64,000 nt of DNA from Crambe crambe (Eukaryota > Porifera > Demospongiae > Poecilosclerida > Crambeidae). The stretch is taken from positions 5,270,001-5,334,000 of the forward strand of contig OZ004582.1 of the NCBI GenBank assembly GCA_963924555.1, written 5' to 3'. Positions 1 through 64,000 of this stretch are shown here, one piece after another (the first letter of the stretch is position 1; each line of letters begins with the position of its first letter). The translations under genes were made by a program, and so were the position numbers. The notes under the pieces are model-generated. The model was not told the origin of the DNA. It saw only the letters and a program-made list of their open reading frames with translations, and did no database searches.

Positions 1-44
1 TTGAATGTACATATTTCTGATGAAGACAAGCTTGGGTAGAGCAG

Positions 45-221
45 AACTGGGCAGGAGTGTCAGCCAAAGGAACACTTAGAAATGATCAGCCGTTCATTGA
101 AAAGTTTAGTGGATTAATAGCGCCCTACAAGAATTATTTGGCTTTTGTGTGCATGGGTCTAGACAAGAAAACTCTCCACCAAGCTTACCAGGACTGGATG
201 AGATTAACACGAATCTATTAG
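45..221 (+). CDS. Probable terminal exon of an unrecognised gene
   Basis: An open frame follows a possible splice acceptor (AG at 43-44) and runs to a TAG at 219-221, giving about 58 residues. The peptide ends ...HQAYQDWMRLTRIY and is rich in aromatic and charged residues, like real protein rather than random translation. The frame is closed by TGA at 21-23, so the exon must start inside the window. I do not recognise the family. A possible AATAAA signal lies at 978-983, which would imply a 3' UTR of about 760 bases. The acceptor has a poor pyrimidine tract, so the start is tentative. Confidence 0.4.
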   Translation, partial: NWAGVSAKGTLRNDQPFIEKFSGLIAPYKNYLAFVCMGLDKKTLHQAYQDWMRLTRIY

Positions 222-2649
222 GACAGTCCCACACTTGTGAGTGTGCCGAGAAGTCACGTACGCATGCTTTGGTGATATTTAGGTCTTGTTTTTAATCTTG
301 CATTAGAGGCAATGTCCAAATGCAGTTTCCAAATCTATATCATTTTATTCTTGAGTTGGAGTGCAATGAAAGTTATGTAATCTGACCATCATCATAAGAT
401 CCCCTTTCTGTTAAGCCACTCCACCATGTCCCATCAGCAGTTATTTCTCCCTCCTTATATCAAGAGAAAATTCCCTGGCCCAAAGTGATTGGGAGTCACT
501 ACACTATCAATAATCATGTGTACATTTCAACCTCTGTTCCTTTTCATGGTGTACTTGACATGTGCTCAATCAAATCCAATCGATAAGAAACACTTGGAAA
601 CGAACAATATACTTGTGTTGATCAAACACTGGTCCTCGTGCCAAAGCCTGCTCCCCTTGCCTGTGAACAATCCATCAATTCATTTCACTTATCGAGTTTC
701 TTTTTGATGGAATCGTGAGCCCTTTGTGTTGGAGCCTGCTCATTTTGCCTGCTAACACAGTACACTGTGGGCTTTCTGCAAGAGGAGTTGTCAGCCATGA
801 TGGCATCTTGTCTGTGAAACTCTGTACCTTTGTTATGTTACGCATCCTTAGATTGGACAAGTTATATCCAGGACCTTGAGTTCATTAGCTTAAGGTGGTT
901 TGTATGTAACAAATATAGATTCAGAGATTGATCTGGAAATTAGTGAAGCTGTGGACAGTGAATGTTGTTTTCTGTGAAATAAAGTTTCGTTCTCCATAAT
1001 ACGTATGCATCATATAAGAAATATTTGTCTGGATTTCTTCGATTTAACGGTACTAGAGGATGTAATTACGTACATATGATGGATAGACATACTGCCAGAT
1101 TATTGTGGTAGTGCTAGCATTGTGAGAGCAAGGAATGTTATAAAGGTCTTAAGGTATAGCTGGAAATTTGCATGTGTAGTTCTCTGCGTAGATGAGCATG
1201 TAGTGGGAATTGATGATGTTATGGTGCGATAGCAAGGAATCCTTGCCTCTATGAGATATTGAATTTCCTTGTGACTACTCCCTTCATTGTTTCCTGGACG
1301 TTTTTAGGATTCCAGTAGAGATGTGTGCCTAGATACACCATTCACAGTGAACAGTGAAGCCAGCCTTCAGTTTAGTGCCTATATAGGTCCACCATTCACG
1401 GTGAAGCCAGCCTTTAGTGACCACCTGTCTGGTGTTTCTCGACCTTGATAAATCATTTATGGATTTATGGCTTTCTAATGCAACCATCTTTCCATTCAGG
1501 TCACTGCATACATACACAGATCATTACATACATATGCAGACTGGACAGGTTTCACTGCATCCCATTGTTATTATTACATAAAGGTATGATTCCTCCATTG
1601 AGACCACCCAAAAGCTCTATTCTGGTAATGTATGGTTGTCATGGGTAGGACAGGGTTCGTTGTATGCCAGTATTATTGAGTATTCATTATTTTCTCTCTA
1701 TTGAGACTGTTTCGGTGGTTGTTATAGATGATAGAGACTTATTAACATGTGATTGCTCCACTCAGTGGTTGCTAGGTATTACAGAGACTGTTAATATGTG
1801 GTTGCTGGACAGAGCAACTTCTATCATTGTATCCCAGTATCATTGATGTTGTTGCTACCGATGAGAATAGCAGTGTTACAGGTTGATAAGGGCCACTTTC
1901 ACCATAATATGCCACAAGCTATTTCTGTATTTCTCTATTCAATGTATTTAGATAGGTGGTTGCTATGATGAGAATAGAAGTGTTACAGGTTGATAAGGGC
2001 TACTTTCACAAAAATATGCCACAAGCTATTTCTGTATTTCTCTATTCAATGTATTTAGATAGGTGGTTGCTATGATGAGAATAGAAGTGTTACAGGTTGA
2101 TAAGGGCTACTTTCACAAAAATATGCCACAAGCTATTTCTGTATTTCTCTATTCAATGTATTTAGATAGGTGGTTGCTATGATGAGAATAGAAGTGTTAC
2201 AGGTTGATAAGGGCTACTTTCACAAAAATATGCCACAAGCTATTTCTGTATTTCTCTATTCAATGTATTTAGATAGGTGGTTGCTATGATGGACAAAGTT
2301 TTCAACTATTGTTTGTTATACACTATCAATGCTTTGTATGCAACATTCATATCCTGTTAGTGAGTTTATTAGGCTGATGACCATTACCATAAACTCTTCA
2401 AAAAAATGTTTATGAATTGATGATCATTACCAGATATGCAACCCTACACCTCAGACCACTCCAATAAAGATACTTCCTCTATTTTAGAGATATTTGATGC
2501 TCTCCCTGTTCTGTTATACTGCACTCTCAGACCATTACCATAGACCATTACCAGATATACTGAAACCCCTATACTTCAGACTACCTCTGAATGTGACATT
2601 TTTCTCTGATATGTTCCCTGATTGAGTGTTTGTGATTTGGTATCTACAG
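222..2649. other. Non-coding or unassigned stretch upstream of the TRAF-finger gene
   Basis: No convincing coding exon is seen here. It should hold the 3' UTR of the first gene, with AATAAA at 978-983. The promoter and first exons of the next gene probably also lie here, because the first recognised exon at 2650 starts in mid-codon. No RING-finger exon, expected upstream of TRAF zinc fingers, could be found. The only clear structure is the 107-bp tandem repeat at 1861-2288. Confidence 0.4.
1861..2288. repeat. 107-bp tandem repeat, four copies
   Basis: The motif ATGAGAATAG recurs at 1861, 1968, 2075 and 2182, exactly 107 bases apart. The first copy has a few substitutions and the other three are nearly identical. 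The array ends where the sequence diverges after 2288. It lies in a presumed intron or upstream region. Confidence 0.93.
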
Positions 2650-3424
2650 GGAGACGGGTCTGAGATGCCCTGTGGACAATACCAAGGTTTCCAACCACCA
2701 GCTCTTCAAGGACAACTTTGCCAAGAGGGAAGTCCTCTCACTCAATGTCAAGTGTTCTGCTGAAGACTGTGGCTGTCCATGGCATGGGGAATTGAGGGAT
2801 TTAGAAGTAAGTTCATTTTTACATCATTTCTGTGTTTCTTGAATAGATCTTATGTATACCTACAATGTGTGTGAAATGGAATCTCAATCTCAACCTAATG
2901 ATTACTTAGTCACAAGGTCTTAATGCATAAAACTTGTGGGATCATTATAATGTCAAGTATACATACCTTCATGTGGCATATGCTGCAGCTGGTACATATG
3001 CAGTACTTAGTATCCAAAAGCTTTTTTTCAATGCTGCGTAGCTGGTACAAGGCATTTTCATTCAAATTCTTCAATGCTGCATAGTGATCATTATTAGCAA
3101 GTTACACAGCCAAGCAGCTTGAATTATCACAGCACTGCATGCCAGGTATTTCTCTTCAGTGCAATAGACCATTATGAGGTACAGTGTATAACCTTTTCAC
3201 TATTGCTTACAAGTTAATAATTCAAAGAAGCTTCTTTAAATGTAGAGCATTTATGATTGTTCAAGTTTACATTGAAAACAGTTTCGTCCATTCATAATTA
3301 TTGTTGTTTTTTACATGTAAACTTTATCTTTGAATGTTTCACACACACACAGTGCTCACTTGATTTACATGGTATAAACACATATAGTACGCATATGTAG
3401 TGTACTTTGTGTTCATGATAGTCA

Positions 3425-3482
<58 letters not shown>

Positions 3483-5022
3483 AGTTGCATATCAACTTGT
3501 GTGACTTAGTGACAATAGAGTGTCCCAATTGCTGTGGCCATTCATGCCAGCGCAAGGAGCTGTGCTCCCACTTGAACATGTGCATGAACAAACCAGAGCC
3601 TTGTCTCCATTGCTGCATCCACTTCACCCGGAACAAAATGGAGGAACATCTCCCTCACTGCTCAAAGATTGTGCTTCCTGAGTCAATACAAAGCAATCTC
3701 TTGAAGGTCTGTGGTGTATTACATTCACAGTGCATAGCTTTTGAAAGTCACTATTACTCTATGTACTCTTTGATAATAGGCTAATGAAGTGCTGAAATGG
3801 TGTGGAAATATAAAGCTGAAGATCAATGTACGTAAGGCATCTCTATGTATGTAGCATCCTGTTCAAACTTGATTTTTTTCTGCAGAGCCAGTACAGTGGA
3901 ATATTTGGACAAATGCCTCAGAGCATCTTTCAAGTTTCTGGCTACCTCACTGCCAAGTCTGACACTCCTGAGTCATTCATGTATGTATATAATAATATAG
4001 TAAATGTGATTGCCAGCAGCACAAAGTAGAGAGGGTCCTCATTTTCATTAGTGGATATGTTCAGAACTGAGACCACTTCAATGTTTTGTGTCGTTCCATG
4101 GCAGTATTCTCCCTAAATATTAGTGAAGGAATAGTGGTGGTTTCAGACATCAAAGGGTATTTGTGGGATTAATCAGCATTCTATTGACCGCATCAAAGGG
4201 AAGAGGTACTTGGGTGCTTGAGGTATGCTGGGGAGGCTTTTTTATGTGGGGCAAGGGAGGCATTTTGCAATCCCTGAAAATGGTCTACCACCACTTCTTA
4301 AGAAATCCTGAAGGTTCTAATGCTAACGCTGGATGTGCAATATTAATGTTGCAGGTTCACAGGGAATTGGTCGAGTTCTCTGAATGTGATGCCCCTCAAC
4401 TCCTCCTCTTCCAAGATCTTTAGACGGATGCTCCATAGTCCAGAAGTCCAGACAAAGTCATTTTATTTCAGTCTACTTTGCACAGATGGCAAATCCAACA
4501 CGTTATCTAAGGCCCTCAAGAAGAAGCCAAATGACCTGGTAAGTATGTCAATCTCCATTAGGTAGGAATCTGGGTATATATAATGGTCAGTCGCCTGTGA
4601 AGACTAAACAAAGTGGGTACTAAGATGGTCGTTTTACACAAATATGAAGTTTAATAATCAGGTCTTTGGGACTGACTGGAACATCTGCTAACTCAGGTGA
4701 CCACTTACTGTATCTCAATTATTATAGTCAAAAAAAACTTTTGATCCAATGCACCCAATTTTTTCTTGCCAGGACAAAGTTTGAAATCCTTGTAGCTGGA
4801 CCAATACTACTAGTATAGTGGATATGTATGTATACACATAGAAGTGCACATTTTACATACATGTATGCTGTTATGCACAGAGTGCTCTGGTGGGATTGCA
4901 CTTGAAGTCTGGAAGCAGTAGAACTGACCTGACCATCATCTATTTCCAATGGAGTGACAACAAGAGGAGGATAGTGGCGTCTGTGGCTGAGCTCAAAACT
5001 CACTTAGTCAAACAAATACAGG

Positions 5023-5053
<31 letters not shown>

Positions 5054-8000
5054 GAACATGGTTTCATTCAGAGATGAGTGGCACTTCCCAAGGAGTGTGC
5101 ATTAATAAGAGAGGTGGGGAACTGGTACTGTTGGGATATAATTATAATTATGTAGATTTAAAATTCCCTTTTTTTTTTCCTTTTTTTTTTCTTTTTTTTT
5201 AGAATCACTTACATATGCAACAACAGCAGTCCAGCAATAGAAGGAACCACAGGCTGACTAGCCCAAACTCTGTAAGTTGCTGTACAAGATTGTGTACTAA
5301 TAGGAAGATGTTTTTTCAATATTGTACATGTATATCATTGAGTACTGTGTATCTGACCGAGTTTAGTTCTTTTGTTTTCTGTACTTACTTTAATTATCAT
5401 TGCTATGCAGCACACACTTCCAAGAAACCAATCCCGTTCAAGATCTCATGCCAGAAATTCAGAGAGACCCCACCATCTCCAACAACAACAACAACAATTT
5501 CCTCCCTCAGGCCCTGCTCCTCCCCCTCCCCCTCCCCCTGGTGCCCCTTTGGTACCAGGCCACATCCAGCACCACCACCACCATGTTCATCCTCATATCC
5601 ATCCACGCCACCCCACAGCGGCCCTGGCGCTGGTCACTCCAGGACCAAGAATACATTCACATCGACAACAACAACAGTCGCATCCTCACAGTCAACACCA
5701 TCACATTCAGCAGGCACACTCGCATCAACAACATGCGATCCTCTCCTCACAACTCTACCAGGAATCATCCGGTCAGTCCTCCATCACTCACCCTCCCATC
5801 ATCTCATGGCAGATGTCACAGAGCTTGAACGGATACCCCTGGAGGATGCAGACCGGAAATGTGCCCTTTTTCACTTTCCCCTCAACCCCTCCTTCTTTCA
5901 TACCGGCAAATCCATACCCGTATACATTTGCACCTGTTCCACCATTCTCCATCAACCAGATTGCTCAGGTTCCCACAACAGCTGTCCCCGTTCCATCCTA
6001 TCCCGGAATGGCAGCCATCCCACAAGCAACTGGAGTGGACTCAATAGTCACTGGACCTGCAGGAGCCACTTTTCCTGTAGCTGCAATACCGTCACTTACT
6101 GAAGTCTCCAATGAACAGCTACGGAATGTACCAGCAGGAGCTGTTGCTGTCACTATTGCCAGTGGCAACCCTGTACCGGGTCAACCTGCTGCAGCAGCTG
6201 TAGTGATCCAGCAGCCTGTCATACAGCCAAGTCAAGAAGCTAGTGGAGTTCAGAATCAAGATATGGCTGTTATTCACACGATAGCAGCACCTCCACCTCC
6301 TGCTCATGGACACTATCAAGCCTCGCAACTCCCAGCTCATATCGCTCCTGCAATTATCACTGCTGATGGAACACAGGCTGCCGGACTGATTCAGAATCCT
6401 GGTACCTCCATGGGTGGGGAGGGTGTGACTGTGGGGAGGTATGCACCAATAGTTGCTGCTCTTTCTCCACAGTTGATACCAGTTGGAACTGCTCCTCATA
6501 TGGGTATGTCTTTGGATCACGCTGTTCCTTCTATGAACACAAACCAAATGCAAGTTGATCAAGGAACGGGGGTCATAGCACACGAGTACCAACATGGCAA
6601 TATCATGGAGCCTGTTAGGACGTCTGGAAGTCATTTTGCTGGCTCAAATGCTGGAACGACTTCAAATTCTTCACGTGGTGCATCCTCCAGTAATGCACAG
6701 ATGGCAGTGTACAATGATGGTGCTGGCCCATCTAGGACTAGTGATCCTGCCTCGCCTAGTGATAACGACAGTTTAGACTCTAATTCCCCTAGGAGAGATT
6801 TTGCTTCTATGTTTTACGGAAATCAACCCTTTACCCAATTTGATAACGATAGTGATGATTCGTCCGATAATCCAATCGAGCTGGAGTCTGGGGACTCCAT
6901 GTTGTTTAGGCCTAGAAGAGGTTTGAGCGATTTGTCCGGTGAGAGTCAAATTTCGAGTGATCCAGAAGATTCTTCCAGTCAATCTGAGTCTGAAAGTGAT
7001 TCACCAACTGATCCATCCACTTTGCGACTCATCAACAATAACACTACAGCAATAGTCGTCATCTCCCCACCTAGTGATTCTGTGTCCTCTCCTGATGATA
7101 ATGAGGAAACAAATGAAGAAATGAATTCCACATTCCTGTCCGAAGACAGTGCACAAACTGATCCCCCCAATATGGAAGCATCTACTTCTGCTGATGAATC
7201 AAATCCATTGAGTCTGCCAGTCCTGATCAATATTTCAGACTCTGAGAGTCCTAGCTCAAATGCAGAAAACGCTACTGCCATTATAAACATCGCAACTTCA
7301 TCATCAGGAACAGATTCCCCAAATGATTCAAGCATGCCGAGCTCGTCTCTTCCTCAGCCTTCAGGAAATAATTCCGCTCTTCGTGCCCCTTCTAGTAATA
7401 GAGAGCCAGCCATGATGGACTCTAATCCATATATTGAAGTTGGTCCGACTGCTCCGGTTTTCATATCAGTTATAAATCAACATAATGCCGAGAGCGAAAC
7501 GAGAGAACCTCATATTGTAACGAGAAGGGAAGCTGGTAGATATTTTGGTGCTAATGTCTCCACTCAAAGACCTGTGCCTGTTATGAGTGATGCATCTGCA
7601 GCAGCAACGAGCAACTCTCAAGAGCAAGGAGGTATCCATGTTGTGAATCACCCTGTGATGCAGATGGCTCGGTCCCATCCTCATGGACACATCCCCCCTC
7701 AGTTGTACCCCCAAGGTCACCTGCCTCAGAGTCGCGGGCACCTCATCCAGCCACACCCACAGCACCCCCAAGCACAAGGGAGCCACATCCATCACTCTCT
7801 ACCACGTGATCACGCCGCCCAATCAGTTTATCCCGAGTATTCCTCGCATTTGGCCGGTCCTGGGAACAGTGCATTGGAAGTACCACAGATGACAGCACTT
7901 GCCACTCCTTCTGGAGCTCTGGTACCACTGGAGTCCAATACACCCATGGCTCATAGTGGGGTACATGTGCTCAGGTGGCCGCAGCCTCTCAGTCAGCAGC

Positions 8001-8870
8001 ATCAACACCATACTGGTAAGTACTTATATAACGTGGCAGAGTTGAACCCCTCAATACAATAACCAGGTGTGCTTTAGTAACAGATTCCTAGAAATAATTG
8101 TGATGGTCAATATAACCAGTTCTGTGATGGGATTTACCACCTCCTTTCTTGATAGTAAACTTGAATATTAAGCTTAAGTATAGATACAGTAGCATTCTTT
8201 AATGTGTATTATTATTATGTATGTAGGTGAGCTCATGGCATCACACCACAGTCATCCGCACCACCCCTCCCACCCTGCTGCCATTACAGTCCCCTCCCAC
8301 CTGTCCTCTGGATTCACCTCCCACCACGGACCGGAACATGTCGTGAACACACTCCACCAGCAGCAAGCACCCACTGGAAACTTCTGGGAAACTGTTTTGG
8401 TACAAACTATAATAATAGCAGATGCAAACCTAAACCAATTTAAATCTTCCCTGTTTTTTAAAGTTATAGCTACTCATTGCATGCCAGTCATTTCTTTAAA
8501 GTTGCCAACAAGTTTATAACACTACTAACTAACACACTCTGGAATAATAATAATTGCAATCTGCAGACGCTTACCAACTACAGTGGAACTGCCAAGTAAT
8601 GGACACACTTAGGACCCCTTTGTAAAGAGGTTGTCCTCTTTTTGGAAGTTAAATTTGTATAGAGTGTATGATATTTTAGATTGTCCTATGTCGAGAGTTT
8701 TGTTCTTTTTTGGAGTGTTGGAGGTTCCACTGTATTAGTTATGAGCCATGCATAATAAGTTACAGGTAATGGACTTCATCATTGTTGTTGTTGTTATTAT
8801 TATGCAGCCTTCTCTGGACATGAGCCTACAAAACAGTGGCATTTCCTCCAATGAAACTGGTCATCAATGA
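2650..8870 (+). CDS. TRAF-type zinc-finger protein with long low-complexity C-terminus (5' incomplete)
   Basis: Nine exons keep reading phase at every junction: 2650-2806, 3485-3706, 3886-3980, 4355-4538, 4881-5021, 5203-5271, 5411-8015, 8227-8399 and 8808-8870. Together they encode about 1235 residues. Exons 1 and 2 carry Cys/His pairs of the TRAF zinc-finger type, for example CSAEDCGCPWHGELRD and CPNCCGHSCQRKELCSH. Such fingers usually follow a RING domain in adaptor or E3 proteins of immune signalling. No RING exon was found upstream, so the start is missing. Exons 4-6 encode an unrecognised domain of about 130 residues. Exon 7 is one 868-codon exon, first Gln/His/Pro-rich, then Ser/Asp/Glu-rich, then His/Pro/Gln-rich again, and is probably disordered. 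An alternative end reads through the 8399 donor to a stop at 8519. The family call rests on the zinc fingers only. Confidence 0.75.
3426..3479. repeat. (TC)n microsatellite serving as a polypyrimidine tract
   Basis: An uninterrupted run of about 54 bases of TC dinucleotides ends five bases before the acceptor CAG of the second TRAF-finger exon (starts 3485). It therefore forms the pyrimidine tract of that intron. Confidence 0.9.
8579..8734. mobile_element. 156-bp MITE with CAGTGGAAC termini
   Basis: The stretch begins TA-CAGTGGAAC and ends GTTCCACTG-TA, so short inverted termini are flanked by TA, as for Tc1/mariner-type MITEs. It lies in the last intron of the TRAF-finger gene. Related ends recur at about 9156 (CGGTGGAACCTC) and 17785 (GAGGTTCCACTG), so this is a dispersed family. 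No coding capacity is present. Confidence 0.7.
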
Positions 8871-9490
8871 TGTCACTCTATTTAATAGCTACGTAGCTGT
8901 AACTCAAACTTACATATCTCCCATTCCTCACTTTTAATGCACCTTTTCCTTCTAAATAGCCTAATAGTACTTGCACTAACTATTATTATTATTAACACTA
9001 TATATTCCTTCAGCTTTAATTAATTTCATTGTCATTGTTGATTGTTGTTATACATGAGACATCATTTTGTTGTTTTTTATAGTCCCTATTATGGAAATTA
9101 ATTTTGAAAAAAAAATTACTTAATGATTGTATGTATGAATGATTCATAAAAATACGGTGGAACCTCTGAATTGTGTATGGACACAGTCGGATCTTCTGTA
9201 GAGAGTTGTCCTATTTTGGAGGATATTATACAAAACTGGTACTTCTAAATAATTGTGGTTTTTTTCCCCCTTGTGTAGATTAGATCTAAGTTTGCATCTC
9301 CCAAGATGACAGTCTGTGGAACCTCCAGTCTGCATGATAAAGGATACTCCAAAAGAGATACAGACTCAATGTTAAGTCACTACTTTCTCATAAATGCTAA
9401 ACACTTTCTCAACATGCACTGAGTCCTTCATTCATAAAAGAATGAAGTCCATTGTGAAGCCCCTATATAATGAGGATGCTTTAGAGGATC
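8871..9490. other. Intergenic region between TRAF-finger gene and the 8-kb transposon
   Basis: The beginning is presumably 3' UTR of the preceding gene. From about 9155 there is a partial copy of the CAGTGGAAC MITE family in which only one end is recognisable. No coding frame is convincing. Confidence 0.4.
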
Positions 9491-9538
9491 AGGGACCCCG
9501 GTTGTGTGCACAAGTAGAAGTATATCCAAATGATGTAA
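9491..9538 (+). repeat. Left terminal inverted repeat of the 8-kb transposon
   Basis: It pairs with 17479-17526 read on the other strand, with six mismatches over 48 positions. The inner 25 bases, from CACAAGTAGAAG inward, are nearly identical in the two arms. Confidence 0.85.
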
Positions 9539-9610
9539 TGCATAATGATGGAATGCATAATGATGTAATACATAATGATGTAATGCATAATGATGTAATG
9601 CATAATAACA
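9531..9610. repeat. 15-bp AATGATGTAATGCAT tandem repeat
   Basis: About five imperfect copies of a 15-base unit directly follow the left terminal repeat. The repeat is short and degenerate, with GGAATG and ATACAT variants. Confidence 0.8.
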
Positions 9611-9779
9611 TGTAATTTCGTGTATATGATGATAATGAGTATAATTATGCTATAATAGCTACATGTAGTTTATTAGAGGTAGTGAGTATTACAGCAGACA
9701 GTAAGACTGCATGACATAGGCAGTATAAATAAATACTTGCTGACAGTAGGACAGTATGACACATTAATATGTAGCTAGA

Positions 9780-10760
9780 CAGTTGGACTTGTAGACAGTG
9801 GGACAGTACACAGTGGACACTTGGGACAGTAAGACACTGGGACAGCTAGTAGCTATTACATGCAGACAGTGGGACAGTAAGACAGTGTTAAAGACTGGGA
9901 CAGCTAGTATTACATGCAGACAGTGGGACAGTAAGACAGTGTTTAAAGACAGTATTACATGCAGACAAATAAGACAGTGTTAAAGACTGGACAGCTAGTA
10001 TTACATGCAGACAGTGGGACAGTAAGACAGTGTTGAAGACTGGACAGCTAGTATTACATGCAGACAGTGGGACAGTAAGACAGTGTTTAAAGACAGTATT
10101 ACATGCAGACAAATAAGACAGTGTTGAAGACTGGACAGCTAGTATTACATGCAGACAGTGGGACAGTAAGACAGTGTTGAAGACTGGACAGCTAGTATTA
10201 CATGCAGACAGTGGGACAGTAAGACAGTGTTGAAGACTGGACAGCTAGTATTACATGCAGACAGTGGGACAGTAAGACAGTGTTGAAGACTGGACAGCTA
10301 GTATTACATGCAGACAGTGGGACAAGACAGTGTTGAAGACTGGACAGCTAGTATTACATGCAGACAGTGGGACAGTAAGACAGTGTTGAAGACTGGACAG
10401 CTAGTATTATATGCAGACAGTGGGACAGTAAGACAGTGTTGAAGACTGGACAGCTAGTATTACATGCAGACAGTGGGACAGTAAGACAGTGTTGAAGACT
10501 GGACAGCTAGTATTACATGCAGACAGTGGGACAAGACAGTGTTGAAGACTGGACAGCTAGTATTACATGCAGACAGTGGGACAGTAAGACAGTGTTGAAG
10601 ACTGGACAGCTAGTATTATATGCAGACAGTGGGACAGTAAGACAGTGTTGAAGACTGGACAGCTAGTAGCTATTAGTGGGACAGCAAGACAGTGTTAATG
10701 ACAATAATTACATCAAACAGTGGGACAGTAGCTATATAGCTAGCTAAGACAGTGGGACAG
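9780..10760. repeat. 53-bp subterminal minisatellite, left arm
   Basis: The unit contains GACAGCTAGTATTACATGC, GTGGGACAGTAAGACAG and TGTTGAAGACTG. It is repeated about 15 times, with some units shortened or fused. It lies just inside the left terminal repeat of the 8-kb transposon. Its GGACAGTAAGAC core reappears inverted, with one base missing, in the right arm. Subterminal arrays of this kind are known transposase-binding regions in several DNA transposon families; that role is inferred here. Confidence 0.9.
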
Positions 10761-10930
10761 TAAGACAGTAGCTAATGAGCACATGGTGTAGTTAGCTAAG
10801 CACATGGTGTAAGATTTCATGAAGTCAAGGTAACTATAGCTAGCTAACTAGCTACTTAGTTATAAGAGGATCTATTGTTAGCTCAGCTATATCTAACTAA
10901 TGTTGCCCATCTTGCTTGGCTAATACAGGT

Positions 10931-13108
10931 ATGATGGCTAGCCCCCCTGGATTAAAGCGACAGCGTCTACTTATGGGCCCATCAATTAATGTGTCCCCAA
11001 CTCATGCCCAGGAAGTCTCTCAAGCAGCTCAAAATTCTCCTTTCCCTTGGAAAGATGCTGTACCTGAGGAGATATCCAACTGGTTTGAGATGTACGCTAA
11101 GTCGAGAAACACCCTTCCTGAGTTCATTTTCACTGCAGCACTTACCACTGTAGCTGCTCTTATGGGTCCTAAAGTATATGTGAGGCTACGTAAGGAATAT
11201 CCTGAACCTGTAAATCTTTTCACAATATGTATGGCCGAACCTGGTGCAGGGAAAAGTCAAGCATTTAGGATGTCAATTATTGATCCTATAATGTCACTGG
11301 GATCCCCTTTAAGTAACATTTTAGTTGATGAATATACCCGTAGAGGACTGTTTAGGCACCTACAACAGAATTCTGGGCGGGGACTGCTTGCTTATGAAGA
11401 GCTTACTTCCTTTTTTGACCAAGTACACCGAAGACAGCTAGAAGGTAGTGGAGAAAGGCAAATGTTTTGCCGTCTTTATGATTCTGGCAGATGGACAAGC
11501 AGTATTGGTACATTTAATTGTTTTCATATACTGTAGCTATCACTTGCTGTTCTACATCAAAATTCTGTAGTGAACATAGCTATGAAGTTATGGATTTTGT
11601 TTGCAGGAACTCTTAACAAGGAAGGATCTAAAGAAGAAGTTAATGAGGCCTGCATTTGCATCTGTGGGTTTCTACAGCCTGGACCTTTTGTTCAGAGAAT
11701 CTTGCCTACACTGCTTGAGTCTAATGATGGCTTTACTGATCGTCTACTGTTATGCTCACCACATCCAAAACTCCTACTGGAGAGAGAAGTGGAAGAGTGG
11801 TGTGAAAAAATGCGTGCCCAGCAACTTGAAAACCTGTGCCAACCATATGCACTCATTGCTGAAGTTCACCATGATCTTGACTCTCCATTATATTACGAGT
11901 ATAATAGTGCAGCAAAAGAGGTGTGCTTTTCCTTCTCGGATGAGATGACCACTATTATGAATGATCAGTGGCAATCTGGGAAAAGCACCCATGGTAATGT
12001 CTCAAAGGATAAACGAACTATGATCAGGTAACTTACTGATCTCCATGCATTGATCCCTGGCACTGTGTGTAAACGTGTGTGGGCATGGCACATGTAACCA
12101 ATGGTTTTGTGGTTTGTATTAATTATCACCAGAGGAAGGCTGTTAACCATTTCAGTACAAACCAACCTGAAATCCAGTGGTGTCTACATACTTATTTCAT
12201 CCCCAGCCATGATAATGTGTTTCTGCCTCCCAGTTAGTCTTTCCTTCAAGTCTTGGAGTATTCTATGTAGATAGAAATGCAATATTATTATTCATTTATA
12301 GATTGAGTGGAGTTCTGCATGTATTGTACTATGTTATGAAAGAGTGCTTCAAAGAAGGATCATCAAGGGAAGGAGCTGAGCCAGAAAAATTTACCATACC
12401 TCTTATTATTCCTGAAAATGTTGCAAGGATGGCAGTCCACTTAACAGAGTATTATCAGAGTCAAAGGATGGCTTATGAGAAGGTAAGTATAGTATTGTTA
12501 GTCCCATGGTGTATTGTTCTAACTGCATGGTCTGGGTTGTTATGTAATTTATAGTGTGTAACTTATAGTGTATAATGTAGCTATGTTACTACATGTGGAA
12601 ATTTTCCCTTCAACAAGTGTTGATATACAATATCATGTGTAAACCAGTGAGAAACCATGCATGCAATAAATTAATCTTATTTTAGGGAATTGAAGCTGCT
12701 TCAAATCAAGCCATTGAACAGGAAGCACAGGCCAAAAGTCCGGAAACCCATATACTGCTGAGTAAGGGGCCATTTTGTACACCAAGAAGTGTTATTAAAA
12801 ACATGACAACAAAAGTTCGTCCCAAACTAGATGAAATTGCTGATTATATGAAAAAACTTGATGATCGCCACATTGGTACCTTTGTGAATATAAATCAAAA
12901 GGAACGAGCCTATTTCAAGCTACTTCCAGAAGATGATCATAAAGAAAGTATCTGCAGTATAATTGGATCAAGATGGGAGGAGTATATTTCTAATTTTAAA
13001 AAAATTGATACTAAATACATCACGTTAACCCAATTTAATAGGCTTTTGGCCTCCTCTCCATATTCCACTGAAGAAATGGCTCAGTATGAAATATATCCCA
13101 GGAAATAA
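10931..13108 (+). CDS. DUF3987-type P-loop ATPase encoded by the transposon
   Basis: Four exons (10931-11507, 11607-12027, 12302-12482, 12686-13108) join in phase to encode 533 residues with no internal stop. A Walker A motif, AEPGAGKSQA, lies at about residues 102-111. An acidic motif, LLAYEE, lies near 152-157. GFTDRLLL near 235-242 has a possible arginine finger. The arrangement (an N-terminal helical segment with NLFTICMAEPGAGKS, then a conserved R in DR[LF]L) fits the DUF3987 family. That family is known mainly from phages, plasmids and mobile elements as primase- or helicase-associated ATPases. The start was taken at the first ATG after a possible acceptor at 10928, so a 5' untranslated exon is possible. 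It converges with the transposase gene. Its role in transposition is unknown; DNA remodelling or replication is an inference. Confidence 0.75.
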
Positions 13109-13239
13109 TTACGTACATGTACTAATCTCCAATCCGATCTACTCACATAGCTACAAAGAATTATAGCATAAGCCTCCAAAACTCTAGGCTGTATGTGGTA
13201 CATCATTTTTATAGCATATAATTATACGTATTATAGTTG

Positions 13240-16200
13240 TTATTGGGTTTGACGTTGATATACTATTTTACTTTTAAAGGATAGTTTCCTGGAAAGTTTT
13301 TGTATTTCGTCTTGTGTTCGTTCAAATAATGCGAAGTCAAGTCTGAGTTCTTTAGTTATGGTAAAAATTGCGCAGTATATCTGATATAGCTTAGAAATAT
13401 CTAGACTCTGAATATCTTCAGAGCAGAAGTTTTTTCTTTCCTCTTCCAGTAAATAATGTATAATGCTGCTTACTAACAAAAATTCCATGTTGCTGAATCC
13501 ACCAGTTGTGACTGGTTCTCCCATATCTCTCATGAATGTTAAAGATTTCTTCCCTTTGAGTGGAATAGATTGGCCTTGATGTGGTTCCCGTTTACGTTTC
13601 TGGCCTACTTTTGGGGGCTCATTCTTTGGCTTTATTCCAAAAGGGTTAGTACAATTTTTACATTTGCACACTTCTAGACAAGCCAGTTTTTCATTGTAGC
13701 AAGGGCAGCGGCAAGTATATTGAGTGATATCGAAGGAGCATGGCATCCCCTTCACTGATTTCCTGCCACAGTTACAACCTTTAGATTGCTGTTTTTTACT
13801 GCTACATTGAGTCTCCTCTGTTGGAGTAGTACTTTCTTGCACGATCGTATCTGTTTGAACTGCAGGCACAGCAGCACTGTAATGCCCACTTCCAAACTGA
13901 TTGTATGCTAGAAATATTGGATCCATGTTCAATGTTGGAGAATGAGTAGGATGTTGAATAACCACAGGCATATTCTTCACAGATGTAAACACCACAATAG
14001 GAGCCTTCAATATGTTACTAATTGCAGCTATTACAAGGTCTCCAACATTTGATGCAAATTCACCACTATGGAGAAAATCACTGGCTTGTTCTTGTAGTTG
14101 GTTGCCAGTCATAAATTCCTTGTATTCATTAGAATACTCACCAAGCCATTCTGCTACAATCAAACTTCTCAATGTGGTAATTATCATATCAAATGGATTC
14201 TTGATATCAATTCCACAGCACTGTTGTAAAAATTTTCCTAGAATCATATTTCCATTGTTAACCTGGTACTTCATATTGTGTATAATTGAATATAACAGAC
14301 AGTTACCATCTTTAGGGGCTGAACTTTTAGAAAATTTCCAAGACTTAAGCACTTGATCAAGCCTTTCTTCGTGTTCCTGAAGTTCCTTATCACAAGTGGT
14401 TGACAATTCCATAGTGATGGGATCAAACAAGGAATTCAATGAAGTTGCCATAAAGGGAAAATGTAGTACATCAATAAAAGCTGTTTCACTCACTTTATTT
14501 ACTGCCACAGAAGTAAAGTACCATGCTAAACTCTTCATCAGGATACCTTTCATATCAGGTATCGATACCAGTAGTTCAGTATGAGATAAATCCAGATCAT
14601 CCTCATCACTAGTCAATTCCACATTACAAGATTGGTTGTCATCATTATCAATGCTAGTTTGTAAATTTTCCTTGGCATTTTCAATAGATATACCATTTAT
14701 TCGCTCATATGCCTCGTGAAAGGTGCACGAACTGATGGTCAGAATATTCGGTACAGAAGTGGATGGCATTGGACTATCTTTGAATCGGAGCCCAAATTTT
14801 TCTGGTGTGATTGCAGTTTCAGCATGCAAAAGTTGGTAAAATTCGATAGAGTTTTGCAATCTCTGCTCTACCCTTGATGCCATTTTCACATTGTGCCTGA
14901 AGAAACATTCTGTAAATAGACCATATGCCAACTCAACTCCATACCTGGAAGCAGACATTATGTTATTCAAGTTCTTGTGTAATTCCTCATTTCTGTTGGT
15001 TCCACGTCCTGGTTTAATCCCTGACAGGCATCCTTTTTTCATGTGTACTCGAATATTTTCTATTTCTTTTAATGCTGACTCATTCATTACTGGTTGCTTA
15101 TTATATTCTGCATCTTTCCATTGTTCCTTAAACTTGTCCAAATTTGATTCCAAAATCTCGGGGGCGGGTGTTATTAGTTTACGATCCTTTCCAAGATCAG
15201 AAGGATCCCTAAAGACTAGCCTCCAGTCATCCATGAAAACTTTCCTCAAAGGATGTTTCTTAGAGACCTTTTCTCCGACCCTTTTAATAGCATGGAAAAG
15301 ATCCAACTTTACTTTTAAATCAAATCCAAATACTTCTTGTAATTTTTTTCGCCATGCACAGCAATTATCTACATAAAATTCTGAAACTTTTTTCTTTTGT
15401 GCTTGGAATCGTCTCTGCAATGCTGTAATTGCATCTCTAACCACATCAAACGCTACTCCAGATGTCAACTTCCAAGTTACTACCTGACCAGATGAATTCA
15501 ATATGCAAAATAGGGCACCATACTGTGTAATCCATCTCCTATCACCACTTCTGGAAATTCCAATGTTAGCTGTACAAAATAGAAAAATTGGCTAGTCCCC
15601 CATTGTTGTACAGTGAACCCTCACTGAACACCTACAGATTATCTAAAATACTGTAGTCCTTTCAGCCTTTATCCCTCATATAGCTACAATAGTTATAGCC
15701 TATAGCTAGTTATACACTGGCTGCTATAATTATCTTACTTGCTGATGCAAAAGTATGATCACAGCTTAGCCACGAGTTTTGATCATCAATGGTAGTGTTT
15801 TGCATAACTTTAATGTAGACATCTTCTTTCTCCCAAAAATCTGCCAAAAAGCAGCTTGATATTGAATGGTTTGACGGCAAAGAGGATGAAAACAATTCTA
15901 ACCATTCTTCCAGTGAAGGAAAAGTATCCATTTTACTTCCTTTCGTTGCTACAAATTTCAATTTCTGGCGATGATACCACCATTGAATCCTTTCAAATAG
16001 AACCTCACGTACTTTATGAATGCTCATTCCAAATGAAATAAGTGAGCATATAAGCTGAATGTGTTCCAAGGTAAATCCAGTAATGTGCCATAATTTGAAA
16101 GGCACAAAACAGGTCGGTATTTCTTTCAAAATACCCGGATGATAACCAACAACTTCATGGTTCTTGGAGCATGCATAAACACGGCATACTAGTAAAGTAA

Positions 16201-16576
16201 TGCCATAAACACCATAAATCTTTCTAGGGTCAGATCGTAGACCTCCCATTCCATTTCTCCAACCTCTTGCATGAAGAGGGATATTTGGCACATTTAACAT
16301 TGTGCACTTTGGACACACTACTTTTATCTTTGGAAATTGCTCCAGAGGGGACCATAAAATTATTGGCGGCATCAAATACATCTCAGGTACCACACAAGTT
16401 TCCATTAATAAGGTCCTAGGACAGTTTTCGAATGTCATAATAGCAGGTGCAGCTGGACATTGATCATCAAAATCTTCACATAGTTTAGCAAGATGAGTAC
16501 ACCAAGAAAGTGGAAGTTTAACAGCTGTGGTCCTGGTCACTAAAGTAAACAAAATGAAGAAGTAGCTGCAACCCAT
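13240..16576 (-). CDS. DDE transposase fused to OTU-like protease and CXC cysteine cluster
   Basis: Two exons on the minus strand, 16576-15739 and 15569-13240, join in phase to give 1055 residues. Residues 1-270 hold a zinc-binding CPKC motif and a helical region. A likely catalytic triad is D273 (CDHTFA), D347 (YVDNCC) and E474 (GTNRNEELHKNLN). Residues about 695-850 look like an OTU cysteine protease, with DGNCLLYS (D700, C703) and GSGHYSAAVP (H842). Residues about 878-919 form a CXC/TSO1-like cluster (CNCGRK ... CKCKNC). The C-terminus is basic, then helical. The start ATG at 16576 may be preceded by another exon, because a possible acceptor lies at about 16544. The superfamily is uncertain: Mutator-like and KDZ-like transposases share some features. 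All recognised catalytic residues are present. Confidence 0.78.
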
Positions 16577-16619
16577 GTTCTTTCAAGTCCTGGAGATCGA
16601 GAGCGCAGAGCTTTTTACA

Positions 16620-17400
16620 CATGCGCACAATCATTGCTGATATGCGCGCGGGATATTAGCTGTCCCAATGTATATGTCCTATTGGTGTCCACTGTCCTAT
16701 GTCTCACTAGCCAGTCACTAGTTACTGTCCCAGAGTCTTATGTCCTTCCTCTAGGACTAGATATATCACTGTCACAGAGTCTTATGTCCTTCCTCTGGGA
16801 CTATAGATGTATCACTGTCACAGAGTCTTATATCCTTGATTACTCCAGCACTAAATGTGTCCCAGAGTCTTATGTCCTCCCTCCAGTAGACTAGATGTAT
16901 CACTGTCCCAGAGTCTTGTCCTCCTTCCAGTATTAGATGTCTCACTGTCACAGAGTCTTATGTCCTCCTCCACTACTAGATGTATCACTGTCCCAGAGTC
17001 TTAGCTATGTCCTCCTCCACTACTAGACGTCTCACTGTCCCAGAGTCTTGTCTCCCTCCAGTAAGATGTATCACTGTCCCAGTCTTATGTCCTCCTTCCA
17101 GTATTAGATGTCTCACTGTCACAGTCTTATGTCCTCCTCCACTATAGATGTATCACTGTCCCAGAGTCTTAGCTATGTCCTAATTAGCTACTCCAGTAGC
17201 TACACTAAATGTATTATGTCCTTGATGTATCACTAGCTGTCCCAGAGTCTTATGTCCTCCCTCCAGTACTAGATGTCTCACTGCATGTCCCAGAGTCTTA
17301 TGTCCTCCTCCACTACTACATGTATCACTAGCTACTAGCATACTGTCCCAGAGTCTTATGTCCTCCCTCCAGTACTTTGTCTTTCATCCGGTAAATATCT
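16620..17400. repeat. Right-arm subterminal minisatellite
   Basis: About 14 imperfect units contain CTGTCCCAGAGTCTTATGTCC followed by a CT-rich spacer and AGATGTATCA. Read on the minus strand, the core is GGACATAAGACTCTGGGACAG, related to the left-arm unit (GGGACAGTAAGACAG). The units vary in length, from about 40 to 60 bases, and are more diverged than those on the left. Confidence 0.85.
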
Positions 17401-17478
17401 GTTCCACTGACCAGAGTAAATGCTTTTACCTATTATATCTACAATAATAATTATATAATTATAATGGGTGTAACTGTA

Positions 17479-17526
17479 TTACGTCATTTGGATATACTTC
17501 TACTTGTGCTCAGAGCCGGGACCCCT
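17479..17526 (-). repeat. Right terminal inverted repeat of the 8-kb transposon
   Basis: It is the reverse complement of 9491-9538 at 42 of 48 positions. The sequence outward of 17526 does not match the left flank. Confidence 0.85.
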
Positions 17527-17839
17527 ACCTAATCCCGAGCAAATCGCATTCTCTTTCTTTTAGCTATAGTCACTGATTGTGATCCCTCTGATACCACAGT
17601 GTTTGTAAGAATAGAGTAAGAATTATGCCAATGATACAAAATCCAGCACATTAATTTTTTTAACTGTCTGCCCATCTACAAAATTAATGTAACAACCAAA
17701 TAATATATGGCATTAACAAGCTTCTTCTTCTTCTTTTTTTTTGGAGTAATAGCTGATACTAGGGGGTGGTAGTGATTTGATTAGAGGTTCCACTGTTGAA
17801 ATTAGTGTATCATTAGGACATAAAGTATTATTATTAGAG

Positions 17840-18368
17840 AGGCCAATTTACAGGCTTTCTGCCGTGGTATGGATAAACTGAATGTAACTGTATTACTGCA
17901 GAGGTATCCTGACTTATTCAAGCCACTTCTAGTTGCTACAGAAAACGAGCTTCCTCGGATAAATTCATGGATTTGCTTGAACCCTATGAAGAATCATCAG
18001 ATCAGAGTGATATGAGGAGTTTCTCTCGTTCATTGTTCATATTGGGGGTATGTAGTTCACTAATATTGCTAATTAAAAGATACAGTTACAGGACTTCTCA
18101 AAATGTACTTGTAGTACAACAGCGATAATCTTTTGTTTTTGTATGCAGGTGAACACAATCTTTATTATCTAGCCTTCTGCACTTCATTACTACTGTTCCT
18201 CCAATGGGTCTCAAGTGTCCAATTCAAATTTCGTACAGTATCAAAGCTTTGCCTTCAGTTGCTGCATGTACAAACAAGATTTATCTCCCTCTGAACGTAT
18301 CTAAAGAACATTTCATATCGTCTTTCCAGACAGCTCTTGAGTTTGGTGGTGGCTTTGGGTCCATTTGA
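17840..18368 (+). pseudogene. HECT-type ubiquitin ligase C-lobe relic
   Basis: The segment at 18172-18368 encodes the end of a HECT domain. It has LPSVAACTNKIYLPLN, containing the expected active-site cysteine, then ALEFGGGFGSI and a stop at 18366-18368, matching the usual LPxAxTC...GFG ending. Upstream, 17860-17965 encodes a plausible HECT-region stretch (LLQRYPDLFKPLLVATE), and 17963-18050 continues it in another frame up to a GTATGT donor. The frame change and an in-frame TGA just after the 18148 acceptor suggest decay. The gene converges with the integrase-type relic on the other strand, 96 bases away. HECT proteins transfer ubiquitin from an active-site cysteine; here the gene is probably dead. 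Confidence 0.6.
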
Positions 18369-18464
18369 GCTCAAGTTGACAACAATTATTCAATTATGTC
18401 AATGATTCAATTATGATCAATTATTCAATGATTATTCAAACAATAATTTCAACTGTACATGTAA

Positions 18465-20127
18465 CTAGGATAAATTTGAGACATATTGCTTGACTTGGTC
18501 GTAGATTTCTATACCATAGTTAGAACTGGCTTGAAGTGGATCTACTAAGGACTTCAATTCATTTTCTTGAGTTGAATTAAGGGGTGATATAGTTTGGGGC
18601 ACAATGACTCCTGATGGATCAAAATCTGCTGTTCCATTCATATCTTCACCAAGATCACATACTGGTTCACCATGCGATAATGTACCTGAAGTAAAAAGCT
18701 GAAGTGGTGTCATACAATGCTCAGTTGTGATGGCATGGTTATTCCACCCCAATCTGAAGGCATCAAGTGCTTTAATAATTCTAGGAATATACACAAAATG
18801 GAGACAATAAATATCCTCCTCTGATAATGGATCCAATTTTCCACATTCCTCAAAAAATAGAATAGCTGATAAAACACAGAAAGAACACAACGAAAGGTAT
18901 CTCTCTATAAATGTTCAATACGGACATTATGTACAGAAGATCCAACAATGACCGGGTTACTAACAGCAGAGTGTGTAAGCATGTATTCAGCAACCCGTAT
19001 AAAGATACACAGTATAGTGACCATAGAGAGCATGTTTCCACACTGGCTATTGCACAAGTTTTTTTTCAGTGAAAAATCAGGATTAATAACTGGCTGTGAC
19101 AATATTGTTGTTTTTTGTATGATAATTATATACCTGTACATTTTCACCTCCTCTATCACTTCTTATCCTTTGTGGTAAACCATATTGCTGTACACCACTT
19201 TCAAAGAGCTTTAAAACTGTACTGCTTTTATTATTAGAACTGCAGGATAAAAATGTGATAAGACGAGAGTAACCATCGACACCTCCGTGTACTACCAATC
19301 TCCACCTAATTAGAAAGAAAGAAAAAAAATCAAGTTTGTTGACTCTAAGACTTGCAGGACTGGGGAACACCAGACCAAATTATCCAGTAGGAAATGGATA
19401 GGCATGCATGAATATCAAAATAACACCCACCTCACAAGGTTATGATTACCATCCATGTGCCAGATGAAATTAGGATGGGGTACTCCATATCGTCTTCTTG
19501 ATGTAGGTGCTGCCCACCTCATTGCTGCATGTGCTAACTGGATCCACTTCACTTTTTGCACTGTTGAATTCTTGGTATGGAAACATGAATTCCACGAGAG
19601 CGCAGGATACCCCGCATCATGTTGTAACCTATTTCTGGCATCTCCCTCTTTATAGCTATGATTAATTTTGTTCACGTAGATCCTGATCTGAAATGTGTGT
19701 GAAGCTATACTCATTACCTATCATTCCATATTCCGTTCTTATACTGTACAGAGTTCGACGACAGATACCAAAGAGTTCTGCAATCTGGCTCCAACTAAAT
19801 CTGATCTCTCTCAAAAATTCAATCTTTTCCTGTTCAATTACTACTCTTGGTTGACCTCTTCCTGCATCATGCTTCACTCTGGGTGCTTCAAAAGGATTTC
19901 GCATTTCATGAATTCCTGCTTCTATGCCGATTTTTTATCTCTTCCATATCTCCAAGTAGGCTAGATACCATGATTAAAGTGTCCATAAGTTCTTGATCAC
20001 CGTCTTCTAGCAGTGTACCTTTAATTGCATATAATACATGAATATTGCTGTTTATGCTCACGAGCACAGACTCTGCCATATTGGAGGTAGCTTCTGCTTC
20101 TCTTTCACCGACATTAAAAGATAGCAA
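18465..20127 (-). pseudogene. Integrase-core (IS481/rve-type) eukaryotic transposase relic
   Basis: Read from right to left it shows, in order: an acidic N-terminal segment (20127-19920); a helix-turn-helix region (RFSWSQIAELFGICRRTLY, about 19830-19760); WHMDGNHNL with the first catalytic Asp (about 19455); [21 protein letters not shown] with the second Asp (about 19165-19145); and SVHNVRIEHL with the probable Glu (about 18935-18905). The C-terminus ends at 18465. Introns are visible, for example a donor at about 19439 and an acceptor at about 19305. It is broken by a one-base frame change in the A-run near 19935 and by a TAG where a conserved Trp codon is expected (about 18903). A second, more decayed copy of the family lies at 38716-39771. 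Confidence 0.7.
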
Positions 20128-21026
20128 GATTAACTATCCCACTCCATCATATCATTGCATCTGGCATAAACGACCCTTTACCTCCCATGGGGGGTACCAT
20201 GTATATGTTGTAAGGGCCGGTCGATCCCTAGCCAGACTAGCGCGCGCGAGCCTTTTCACATCGGCTCTAGCTCTATCGACACAGCCATTGAATTCGCGAA
20301 GGACAGAAAAATTTATTGAGAATACAGAGAAGATATTTCACATCGACAGAAAATATCTATCGATCGGTTTGAGAATACGGATAGTGGATGTACTGAGTTT
20401 CTGGATTATTTTTTGCCCATAATTTGCGCCATACTGAGGAAGTAGAGAGTCTCATCGCAAGGCAGGAGCTTGTTTTACTTGATAAATATGTTTATGCTGA
20501 AGAATGATTTAGCTAGCATGCAGTAAGCTACTTTTATACTCTTTTCTAAAATCTGATGTAAAACCTAGCTTTAGTTGCATCAGATCGATCAAGACGATCA
20601 TCGGGGTCAGGTGATTGTTTTGCAGTCCAGCCCCGCCTAGCGCCTATGATTTCGAAGCTAGCCCCTCCCCCCCCTTTTTTTTTTTTTGCGTGTAATGAAA
20701 TTCTCATGTAAGACAATACAGTGTAGGAGATAAAACAGTGTAGAAGATGGATAAAACAGTGTAGAGGATTAAAAAACAAAAGTGAAAAAAGGGTCAACAA
20801 TTCATGTGTTCAGTCTGTAGGATGCAAGGTCAACAGTTTTCTGGGTTATTACGCATGCGCAGAAGTACCCAGAGATAAATAAAGGCAATTATAAACATGA
20901 CCACGCCCCCTTGACCTCGATACGAATCAGGCCTTCCTATTTAATATAAGTCCAACTAGAGCGTCCGACACGAGTAGACTGCAATTACAACCAGACATAT
21001 AAGCAGAACTAAAATGCTTTCATCTG
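20128..21026. other. Intergenic region without recognisable genes
   Basis: I see no supported gene. There is a GC-rich patch (GCGCGCGAG) near 20240 and a C-run followed by a T-run at about 20664-20688. A tract near 20730-20770 repeats AAAACAGTGTAG(A/G)(A/G)GAT. The region may contain the undefined right flank of the HECT/integrase element. Confidence 0.4.
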
Positions 21027-21326
21027 GGTGTATACAATCGGTGGACTGGACTACTGGACTGGACTACTGGACTGCCCTTTCACCTGGCACCTGTGAAATG
21101 TAGCTGCATACACTAGTAATTTGTCTACCACTAGAAGTGTATATCATCCAACTTAATTGACACTTGCACAAAAAATGGTAAGGCCATAGAATCTACTAGG
21201 AAGGTATATGTTTGCTGCTTGTAATAACTAGCATAAAATAAAAGAAATTTTTAGTCAAGCTCTACCCTCCCCTCCATTCCACTTCCCTCCCTCCAGTCCA
21301 GTGGTCCAGTCAGACACCCAGATACA

Positions 21327-21331
21327 GGTGG
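21327..21331 (+). repeat. Target-site duplication GGTGG, left copy
   Basis: The five bases GGTGG abut the left LTR and are repeated at 26515-26519 after the right LTR. A 5-bp duplication is usual for copia-type integrases. Confidence 0.88.
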
Positions 21332-21476
21332 TGTTATAATTCAATATCTCAACTCAAGAAAGAAAGCAGCACAAATCAGAGCACATGGTATAATCTAAGC
21401 ATGTGACTAAAAAAGAAAGTTCTAGAGTATTACATAAAATTAATAGCCAATTATAAAGTTCAGTCAATTCATAACA
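21332..21476 (-). repeat. 3' LTR of the copia element
   Basis: This 145-bp repeat starts TGTTATAATTC and ends TCATAACA. It matches 26363-26514 almost throughout; the other copy has a small extra stretch, TTACATAACA. Confidence 0.92.
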
Positions 21477-21515
21477 CTCCCACTTAATTGGCAGGTTGTG
21501 TAAGTATAGGTGTAC

Positions 21516-24500
21516 TCATGCCCATAGCCAATCAAATTGTCCCCTTGATAAAGGCTTCGTCAACAGATCAGCAATTATCTCACTTGATGGGCAGTAACAC
21601 AGTTCTTCCTGTACAACTTCACGAATGTAATGATACCGAATGTCAATATGCTTTATCCTGGCATTAGCAATAGGGTTTTTTGCGATGGCAATGGCACCCT
21701 GATTATCTTCCATTATCAATGTAGGCTCTGGCAATGCACCAACATCAGTAAGCAATCTTCTAATCCAAACTGCTTCCTGGGTGGCAGAACTCAGTGCAAT
21801 ATATTCTGCTTCAGATGTAGATAACGAGACAATTGCTTGTTTCTTGCTCATCCAACTTATTGCTCCTCCTGCCATTAAGCACTGCCAGATCAACTGAATA
21901 TCGAAAAATTCGCTTTACAGCTGTCAAATGAGCTTCTGTTGGCTTCGGGTTGAATTTTGATACTACTCCCACTGCTTGAGAGATGTCTGGTCGAGTTGCA
22001 ATGGCAGCATACATTAAACTTCCAACTGCTGACTGGTAAGTGATCTGATCTACATCTTTGCTAAAGCCATCATCTTTCTCAAGTTTGACACTTAGATCAA
22101 CTGGGGTTGAAACAGTTTTGGCTTCTGTCATTCCATGTTTTTTGAGCATATTCTGGATGTACTGCCTCTGATAAATCCACAGACACTTCTGAGTTTCATC
22201 ATGTTCAATGCTAACTCCAAGGCAATAGTGGAGCTTTCCCATCTTTCATTTTGAAATGAATAACTAGACTTTCCTTCAATTCTTGCATCTGTTTGGTGGT
22301 TTTTGTAATCAAGATTAGATCATCAACATATACTGCAACTATAGCCACTGTATCAGCAGTTTGAATGTACACACAAGGGTCAGCTCCACTTTGTGCAAAT
22401 CCAATGGAATTCATGTACTCCTGAAGTGCTCTGTACCAGCAGCGTGGCGACTGCTTCAGTCCATACAGTGATTTCTTTAATCTGCAAACAAGATGCTTCT
22501 TTCCAGGTTTAATGTAACCATCAGGTTGCTGCATATAGATCTCTTCATCCAATTCACCATGCAAGAATGCCGTCACTACATCCATCTGATGAATTTGCAT
22601 TTCATTCTGAACTGCAAAAGACAGAAGTGTTCGTATTGAAGAGAATCGTACCACGGGTGAGAATGTCTCATCATATATAATCGAGACTGTATTTTTGGGT
22701 TGGCAACAAGGCGTCCCTTAAATCGCCATCACTTCCATGTTTAACTTTTGCACCCGATTGGCTTTCGTCCACTGGGCAGTTCAACGAGATCCCATGTTTC
22801 ATTTTCCATAGATATTCTGAGTCCACTGCTGTCTTCCACTCGTTGGAATAATCACTTGACAGAGCTTCTGCTATGGTTTGTGGTTCAACAATTTGACACA
22901 CATTGTATGCAGCATGATAGACATACTCATCTATTCCAAATCTGACAGGCAGCTGTCTGTCGTTCTGAACGTCTTGGTTCCTCCTCTTGTTCACTTGGCT
23001 CGACTAATGATGAATTTGATTCGATAGGCTCCACTTGTATAACTTCCTTTGGTACAAGTACTTCTGCCAGATTTGGGTTGAAGTTGGATTCATTAAACAC
23101 TACATCTTGTTGTGTGACTACTTTTTGACCTATAGGCAATATCCTTTTGATACTTTGCTGTAACCCACAAAGCGCAGCTTTTTGGCCTTTTTATCCAATT
23201 TCTGTCGTTCTGCATCTGGTATATGAGCATATCCCACACAGCCGAACACCCTGAGATGACTGAGGTTTGACTTTCATCCATACCACCTTTCGTATGGTGT
23301 CTTTTCGGTTTTAATCGCCGTTGTAGGAGTACGATTCCTGCTGTGGCTACTGTTTCTCCCAGGGAGTCCAGCATGAGCCATCATGGCTCGAGCAGATTCC
23401 ATCAATGTTCGGTTCATCCTTTCTGCTATTCCATTTTGTTCAGGTGTATGTGGAACAGTCCGCTCATGACGTATCCTATTCATTTGCAGATACTCCATGA
23501 AATCTTTGTACAAATATTCACCACCATTATCAGTACGCAGTGCTCCAATTCTCCTGCTACTCCCACTTGTGGTATCTGTCTCAAATTCCTTAAATTTCTT
23601 CAATACTTCAGACTTTTGCTTCATGAAATAAACTGCACCACAGCGTGAATAGTCATCAATAAATGTCACAAAATACTTACAGCCACCGATAATCGATTCC
23701 GTTTGTAAAGGCCCACACACGTCACTGTGCACCAACTCCAATCTTCTGGTTGAACGAATTTCACCCACTGATTTAAATGACTTTCGATGCAGTTTGCCTT
23801 CTATGCACCCTTCACAAAAAGATTATTCTCCTTTCTCTGGAAATTTAATACCAGTTACCATCAGTCGCTGCCCATTTAAATGGCCCAAGGTCCACGTCAT
23901 TCCCCTGCTCTGAAGTTATAGATGCTTGTTTAATGGCGACAGGTTCACAGTCGAGATGATACAGCTTGTCAATCAGTGAACCCATACCCTTTAATTTTCC
24001 AGTTTGATTTCAGATCCAACATTTCGAGTCACCAAACTTCACTGTGTGACCTTTAGCAGCAGCTGCCCTTACCGAGAACAAGCTTTGGTACGTAGAGCAC
24101 ACGCTGTAACGTTGAATCTTTGGGGGGGCTCACGTTAAATAACATCTTGACATTTATATCTCCAAACCCTATAGCCTCCACTGTTTTGCCATCACTCAGT
24201 CCAACTATTTCTGGTTTCTCAAATTCATGATAATTCAATAGAAGCTCCTTCTCTCGTGTCATGTGACTTGATGCTCTGGAGTCAACCAACCATTTTCCCA
24301 TTGATGAGAATCGGATTGGGCCAACTGACGCTGAAAATACTTCATCACTGTCAGAGTCTAAACATGTTTCTTCAGCAGTCTTAGCCCTGTGAACTGAAGG
24401 TCCTGGACTGTGAAAATGCTTTCTTCTGGGACAGTCACGACGAAAGTGTCCGGATTCACCACAAGCATAACATTTCAGTTGCCTTCGAGGTTTGGTTCTC

Positions 24501-25140
24501 TCCTGTGCTCCCATGAGAGCTGAATCTGGTTAGCTATTAGAGAGTGAATCATTTGAGTGTCCAAACTGGCCATGTTGCTTTAGCTCTTCATGAACAAGAG
24601 CTTACTGGACATAGCTTAGCTTTACATCATCAGCACGAGCTTCCAGGGCAGTCACCAGAGTGGAGTAACTCGGTGGCAAACTACCCAATAACGTTACCAC
24701 TTGATCCTCTTCGGAAATAGGAGCACCAATTGCTGCAAGCCTGTCAGTGATTTCCTTCATATGTTTCAAATTGACGTGTCCTCCTTCATCTCGGTTCGAA
24801 AGTATTTCTTTTTCAAAAACCGTTTGTTCGCCAAAATTTCAGATTCAAAATGACTACGTAAAGAGTCCCATGCTTCCTTCGGCCCTATAAATGAAGTAAC
24901 CAGATATAGTTGGGAGGTACTAATAGTCATTAGCTACAAGGGTGGAAAATGCTTTCTGTGCTTTCTGTCGAAACTCAGCCTGTACCAGTTCACTTGCATC
25001 ATCTGGTAGTCAATCTGAACCGTCTATGTGTCCCCAAAGTCCCTTTGCTAAAAGCAGGTGCTTCATTTGAAACTTCTATGTAGTCCAATTAGAGCCATCT
25101 AGTTTGTCAATCAACCATTTTTCATCCATTGATCCAGCCA
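21516..25140 (-). pseudogene. copia gag-pol relic
   Basis: From right to left: gag-like sequence with several stops (25140-24520), and a zinc knuckle CYACGESGHFRRDC (about 24480-24435). Next is a protease region in which the usual DSGA reads DSRA (about 24285). The integrase has its DDE core (HSDVCG, RTDNGGEY, PEQNGIAERMN; 23768-23390). Reverse transcriptase has the YVDD catalytic motif at 22319-22330, and RNase H has STSEAEY and EDNQGA (21893-21516). The final stop lies 39 bases from the 3' LTR, as expected. At least five frame breaks separate these blocks, so no polyprotein can be made. Confidence 0.9.
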
Positions 25141-25216
25141 TCTTCCAGTAGCAACTTAGTTCAACTAACAAACTAGCTAGCTAGCTGCAGTAGCTCAATG
25201 AAACTCACGTCAATTC

Positions 25217-26304
25217 TAGTAAGGTAGATTGGGACACTCTTACTACAAATGATGATATCGTGGCAACCGCTTTAGGAGCTTGCTGCCAAAGTTGCTACCA
25301 GAAGATGGACAGATGATGGCCCCAACCTTGTAAAACAGCTCACATGGCCATCATTGAAAATGAGGCGACAATATCTGAAGCTCTGCCTATGCAGGCGAAT
25401 TCTCCATGGTGGGTCACTAATACCACCAAGCGTTTTCACACCCCACCCCTCATCCACAGTTCGTCATGTTAACTCTTCGCCAATATTTCTTCCTAGAGTG
25501 AGAACAAATTACCATCGTGGCTCCTACTTTATAAGTACCATCCCCCTCTGGAACAATGTCCCAGACGAAATCACGAGCCTAACATCTCACCTGGCTTTTA
25601 AGAAACACTTGAAACTACAACTCTTTAAATGCTGACTACAATAGTAGCTATTACTTTGTTTGCTCTGTCTTGTTTGATTCATTTATGTTTTATTTAGGCA
25701 GCCTTAGTATTAGCCAGTGGCTAGTTGGCTCGCCTTGTGCCCATTTGGACACTAAAGTTATAAAGAAAAAATAAATAAACAAGCTTTAAGTTGCAAGAGA
25801 TAGAGTAACTTTTCTAGTCCCAGACTGAGCTAAAGATGATCGGTATTGCTTACTAATTAATTGACTACAATTCGCCTAGCTATGTGTAGTATGCAGAAAT
25901 CCCTTTCAGGATAACTTGGGACACTGCATGTCTATGCAATTTTGATAAAGCTTAAACAGTGCGCTTTGCATGTTTTGCTGACTTATCACTTTTTTAAAAC
26001 ACAGAGATCATTATGCAGCATTATCTCGGTTAGTAGAATATTGATAAATCAGTTCAGTAAGTTCGAAATTAGTTTATTAAGTTTTTTCTTGCGGTCTTGT
26101 AAAATCAGCAGAGTGTTTAGGGCTGCTTATTACCAACAGAGTAACCAAAACACTCTAGACTGGCTTCAGAGTGAGACAAAGCATAAATGTTTATGTGTGC
26201 AAAATAAGATCTTGAAACTCTTAGTAATCTCGAAGCAAGATTGAAATATAACTCCACCGTCCCAAGTTACCCCGTGTCCCAAGTCACCCTGCTTTACCTT
26301 ACTA
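25217..26304. mobile_element. TIR DNA element nested in the copia element
   Basis: The left end reads TAGTAAGGTAGATTGGGACAC. The right end read on the minus strand begins TAGTAAGGTAAAGCAGGGTG and continues with CTTGGGACAC. TA dinucleotides border both ends, fitting a mariner-type target. An internal CTTGGGACAC at about 25914 repeats the end motif. The interior contains a LINE tail and no transposase, so it is non-autonomous or composite. Confidence 0.6.
25270..25797 (+). mobile_element. 5'-truncated non-LTR retrotransposon (LINE) tail
   Basis: The reading frame ending at 25633 encodes the C-terminus typical of jockey/CR1-like reverse transcriptase proteins. It has LTWPSLKMRRQYLKLCL, then a basic linker, then IPLWNNVPDEI and FKKHLKLQLF. 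A 3' UTR of about 160 bases follows and ends in an A-rich tail (AAAGAAAAAATAAATAAAC) at about 25797. The reverse-transcriptase core is absent, as expected of a 5'-truncated insertion. Confidence 0.75.
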
Positions 26305-26345
26305 AACAGACTAAAACTCAGTTACTGACTAGCTACAACAGATGG

Positions 26346-26362
26346 GTGCTGGGCCCATAACC
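26346..26362 (-). promoter_or_regulatory. Primer-binding site matching initiator tRNA-Met anticodon arm
   Basis: The plus strand here, GTGCTGGGCCCATAACC, equals the anticodon stem-loop region of eukaryotic initiator tRNA-Met. The element RNA (minus strand) is therefore complementary to it, directly inside the 5' LTR. Drosophila copia is known to use the same internal tRNA site (GGTTATGGGCCCAG). Confidence 0.85.
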
Positions 26363-26514
26363 TGTTATAATTCAATATCTCAACTCAAGAAAGAAAGTAG
26401 CACAAATCAGAGCACATGGTATAATCTAAGCACGTGACTAAAAAAGAAAGTTCTAGAGTATTACATAATGTTACATAACAATAGCCAATTACAAAGTTCA
26501 GTCAATTCACAACA
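26363..26514 (-). repeat. 5' LTR of the copia element
   Basis: This 152-bp repeat matches the LTR at 21332-21476. It is followed by the right copy of the GGTGG duplication at 26515-26519. Confidence 0.92.
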
Positions 26515-27419
26515 GGTGGTTTCACTGGCGTATGGTAGCTTTGTACTTCCTAGGATAGTTTTGTACAGGGAGGGAGGGAAGTGGAATGGAGTGGAGGTAG
26601 AGTTTGACTAACTTTTACAAGTGGCAAACATACCTTCATCTAGTAGCTAGCTATAGATTGTATGGCCTTACCATTTTTTGTGCAAGATACCAAGTGTCAT
26701 TCAGAGGTATGCAGGATGATATGCACTTCTAGTGATAAACAAATTACTAGTGTAGCTACAAGTAATTACTGCAATTAGCATGCCTAATTGCAGTAGTTTA
26801 TAATTGCACTCCTACATCTGAGTATGTGCAGACTAACCTAGTAACGACATTCTGAAGATGGTAGGCAAGTTTGATTGATTTCTACATTTTTTAGGGTGAA
26901 TTGTAGGCACTAGGTGGATTGTTGGCCTATTAGGCCACGCTAGGTTTAAGTGGAAACAGGCAGCTGCCCGGCTGATACAAGTAATCTACCATAATTATGA
27001 TTAATAGGCAATCATAGGCTTCTGGTGTCGCAAGAAAAGCTGGGCTGGCGACACCAGACTAAGTGTAGACATCTATCTTTTGAAATTCTATAATAGTTTC
27101 GGGTCTGTAACATGTATGAGACTAGCACTTACAAATTACTAGTGTAGCTACCATTAATTACTGCTCTACTTCACTTCCAGTATTTTAAGTGTATTTTTGT
27201 GGTCAAGTTTAAGCAGTGCAGTAGTCCATACCAGTAGTCCAGTCCAGTGAATTCAGACACTCTAGTTTGTGTGCCCTTCAAATTTTCTACACAGCACACT
27301 AGATATAATAATATTATACAGAGCCGTCAAGTCTAGTGTCACATTCGAGCCTTGTTTTGCAATAACAGCAATTTTCTAGTGAGTCCAGTAGTCCAGTCCA
27401 CTGATTGTATACACCATGC

Positions 27420-28860
27420 GAGTTTGACCAGACCCTTTCTTTCCCCGCCCCAAGAAAAAGGAAAGAATCGGATCTGGCTACGCGAGACTATGTAGCTATA
27501 GTCTCGTGTAGTCTTGCGTAGTTCTTTCCTTTTTCTCATTAAGGTGCAGTATTGGCTTTTCATTCCATTATTATAGTCCTGCTGTATTTGTGCTATTATA
27601 TAGACTAGTGCTATTTTCTATAATAGTATGCTACTACTATAATCCTACTATTCATGTTATTTTGCTATTGTGCTATTTTCTATAATAGCGTGCTATTACT
27701 GAGTCCTGCTATTTTGCTATTTTCTATAGCATGCACATAATTACTAAATCCTGCTATTTGTGCTATTTATGCTATTTTGCTATTTTCGATAATAGCACAT
27801 TATTACTATAGTCTTACAATATTTTTTTGTTCTTCAACCCCTTTTCCATGCATGCAGGAGCCTGCTATTATGCTATTTATAAAGGGCTAGGGCTAAGGCT
27901 AGGGCTAGGGCTACAAAAATAGCACAAAAAAAACAAGAGTGAGAACAATTAATAATAGCTAGTTCCTTGCATGCTATTATAGGCTCAGCATTTATTTTTT
28001 ATTATACGATTAGCTATGGGTATATTCCTGACAAAACAATAATTATTGTTCAAAGTAACAACTGCAGATTTCTCTGAACTCTTTTGTTGTGAATAGCTAC
28101 TAATCACAATCCAACAAAATCTTGAACATGTCATCTTATGTGTAAGGTGTTTGAATCTTCTTCCTAACCACTTGAATGCTTGTTCTGCACATTCAGTATT
28201 TACTCCATGAACTTCAGCAAATTTTTCAAGTTTGCATTTGCATGCATGCAGGAGCCTGCTATTATGCAGGCTAGGGCTAGGGCTACAAAAATAGCACAAA
28301 ATATAACTAGAGCGAATTTTGGAGCAAGCTTTAGACATGATGACAGTAGAAGAAGCATGCTGGAATTACTTGCACCATTCAAGAATATGAAAGAGAAGAG
28401 AATAGCAGGCTCCTATATAGCTAATTATATAGAGAGAAAATATAAATAGCAAAATAGCACAAATAGCAAAATAGCTACCTATAGCTAGAGAGAAAATAGC
28501 ACAAATAGCAAAATAGCAGACTCCCATAGAGAAAAGAGAAAATAGCAAAATATATGCACAAATAGCAAAATAGCAGGCTCCTATAGCAAAATAGGCTCCT
28601 ATAACTCGTAGCTCCTAGCTCCAAAATAGGCTCCTATAGCAAAAATAGCACAAATAGCAGGCTCCTATAGAGAGAAGAGAAAATAGCAAAATAGCAAAAT
28701 AGCAGGCTCCTATAGAGAGAAAATAGCAAAATAGCACAAATAGCAAAATACCTATAGCTATAGCTAGAGAGAAAATAGCAAGTAGTAGTTCTATTATGCT
28801 AAAAGCCAATACTGCACCTCACTCCTTTTTCTCGGGTTTGGCTACGCAAGACTATGTTGC
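27420..28860. mobile_element. Fold-back element with TAGCAAAA minisatellite arms
   Basis: The stretch around 27467-27562 (CTACGCGAGACTATG and GTGCAGTATTGGC) reappears inverted at about 28800-28855. Inside, the left arm (27570-27830) is built of TGCTATTTTGCTATTTTC units. The right arm (28440-28795) has the inverse, AAATAGCAAAATAGCAC, interspersed with AGGCTCCTATAG. AGGGCTAGGGCTA tracts lie at about 27885-27915 and 28265-28285. A fragment of a transposase-like coding sequence lies in the centre. Confidence 0.6.
28045..28240 (-). pseudogene. Fragment of a transposase C-terminal region
   Basis: The minus strand encodes EVHGVNTECAEQAFKWLGR followed by RFKHLTHKM. This pattern (N-T-x-x-x-E-Q-x-F-x-W-L, then K-x-x-x-x-M) recalls the C-terminal end of KDZ-related transposases that carry cysteine clusters. 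Only about 65 residues are preserved and no catalytic part is visible. It sits between the two minisatellite arms, so it is probably what is left of the element's own transposase or of its parent. Confidence 0.4.
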
Positions 28861-29203
28861 TCAGTGTGCATTATTTGGAACTCTCCACAGCCAAGAAGCT
28901 GAGAGAAAATATTTCATAGAAATATTTGACCCCACAAACCCCATTATTTATGCCCATGCAGTAAGTGTTAAGCAATTCCTTCAAACATTATAATCATCCC
29001 TTGTAGGACTCTGGCTTCAAGCTGGTGATCCCTCAGTGTATCTTTACCATTTTTTTACTTTTCTCTCATTCTAAAGCATTTAGCTAAAATAAGGTTGCAC
29101 TTAAGTGCCGAGGCATTCCTAGTCTTATAAAAGACTAACTTGCTATGACACAGATTATTATTATAAAAACTCTGTAGCTAATAGCTAGCTAAGCCACTAA
29201 GAA
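28861..29203. other. Short spacer, no gene seen
   Basis: Presumably this includes the 3' UTR of the minus-strand DUF1647-like gene. No AATAAA signal is obvious on that strand. Confidence 0.4.
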
Positions 29204-30325
29204 TTATGAGCTGTTATTAATGCACAATGACTTGGTATACATATAGGTTGGCCAACGTGCAATTACAAGTCCACAACTATCTGGTATTAATCCACCTTCT
29301 CCAAAGAGCAATTTCATAGATTCGGCAAAGTCACGATAAAGTATTACATTAAGAGCTGATTGGTCATATCTGTGACAGCCAGCATAAACTTTCTTGGGCC
29401 AGACTTTCTTTTTAAAGTCACATCCATGGACTGTAGAACCTTTCGGAGCAATACACTCTACATGCATTGCACAGTCTATCCATTTCGGCAAAAAATTCTC
29501 CTTGAAGAGATTATTAGCCCAATAAATAACTGAACCAGATTCAAAAGTTGGAGATAAACTTGCCAATTGTTCTCGGGAACCAGTCAAGTTAAGGTATCGA
29601 AACATACCGTCATGTGTTGATTTCATTACCTGAAGTCTCTCCTCTAATCTAGAGCAGGGTAAGACAGGAAATTTGAGAAGGTTAGGGATAAAATTTTTAA
29701 CTGATTGCGTCACACGGATACTAGCATCACAAAAGAAGAATATCTCATATTCTTCACTCATTTCTTCGATAATAAATGGCTTCCAAGCATATTTCTTCAA
29801 GGTTTTGACATGATTGGGGTATTTGCTGAAGTCGAACCTTCTGATTTCTGTATTACAATATGATGATATGGTTCTGGACTGAGATGCTTTCAGTCCTAGA
29901 TCATAAACTATGATCTTAGTGTGTGGAAAAAGAGCATGAACTGATCCAATATAGTCAATAACTTCTTTAAAGTGGTTACTTGAGATTGCTGTCACCATCA
30001 CTAACTTGCATAATATGTAATCTTTGCAGCTGCAGGTACCACTAACATTTTTTGCACCTTCAGGACAAAGGTCTTCAAGTTTTTTTTGTCCTGCTATGGA
30101 ACAACAGGAGGACCCAGAACTAGGTCGTAAAGAACTTGAACCTGTGATAGGACTAGGACTAGGGCTAGACCTGGCAATAGAACTAGGACTAGAACTAGGG
30201 TTAGAGCTAGGACTAAGGATAGGACTATTGGCCATACCCTTCCAACTAGCACAAGGCATGAAAAAGGTGCCAACTGCAATCACAAGCAGACATAATATTA
30301 TAAGCAGAACAAAATATTTAAGCAT
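29204..30325 (-). CDS. DUF1647-like type II membrane protein (glycosyltransferase-type)
   Basis: This is a single uninterrupted frame of 373 residues. Residues 4-23 form a signal anchor, so the protein should be a Golgi-type type II membrane protein. Residues 33-73 are a Ser/Pro stem (NPSSSPSS, RSSPSPSP). From about residue 105 the fold resembles DUF1647: LVMVTAISSNHFKEVIDYI, IIVYDLGL, YCNTEIRRFDFSKYP and FFFCDASIRV. The FCDAS motif (D200) is in the place of the metal- or nucleotide-sugar-binding acid of GT-A enzymes. Many cysteines lie in the C-terminal half. Family members are widespread in nematodes and other animals, with no proven substrate. The stem is encoded by imperfect GGACTA repeats. 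It has no introns, unlike the neighbouring TRAF-finger gene. Confidence 0.8.
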   Translation of the reverse strand: MLKYFVLLIILCLLVIAVGTFFMPCASWKGMANSPILSPSSNPSSSPSSIARSSPSPSPITGSSSLRPSSGSSCCSIAGQKKLEDLCPEGAKNVSGTCSCKDYILCKLVMVTAISSNHFKEVIDYIGSVHALFPHTKIIVYDLGLKASQSRTISSYCNTEIRRFDFSKYPNHVKTLKKYAWKPFIIEEMSEEYEIFFFCDASIRVTQSVKNFIPNLLKFPVLPCSRLEERLQVMKSTHDGMFRYLNLTGSREQLASLSPTFESGSVIYWANNLFKENFLPKWIDCAMHVECIAPKGSTVHGCDFKKKVWPKKVYAGCHRYDQSALNVILYRDFAESMKLLFGEGGLIPDSCGLVIARWPTYMYTKSLCINNSS

Positions 30326-30552
30326 CTTTCACCAGAACAAGACCAATAGAGGGGCGGATCTGGAAAATATGAAAGGGGAGTTACAACTACCCGCGCGCTT
30401 GCGCGCTGAAAAGTTTTTGCCCGACCACGCCCACTTTTTTGTTAACCACGCCCATCTTCATCAGTTAACCATACACACCTGCTTTTATTATTGTCATTAT
30501 GATACTGACAGTAGTGGATGACAGGTGGATGATACGTTAATGATGGTGATGT

Positions 30553-30717
30553 AATGACTGACAGTGATGGTGGATGAGACATGGATGATGACTGACAGTG
30601 ATGGTGGATGAGACATGGATGATGACTGACAGTGATGGTGGATGAGACATGGATGATGACTGACAGTGATGGTGGATGAGACATGGATGATGACTGACAG
30701 TGATGGTGGATGAGAAA
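30553..30717. repeat. 34-bp minisatellite
   Basis: The unit ATGACTGACAGTGATGGTGG plus ATGAGACATGGATG recurs about five times at exactly 34-base spacing (ACTGACAG at 30557, 30591, 30625 and onward). Copies are nearly identical. Confidence 0.93.
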
Positions 30718-30729
30718 AAGAAATATATA

Positions 30730-32800
30730 GAGTTTATAAAGCTATTCTTCTGTTACATTTTACCTTAAATTTATCAATAACATCATCAAAATTAATTGCT
30801 AAATTGCTATGTACACTCATTAGAGTCAACACTGATAACCTCTCCCGCCCCATTGTGCTGCGCAAAGAAGTTTTGATTTTCTTAAGCGTGCTGTTTGCCT
30901 GCTCATTCTCACATGATGTGACAGGTATGGTACATGCAATGCGCAATAGAGCATTAACATTAGGGAAAAATCCTTATCAGACATTTGCAAAGCAGATACT
31001 AAAGTCGATGGGCAGTCTTCAATACTTTGTTCTAGCCACTTTGTTCTCCATCTAGATAATTCAGTATCTACAACAGCTGGACTAGGAAGGTCATTATAAT
31101 AGAACTCAACTGCTTCATCTAAAGACTGACCAGAAGAGGTTGAATGGATAACTGAAGGGATCAGTTTGAGCAGCTTAGAGGCAATAATTTGTGTACCTCC
31201 AAATCTTTCCTGCATTTGTTGTATCAAGTGATCAAGCAATGGTAATGTAGTTATCCTCCTGTAATACTCCTCCACTGAACTATGCTCCACATTTTCACGA
31301 CCTCGTTGGCATTGAACAACTCTAGGAACAGTTGGTACAACACCGACCTCATGGGCCAAGGTTTCTGCCTGTACATACCATGTCATGAAGCAACCCCTCA
31401 TTTTCACGGATTGCCTTTAGTTGATCAATAACATTGTTAATTTCTGAATAAGCATACACTATATCATTACTTTTTTTTTGAAGTTTGATACTGATAGGCT
31501 TTATAACAGACATGCAATTCATAGTAATTACAAATGAAAAAATGAAACCAAAAGTACTATACATTTTAAGTAATCCATTAGCAGCAACAATAGTTTTTGC
31601 ATCCCAATTCATATCCCCATATGTGTTATCATGCTCTGTGATTGCTACCATGGCAGCATGATAAATCCAACGAGTCCTGCAAAGATCTTTTACTCTTACC
31701 AATTTTATCTGTTTTGTTCAAGAAACATTTGCCTTTTAGCACTATTATGAAAAACATAAGCACTTTCTGTTACTGTTCCATTCATATTTCTGATGGACTG
31801 CAAACTACATGCCTGCACAATGCACAATACATGCCTGCACAATGCACAAGTTAAGAACATGGGAATTGCAATGTACATAAGTAGCTTTGTTATTTTCTTC
31901 CATTAACAATCCCTGAATACCACGCTACCAGACATGTTCGAGGCACCATCATACCCTTATCCCCTACAATCCCGAAAATCTAAACCATAGCCACATAATA
32001 TCTCCTTAAGCTTGCATGCTAAAACCTCTCCAGTAATTCTTTCAGAAGTGACAAAATCAACAAACTCCTCTCTTATGTTGCTACTCTGATCAACAAATCG
32101 TAATACTATGGAAATCTGCTCCTTGCTTGATACATCACTAACTTCATCACACAAGACAGAGTACCATTTTGCTTCCTTTATTTCATTAATTTATCTCTAA
32201 AGTAATCACCAATTGCTTCTATCAATTGATTTTGAATGGTTTTACTGGTGTAGGTAGCATTTTTAGCGGCTTCTTTGAAGTGGTTAGCAAGCACAGTATT
32301 ACCTGACCTTACACTATAATCAAGAATTGCTAAAAAATGTGCCCTTGTTGCAACTGGGATCTGCTGTACTGCCATCCCTGTGACCACGAAGAGCTATGCA
32401 CCGTGTACCACACAAATGTAAGGTTTCAGCTATCTGCTTTAAAACACAACGATTCCCGGCTACTTCATCAGCTCTAATACCTTTAAGCCTATTGTCTATT
32501 GATGTCTCAGGCCTGATATGAGTACTCTTCAAAACATCAGCTTGAGTCAGAGCAAATTGATGATACTTTGTAGAATTATGTTTTGCAAATTTGGAGTTCT
32601 TGGTCCAATAATTAAATTTTTCACATATAAACTGTCCTAAATCTTTTTTATTAGCAAAAAGGACACAAGGGAGACAAAATAAACCATCCTCTACCTTGCT
32701 ATAGACAAACCAAGGATTCTCTGCTAAGTATGAATACTGGCAAGATCTGTGGCAGCCATCAAGATATCAACGTGGGAATTTGTAGTCAATAGGTGGCCTA
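30730..32800 (-). pseudogene. hAT-family transposase relic with TTF-type zinc finger
   Basis: From right to left on the minus strand: a TTF-like zinc finger region (LFCLPCVLFANKKDLG, about 32700-32640); a DUF4371-like part (CVLKQIAETLHLCG and EAIGDYFRDKL); the catalytic core (CDEVSDVSSKEQISIVLRF, about 32150-32100); RTRWIYHAAM (about 31680-31650); and the C-terminal dimerisation region (about 31300-30740). Several frame changes and stops interrupt it (for example at 32175, 31955 and 31400), so it cannot be expressed whole. An N-terminal Pro/Ser-rich extension may be encoded by the G-rich repeat at 32880-33130. The nearby GGGGCGGAT motifs at about 30351 and 35368 could be its ends, but they are not paired convincingly. 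Confidence 0.8.
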
Positions 32801-32879
32801 AAGTGGTTAGTTAAAATTGGATACTTACATTCATCGACTGAAGTAAGACGCCGATATCATCACACGTTTCAGTAACACT

Positions 32880-33130
32880 CTTACAAGAACTGCTTGTAGC
32901 AGCTAGAGGGGAGGTAGGAGAGGTTGGGGGGGGGGAAGTTGAAACGGGATTGCAGGGGGAGGGATAGAGGTGGGGGGAATGCACAAGGGGGGGAGAGGAA
33001 GTAGGGGATAGGGAAATTGAAATGGGATCACAAGGGGAGGTAGGGGATACAGGCAGGGGGAGCAAAGTAGGATGACAAGGGGGGAAGTAGGGGATATAGG
33101 CGTGGAGATTGAAATAAGATCAGATGGGGG
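32880..33130. repeat. G-rich imperfect minisatellite
   Basis: GGGGGAGG and AAGTAGGGGATA blocks recur with GATTGAAA(T/C)GGGATCA spacers of about 30-40 bases. G-runs of up to ten make quadruplex folding plausible on the plus strand. Read on the minus strand it gives Ser/Pro-rich peptide. Confidence 0.7.
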
Positions 33131-33361
33131 AGCCTGAGTAGGTAGGGAGATTGAGGTATGATCAAAGGAGCCATCACTAGGTGAAGCAGCTGTCCTTGTC
33201 CTTTAAACTTCATCAATTCTGGGCCTTTTCCTATGGCAATCAAGGTATAAAGCTATAATACAGCTAACAGTTGTATAACTAGGCTTCTAGCATTATAGCT
33301 AGCAATAGCTATAGCTTAATAAAGACATAGATAATCTATACAATAAAGACTACAGGGGTAC

Positions 33362-35110
33362 TAGAGTAAGTGATCAAAGATCGGACACCATGTAGACACC
33401 ATGTATTATCGATACACTATATCTCAGGAATAACAGTACGTAGAACCAAGTTTAAACTACCAAAATAGAGTGCAAACATTCCTTGTTCTGTCACCAAAAA
33501 ATTGTTTTAGTATCTGTTGTTATTTCAAAGCAATAGCTAGAAATGTAGCTTCACTTAAACCCATCTATATCTGGACCAAAAGTTCTATTTATGGACACCC
33601 ACAATAAAGACTTCTGAAATCAAAGCAGTAAGTTATTAAGCAATTTTCCCAAAATGGTACACTGCTCTGGAACACCCTTGAAGATATAACACTGTAAATC
33701 TTCCAACAATGACCTGGGTGTGGCTGATTCAGAGGTCGATTTTTAATGCGTCCGGGTGCGCACATGCGTAATGATGTCAGCGGGAGAAAGTGAGTTTGTA
33801 GCACATTTGGTTAGGTTATGGGTGCTCATTTAGGATACCCAGTTCCAAGTCTATCAGTAGCACTTACTTATCTCACTAGGTAGCTAAAATATTTGATCTA
33901 GCTATCTCTGTTTTTCATAGACCATTCGGAATAATAATAATCATGATCAAAAATTGGGATAAAAAATTAATTTTAAAAGTCTTTGTCAATGATAAGAAAT
34001 AAATCTTTCCCTTAAGCCATTCAGAAACTCCTGTATCATCAGTTTCAAATTTCATTTCTCTACTGCTTTTTCTGGGTAGAACTTTGGACAGTGTATGAAT
34101 ACCCAGTGGCCTCTGAATCCTTGTGGACTGCACTTGAGACTGATCTCTTTCTTCTTGGCCGGCCAGGTCCTTGAAAATGGAGCACTTATGCAAAGAGAAA
34201 TTGTGGGATGTCACTTGTGGAAGGATTCCCACCAATCTGAGGATATTGTCTTATTTCCTCAGACTAAGGATTATACTTCCATGCAAGATCTAGGATATCC
34301 AATTGGGGGCTGAGTTCAGTGCACACGTTCATACCTCTGGCTACTGCTTCAAGAGTACTGCTCATTCTTTCCTTTGGCCAGCTATGAATATGCTGAATGT
34401 TCTGAAGAAGCGGTGTACATAAACATGGAAGATGAGAATACCTTCAAAATCCTCTCTCTTAAAGGACAGTATGGCAGCATTATTGAATTGCTGGAGACAA
34501 CCTTGACTTATCAAATTCTACTTGAGATCAGTTTAACTGCAGTGGCAATAGTCTTCATAGCTAGCTAGAAGGCTAGTCAAGTAACTGTTCTATGTACAGA
34601 TGTCTTCAAGTAGAGATATAGACTCCACCTTGCTAGAATTAGCCTTATAAAGCTATACCTATATCCAAAATTAAAACTTACACTTAGATTCCCACTTGTT
34701 TCGATACAAAGTTCAATGGTTTTGACACAAACCTTGTCAACTGGCTCCTGTCATAATTATGCATGCGCATACCCGGACACATTGAATATCGACCTCTGAA
34801 TCAGCCACACCCAGGTCATTGTTAGAAGATTTACACTGTTATATCTTCAAGGGTGTTCCAGAGCAGTGTACCATTTCGGGAAAATTGCTTAATAACTTAC
34901 TGCTTTGATTTCAGAAGTCTTTTTTGTGGGTGTCCATAAATAGAACTTTTGGTCCAGATATAGATGGGTTTAAGTGAAGCTATTTTTTGGTGACAGAACA
35001 AGGAATGTTTGCACTCCATTTTAGTAGTTTAAATTTGGTTCTATGTACTGTCGTTCCTGAGATATAGTGTATCGATAATACATGGTGTCTGATCTTTGAT
35101 CATTTACTCT
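33362..35110. mobile_element. Element with ~400-bp terminal inverted repeats
   Basis: The left arm, 33362-33760, reappears inverted at about 34760-35110. Shared words include TGATCAAAGATC, CATGTATTATCGATACACTA, GAACCTTTTGG-type blocks and GACCTGGGTGTGGCTGATTC. Divergence is moderate and there are some indels. The 1-kb centre contains only short frames that I cannot assign. It resembles a fold-back or long-TIR non-autonomous transposon. No target duplication was identified. Confidence 0.78.
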
Positions 35111-35271
35111 ACATGTACAGCTATATTTACCTTACAGTAGAATGTTGAAGGAAAGATGTTAACTTCCTCTGAGACATTGATTCTGGGTGATAGAGTAAAA
35201 AAACTGATACTATGATATATCGTAGTCACTGTGTCGAGATGCTTTAGTCTGGCGCAGTCAACCCTTTACCA

Positions 35272-35323
35272 ATATGCAATCATTAACAATCGCGCGCGAG
35301 CGCGATTGTTAATGATTGCATAT
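35272..35323. repeat. Perfect hairpin, 24-bp arms, 4-base loop
   Basis: The left arm 35272-35295 is the exact reverse complement of 35300-35323, around the loop GCGA. The tip is a GCGC alternating purine-pyrimidine run and the base is AT-rich. Confidence 0.95.
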
Positions 35324-35353
35324 TAGCCCTAGCCCTAGCCCTAGCCCTAGCCC
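35324..35353. repeat. TAGCCC hexamer tract
   Basis: Five tandem AGCCCT hexamers directly follow the hairpin. They resemble the animal telomere repeat (CCCTAA) but with one base changed. Similar AGGGCT tracts occur near 27890 and 28265. Confidence 0.85.
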
Positions 35354-36589
35354 TTTCGGTAAATCCGCCCCTGATACTGTCACAGAATTGACAAACCCTA
35401 CATTGCTGCATGGACTGCATTTGTCACTGTGCTCTGCTAACTGTCCCTACATCACTGCAAGGTGTAGCCAAAAAGGATGGCCATGACAGGCCAAGATGAG
35501 AGGGAGTGAAGTAGGAATGATTAGCTTGTAGTTTGGTAATATTGGTGATGGGTAAGGGCGAAATTTACTCTCTTGTTGCACACAGCCATCCCTACTTAGA
35601 ATAATGGTGAAGGACATGGAAAGAGGTCAGTTAGTTTTGTACGTGTACACTTAAAAAGTCTTCCCCTGAAAAAAATTGGCCATACATTTGTGATGCCCCT
35701 CAATATGAACGACCTACCACCTTAAGTTATAATGTGTGCTCCTTGGGGTGCAGCAACAAGTACATCTGTTATTTGATGGGTGATGGGGATTGAATTTTGA
35801 GATGCTGGAAGTATTTTATGTTAGCAACAGGTCGTACCAACTACTCTATCGAAGCTGTAACTCTATTGGCACAGTATCACTTTCTATTTACTGAAAGGAT
35901 GCATATGCAACTACTTTGGAGCCGGACAGTGAATGTGCATGGTAGGCATCAGCTGCAGACTCTGAAAAGCTTATGAAGCAGCTCAAAAGTTTTCACCCCC
36001 AGCCCTGGACGTACACACAGCAATTTCCCTTCACTTAGAAGGAATGTGATATCCAAAACAAAACCAAAACCAAAAAATTATTACAGAAAAAAAAGAAGAA
36101 AAAAAAAAGAAAAAATACCGTAATCTAATTATCCTGTAGTAGTGGCAAGCCTTGATCCTTGATTGCAGACAGAGATGAGACTCTACTAAGCAGCAGTGCT
36201 TCACTCCCTTTATATCACCTTGGCCTGTCATGGGAGTGAAGTAGGAATAGTTAGCTCGTAGTTAGAATAAATATTTTTTTCCTGTACAGTACATAGGAAT
36301 AGTTAGCTCGTAGTTTGGTGATGGGTAAGGGGTTACTTGACTGAAGTTCACTCTCTTGTTGCTGAACTTTTTTGAACCGTACACATTAGCCATCCCTACT
36401 TGCCTTTTTTATTTAGAATAAATATTTTTTTCCTTTACTTGTTCATCTACTTTTTTGATATAATGCAGGTAGAGACTACAGTATGGTTGAATCCATGTTT
36501 CCAGTTGGCATAAGAATCGAGGCCTGTAGCTATCAAAGAACCTAACAATATTGATTTTTATAATACATGTCAATAGCACTGTCAGATCA
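35354..36589. other. Repeat-bearing spacer without genes
   Basis: Two related blocks, at about 35500-35600 and 36225-36410, share GGAGTGAAGTAGGAAT, GTAGTTTGGTGATGGGTAAG, ACTCTCTTGTTGC and GCCATCCCTACTT. They are a dispersed non-coding repeat. An A-rich tract lies at about 36085-36117. Confidence 0.6.
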
Positions 36590-36605
36590 TAGATACTGTA
36601 CATGA

Positions 36606-38384
36606 GTAGGGATAGGAAACGCGCGCAATTAATTTTGATCATCCGCGTTATGCTCACGTGATAATAATAATTAATGTTGAAATTGTCTACTCTCGGAATT
36701 ATATGCTCGCAAAAATTAATAATGAATAAGGTCAAGAAAGTAATTTCTTCAATTCTTGAAAGCCCAGAGTACAAGCAATCTCTGCCATTGAATTCAGTTG
36801 ATTGTTCACATTACCCAAATTAATGAATCCAATAATCTCATAATTATGTGTTTGTTATAGACTAGGTCCTCCTTAATTTTTATTTCATCAAATACAACTG
36901 CAACATATTTTTGCCATTCTTCCAAATCCTTCACTTTGGCTTCCTTCATAAGCTGGATACTGACTTCTGGTTGAATACCAGTAGCTGCCTTAACAGGGTT
37001 TCATCTAGGAATTTCACCTTGGAGGGGAAGCTCATCGTGTAGCCATAAGGTCACGGTGGGGGGAGGGTGCAGGGTGATGTGCCCCCCTCCTGCGCAGAGC
37101 ATGAAGCTAAAAATGCTTAAATTCTACTTAGAAGCATTTTTAAAAATGCTTGGATCCTAAAATATACTAGCTACTTAGAAGTATTTTTCGTCCTAAAACT
37201 CTTTCTTTTGGCAGTTTGGGGGGGAAGTTGAGCTGTTTGGAGGGGAAGCTTCCCCTGCGCCCCCCTCCTTAGATGAAACCCTGCTTAATAAGATGAGTAT
37301 AATCTCTCAAAGTGCGTTCAGATGGTAACTTGATAAAGCCTGATGATCTCATAGCATGATACGCTGCAGATTAAATCATCTTAGATGAAGACACCATTTT
37401 ATTATCATAGGATGCCACCTCAACTGTCTATCATTGTGCTCTGCAACAGTGAGGTTGAATTTTCTGTCCATACACATGAACAGTCCAAGAGCAATCACTT
37501 TTGATGGTAAGGCAGTATTTCATCATAGTACATTCAGCAGACATTTTACAAAAAGTAATGCATACATTTGTGAGTGGTGAGACATCCTTCCATTCTGAAC
37601 TAGGGAGAGTTACGTGCTGTTTTATGGAAGCCAATTTCATATTCACCTATACACAGGAGTTAACATTATTTTAGGTACCTATTACCATAGAGTACCACTT
37701 ACTCTCTGCTTATAATCTCCATAACATTTTGTACCCTTCTTTGGTGGGCACCCTTGGGCCTGATGATATACTCCGCTTTCTTTCTTTCTTTGTTTTTTTT
37801 CAACCTTGAGGCGTAATTTTCGTTTCCCCATTACTTGCTTCTGTTTATACCAAACAAAGATTCCTTACATTTATGGCATGTAGTAACCATTACTATGTAT
37901 AATGATAAGAAATGGAAATTGAAGAAACTTATAGGCCTTGAGAAAGAATCCCACAAACTCTACCTAGAATGTCACTAAGAAAAAACACTAGAACCAGCCT
38001 ATCATTCTAAATGGGATAATGGCATGTAGTTGTGTACAAACTGCCTGTTGAGAATACCTATACTATTGTGTCTTTTTTATACCATCCAAAAAATTCCCGC
38101 AAAGTATTATCCTCAGCATTAAGAATTTGCATGCACAGTTTCATGTACGTGCAGAACCTTCCTCAAAGCAGACTATGACACTTGACAATTACTAGAATTT
38201 AGAACCTTTTTATATTAAAAATCCTTCAGTTATCAATTTCGGACGGAGACAGCTCAGACCACCGAAAACTTCCCTACTCACTAAGTTCTCGTTACTATGC
38301 AGTATCCGTAACGAGCTAATTCCATCGCTGTGACGTCATTGCCCGCAAAATTTTTGCGCGTTTCCTATCCCTACTCATCTATGG
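36606..38384 (-). pseudogene. Dead P-element, internally deleted
   Basis: Inverted ends with ATGAGTAGGGATAGGAAACG lie at about 36602-36625 and (inverted) 38358-38382. On the minus strand, 37640-37430 encodes a region matching part of the large P element's transposase (TIKSDCSWTVHVYGQKI versus TIHDDFSWEICIHGRQI). The stretch 37380-37290 matches KLPSERTLRDYTH, and 36985-36860 matches the DEMKVKESLVYNKH region. The rest of the catalytic domain is missing. A 290-bp MITE interrupts it at 36994-37283. Confidence 0.75.
36994..37283. mobile_element. 290-bp MITE, target duplication CTTAA
   Basis: The ends are CAGGGTTTCATCTA and TAGATGAAACCCTG. CTTAA flanks both sides (36989-36993 and 37284-37288). 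Skipping the insert and one CTTAA restores alignment of the surrounding coding relic with the large P element. That independently confirms both borders. The interior has GGGGGGGAAG and CTTCCCCTGCGCCCCC blocks that can fold back. Confidence 0.88.
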
Positions 38385-38536
38385 TCAGATCAGACACTAG
38401 TCTGGGTTGGTAAAGGGTCGGCTACGTCGATCGATCGGACATATATGTACATCTCGAGCTCGCGATCGTATGGCAAGCCATCAGTATCAAAATTATATTC
38501 AGATGTACGTCCGAAACGTACCTTCGAAACACCGTT

Positions 38537-40240
38537 AAAACGTACGTCCGAAATAAACACGTACGTCTAATTTCATTCTGCGCATGCGCGCATACTTCTT
38601 GAGCACATTTCCCCCCCTTTTTTATCACATGATTATCACATGAGCAGTATACAAGTTCAACTCACCGAATTCGCGCAAAGGAGCCGAGCGGCAGTTTGGC
38701 ATAGCCACTCTGAATATGTTATTGAGGGACTTGAGCTGTGCATTTCTACTTGTTCCAGTTTGCTTGCTTGATAGCATTAGTAGAAGTTCGGAACAATCAG
38801 AGCTGCAAGAATGTATAGCTTCTTTATCTCAGCTTTTGAAATGTTTGCATACTATGCAAAAAAAAGTGGGAGGAGTATATAACAATGCTGGAAGGTGATC
38901 ATCACCAATATTCACCACGTCCACATAATTATGATGTTGTCGACTGGTCGAGGAAGACCCTCTTTTGATGTTTCCAAATACTTGTCATCTCTTTCCTTTA
39001 TTAATGGACAGAAATTGCAGCAATAATTGGTATCAGTAGAATGACTCTCTACAGGTATGTATATGTATATCAAGTGGCTAGGTAATATCATCCAGAGAAA
39101 GAGTACGAAATGTACTGAAATCCATTGTGTTGTGATGCTTACCAGGCTCTATTAGATGGCAACCTTATTCAGTACCTGGACCTAACTCATTATAGCTATA
39201 CCATTAATTTATTAAAAGCCTTTCTTTGTGCTGTGTTTATCATTTATCAGACTCTCACCATAAACTGATTAGATGGAGAATGGTGCCATCGATGGTTATA
39301 GTCGGCTAATATCTATTTAAGATGCACTTCCAACAATCGTGCTTCTAGTGTGTACGAGATTTTCTTAATGGAGGAGCAAGAGTTACTAGATTTTGTGGGC
39401 TCTGCATTATGTATACATCCCAAGAATTAACAGAAGTTTGATTGAGTTTTCTCAAGGTTGGAACAATCATTCCATAAGAACTGCCATCCATAAAACCCCT
39501 CAACAATTATACATGCACTGCTGGTTGTTTGATACTACAGAATTCCAATATTGATGCCCTTGACTTTGATGATTCTGTTGATACTAACTATGGTGTAGAT
39601 CTGGATGGAACTCTTGAGACTGATGATCAGGATGGAGTGGTGGTTCCTGAAAACAGAATTAAATTTTCTGATCAAGATATCAGAGCCCTAAAACTGGCCA
39701 TCAATCCACTTGGTTCATCAGATAACCATGGCGTAGACATTTATGAAGAAACATTACAATACATAGTGTAATTTTTTGGTTTATTATTATTATTATAAAA
39801 TTCAGATACATGATAAGCTAGCTAGATGACCAGCCTATGTTAGCAGTTCAGTCACAGTGGATCCATTCAAAAAGAAAACTCTTTATTAACTTTGCTAAGA
39901 ATCGATTGGATCATAGTTCATGTGGGGAGTTCAAGAGTACAATCACAAGTATGTGCTATAGGACGTCGGCCAAGCCCTGATAATATATAATTACCCCGCA
40001 CCTGAGGACAACCATCGTCATATGGTAGCAAGAGTGGGGAGTTGGAACTCGAACAAGGAAGTTTGCTCTTGATGTACGCTTCTAATTCCTTCTGTTCAAT
40101 CACTTCTTTCTCTCTTCATTATTGTAGGCACTATAGAGTGATTGCCGCAAGCATGCAGCTGCTAGCTGGAATGTCGTTAACTGCGCATGCGTATTTTCCA
40201 ATTCGGACGTACGTGTTTATTTCGCAGTCTAATCGCCAGC
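38537..40240. mobile_element. Decayed integrase-type DNA transposon
   Basis: CGAAATAAACACGTACGTC-type sequence at about 38545-38568 reappears inverted at about 40205-40226. ATGCGC-rich tracts follow inward on the left and precede it on the right. The interior holds the coding relic at 38716-39771. Confidence 0.55.
38716..39771 (+). pseudogene. Integrase-core transposase relic, second copy
   Basis: An N-terminal helical frame (38716-38898) ends in a stop. A helix-turn-helix stretch resembling RGRPSFDV and EIAAIIGISRMTLY lies at about 38955-39055. GCCATCGATGGTTATAGTCG at about 39281-39300 encodes the DGYSR block. The C-terminal frame 39529-39771 (KLAINPLGSSDNHGVDIYEE) matches the C-terminus of the integrase relic at 18465 (LVDPLQASSNYGIEIYDQ). 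Multiple stops and gaps make it non-functional. Confidence 0.7.
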
Positions 40241-40408
40241 GTTGGCGAGCCCCATAGGGCTAATACAACTTTAATTGCACAGACACGCACTTTTATCACT
40301 CACCAGTTTACGGAAGTATCCGGAGAGAGTATTTGTGGTCAAATTCACTTCTTTTAGTTGTAGTGCCGAGATTTTCCCTGTACAGAAGGCATAAAGCTGC
40401 CTGTAGCT

Positions 40409-40772
40409 TAGTCTGGCATAGCACCGCCCACCGACTCGAGTACGTGGTCTGGTGACATACAATACAACGAGTTGTGCTGTTTAGCAGGAAATCAGCTAAA
40501 TCAATGAATATCATTAAATGACGTTTAATGACGTAAAATTACGCAAACACTTGGCGCCTTTTCTTGTAAATTCGCACGCTAAAATTGCACCTGCCAATTA
40601 AATTAAGAATAACTATGACAACTATGATGTCACTGGCTAATTATAATACCACTTCCTACGACACTTCCTGTTAGTAACGCGTGTGCGCAGTAGAATCCAC
40701 CGGCACAACTCGTTGTATTGTATGTCACCAGACCACCTACTCAAGTCGGTGGGCGGTGCTATGCCAGACTAC
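40409..40772. mobile_element. MITE with ~70-bp terminal inverted repeats
   Basis: AGTCTGGCATAGCACCGCCC at the left end is matched by its inverse at the right end. Similarity extends through CGAGTTGTATTGTATGTCACC, about 70 bases with a few mismatches. The interior of about 220 bases is non-coding. Confidence 0.85.
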
Positions 40773-41040
40773 CTGTAGCTGCACCTTGCACGGTACTAAC
40801 TCCACTATAATTTTTATAGCAAATGCAGCTGCACGCGCGAAGCAGCTGCTACATTTTTGTGGTCTTTGATGTTGTGATAATCAATCGTGTTGTGGGCTGT
40901 GACATTTGTATTTCACACTTCCTGCCACTACTTCGAAGGTATGTAGAGCCCCTCCTATTATAAGTGGCATGTTATGCGTAATAAAATTAACTGTCCATTA
41001 GTGCATGTCTGTAATACCATAGATATATGAGCCGTACCGG

Positions 41041-42541
<1,501 letters not shown>

Positions 42542-43040
42542 CCGGGATTGGAAACGTAATACTTTTGAAATTAATTAGGCGCGTTTCGCTATTAACTCCG
42601 TAGTGCAGGAAATTAACCCCCTACTCACCGTATAACCAATGGCGCGTAAGGCGCGGGACCGGCAGCAGGACTTGCAGCAAGCTAGAGAACTGGATTCGTG
42701 GATGCTAAAGTCCCTGTGTACAGTAGGTATGATAGCATGATAGCTATAGGCTAGCTATAATTAGCCTAATAGCTAAGTAACCGCCTGACTTGTTCAAGGT
42801 ATGTTCAAGGACTGTGGTTTTTATACTGTCAGCGTTTTTGAGAGTCTTGTTGGGTTTCAAACACATGTATCTATGTACGTTTAAATTTGCTGTATGATTG
42901 AATTAGTGCAATACAAGGGTTACATTCTTTCCAAACCTCTGAGCTTATTATTATTATTTCTAGCTAGCTAGATATTGTGCTAAAATTAGAATGCAATACA
43001 AGCTAGGTACCTAATAGTAAATAATTTAATCTTATAGATC

Positions 43041-44000
43041 ATGGCAGCCAGTACCCCAATGATTGAAAGGGTCATTAAAGCAGCTGGGAAGAATGAAATA
43101 ATGTCCCTTTTAATTGCAAGTAGCAACAAAAAAGTTGTGGACAAATTATTTTGTGAATTAATTTCTGCTATCAAGACATGTATAATGGAGTTGGGAAGAG
43201 TAAGTATGGCACATGCAAGAGAAAGGGCTATAAAAAAATTTCATCAGCTCAGACTGAACACGCTACCTGAAATATGGAACAAAAGCTTAGCTGAGCTTGA
43301 AATTACAAGCACTCCAGTGTTACTTCAATCAATTAACAGACTAATTTTTAATGAAATCCTAACTGAACATTTTTCCACTAATCATGCATCATCGGCTATG
43401 TCATCAAGACCATTATCAGTGCATATGTCTTCGGAAGAAGAAAATGCTATTAGATATGCAAGTGGATTTGTCACAATGCGATTGAAGAAAATTTACGAAC
43501 AGGAACATACCAACAAAGCCAGGCAGTTTGTAGAATGCCTCGCTAACATGTCAGTTGAGGGTGATGGAAGTAATTTTTATGAATATACTAAAATTTGGAT
43601 AAGTACTATAAACCGAGGTGGCCTATTTGAAATCAATGACAGCTGTTTCCTCTTTTTTCGTGCTCTTGAGCTTAAAGTGCAAGAGTGTCTTCCTCATCAT
43701 CTAAAAGGTGGAACCATGTCAAAGGAGCAACTTTTCACCCTCATCATGGATGATGAAGATGTCAATTTTCTCTGGTCAATGCTTTCCATTAACATCGATT
43801 CCAAGTATTCTGATGATCTTTTACGCACAATAGTGGAAAAGTGGGTCACTCTTAGAGGATTCACCATAACATCTTCTTGGTTACAAGAATATAAGGATAT
43901 TAAAGCAAAGCAAGTAAGTAAGAAAAAAGCATTGAGAAAGGAATTAGCCAAAAAAAAATCCAAGAAAGGATCAACAGACTTGGACTCCAGTGATGATTAA
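43041..44000 (+). CDS. P-element accessory protein, 319 residues
   Basis: This is one open frame from ATG at 43041 to TAA at 43998-44000, preceded by a good acceptor (CTTATAG, ending 43037). It is mostly helical. It contains EENAIRYASGFVTMRLKKIYEQ (about residues 134-155) and ends in a Lys-rich, then Ser/Asp-rich tail (KKKALRKELAKKKSKKGS). I do not recognise a known domain. The IRYASGFV block recalls sequences found next to P-type transposases in other invertebrates, from memory and unverified. An upstream frame at 42639-42726 (MARKARDRQQDLQQ) looks like a first exon, but its phase does not fit the 43038 acceptor, so it is not joined here. Convergence with the transposase gene inside the same terminal repeats indicates it belongs to the element. 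Confidence 0.65.
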   Translation: MAASTPMIERVIKAAGKNEIMSLLIASSNKKVVDKLFCELISAIKTCIMELGRVSMAHARERAIKKFHQLRLNTLPEIWNKSLAELEITSTPVLLQSINRLIFNEILTEHFSTNHASSAMSSRPLSVHMSSEEENAIRYASGFVTMRLKKIYEQEHTNKARQFVECLANMSVEGDGSNFYEYTKIWISTINRGGLFEINDSCFLFFRALELKVQECLPHHLKGGTMSKEQLFTLIMDDEDVNFLWSMLSINIDSKYSDDLLRTIVEKWVTLRGFTITSSWLQEYKDIKAKQVSKKKALRKELAKKKSKKGSTDLDSSDD

Positions 44001-44046
44001 CAAAATATGTATTGTAGCTAGCTATATCAGTCATTCATTATCTTGA

Positions 44047-44361
44047 TTATTCAACCTTTTTTGCTTGTCTTCGTCTCTTTGGAAGAGGTGTATCATCAAT
44101 CACCTCCTTGTTGTGCAAGAGCCGTCTTTTCCGACTACTATTACCTCTAACAGGTAGCAGAGAAGCAGATCCTTGTACTCTTAGAGATTGAGTAGACTCA
44201 AGGCATGCCTGTACAGATGGATTTTCAGAGCGGCCACCTCTTCCACGAACTTGGCCAAAGAAATTCTCTAAGGGGTCTTGTGAAAAACATTCACTGAGAA
44301 TATACTTCTCTGGATATCCAGCAAGAGAGAGCAGATATTTAGATACTTCAACGAATGATTT

Positions 44362-44448
<87 letters not shown>

Positions 44449-46763
44449 TGTGTATGCATGCATGCTATCTGCAAAATGTACCTGTTATTCGTAGGCCTTC
44501 TAGAGTTTCTGTGCTGAGACACATAGTTGCTTTGTAACCATCTGATACTTCAGAATTAGACTCAATGCTATCTTCCCATTCCTTCAAGTAGTCCAGAAAA
44601 TCCTCCTTGAGCCACTACAAAAATACCACTTTGCCATCCATTAATTACAATATTAAATTGCAGTACAGTACCTTAAATCTCTCGTCTGAAGTGTCAGTAT
44701 AAGGTTTTAAATTTGGTTTCCTCCTCTTGATGTACTCCAGTTTGTTCCGACCATTTAAACAATCAAATAATTTGTCAAATATGCGCACAAAGCGCTCAGT
44801 CTCAGATGTCTTTGGATCACCATAGAATTTAAGTGCATTCCCAACACTCTCACTCAATACCTACAATTAGAATTCACTCATCGTATTCTACACCCTATTT
44901 AAACATTTGTAGCTTATACCTGCACAGCAAGATCCACCCGCATCCTTGAGTATGACGTGAGTTTGATATGCTCTAGTGACAGCTTTGGCAATAGATATAG
45001 GCCATGTGATCTGTTCCCCATTGCAATCTTTGCATGATACAGCTTACACAGGTGTTGCCAACTGATTTCCTTCCCATTGATCTAAAAATTATGCATGTGA
45101 TTTACTTGCACTATATTGCTAACTGCTTTCTTACCCACAGGTTGCGTGTATTGCCATGGCCTGAAGAGTGAGACCAGCAATTTCTTGTCGTTTTGAGCAA
45201 GTGAGGTACATCAGACATGAAATAAACATATCTCTCATCGGAGGCATATGGATTCTTGGTTTTATAACACAAGCCATCATCTTTGTCACTCTGGTGCATG
45301 CGAAAGAATTTTCTGTTCGGTGATGCACCGTCAGCAGTCACTACGATTACTTTAAATCCACATTTTTCAAGTCTTTCAATAGCTTCCCATACTATCAAAA
45401 AAAGGTAATCACTTTTGATTGTAGTGGTTGCAAAAGTTGCATATGGGAAATGTAGGTGGAAAAAAATGCCACGAATCATTAGTGTCAGTACATGGGTAGC
45501 AACATGTGGTGTTTTTTCATTACCAATATCTCTCTCCAATTGATCAAGATGATCACCAATATCTCCCATGTTGACAAAACCTATCACTTTCGTCTGATGT
45601 TTGTTGTACACGAGGCTTTCCTTCACCTTCATCTCATCCAAAACCAATGTCACATGTCTCTTCCAATCAGGTAATTCGGATAATTTTGCCTCTTCCTCCA
45701 ACATTTGGTTAACTTCTTCAGAAAATCCTGGTGCACTCTTGATATAATGAGTGTAGTCACGCAAGGTTCTTTCCGATGGAAGCTTGACCATGCCTGATGT
45801 TCGTAATGCATGATATGCTGCTGTGGATAGGAATTTCAGATTGAGGCACCATCTCACCATCATCGGGTGCCAACGCATCTGACGAGAATTCGTCAATCTG
45901 GCCACCTTCAATTGTTCTTCCCAAAATAGCCTGCGAAATGATCCTTTCGGATATATATCATTAATTTTGTGTTTATTTTCTTTCATTATATTGTGGAGGT
46001 CAGAGTGTAATTCTTGATCCACAATAACACTATTTCTTTCATACGATTGTTTTATTTTCTTTCTTAGCCTCTTGAGATTGTATTTTGAATTACTAGCTTT
46101 AGATTGAAGATTTTTCAACTTTTTCAACTGTTCTGCTGAACTAAGGTAACGATTGTTGCAATATTTAGATTTTGTTTTCTTTTTTTTTAAGAATCGACTA
46201 TACATCGATCTTAAATTTGATCGGAATTTCTGACAAATATTGCATTTACCATCACCCACAATTAATGTACAATCTGTAGTTTGAACTGTTGAGTTAAATA
46301 CTTTACCGTTATACCAAACAGAGAACCCTTGAATCACCTCTGCTACCAGCGATCCGGCACTTGTTCTTATTTTGCCTTCATAAGTTGGGGACAAGATCAT
46401 ATCAATGAATTTATTGTCTGGATTTCCTGGGCATAATTTTGAATTACTGAGAATGTGTGTAACATTTACTATTAATTCTTTTTTGTTGAGAAGCTTGGGT
46501 AGTGCCAACATTGTGTGGTTGATTTGTCGTCCATGAATGCATATCTCCCATGAAAAATCATCATGAATCGTGAGCTCATATGCATTGGATGATTTGCAAC
46601 GAAAAGACATACTACCTTTCGATTGATCAGTTAAATCAACCCATCCATCTATATCTTCCCTTACTGCCAGGTATAATTGGTTCATGTCTAATTGTGCCCT
46701 CTTAGCAGCCTGTTTCTTCCTTTCTCCATTCTTGAAATGAGTAAATCTTTTCTTCCGAGGCAT
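44047..46763 (-). CDS. P-element-type transposase, 809 residues, open across five exons
   Basis: Exons 46763-45135, 45081-44920, 44860-44672, 44614-44482 and 44363-44047 join in phase with GT-AG borders and no stops. Residues 1-30 are basic. CNIC (174-177) is a possible zinc site. Residues 205-245 form a basic coiled coil. The RNase H-like core shows LVLDEMK (D376), VIVVTADGASPN (D478) and FMSDVPHLLKTTRNCW. LSLEHIKLTSYSRMRVDLAVQ follows in exon 2. A THAP9-like C-terminal region, QDPLENFFGQVRGRGGRSEN, is in exon 5. No N-terminal C2CH THAP finger is present, unlike Drosophila P and human THAP9. The last acceptor is abutted by a (CT)n(CA)n repeat acting as the pyrimidine tract. Confidence 0.88.
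44364..44442. repeat. (GT)n(GA)n compound microsatellite
   Basis: GT dinucleotides (about 44364-44411) are followed by GA dinucleotides to about 44442. On the minus strand they read (TC)n(AC)n and end in CACAG, directly at the acceptor of the last transposase exon. Confidence 0.93.
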
Positions 46764-47491
46764 TCTGCATGCATGTTACAGTACCATGTCAGCTAGTGCT
46801 ACACTTTGTGATATATATTCATCACAAAGTGTATAGCTATTAATTTGGTTTGGGAATGTGGGACTCAATATTATGCCTTAAGCTATAGAGCTATAGTGTA
46901 GCTAGCTGTAACTTTATCCCTGCATAAGTCGGATGCTAAACAGCTTGCATTCAGCAAAATAGCACATTTAGTTACTTTAATAGGTAAGCAATTGCTACTA
47001 ATCAGAAAACAAGTCCTATCCTTTAACACACAGTTGCTTATGGTACACAAAATTGAGCCTTTGAATTACAAAGATGAGGGCAGTAGATATAAACTATTCA
47101 TTATTTAATTCTAGTGACAATGGATTTAGTTGCACATTTGGTAGCTTTACATTATCCACTATATGCTAACTCTGCATTATATAGCACTTACTTGCAAATG
47201 GTACACAAGATAGATTCAGGCAAGGAGCTGAGAGTGTTTCTTATAAATTTCTCCCCTGAAGAGATTTGAACGAATTCTGTTTGGGCTAAACTGTAGTACC
47301 GTTCTCGCGGCTTGTTTTACAATAGTCGCAAAGATTTTCTGATATGTTTGCGGTCCTTTGTACTCGGGAAGACAGTAACTCATGCGCGTAACTAAGGTGA
47401 AACGAGCCTGTACTTCAATAATTATACTAGCCCTACGGGCGCACGTGACCCCGTTTCCAATCCCGGTACGGCTCATATATCTATGGTAATA

Positions 47492-48060
47492 CAGCCTTTG
47501 CTTTATGGAGCCTTTGAATGCTACTCATAGCTTGAAGCTATACTGTTCATTGAATATAATGGCCTACTGAATAAGAATGGTGTGTTGATATTAGCTATTA
47601 GCTAGCAGTAGTCCATCCAAATCTTTTACTATAGCTATACACACACTATAGCAATGACAACCCTTGCCCATGGACCATGTCACTCTGTAAGCAGTGATCA
47701 TTCAGATACACACTTAAAAATATTGATTGACTATTAATCATCATGGGACACTTTCAGACACGGATACCTCTGCCAGGCTTCCATGAAGCAAATCAAAACG
47801 AAAACCCTTAGCTAACATTAAAAATTTCCATCCTTGATGGCTGCCCAACCAAGCAAGTAGCTACGAACAGAAACAATTTATTGTATTCAGAACTGTAAAA
47901 ACTGACATACAGCACCACCAATCTTTTAATACCCCAGGCCAACCCCAGATAAGGTTGATATTCTCTCTTGATAGGTACAGATGTGTATCACATACGTTTG
48001 ATACTATTATGTTTCCTGGGAGTAAGATTTTCATCCTAAAGATGCTATAGGTTCCTGAAT
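47492..48060. other. Spacer without recognisable genes
   Basis: AT-rich sequence with scattered AGCTA words; no supported frame or repeat was seen. Confidence 0.4.
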
Positions 48061-49175
48061 CAGAATGCCCTTATCTCTCTTTGAACACTATCACAGAAGA
48101 GCTACTACCACACTTAATGTCTGTACTCCTTTTTCATGGGATCGGGAATACCAGTTTTCTCTCTACATTCTATTATTTTTCTCCTTCATCAATAATGAAA
48201 CACTGTGTGGTTCACTAGGACAAGTGACAGCAGATCCTGCCTCCCCTTCCCTCCGACTTGTTGGCTTTGGATATTTTAGAGTATATTTATCCAATCTTCA
48301 CCAATCACCCTCTTTTATTCAATGAAATCAGAGTCTCTCCATGACTTGCACTATCATCAGGAGAACAGTGTGGGAGTGAGCATACATGACCATGCCCTCT
48401 ACCGAAGCTCTAAAGCTCCACTGGAATCGCTCCCTGTGGTATTAGAGATGTGGCATCATGCAACTTCCAACGACATTGATCTTCCAGGTAAGTTAGCTGT
48501 TTGAGAAATGTAATTAAGATTCGATTTCTAGCTCACTGACACACATACATTTACCTATATAGCTGGAAATGGTTGGATGGAAAAGTCCAAAGTGTCTTAG
48601 ACGTTCCTGAAAACATGGCAAGAGTTCAGGATTTTGTTTCAATGGGTGTGGCTGAAAATTGACAAGCATACAAATGTGGACCAGGATGCAAGTGTGTCAA
48701 CTGTTTAAATAGCTATGACAACAGTCTCAATCATCCTGAAGCAGTGATGGAGCTGTAAACATTGATGGACTTCAGAAACAGAACGAAGAATTGATAGGAG
48801 ATAATATAGAGAGTGATGAAGAACATGAACTAAATGAAAGACAGGATGAATGGGTGTGACATTTGCATTTTGCAATACTTACATCCACAAAATTGCTACT
48901 GTATATTATACAAGCAATGCTACACAGGATCCAGCTAGAATCTGAAGTGTCCACTGCTAGGAACGAAAATTCTAGCAAGAAACACTATGACGTGATGAAA
49001 CTAGCCAAGCAACAGAGGCAACATATAGCTGAATTTTCTGCCTGTTTATAGCTTGCAACAATGTTTACTGTGCAGTAATACTTACCTAGGTTTCATCTTT
49101 AGCAGAAAGTGCTCTCCATATTGCTTCTTCGGCTTCAAAGAGGCAGTTACAGTCCATACAAAACACCCGCACAAT
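48060..49175. pseudogene. CXC-motif transposon gene relic
   Basis: On the plus strand, 48322-48488 encodes KSESLHDLHYHQENSVG through MWHHATSNDIDLP and ends at a GTAAGT donor. After an acceptor at about 48562, another frame reads GNGWKWDGKVQSVLDVPEN and then CGPGCKCVNCLNS, a cysteine cluster of CXC type. Stops and frame changes follow (48660, 48757). On the minus strand, 49170-49095 could encode a small exon (MDCNCLFEAEEAIWRALSAKDE) with a GTAAGT donor. The combination suggests a dead, possibly two-gene element. The family is not identified. Confidence 0.45.
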
Positions 49176-49230
49176 TTCTGTTTTTCGACTACAATTTATG
49201 ACGTCATCGCTAATACGTGGTAATTAATTA

Positions 49231-49365
49231 CGTCCACTGGCGATTAGACTGTTCGGACGTACGTTTAAGACGTAGGTGTGGGAAGTACATCTGAATTTAT
49301 TTTTGATACTGATGGCTTGCCATACGATCGACGCTACACGTACACGCGCGAGAGGGCGGGGCATG
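49231..49365 (+). repeat. Copy of a terminal-repeat family also at 38440-38560
   Basis: GATACTGATGGCTTGCCATACGATCG at 49307 onward and TTCGGACGTACGTTTAA at 49253 onward appear inverted near 38450-38540. GGCGATTAGACTG at 49239 is also found inverted at about 40228. This is a dispersed repeat family. Whether these copies are two ends of one large element cannot be decided. Confidence 0.6.
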
Positions 49366-51348
49366 TTTCTATATAGCGCACTGCGAAAATGTCTGCCATA
49401 TTCAAGGATGAAAGCTAGCAGGTTGGAAAATGACGAACTATTTTTGAACATGTCGAGTTTAAGGTAAAGGACAGTTTTGAAGTAGTTTGGTGTAAATTAT
49501 AGCATTTGAATGAACCATTTCTGAAATAATGGCGTGGAAGATGATGAACAAATGGTGATTTTAGGAATCGCTGTAAAATGACACTGCTTTGTCTTCTGCT
49601 TTTCATACTTGAGTCCTAGCACATTGGAGGTGTTCTGTCTTCAAGTCAGGAGTTGTTGATAGTAGAAGAGAAGTATTCCTGCATAGCTATAATGAAACAA
49701 AATGTTTTATATTAGCGCAATGGGGCAGTCCGTGCCATCCCTACTTAGAGAGTACTATCGTACTCTCTGATATATAGCTGTATATGATTGTATGACTTGA
49801 AGTGACTTAGAAGTCATGAGACTCAATTCCTCAGACTGGTGAACTCCTCTGGTAGCTATATAAGTCAGATCTTTTCAAGGAAATCAGCTAATCTAGAAAG
49901 TTTATTTCATAATTTATAACTGCAGTTGTAGCTAGTTACGTAACTATCAAACTTTCAGTTTACAAAAAACATTGAAAATTAATCTGCTGACCTACAATGG
50001 GTACAATTCTCTGTTATCTGCACTATAATTATAATATGGTAAGGTTTTCCTGCTCTGACTTGTTGACTATAATTCACAACTTAAAGTTGATAAGCAAGCA
50101 GGTAGCAGACTAGCATCATTTAGTATCTATGGTAGCATAGATAATCAGATCTTTTGTATACAAGTGAGCACAAAATTTTTTTGTCTAAGTACGTAAAAAG
50201 GTCATGGCCCTAAAATGTAGCTAGGTTATCTTTTATTTCATATACACACTGATGATTGAAGAATTAATTTTAAGATTGTAAACAATAGCTTGGGATATAA
50301 CTGTCTTTGAGAATGAGTACTAAGCTATCTGGGTACTTAGCTACCTGCAGTGGAGATCTTCTAGGAACACTTGTGTTATATAAAGTTGCCTCAAGCACGT
50401 GGCTACATGGCCATATGGTGGCATGGTGTGGCACCCCTCCTGCATGTGTTCTGCATGCTATCAATATCACCGAGTGATTTGAATCTTAGTCAAGACTAAT
50501 AGCAAAAGATCAGTCTCTACGTATGTATTGCTCCAAAAGATGATGGGGAATGCTATAGCCAGTGAGTGAGTCAGTAGCTACATCTAATTTAGAAAAATAT
50601 ATAGCTAATCTGCTCAGCTAACATGATAAAATTCAATAGGTTTGTTTCATAAATTAATTGCATTGAATATTTCAGAAATTTTTATTTCCAAATGCATATT
50701 GTGTGTTCTGCAGGTTTTAAGAGTGACGTTTGATTTCGCGTGGGCGAACAGATATCCCTAGAGTTATGCGTTTGGGGAACACGCGCCACTGGGAAACACA
50801 TATCACTATAGCACCGGGGAAAAAAATGGATCCCCTTTACCAAAAGTTATCCGGGTATATCAGATTGAATGGCTTGTACATAACTGAGTAGCGCTACCCT
50901 CCAGACTGTAGTCAAGACAAAAGAGAGCTATTCGAAAGAAAGCAGCTATGTTCAATGTAAGAAAGGGAGTTCTTTTCATCAAGAAGAAAAAGAAGAGCGG
51001 GGTAAGACCTGATTTTTCATAGGTGCTTATTATGCTTGTAGATAGCTAGCTAGCTACGCATGAAGTTGAGTCTAGATGCAATCATGGTGATTCTACTTAA
51101 TTATGGCCTTACTACCAGCATAGATACTATATCTACTGCACAGTATAATTATGGTATTTATGCTACCAGATACCAGATTTTTTGGCCTCTGTAAAAGAAA
51201 CTCATGAAATTTGCCTGTACCTGTAGCTAGCTATGTACCAAGTTACCCAGCTATTCTCTTCAAATAAATAATCAAATCAATATCATTCTGATGACCATGG
51301 GTTTTCCCTATCCCTAACCAAAAGGCTGTACGGTTTAATAGTGTGCTG
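49366..51348. other. Long stretch without recognisable genes
   Basis: No supported coding region, tandem repeat or element was recognised. There are a few A/T tracts and AGCTAGCT words, and a slightly GC-richer patch at about 50720-50800. Confidence 0.4.
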
Positions 51349-52076
51349 AGATCATACCTGTGTGTGATGTTCCAGAATGTCTACTATCGTACAGGGGAAC
51401 CAATCTGCTATCCTACCTGATGACTGATGTATGCAGTCTTCTTGGAATTACGAAATTGAATACTACAGCATACCATCCTCAGTGTGATGGCCTCACCGAG
51501 AGGTTTAATCGTACTCTAAAGACGATGATACGCAAGCATGTTGATGTCTATGGGAAGCAGTGGGACAAGTATTTACATGGGATGCCTGCTTGCCTATCGA
51601 AACACCCCACATGAGGCAACAGGCGAGAAGCCATCTTACCTTCTTTATGGTAGAGATTGTCGCTATCCTATTGAAGCTGCATTTCTTCCTGCTAATGGGG
51701 TAGAAGGGGCTGACCTGACAGGCTACCGACAGGAACTCACTGAGATACTCAGTCAATCCAGAAAGCCCAGAAACATTAAGTAAAATACTATAATAAGGTG
51801 AACAAATATTCTCCTGTGCAGTTCAAGATTGGAGGTCTAGTGCTAATTCAATTCCCTCAGGAAGAGTCTGGAAAGTTTCGGAAGTTATCTTGTCTGTGGC
51901 ATGGACCCTATTGAGTCGTTTGGTGACTCCAACCGGCATTGCAGGAAAATGTGTCTACACTTCAAAAGATGATATTATTCGTGTACACTTAAATCTGAGT
52001 TACCCTAGTAATCTAACCATCCCTCTACTATGGAAGAAAGTAAGCTTGGGGCGAGCTCTAACTGGAGGCGGGGGTG
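51349..52076 (+). pseudogene. Ty3/gypsy integrase tail relic
   Basis: The frame from about 51349 encodes the second half of a gypsy integrase: ECLLSYRGTNLLSYL, AYHPQCDGLTERFNRTLK and AYRNTPHEATGEKPSYLLYGRD. The catalytic Asp of the usual SDRG motif is Tyr here, while the Glu in LTERFN is kept. A frame change near 51590 and stops after 51780 break it. The purine tract GGAGGCGGGGGTG follows, bordering an LTR-like start. The upstream polymerase is missing. Confidence 0.85.
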
Positions 52077-52307
52077 TGTGACAGTAACATTAATTATTAC
52101 TTTTATCATTACTAACTAACTGTTATGTAATCATTATTGTGATTTCACTTATGATGTTATCATATGTTCACTCCTTGATTTGTGACCCTTGAGTAAAGTC
52201 TAATATCACTTGAGATACCATTATAATTATGCTGCCTGGTGACATACACGAATAACATATCTGATATAAAGTGGTCTTACATGTAAATAATAACCAGGTA
52301 ATCAACA
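52077..52307 (+). repeat. Probable 3' LTR of the gypsy relic
   Basis: It begins TGTGACAGTAAC directly after the purine tract. It probably ends near ATCAACA at 52307, but no second LTR copy is present to prove the right border. Confidence 0.5.
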
Positions 52308-52457
52308 AGTGAATTTTATATAGCAAGCAGTTAGCTATATAGCTACCTTCCTACGTAGGTACCCTTTCAAGGAAAAAACAAACAACTTCAATCGACTTAA
52401 CCTATGCAATTTATTGATTAACTTGTGACTATTGGGAGGAGGGTGGGTTAATCTTCG

Positions 52458-53075
52458 AAGCCAGGTCCACTGGACCTGCCTAAATTTCAGCAGCAAAACT
52501 GGACCGGGTCCACTTTTTTCCCTTGCCAAAAAAGGACCTGCCTAGATTTTGGCAGAAAAACTGGACCAGGTCCACTTTATTCCCTTGCCAAAAATGGACC
52601 TGCCTGGATTTTGGGTCCACTTTTTTTCCCTTGCCAAAAATGGACCTGCCAGAGAAACTGGACCGGGTCCACTTTTTTCCCCTGCCAAAAATGGACCTGC
52701 CTGGATTTCGGCAGCGAAACTGGACCGGGTCCACTTTTTTCCCCTGCCAAAAATGGACCTGCCTGGATTTCGGCAGCGAAACTGGACCGGGTCCACTTTT
52801 TTCCCCTGCCAAAATGGACCTGCCTGGATTTCGGCAGCGAAACTGGACCGGGTCCACTTTTTCCCCCTGCCAAAAGTGGACCTGCCAGCAAAACTGGACC
52901 GGGTCCACTTTTTTCCCCTGCCAAAAATGGACCTGCTTAGATTTTGACAGTGAAACTGGACCGGGTCCACTTTTTTCTTGACAAAATTGGACCAGGTCCA
53001 CTTTTGGCAAGGAAGGTCCACTTTTGGCAGAAAAATTGGACCAGGGGTCCACTTTTTTCCCGGTCCACTTTTGGC
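52458..53075. repeat. 62-bp minisatellite, about ten units
   Basis: The unit contains GGACCGGGTCCACTTTTTTC, CCCTGCCAAAAATGGACC and TGCCTGGATTTCGGCAGCGAAACT. Some copies are shortened (near 52620, 52870 and 52980). GGACCGGGTCC and the GTGGACC/GGTCCAC pair allow local hairpins. The unit length is not divisible by three and lacks stops in most frames, so long false frames appear on both strands. Confidence 0.93.
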
Positions 53076-53829
53076 ATGACAGAACCTCAAGTACTGAAGT
53101 GATGGAACAGGAAAATGAAAAGAAGTACCAGAAAGTAAAGGACACACTTCTGGAAGCATTTTCCAATTCAAAGGGCCCATTAGGTCTGAGGGCCTTTTGA
53201 ACTGGAACACACATACGTAGATGCGAGTAGATTTAATTGCTGTAGCTGTAAGTGCCATCATGCATACACCAGGCAGAACCAGGCTTCTGGCTTCTCCAAT
53301 ATTGGAGAACTCTTAGTTAGTCTTGCATTCAGGCATATTTTGAGGGGGAAGGGGAAAATACATCTGGCTATAATAGCAAGATTAATTCCTCCCCTCACAC
53401 ATAATCTTGTGGGACTATAGTAGTCGATGAAGCTCATTGTGTCAAAAAATGATAGCTATGTAGATACAACTTTAATGGTCATTATTTAGTCTAGCTCACC
53501 AACTGCACTTTTTTATTTCCATAGTAGTTTTTATCTCATCACCGGAGTGCTGAGACACAGTGCTGAAGTCAATGGTACATGGTACATACTAGTGACAATT
53601 GTGCACATGTATGTGCACATGCACATGTAAGGTAAAAATCCAGACATTTCAGATGCCTGTAACATCAGGAATACAAGTAGAAATGTGCAGAACCATCAAA
53701 GTGAAAGTAAGTATATTAACCAAATAAAACCTACCTGGCTAAACATGTAGTAGAATTTGTCTAGTTTACAGGACATATATAAACTCTGATTTTTACTTTT
53801 GTAAATTAAAGGACAAAATTTCTAAAATA
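53076..53829. other. Spacer before the receptor-like gene
   Basis: No supported gene. It likely holds the promoter region of the next gene; no TATA-like element could be singled out. Confidence 0.35.
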
Positions 53830-55112
53830 ATGTATTCAGTATCAGACTTAAATTCTACTACAAAAATATTCCCAAATGAAACCATTCTACATCAAACTGA
53901 GCTGCTGAATTTTTGACAGAAGCCACATAGCTACCTATACATAATAATAGAAGAAGAATGTATATACGAGCCTGTGGGAGGCACTGTATCCCTACACAAC
54001 AATCCCAGCTATGAAATTTCTTCAGAAACCACTCCAGAGAATGAGAATGCGCCTTCATCTGCAACTTCTCTTGAAGTAGAGTCAAAGTCTTTCACTTGTG
54101 CAAGCATATGCGTAATAGTTTGGTTTATCTTAGAAAGTAGTGCGGCATTTGCTAGCTTGGTTCTTACAGCATGGAATATTTCACAAGTCATTCATCAGAA
54201 TTCGAGCATTTTTAAACTAATGATTCTCCAGCAAAATTACGAACTTCAAACAAACATTTCAAGGTTGTTGGATTCCAGAGTAAGCGATCTTTACACTTTG
54301 GAATAGACACAGGTATTAATCCTGCTGCTTCATGTTCTCATGTCTTGCTGTTGAATTCCTCTGCCCCGTCAGGTCACTACTGGATCAGGTCCTCCAATGG
54401 CTCTGCTGTGCGTGTGTACTGTGATATGACTAGGTCGTGTGGTGGAGTCACTGGAGGGTGGATGAGAGTGGCTAGTCTGAACTGGAGCAATGAATCACTT
54501 CCATGTCCTGATGGATTCAGAGAACGCAATGACTTTGCTATACACACTTGTGGAATTGCCTCCACATCAGCTAGTTCTTGTCCTTCGATTATTTTTGAAA
54601 TACACAACACCATGTATAGTAGAGTCTGTGGCAAAATAAGAGCTTATCAAGTTGGTACTACAGATGCATTTGCTATATATGGGCGTGGGCCAAACATACG
54701 TAAACATTGACTCCAATTATGTGGATGGGATAAGTCTTACACATGGAAACAATCCTAGGAGACACATCTGGACTTTTGCTGTTGCTTTTAATGATGAGTT
54801 ATCACTTCCAAGAACATATCAGTGTGTGAGACCAGGCAATAGGAGTATCATGGCTCCTCCTTCTTTTATGGGTATGGACTACTTCTGTGATACAGGGAAT
54901 CGAAGAGCAGTTCTTTTCTCGCTGGTGATCCCCTGTGGGACGGGGCTGGGTGTGCTTCTACTAGCACATGCTGTTCCTTCAATAATCCCCTGTGGTTCCA
55001 CAAGCAACTCCCATCAGCCACCACTGACGATATAGAGATGAGGGTCTGTCGTGATGAGCCTGCTAGCAATGAAGACATTGCTGTTTCAAGTGTTGAGGTA
55101 TATATTCATTAG
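53830..55112 (+). pseudogene. Fibrinogen-like membrane receptor gene with two compensating frame changes
   Basis: An N-terminal cytoplasmic part (EPVGGTVSLHNNPSYEI, frame from about 53950) is followed by one membrane segment (CVIVWFILESSAAFASLVLTAW, about 54100-54170) and a short helical stalk. After an acceptor at about 54308 comes a cysteine-rich extracellular domain. It reads HYWIRSSNGSAVRVYCDM, CGGVTGGWMRVASLNW, then VDGISLTHGNNPRRHIWTF, and finally LWDGAGCASTSTCC and FHKQLPSATTDDIEMRVC. The pattern is fibrinogen/collagen-C-propeptide-like. The frame changes near 54690 and returns to the original frame by 54927, ending at TAG 55110-55112. The gene is therefore either broken or the sequence has two base errors. 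The 53830 ATG (MYSVSDLN) is a candidate start. Type II orientation is inferred. Confidence 0.6.
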
Positions 55113-57010
55113 TGAGTTGATAGAGTATTTTCTTTTCATACACTAAAATCCTAACTACTAGATAGTATTGTGTGTATGTATAACTGTAATGTAGCTACAT
55201 GTAGCTCATTTTAAAATGCCTACTATAATAAGAATTTCTGAGTTTATGGGACTTGTGTGAACTCTTTTGATAGTCACATTACAAAACAATGTATTCGGTA
55301 TCAGACTTCAATTTGATGATTATAAAGACTGGAAAACAGTGTTCCCAAATGAAAATGTCGAGAATAAAAAGGCAAGCTTGATTGATTTCTACAGTATATT
55401 TTGTGTCATTGTTGATTATTAGGCTAGGCTTAGGTGCTTTGTGGCAGCTTCTATGAGGCTATGCAGCAGCCTGCCACTTATATATGTAACTCAACTCATA
55501 CTTCAGTATCAGAGTCTCCACTAAATTAAGCTGAAGCAATATAGCTAAACATAATTAAAGCAGTCCATCATCCATAACTAACATAGCTATAACAACATCA
55601 TCAGACTTGCACCATCCTTTAGTATCTTTGCCAAGACAAACAGTATGTATGTGATATGTCTTTGAGTTCAAAGTTCAAAACTACACACACACATGTACAC
55701 AAAATGTAATCACTGTGCATTACACTTTCTAAGAGTCTAAAAGTCCGAACATTACTTGGTTTTCAGATGCCTGTAATTCAGGATTATGAATCCTGCTTTT
55801 GAGTTACCACTCCCAATGATTATAAGAAAAGGGGAGCTAAGCTGTCTTTCTAAACTTGTATTGAAGTTTTCACTCCCAAAGACTGATTTACATAAAGGCG
55901 CATGATATGTTGCTCTGTATTGAGTTTGTAACTCCCAAAGATTGACTTAGGATACAAACCCAAGAGAGTTTAATAAACTACCACATAATCAACTCAAAAA
56001 AGATCCCTAATACATTTTCTGAACATTGAGTGTTTCACTCACAAAGATTCACAATGAGCTTATTTGCAGGCTAAAGGTGAAATGCAACTTGTTATGTACT
56101 AGTGCATAATGCTCATGCATAGAGTCGGGTACAAATACAAGTATTAAGCGTACATGTGTACATGTTATTGATATCAAGATTGCTCTTAATGAATGGAATT
56201 AACATCACAGCATATTAATGAGTATATAGCTGCTAGCTTTGTTAAAAAAGGCCTGGGAATGACTGGAAAATGCTCACGTGTGACTATTACCTTGTAAGTA
56301 ATTTATACTCTACATCTGTATGATGCACAAGATCATGTATAAAGGTGGAGTAGCCTGATTTCAAACAGTTCCTAATCCTGGACACCCAAAAGTACTGCAG
56401 CAACACTAGGAGATGGTCTTTCTTTTAAACTTCACAGTAAGTCTGTAAAGTTGCATTGAAAGTTTCCGAGAATAGGCCACGTTACCTTACCAAAACTAAA
56501 CACTTTATTGTATGTTAGCATAAACGAATGAGCATGGTGAATAAATATTATGAATAATATATTCTTTTGTTACTGCTATAGCTCAATAACTACTATTGTT
56601 ATAAGAATAACTAATGAACTTGCTATTCATATGAATAACTAGTATTCAATAGATTGTTTTAAAAAAACATTATGTTATTACTATAGCTGAATAACATGGA
56701 CGGTGTTCAATTCATTGCTATTGTTATTACTATACAAACATGATGTCGATGCACATTCTAATATCTCCTGTCATAAAATTGAAGAGTGCAGTATACTGTA
56801 ACAAATTTTATCAGAGTCAGGAATATCTATAAACAGGATGCATGGAAAATTCTGGGCAACTAGCTGAGGAGGATAAGCACTCATCACTACTGCAGCTGAT
56901 GAATGTACTCCAAAACAATTTTTTAAAAAGTAGTACGAAAAGGATGCAATTGGAAAAATTTATGCATCAGCTCAAACTCAGCCCTTATGACTTCTTATCC
57001 TTATTCTATA
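55113..57010. other. Spacer with a duplicated 5' fragment of the receptor gene
   Basis: At 55289 the sequence ATGTATTCGGTATCAGACTT repeats the candidate start of the receptor gene (53830), including CCCAAATGAAA downstream. A tandem paralogue therefore began here and is now lost. Several short similar blocks with CTCCCAAAGA(C/T)TGA recur at about 55810-56050. No complete frame remains. Confidence 0.5.
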
Positions 57011-57690
57011 ATCTCCTATGCTACCCTTCATCTTGTAATAGATGTGACATGCTATGATGGTAAGGAATGTCACAAGTGCCACTGAAATGGAACAGTGAGG
57101 CAGTGGCACACTCAAAGATTACTACGTCATTCTGTTGCAGCAGGTTTAGTAAGAAGATATGCTGAGAATACTTTTTGATATACTTTTTTTTGAAAGTATT
57201 ATCAATTCCACAGCTATTGACTATGTATGTGTTAGTTTCATAGGACTACATGTATAGCTATAGGAGAGTGTAGTCTATATCAATAGGAGTCCAGTCCAGT
57301 GATGATGAAGGAGCATGGTACGTATATGCGTCCATCATGGAGATGAAGGCTGTAGTGTGAAACCATCTCGTCCTGTCCAAAGGTGAGTAAGAGTGTGTAT
57401 GGAAGAAAGAGAACAACTATATATAGGAACAGCAAGGCCACTATGAAGAGATGGATGTGAGGTAGATGTGGAGTAGTGACTGAATATGATGATTACACCC
57501 ATGTATACAGATCTGTAGCCATGTTTTCTGATACATGTCCATTCCTGAATATCCAAAGTCATGATATGAAAACAGAGTAGTGGATGAATGAAGCACTTAT
57601 ATATAGCTATTTTTAAGCAAATGTATTGATAAAAATAATGTAAAATAACTTTAGCTTGTTCTATTTTAAAGACTCTCTCTAGCACGATAT
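57010..57690 (-). pseudogene. Decayed partial copy of the neighbouring membrane-protein gene
   Basis: Blocks at 57020-57110, 57300-57410 and 57420-57600 match parts of 57850-58740 in the same order and strand, for example AAAGGTGAGTAAGAGTGTGTATGGAAG. Large internal deletions and stops are present. It is a tandem duplicate that lost most of its coding capacity. Confidence 0.8.
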
Positions 57691-57708
57691 CATGGATGCT
57701 TACAAAAT

Positions 57709-59667
57709 CTAACTATTTTCAGTTTCTAATAAAGCTTCACGCAGTTCCACAATGGTGGATGTAACTGTTGGTGTGTCCTCTGATTGAGTTTTCTGGACAA
57801 CTTTTACTCTCCTGGAAACAGTAATCTCATGGATAAACCTTCTCAGTACATTGTAGCCTTTCATCTTGTAATAGATATGATATGTTATGATAGCAAGGAA
57901 CATCACAAATGCCACTGAAATGGAAGCAGTGATGCAGGTACAAACTCTGTTATCTCTTTCCAAGTAGTAAAATGTATCTCCTTCCAAGTAGCAAAGTGTA
58001 TCTCCTTCCAAGTAGTAAACTGTATCTCCTTCCAAGTAGTACGCTGTTGCAGCTAGTAGTCCAAGATTTGTCATGAAAATGTTGTCAAAAGTGTTTACTA
58101 AATAATTTCGATATATTCCTTCCTTGATGGAAGCTTTGAGCAGTAGAAGTAGCATTATTACAATAGTAATAGTGAATATGTTGGATATCTTATAATGGAT
58201 AATGAAGAGTAGGCACTGTGAGCAAACATATGTCCACAAAAGGAATCCAATCCAGTAGCGATGCTTTCTATTAAAAGGAGCGTGGTAAGCATCCATCATG
58301 GAAATAAAAGCTCTATTTTGTAGCCATCTCAATCCTTTCCTCCTTGGTAAGGAACGAAAACACTGTCCAAAGGTGAGTAAGAGTGTGTATGGAAGAAAGA
58401 GAAGGACCAGGAACAGCAAGGCCACTATGAAGAGAGGGATGTGTTTACTTCCATTATAGTACAACATAAAAGTCATAAAGATTATCTTCAGTATTTTAGC
58501 ATAAGACAGTAAGAATAGAGTAGCCAGTACTGGGATGACTTTTCTTCCAAGGAGTCTCGTCACTCGTATAGAGTAGTGGCTGAGTATGACGATCAGACCC
58601 ACTAGTAACCATATGTACAAGGGAAAGGCAAACTGTAGCCATGTTTTCTGATGCATGTCCATTCCTGAATAGAAGCATATCTTAATCCCGAAATCCAGAT
58701 TTATCCATGATATAAAAACTGAGAGTAGAGGGTGAATGTAGCAGTTGTTTATCAAGCCACTGATTGATAAAATGTTGGCATAGAATATCAAACCATTAAT
58801 GAGTCCAATTGAAACAGTTAGGTCTAGAAACAGTATTGTCAGGACTAGAATCAATCCCATAACTGCAAACAGGGGGACCAGCCAGAGGAAGTTATACTTT
58901 TTGGTGTTATTGGAACAGTCAATACAGCTATCACTCCCTAAAGGTACACTAAAGGAGCCATTACAAGTAAACCATGAATATGAATGATTAATAGTAGACT
59001 GACTCTTATGTATAAGATGTGTTCCATAAGAAAAAATATTATCACTGATGTATTCTGTAATGCGAATGGCATTTGGTGAACTAGCACGGATTGCAAAAGT
59101 ACGATTGCTGATGAATTTTGATCCAGTAATAGTTAGTTTTACTTCTATATCTGAGGGGCTAAAGATGTTTATAGAACTTCTATTATGAGTACCAGTGAAT
59201 GAAGAGTTCAGTATCTGCACTATTGTGTTGAGCATGATAAAGAATTTTATCACATGCCCTCTTCTGCTTTTCCCATCAAAGGAATGAAATTGAAGAGATC
59301 TTACAATTGCTACACTGACATTCCTGAAGGTGATGGTCATTTCAGCATTGCAGTTTATTTTTATAGTACTTGCATTTAGAGGAGTGAAAGTGATTTCCTG
59401 GAATGATGTAAAATTCAAGTAAGTATTATTCCTCACGACATAGATCCCAGGCAAGAATGAAAATGTTGAGTTCTCATCATGGTTATGAATAGGTGATATC
59501 GTATGGTTAGTAGCCAGGGTCTTCAGAGTGTTGCATGGTTGCAATACCCTCTCTTGAAAGAAGCAGGTGTTATTACCAGCAATGATGTCATCTGAAGGTG
59601 TGATGTAGTAAGAAGAAGCTTCTGAGGAGGCCAACAGAATCACAATGAGACCAACTTGAGGCAGCAT
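57709..59667 (-). CDS. Multi-pass membrane protein with large glycosylated ectodomain, 652 residues
   Basis: This is an uninterrupted single exon. Residues 1-18 form a signal peptide (VGLIVILLASSEASS). Residues 20-255 are extracellular, with many Asn-X-Ser/Thr sites and a repeating beta pattern (TFTPLNASTIKINCNAEMTI, NVSVAIVRSLQFHS) like right-handed beta-helix adhesion proteins. From about residue 262 on there are roughly eight membrane spans. Near residues 542-575 four copies of YYLEGDT(x) follow each other, encoded by 24-bp repeats at about 57953-58043. The tail is short and charged. Proteins with this plan form large families in sponges and some other invertebrates, from memory; no function is established. 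The start ATG gives a good signal peptide. Confidence 0.8.
   Translation of the reverse strand: MLPQVGLIVILLASSEASSYYITPSDDIIAGNNTCFFQERVLQPCNTLKTLATNHTISPIHNHDENSTFSFLPGIYVVRNNTYLNFTSFQEITFTPLNASTIKINCNAEMTITFRNVSVAIVRSLQFHSFDGKSRRGHVIKFFIMLNTIVQILNSSFTGTHNRSSINIFSPSDIEVKLTITGSKFISNRTFAIRASSPNAIRITEYISDNIFSYGTHLIHKSQSTINHSYSWFTCNGSFSVPLGSDSCIDCSNNTKKYNFLWLVPLFAVMGLILVLTILFLDLTVSIGLINGLIFYANILSISGLINNCYIHPLLSVFISWINLDFGIKICFYSGMDMHQKTWLQFAFPLYIWLLVGLIVILSHYSIRVTRLLGRKVIPVLATLFLLSYAKILKIIFMTFMLYYNGSKHIPLFIVALLFLVLLFLPYTLLLTFGQCFRSLPRRKGLRWLQNRAFISMMDAYHAPFNRKHRYWIGFLLWTYVCSQCLLFIIHYKISNIFTITIVIMLLLLLKASIKEGIYRNYLVNTFDNIFMTNLGLLAATAYYLEGDTVYYLEGDTLCYLEGDTFYYLERDNRVCTCITASISVAFVMFLAIITYHIYYKMKGYNVLRRFIHEITVSRRVKVVQKTQSEDTPTVTSTIVELREALLETENS
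57953..58043. repeat. 24-bp in-frame coding repeat
   Basis: TCTCCTTCCAAGTAG(T/C)A recurs four times at 24-base spacing and encodes YYLEGDT-x on the minus strand. Being a multiple of three, it keeps the frame. Confidence 0.9.
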
Positions 59668-59826
59668 TGTCTTTGTGTGCTGTTGTCTATTCAGACCCTT
59701 TTATAATTTCAACATAAGTGGCTGCTGAATATAAAGTTTAAGTGTTGATCATTAAAAAATGTTATTATAATTATGTAGAATCTACCAACTCTCCTGCATA
59801 GGTTGATGAATTGAATGTTTTGAAAT

Positions 59827-61077
59827 CACGTTCCCTTGTGTAATATACGTAGCAATTCTTATAGCTACTGTATCTTCTTGACTCATGCAATAGTGAACTG
59901 TAGCTGGCAGTCTTCCTCCCAAAGTCCACGGATAGCTATGTAAATTGAGTCTTTTGTGAATGGAAGAGTAGAAATAACAAGATTCATTCATGCATTAGTA
60001 ACTAACACTCCCTTGTGTAATATACGTAGTAATTGTTATAGCTACTGTGTCTTCTTGACTCACGCAATAGTGAGCTGTAGCTGGCAGTCTTCCTCCCAAA
60101 GTCCACGGATAGCTATGTAAATTGAGTCTTTTGTGTGAATGGAAGAGTAGAAATAACAAGATTCATTCATGCATTAGTAACTAACACTCCCTTGTGTAAT
60201 ATACGTATAGTAATTGTTATAGCTACTGTGTCTTCTTGACTCACGCAATAGTGAGCTGTAGCTGGCAGTCTTCCTCCCAAAGTCCACGGATAGCTATGTA
60301 AATTGAGTCTTTTGTGTGAATGAAAGAGTAGAAATAACAAGATTCATTCATGCATTAGTAACTAACACTCCCTTGTGTAATATACGTAGTAATTGTTATA
60401 GCTACTGTGTCTTCTTGACTCACGCAATAGTGAGCTGTAGCTGGCAGTCTTCCTCCCAAAGTCCACGGATAGCTATGTAAATTGAGTCTTTTGTGTGAAT
60501 GAAAGAGTAGAAATAACAAGATTCATTCATGCATTAGTAACTAACACTCCCTTGTGTAATATACGTAGTAATTGTTATAGCTACTGTGTCTTCTTGACTC
60601 ACGCAATAGTGAGCTGTAGCTGGCAGTCTTCCTCCCAAAGTCCACGGATAGCTATGTAAATTGAGTCTTTTGTGTGAATGAAAGAGTAGAAATAACAAGA
60701 TTCATTCATGCATTAGTAACTAACACTCCCTTGTGTAATATACGTAGTAATTGTTATAGCTACTGTGTCTTCTTGACTCACGCAATAGTGAGCTGTAGCT
60801 GGCAGTCTTCCTCCCAAAGTCCACGGATAGCTATGTAAATTGAGTCTTTTGTGTGAATGAAAGAGTAGAAATAACAAGATTCATTCATGCATTAGTAACT
60901 AACACTCCCTTGTGTAATATACGTATCAATTATTACAGCTACTGTGTCTTCTTGACTCATGCAATAGTGAACTGTAGCTGGCAGTCTTCCTCCCAAAGTC
61001 CACGGATATGTAAATTGAGTCTTTTGTGTGAATGGAAGAGTAACAAGATTCATTCATGCATTAGTAACTAACACTCA
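59827..61077. repeat. 179-bp satellite, seven copies
   Basis: CCCTTGTGTAATATACG recurs at about 59832, 60008, 60187, 60368, 60547, 60726 and 60905, at 176-181-base spacing. Inner copies are nearly identical and outer ones more diverged. A further isolated, degenerate copy lies at about 61430-61540. No coding sense was found. Confidence 0.95.
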
Positions 61078-61623
61078 TAAAGTTGACAAGTCAGCTACCA
61101 AATTGTACACATCAGAAAGTGGCGAGTATCAGAGCATGCATCCATAACTATCTTTACAAGTGATCATCATGTCATTGTTGGTTACTCTGGATGCATCAAA
61201 ACACTGATATACCTTTATCAGCTACTGGGTTTATATGTATGATACTAAGACTCTGTATGATGGATATTGATTATGTGCACAGTGTTATGCTTTTTGGCTG
61301 CTTGTTAGCAGTCTTAGTAAATAGTCATGATGCTGCATTAACTTATAAGTTGTTATAGTCTTACGTATGAGCACATGTATTAACTAATTACTATATTATT
61401 GCAGCAGCTTCTTTAGATAGATACACTTAATAGCTATGTAGCCGGCAGTCTGGCTCCCAAAGTCCATGGATATATAAATTGAGCCTTTTGTGTGAATGGA
61501 GTGAGTAGAAATAACATGAACATGCAGATCGATTCATGCATCTGTAAACACACATAAAATTTATCAACTTATCTGTAGTCCCAACAATGCCAACTTAATG
61601 CTTTATAGGCTTCTTTGATTTGT

Positions 61624-61679
61624 GTACCCTCTGTAGTGAGACCTTTTGTAGTATATATAGGTCTCACTACAGAGGGTAC
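61624..61679. repeat. Perfect inverted repeat at the LTR start
   Basis: Arms 61624-61643 and 61660-61679 are exact reverse complements of 20 bases, with a 16-base AT-rich spacer. The left boundary of the predicted LTR falls inside the left arm. Confidence 0.95.
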
Positions 61680-61837
61680 GTACATGTATTTGTGTGGTAA
61701 TCTGTAATCATGTAGTTAGCTATTAGTAAATAATGTGACTCACGTTGTATCATGCATGTTGTAATCACTGGACTTGAGTTGTATACTATATAATTATGCT
61801 GTGTGTGCTTTCTCTATTGTATCTTAATTAATCTACA
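61632..61837 (+). repeat. Probable 5' LTR of a gypsy-type element
   Basis: It starts TGTAGTGAGACC and ends ATCTACA. It is followed at once by TGGTGGCAGCGGTG, which looks like a tRNA primer-binding site with the usual TGG start. The second LTR is not in the window. Confidence 0.6.
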
Positions 61838-61877
61838 TGGTGGCAGCGGTGTGAAACCTCTACAAACAATTTCTAAG

Positions 61878-62480
61878 ATGTCAAGATCGCCAACTCCAAC
61901 TCCTGCACCAGTGGACCCTTCAACAGTCAGGCCTGAGAGGTGATGATAATCACAACCTATCAAGTAGCACCTCCCGAGACATTTAGCTTTAAGCCAGATG
62001 AGTGGCCAAAGTGATAGCTACATCGTTTTGAATGATTCAGGAAAGTGTCCGGGTAAGTCAATTATATTCAATGGGTGACAAGGCCGATAACATTTTCCGA
62101 TTGCTAAATTCATCTGAGGATGATATATAATGAGTGAAGGAATAAGAAATGTTGGCTATCTATGAGAGAGCAAAGTTTAACACGAAGAAATAAGAAAAGA
62201 GGTGAAGGAGTTGATTCCTTCATCACTGCATGCTCCGGCAGAACACTGGGCATATGGTGTCCTCCATGATGGAATAATCAGAGAGTCTCAGATTGGTGGT
62301 GGGGATAAGCAATGTCTAGTTATCAGTAAAAACCGGCTTCCCTCGCATTAGAAAAAGCCATCACACAAGCAAGACAGAGTGAAGCTATCTCTAGTCAGAG
62401 GGAAAGCATTATAGAGGTACCTGATTTCCCTATTGGAGAAAATCAAGATTTCCTACTTGATGGAGCATTCGGTTGTCATA
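61878..62480 (+). pseudogene. Retrotransposon gag relic
   Basis: ATG at 61878 begins MSRSPTPTPAPVDP and soon meets stops. Later frames encode PETFSFKPDEWPK, LYSMGDKADNIF, AIYERAKFNTK and ALEKAITQARQSEAIS, in the order typical of Ty3/gypsy gag proteins. At least four breaks are present. The 3' part of the element is absent; only about 650 bases remain after the LTR. Confidence 0.75.
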
Positions 62481-63000
62481 GGATTATAATATGCCAATCT
62501 CTGATAATGGAACAATTTCAATGAGTCATAACCTGAGAGTCAGCTCGCTCACTCTGAATTATAGAGTTGTACCTCATTTAAAAAATTTTTAGGACTAAAT
62601 TGTCCATAATTATACAAGACCAAGTGGACTAGAGTCGAGGGACATATTACGTATACTGCATGATTATTATCAGATCAACGGGGCTTTATTTGTAGTGTGG
62701 TTAACTATTTCCTGTATTTAAAGGTGGGCTGTCAGATTGTGTTTACACATTGTAGCTACCTTGTATTCTTCACTTGGTAGTGATGTCCACTCAGGTGCAC
62801 TAACATTTATGCGTAATTTTTGTAGCATTCATTTTGCAGGAGATGATGATCGAAAGGCAGCCCTGAAATTGCTATTTCAACTTCTTTGCGTGTAACCAAA
62901 AAAGGGTGATCATGGAGATATGACCTATTTGTTTTCAGAATATGAGATAGTATAGACTGAAACTGTAAATAACATTATTTTAGTTCTCATAAAAATTAGC
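62481..63000. other. Spacer, possible orphan exon
   Basis: A TTTTGCAG acceptor at about 62839 precedes GAGATGATGATCG, with a short open frame (DDRKAALKLLFQLLCV) to a stop at about 62895. This could be a terminal exon, but nothing supports it further. Confidence 0.25.
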
Positions 63001-63183
63001 TTATGAAACAAACCACCAACGTTTTGACCAGAATACTCTAGTCTTCATCAGGGTGATACAAAAAATGCACACAGAAACGTTCTTATATAGCTACGTTTGT
63101 TATCTAGACATGGCAATGCATACAATTATGGATATTATGCATGTCATTACCAGAAGTCATAAACACTATATTTCCTTAAGGCT

Positions 63184-63655
63184 TTAAGCGTAGAAACCCA
63201 GAAGTTCTAGTCTTACATCCCTTGCTGCTCTTCTGAAGTTAAAACTAATGTGAAGTGCTTTTTTTAGAAGCAGCACCCTCCTAATCCTAGCTTGATCTAC
63301 AACTGAAGCTTCCTTCCATAATATAGGATGATGACTACTCCAGGCATGATCAGCAAACGCAAGATTTTTCTTGTTCTCCTCGTAAGCAAGCTTCCTTATG
63401 CTCCTTCAGTCTAGTTTCCAGCCTTCTCATCATTCCACTAATGTAAAATTTTCCATAACTACAAGGTACCCTGTAAACATTAGAATTTTGGTCAGATGGC
63501 AACTTATCCTTAACCTTAGAAAGTTTGGATCTCAAACTAATCAAAATTAACCCTAATATCAAATTTTCTACAAACCCTTCTAATGTCTTCACTAAGGCCT
63601 TTAACATATGAAATTGCTATTTGTTTTTGTCTATCTTCCATATTAAATTCTCAAG
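63184..63655 (-). pseudogene. Penelope-like element endonuclease relic (GIY-YIG type)
   Basis: The minus strand encodes SNVYRVPCSYGKFYISGMMR and LETRLKEHKEACLRG, then in a shifted frame HAWSSHHPILWKEASVV and ARDVRLELLGFYA, stop at 63186-63184. This matches the C-terminal GIY-YIG-like nuclease of Penelope elements (usual CSCGKVYIGET, here altered to SYGKFYISGM). A one-base frame change lies in the A-run near 63372. Downstream, GATGAAGACTAGAGTATTCTGG at about 63030-63050 (read on the minus strand) is part of the usual 3' region. The reverse transcriptase is missing. Confidence 0.75.
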
Positions 63656-63757
63656 AATCAGGGGTAAGCATGTCATACTTACTCAATTATGGGAAAATAC
63701 AACTTTTTTGTAGCTACTGGTCCTATTATAGGTCATAGGTCATCCCTACATTACCAT

Positions 63758-63817
63758 GTAGCCTCGTTCCCAGGCCCTCCTTTCATAATTAAAAGGAAGG
63801 CCTGGGGACAAGGCTAC
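63758..63817. repeat. Imperfect hairpin, about 26-bp arms
   Basis: GTAGCCTCGTTCCCAGGCC at the left is matched by the inverse of GGCCTGGGGACAAGGCTAC at the right with a few mismatches. A CCTTTCATAATTAAAAGG centre lies between them. This resembles a very small MITE. Confidence 0.7.
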
Positions 63818-64000
63818 TACCATGCACGCTCAAGTGCGCTTTTATTATTCATATATGTGGAGTCTTTCAGCCTCCAGTATGAGCAAGGTGAACAGTCCTG
63901 GTCCACAATAACAAAGAACATGTGAAATGGAAATTGAATAGATTACTCCTTAGCTACCACCCTGCTTCAAAACAGTCTGACAGAAATTTTGCTCAGATAT

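Follow-up and report, generated by a model that had tools for sequence, protein, structure and literature searches.

A sponge DNA transposon that pairs a DUF3987 ATPase with a putative DDE transposase bearing an OTU domain

Results

The window analysed here is a 64,000-nucleotide stretch of the genome of the sponge Crambe crambe (C3:5270001-5334000), and all genome searches were performed on 143 Mb in 119 contigs. The window contains an element of 8018 bp (window positions 9500-17517) with two genes, terminal inverted repeats (TIRs), subterminal repeat arrays and flanking target-site duplications (TSDs). Its boundaries were obtained by comparison with the ends of other copies, which place the start of the conserved element at a GG at 9500 and its last base at 17517. 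The features are listed below; conservation in gene 2 refers to an alignment of the window protein with seven relatives encoded in this genome, some of them fragments (8 rows, 30-49% identity).

9492-9499, no strand: left TSD GGGACCCC, identical to 17518-17525
9500-9542, plus strand: left TIR, starting GGTTGTG, matched in the copies on C17, C1, C9 and C6
9529-9606, plus strand: 15-bp array of 5.2 copies (TRF), overlapping the inner TIR
9694-10781, plus strand: left subterminal region with GACAGTGGGACAGTAAGACAG-type repeats
10931-13108, plus strand: gene 1, DUF3987 P-loop ATPase, 533 aa (splice model, Pfam, PHROG)
11234-11257, plus strand: Walker A motif AEPGAGKS, assigned by pattern
11381-11404, plus strand: candidate Walker B motif GLLAYEEL, putative assignment
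13240-16576, minus strand: gene 2, putative transposase-OTU-CXC protein, 1055 aa (splice model), open in the C1 and C17 copies
13639-13797, minus strand: CXC-like cysteine cluster (Pfam MSL2-CXC E=0.0021, below cut-off)
13879-14313, minus strand: OTU cysteine protease domain (Pfam OTU 1.8e-7; OTUD3 4bou profile match 2.5e-5)
14986-15003, minus strand: GTNRNE with candidate catalytic Glu E474, invariant in 8/8 rows
15292-15306, minus strand: LDLFH, C/DxxH motif; H372 in 8/8 rows, Asp in the 7/7 rows covering it
15358-15372, minus strand: VDNCC with second candidate catalytic Asp D347, invariant in 8/8 rows
15749-15763, minus strand: CDHTF with first candidate catalytic Asp D273, in 6/6 covering rows of the 8
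16523-16576, minus strand: signal-peptide-like start MGCSYFFILFTLVTRTTA of putative function, similar starts in relatives
16724-17333, minus strand: right subterminal array of 42-48-bp units, inverted relative to the left
17475-17517, minus strand: right TIR, GGCTCTG read inwards
17518-17525, no strand: right TSD GGGACCCC, identical to 9492-9499

The two TIRs are identical at 38 of 43 positions and read inwards as GGTT on the left and GGCT on the right. As first detected in the window, the inverted repeat measured 52 nt at 87%, and an earlier note on this DNA had described terminal inverted repeats matching at 42 of 48 positions. Repeats do lie at that place, but they had been extended by 9 nt too many on each side, and these ends were discarded: the outermost A belongs to the flank and the next 8 bp are the TSD, which, because GGGACCCC is nearly its own reverse complement, was mistaken for part of the inverted repeat. 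In the left subterminal array, 53-bp units occupy 9970-10668 and periods of 156 and 209 start from 9854; in the right array, the units are 42 bp long over 16724-17171 and 48 bp long over 17225-17333. The two arrays run in opposite orientation, as had been noted before.

Splice models for both genes were predicted by eye and with a script, without transcripts. Gene 1 comprises exons 10931-11507, 11607-12027, 12302-12482 and 12686-13108 (stop included), separated by three GT-AG introns, and gene 2 comprises exons 16576-15739 and 15569-13240 with a single intron. The genes are convergent and both are open, in keeping with the earlier description of two intact convergent spliced genes; its count of seven introns and exons becomes six exons and four introns.

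Gene 1 matches the DUF3987 profile (PF13148) with 94.1 bits and E=1.3e-26, far above the gathering cut-off of 27 bits, so that its earlier designation as a DUF3987-type ATPase holds. Its PHROG matches are to DNA helicase (3.5e-15) and DNA primase (2.4e-11) families; searches of PDB sequences and of NCBIfam returned no match. Weak matches were found in four phage records and one plasmid record, the best of them with 25.8% identity over 35% of the query (E=1e-4). A section of Kazlauskas et al. 2018 (PMC5862659) presents DUF3987 and DUF927 as predicted helicases of mobile-element replication, because they replace known helicases beside primases.

The candidate catalytic residues of gene 2 are spaced as DD74D127E, with a DxxH motif. 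D273, D347, DLFH and E474 follow the order D, D, C/DxxH, E that characterizes the C/DxxH clan according to a passage of PMC10045372, a correspondence of residues and not of fold. No Pfam transposase family was matched by the window protein at E<=10, a search in which the HMMER filters drop most weak matches. A single-sequence AlphaFold model of exon 2 had a mean pLDDT of 35.9 and was unusable, so that it is from the conserved residues and the context that we infer a DDE-type transposase as the product of gene 2. Searches of viral contigs and prokaryote genomes for this transposase yielded pattern matches, of which none was confirmed.

The C-terminal domains differ in how firmly they are identified. 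The OTU domain (PF02338) scores 32.2 bits against a cut-off of 23.3, displays the DGNC and GHY motifs, and fits the catalytic triad with D700, C703 and H842 (assigned by motif), which bears out the earlier assignment. The CXC cluster proposed alongside it is present as a cysteine pattern, but its MSL2-CXC score of 18.6 bits lies under the cut-off of 26.7, and the MSL2 structure 2lua is matched with E=0.2.

Gene 2 begins with 18 residues that resemble a signal peptide. The first exons of relatives begin alike, with a hydrophobic run, small residues and a P-x-x-W-like stretch; the similar start was recognized by homology in L058/L061 and L062/L068 and by position in L059. In seven further loci, where starts were picked by hydropathy and hence provide no independent evidence, L060, L064 and L067 have similar starts, L065 a doubtful one, L057 and L063 unlike ones, and L072 none. 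As a background, 9.6% of 219 ATG-started frames in the window reach the same hydropathy. Translation from a later Met could remove the segment altogether. Targeting to the endoplasmic reticulum (ER) or nuclear envelope is one explanation of such a start, though not one that we trust.

A 110-bp query from the left end found nine places in the genome, namely both ends of the window copy and of copies on C17 and C1, and single ends on C6, C9 and C10. The C9 and C10 places appear to be left-end fragments from which the genes are absent, and the C6 copy retains both genes in a decayed state, each gene carrying gaps that break its frame. The C17 copy is flanked twice by AGGATTTC and the C1 copy by ACAGAGTG; all three two-ended copies (window, C17 and C1) carry both genes and perfect 8-bp TSDs, unrelated to one another in sequence.

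When the flank pairs of the three copies were fused as if the element were missing, a search of the genome with them returned 43 matches. As read from the match list, 23 of these run across the C1 joint, the best with 100% over 271 bp, and seven across the C17 joint, the best with 98% over 197 bp; none of the 43 crosses the window joint, the window flanks matching only themselves in this search. Element-free paralogous sites therefore exist for two of the three two-ended copies, and the target 8-mer is present once in all three such sites examined. Together, the TSDs and the element-free sites with a single 8-mer show that the unit was inserted with an 8-bp target duplication.

The C17 and C1 copies diverge from the window copy by about 0.12% in 5.8 kb of gene regions. 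Over 10800-13240, they carry four and five substitutions, respectively, in 2441 bp plus one 1-bp gap, and over 13200-16600, three and two in 3401 bp plus a shared 10-bp intron gap. Compared with each other in two overlapping stretches, they show three differences in 3462 bp and three in 5325 bp. The left array is 263 bp shorter in C17 and 278 bp shorter in C1 than in the window, with one and no substitutions, and the right array of C17 is interrupted by about 4 kb of foreign DNA. The exon matches of both copies contain only stops also seen in the window, where they reflect read-through into introns, and both genes are open in all three recent copies.

These results agree with the earlier proposals of a single two-gene unit and of recent mobility, for which target duplications and empty sites had been suggested as evidence. 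The converse finding, TIRs that lack the two genes in all other copies, does not apply in this genome, given that the full copies and C6 carry both. As to genes outside TIRs, the full copies hold both genes inside, but gene-1 relics do lie outside recognizable elements in this genome, at C3:1539k and, an older one, at C3:2571898. With its TIRs, fixed-length TSD, element-free sites, transposase-like gene of its own and several copies, the element would be classified on sequence grounds as an autonomous class II TIR transposon.

Relatives of gene 2 extend well beyond these copies. A genome search gave 48 matches, merged to 24 loci. Using one query per ATPase and a neighbourhood of 5 kb, four of these loci (window, C17, C1 and C6) were found to have DUF3987 and six to lie near a DUF927-like ATPase; 14 have neither, many of them being fragments or relics. 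Thus, six of the 20 other, distant loci have a P-loop ATPase of another kind no more than 5 kb away.

One of these units is visible as a whole (C11:2464086-2473151, 9066 bp). Both of its ends read GGTT, its TIR measures 47 nt (94%), and its 27-bp tandem arrays are mutually inverted; the flanking 8-mers, CATGAAAA and CATAAAAA, agree at 7/8 positions and form an imperfect TSD. Its transposase is a 923-aa open frame. The second gene is divergent and consists of several exon-like open pieces with a Walker A motif GEPDVGKTT. Its product is no DUF3987 protein; the closest Pfam matches are DUF927 (PF06048; 18.9 bits, E=0.0013, under the cut-off of 22.6) and AAA (E=0.0032, likewise below cut-off); PHROG matches are weak and mixed, with clamp loader best at 0.00083.

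The core of this C11 ATPase has 10 matches in the genome including the query itself. For six of the 10, one being the query, a gene-2-type locus is found at a distance of 1.1 to 5.0 kb, whereas random placement of the loci predicts about 0.02 such adjacencies. The other four have no gene-2-type locus within 500 kb or on the contig. For one further relative with an open frame (L060/L070, C11:2490755), the closest ATPase match is 5 kb away and none occurs in the surrounding DNA that was examined. Gene 2 is a member of a broader lineage, some members of which are found beside a different ATPase.

DUF3987, in turn, occurs beside other genes. Its Pfam profile gave 16 matches in the genome, merged to 14 loci, three of which belong to the window family. 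At C3:3148012, C13:1199815 and C15:4184523, a KDZ or CxC5 match at or above its curated cut-off is located at a distance of 0.7 to 1.7 kb from DUF3987; the match at C13:1199815 attains the cut-off only together with its neighbours. At L042, L044, L045 and L046, the frame beside DUF3987 is homologous to the CxC5 frame on C15 (blastp E 2e-55 to 7e-28); L044 and L045 resemble one duplicated stretch, and the Pfam CxC5 value is 0.062 for L044, with no match for L042. Four loci (C3:3988100, C3:1539426, C5:2271636 and C5:2328484) have no KDZ/CxC5-type gene in about 1.5 kb on each side; of these, C3:3988100 is 94-97% like parts of the C3:3148k unit, the transposase part of which lies outside the coverage. 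By eye, the KDZ unit at C3:3148k has repeated units on both sides; a search for TIRs of this KDZ/DUF3987 unit found none.

Profile comparison of gene 2 with the local CxC5 group and with one local KDZ sequence (hhalign) gave no match above eight shuffles each. Given this lack of likeness and the presence of DUF3987 beside KDZ/CxC5-type genes, two transposase lineages that are not recognizably related in sequence carry replicative-type ATPases, and DUF3987 accompanies both.

Discussion

We consider it probable that the element is an autonomous, recently active DDE transposon in which gene 2 encodes the transposase and gene 1 a genuine transposition partner, and that the ATPase occupies an exchangeable slot. 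Gene 2 would bind the TIRs, with their GGYT ends, and the inverted subterminal arrays, excise the element and join it to a target with an 8-bp stagger; the insertions with 8-bp TSDs are observed, the binding and cutting inferred. The pairing of the two genes is likewise observed, and gene 1, being of a phage and plasmid replicative-helicase type, may act as a partner in transposition, where it would most likely unwind or remodel DNA at the synaptic or strand-transfer complex, or during its repair. The OTU domain probably deubiquitinates the transposase or repair factors. As part of the transposase lineage adjoins a different P-loop ATPase, the slot of transposase plus helicase-like ATPase would have been kept while its occupant was exchanged. 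The finding of DUF3987 on one branch and of a DUF927-like ATPase on others is reminiscent of the situation reported for prokaryotic elements in the primase paper (PMC5862659). Weighing against this reading are the 14 of 24 gene-2-type loci with neither ATPase in the 5-kb neighbourhood, the open L060/L070 relative whose closest ATPase match is 5 kb away, and the DUF927 and AAA scores of the C11 partner, both under their cut-offs.

An alternative that we regard as rather doubtful is that the element is an ordinary member of a known superfamily, namely MuDR, hAT, KDZ, Ginger1 or Academ, with extra domains. The layout D-D-(DxxH)-E is shared between gene 2 and MuDR/MULE as well as the wider C/DxxH clan (Dada, hAT, Kolobok, MuDR and P). 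Two relatives of gene 2 score to MULE at the expected place (E=0.0031 and 0.1; 0.011 for one of them in another scan), though below cut-off. Against this, PF10551 has a cut-off of 27.6 bits, whereas the window protein has no match, as with every other Pfam transposase family, and the relatives reach 18.4 bits at best; no gene-2-type locus is among the 88 genome matches to MULE listed. The second gene of the present element, a helicase-type ATPase, differs from that of MuDR/MULE.

With KDZ elements, the transposon shares the 8-bp TSD, reported for Zisupton in a section of PMC12730594, and the adjacency to DUF3987 seen for KDZ/CxC5-type genes of this genome. However, gene 2 has no match to PF18758, and the hhalign comparisons described above, with the CxC5 group and one KDZ sequence, likewise gave nothing above the shuffles, so that KDZ membership of gene 2 finds no support in the sequence.

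Among eukaryotic transposons, helicases are known from Academ and Helitron elements; the AcademH helicase belongs to superfamily II, whereas gene 1 belongs to DUF3987. We know of no phage- or plasmid-type helicase in eukaryotic cut-and-paste transposons. AcademH, according to PMC10045372 a eukaryotic DDE transposon that encodes a helicase, resembles the present element in this respect, but the Academ TSDs given there measure 3-4 bp (AcademX) or 9-10 bp (AcademH) and not 8 bp. In Ginger1 elements, the transposase can end in an OTU or Ulp1 protease according to PMC2836005, and a Gypsy-type integrase and a 4-bp TSD are typical of them (PMC2836005, PMC10045372); here, the TSD is 8 bp and Pfam detects no integrase match.

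The earlier note had stated that no described superfamily carries exactly this pair of genes. Judged from the papers found to mention DUF3987, this is not contradicted: their titles concern bacteria or phages, and none a eukaryotic transposon. Broader searches were too wide to show absence, and priority is unproven.

DUF3987 could also be a passenger. Gene 1 would then be cargo passed between transposon lineages that aids persistence, through replication or escape from repair, and is unneeded for movement. Its presence beside KDZ/CxC5-type genes in the same genome fits this idea, as do the 14 of 24 gene-2-type loci without a detected ATPase, and a part of PMC12730594 documents such accessory genes crossing transposon lineages in the TET/JBP genes of fungi. 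Yet gene 1 has stayed open in all three recent copies, and the different ATPase beside six of the 20 other loci is not what would be expected of passive cargo; on balance, we think this explanation unlikely.

We judge it similarly improbable that gene 1 is an ATPase for target choice or transposase activation and not a helicase. The bacterial Mu, Tn7 and IS21 elements combine a DDE transposase with a separate P-loop ATPase, and MuB, TnsC and IstB are such target-choice or transposase-activating ATPases. The element resembles these systems in its two-protein layout of DDE transposase and P-loop ATPase. The weak AAA score of the C11 partner points in the same direction; the matches of gene 1 itself, however, are to DUF3987 and to helicase and primase families.

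Copy-out transposition, with gene 1 driving replication of the element while the donor copy stays, would suit the predicted replicative role of DUF3987 in the section of PMC5862659 cited above, but it is quite unlikely, as sequence does not separate it from cut-and-paste, the TSDs are compatible with both, and a Pfam scan detects no primase or polymerase domain in the two genes.

Returning to the reading in which gene 1 is a transposition partner, we may extend it to a bolder conjecture, to which we attach little probability. The elements would represent an unnamed eukaryotic superfamily defined by GGYT ends, 8-bp TSDs, inverted arrays, a transposase composed of signal-like start, Cys cluster, DD-DxxH-E core, OTU and CXC, and an obligate but exchangeable helicase (DUF3987 or DUF927-like); the transposase would pass through or sit on the ER or nuclear-envelope membrane on its way to chromatin, shielded from degradation by its OTU domain.

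Should the ATPase prove necessary, the elements would form a eukaryotic parallel to the bacterial systems of transposase plus ATPase. The occurrence of different ATPases beside one transposase lineage makes the question of need testable by partner exchange, for which the three near-identical copies, with both genes open, and the element-free sites offer a well-defined starting point.

Genomic distribution and layout of related loci

Contig C3 accounts for 9.7 of 143 Mb, yet genome-wide counts place on it 8 of the 24 loci matching the candidate DDE transposase-OTU-CXC protein (gene 2) and 6 of the 14 DUF3987 loci, more than its share of both. Fragments of the DUF3987 ATPase gene (gene 1) and of gene 2 lie 13 kb apart on this contig at C3:881088 and C3:894424, and 17 kb apart at C3:2571898 and C3:2589773; these pairs are possibly old broken units. 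Gypsy-like reverse transcriptase/RNase H frames, assigned by eye, adjoin gene-1 and gene-2 fragments in two fetched genome stretches (L032, 2444-3217; L072, 1-800). On C5, two DUF3987 pairs (L044/L048, 2271k-2279k; L045/L049, 2328k-2336k) are located 56.8 kb apart, and their shared spacing suggests that a segment carrying them was duplicated.

Gene layout varies among relatives. At C10:239114-244415, a DUF927-like ATPase and a gene-2-type transposase are encoded on one strand, whereas the transposase and ATPase genes are convergent in the window, where the ATPase is DUF3987, and divergent in the C11:2464086 unit, which carries a DUF927-like ATPase. In the C17 copy of the element, the right array is interrupted by a nested insertion of ~4 kb (L055 and L008; between about 6441.3k and 6445.6k), which has the ends TGTGGTAT...ATACCACA and a CTCC duplication.

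DUF3987 genes linked to KDZ

At C3:3146512-3153600 (L034/L081), divergent DUF3987 and KDZ genes are flanked on both sides by repeated units, and another copy is found at C3:3988100. A search of the former unit for terminal inverted repeats found none. Because KKGEKKTAAL replaces the standard Walker A motif in the KDZ-linked DUF3987 (L034, L035), ATP binding by this protein may depart from the usual mode.

N-terminus of the transposase

Gene 2 begins with a hydrophobic stretch:

window 16523-16576, minus strand, signal-peptide-like hydrophobic start of the transposase, with similar starts in relatives

Several divergent relatives (L058, L059, L060, L062, L064, L067) display such a start followed by a similar P-x-x-W-like stretch. 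A signal-peptide-like start is unexpected for a nuclear enzyme such as this transposase.
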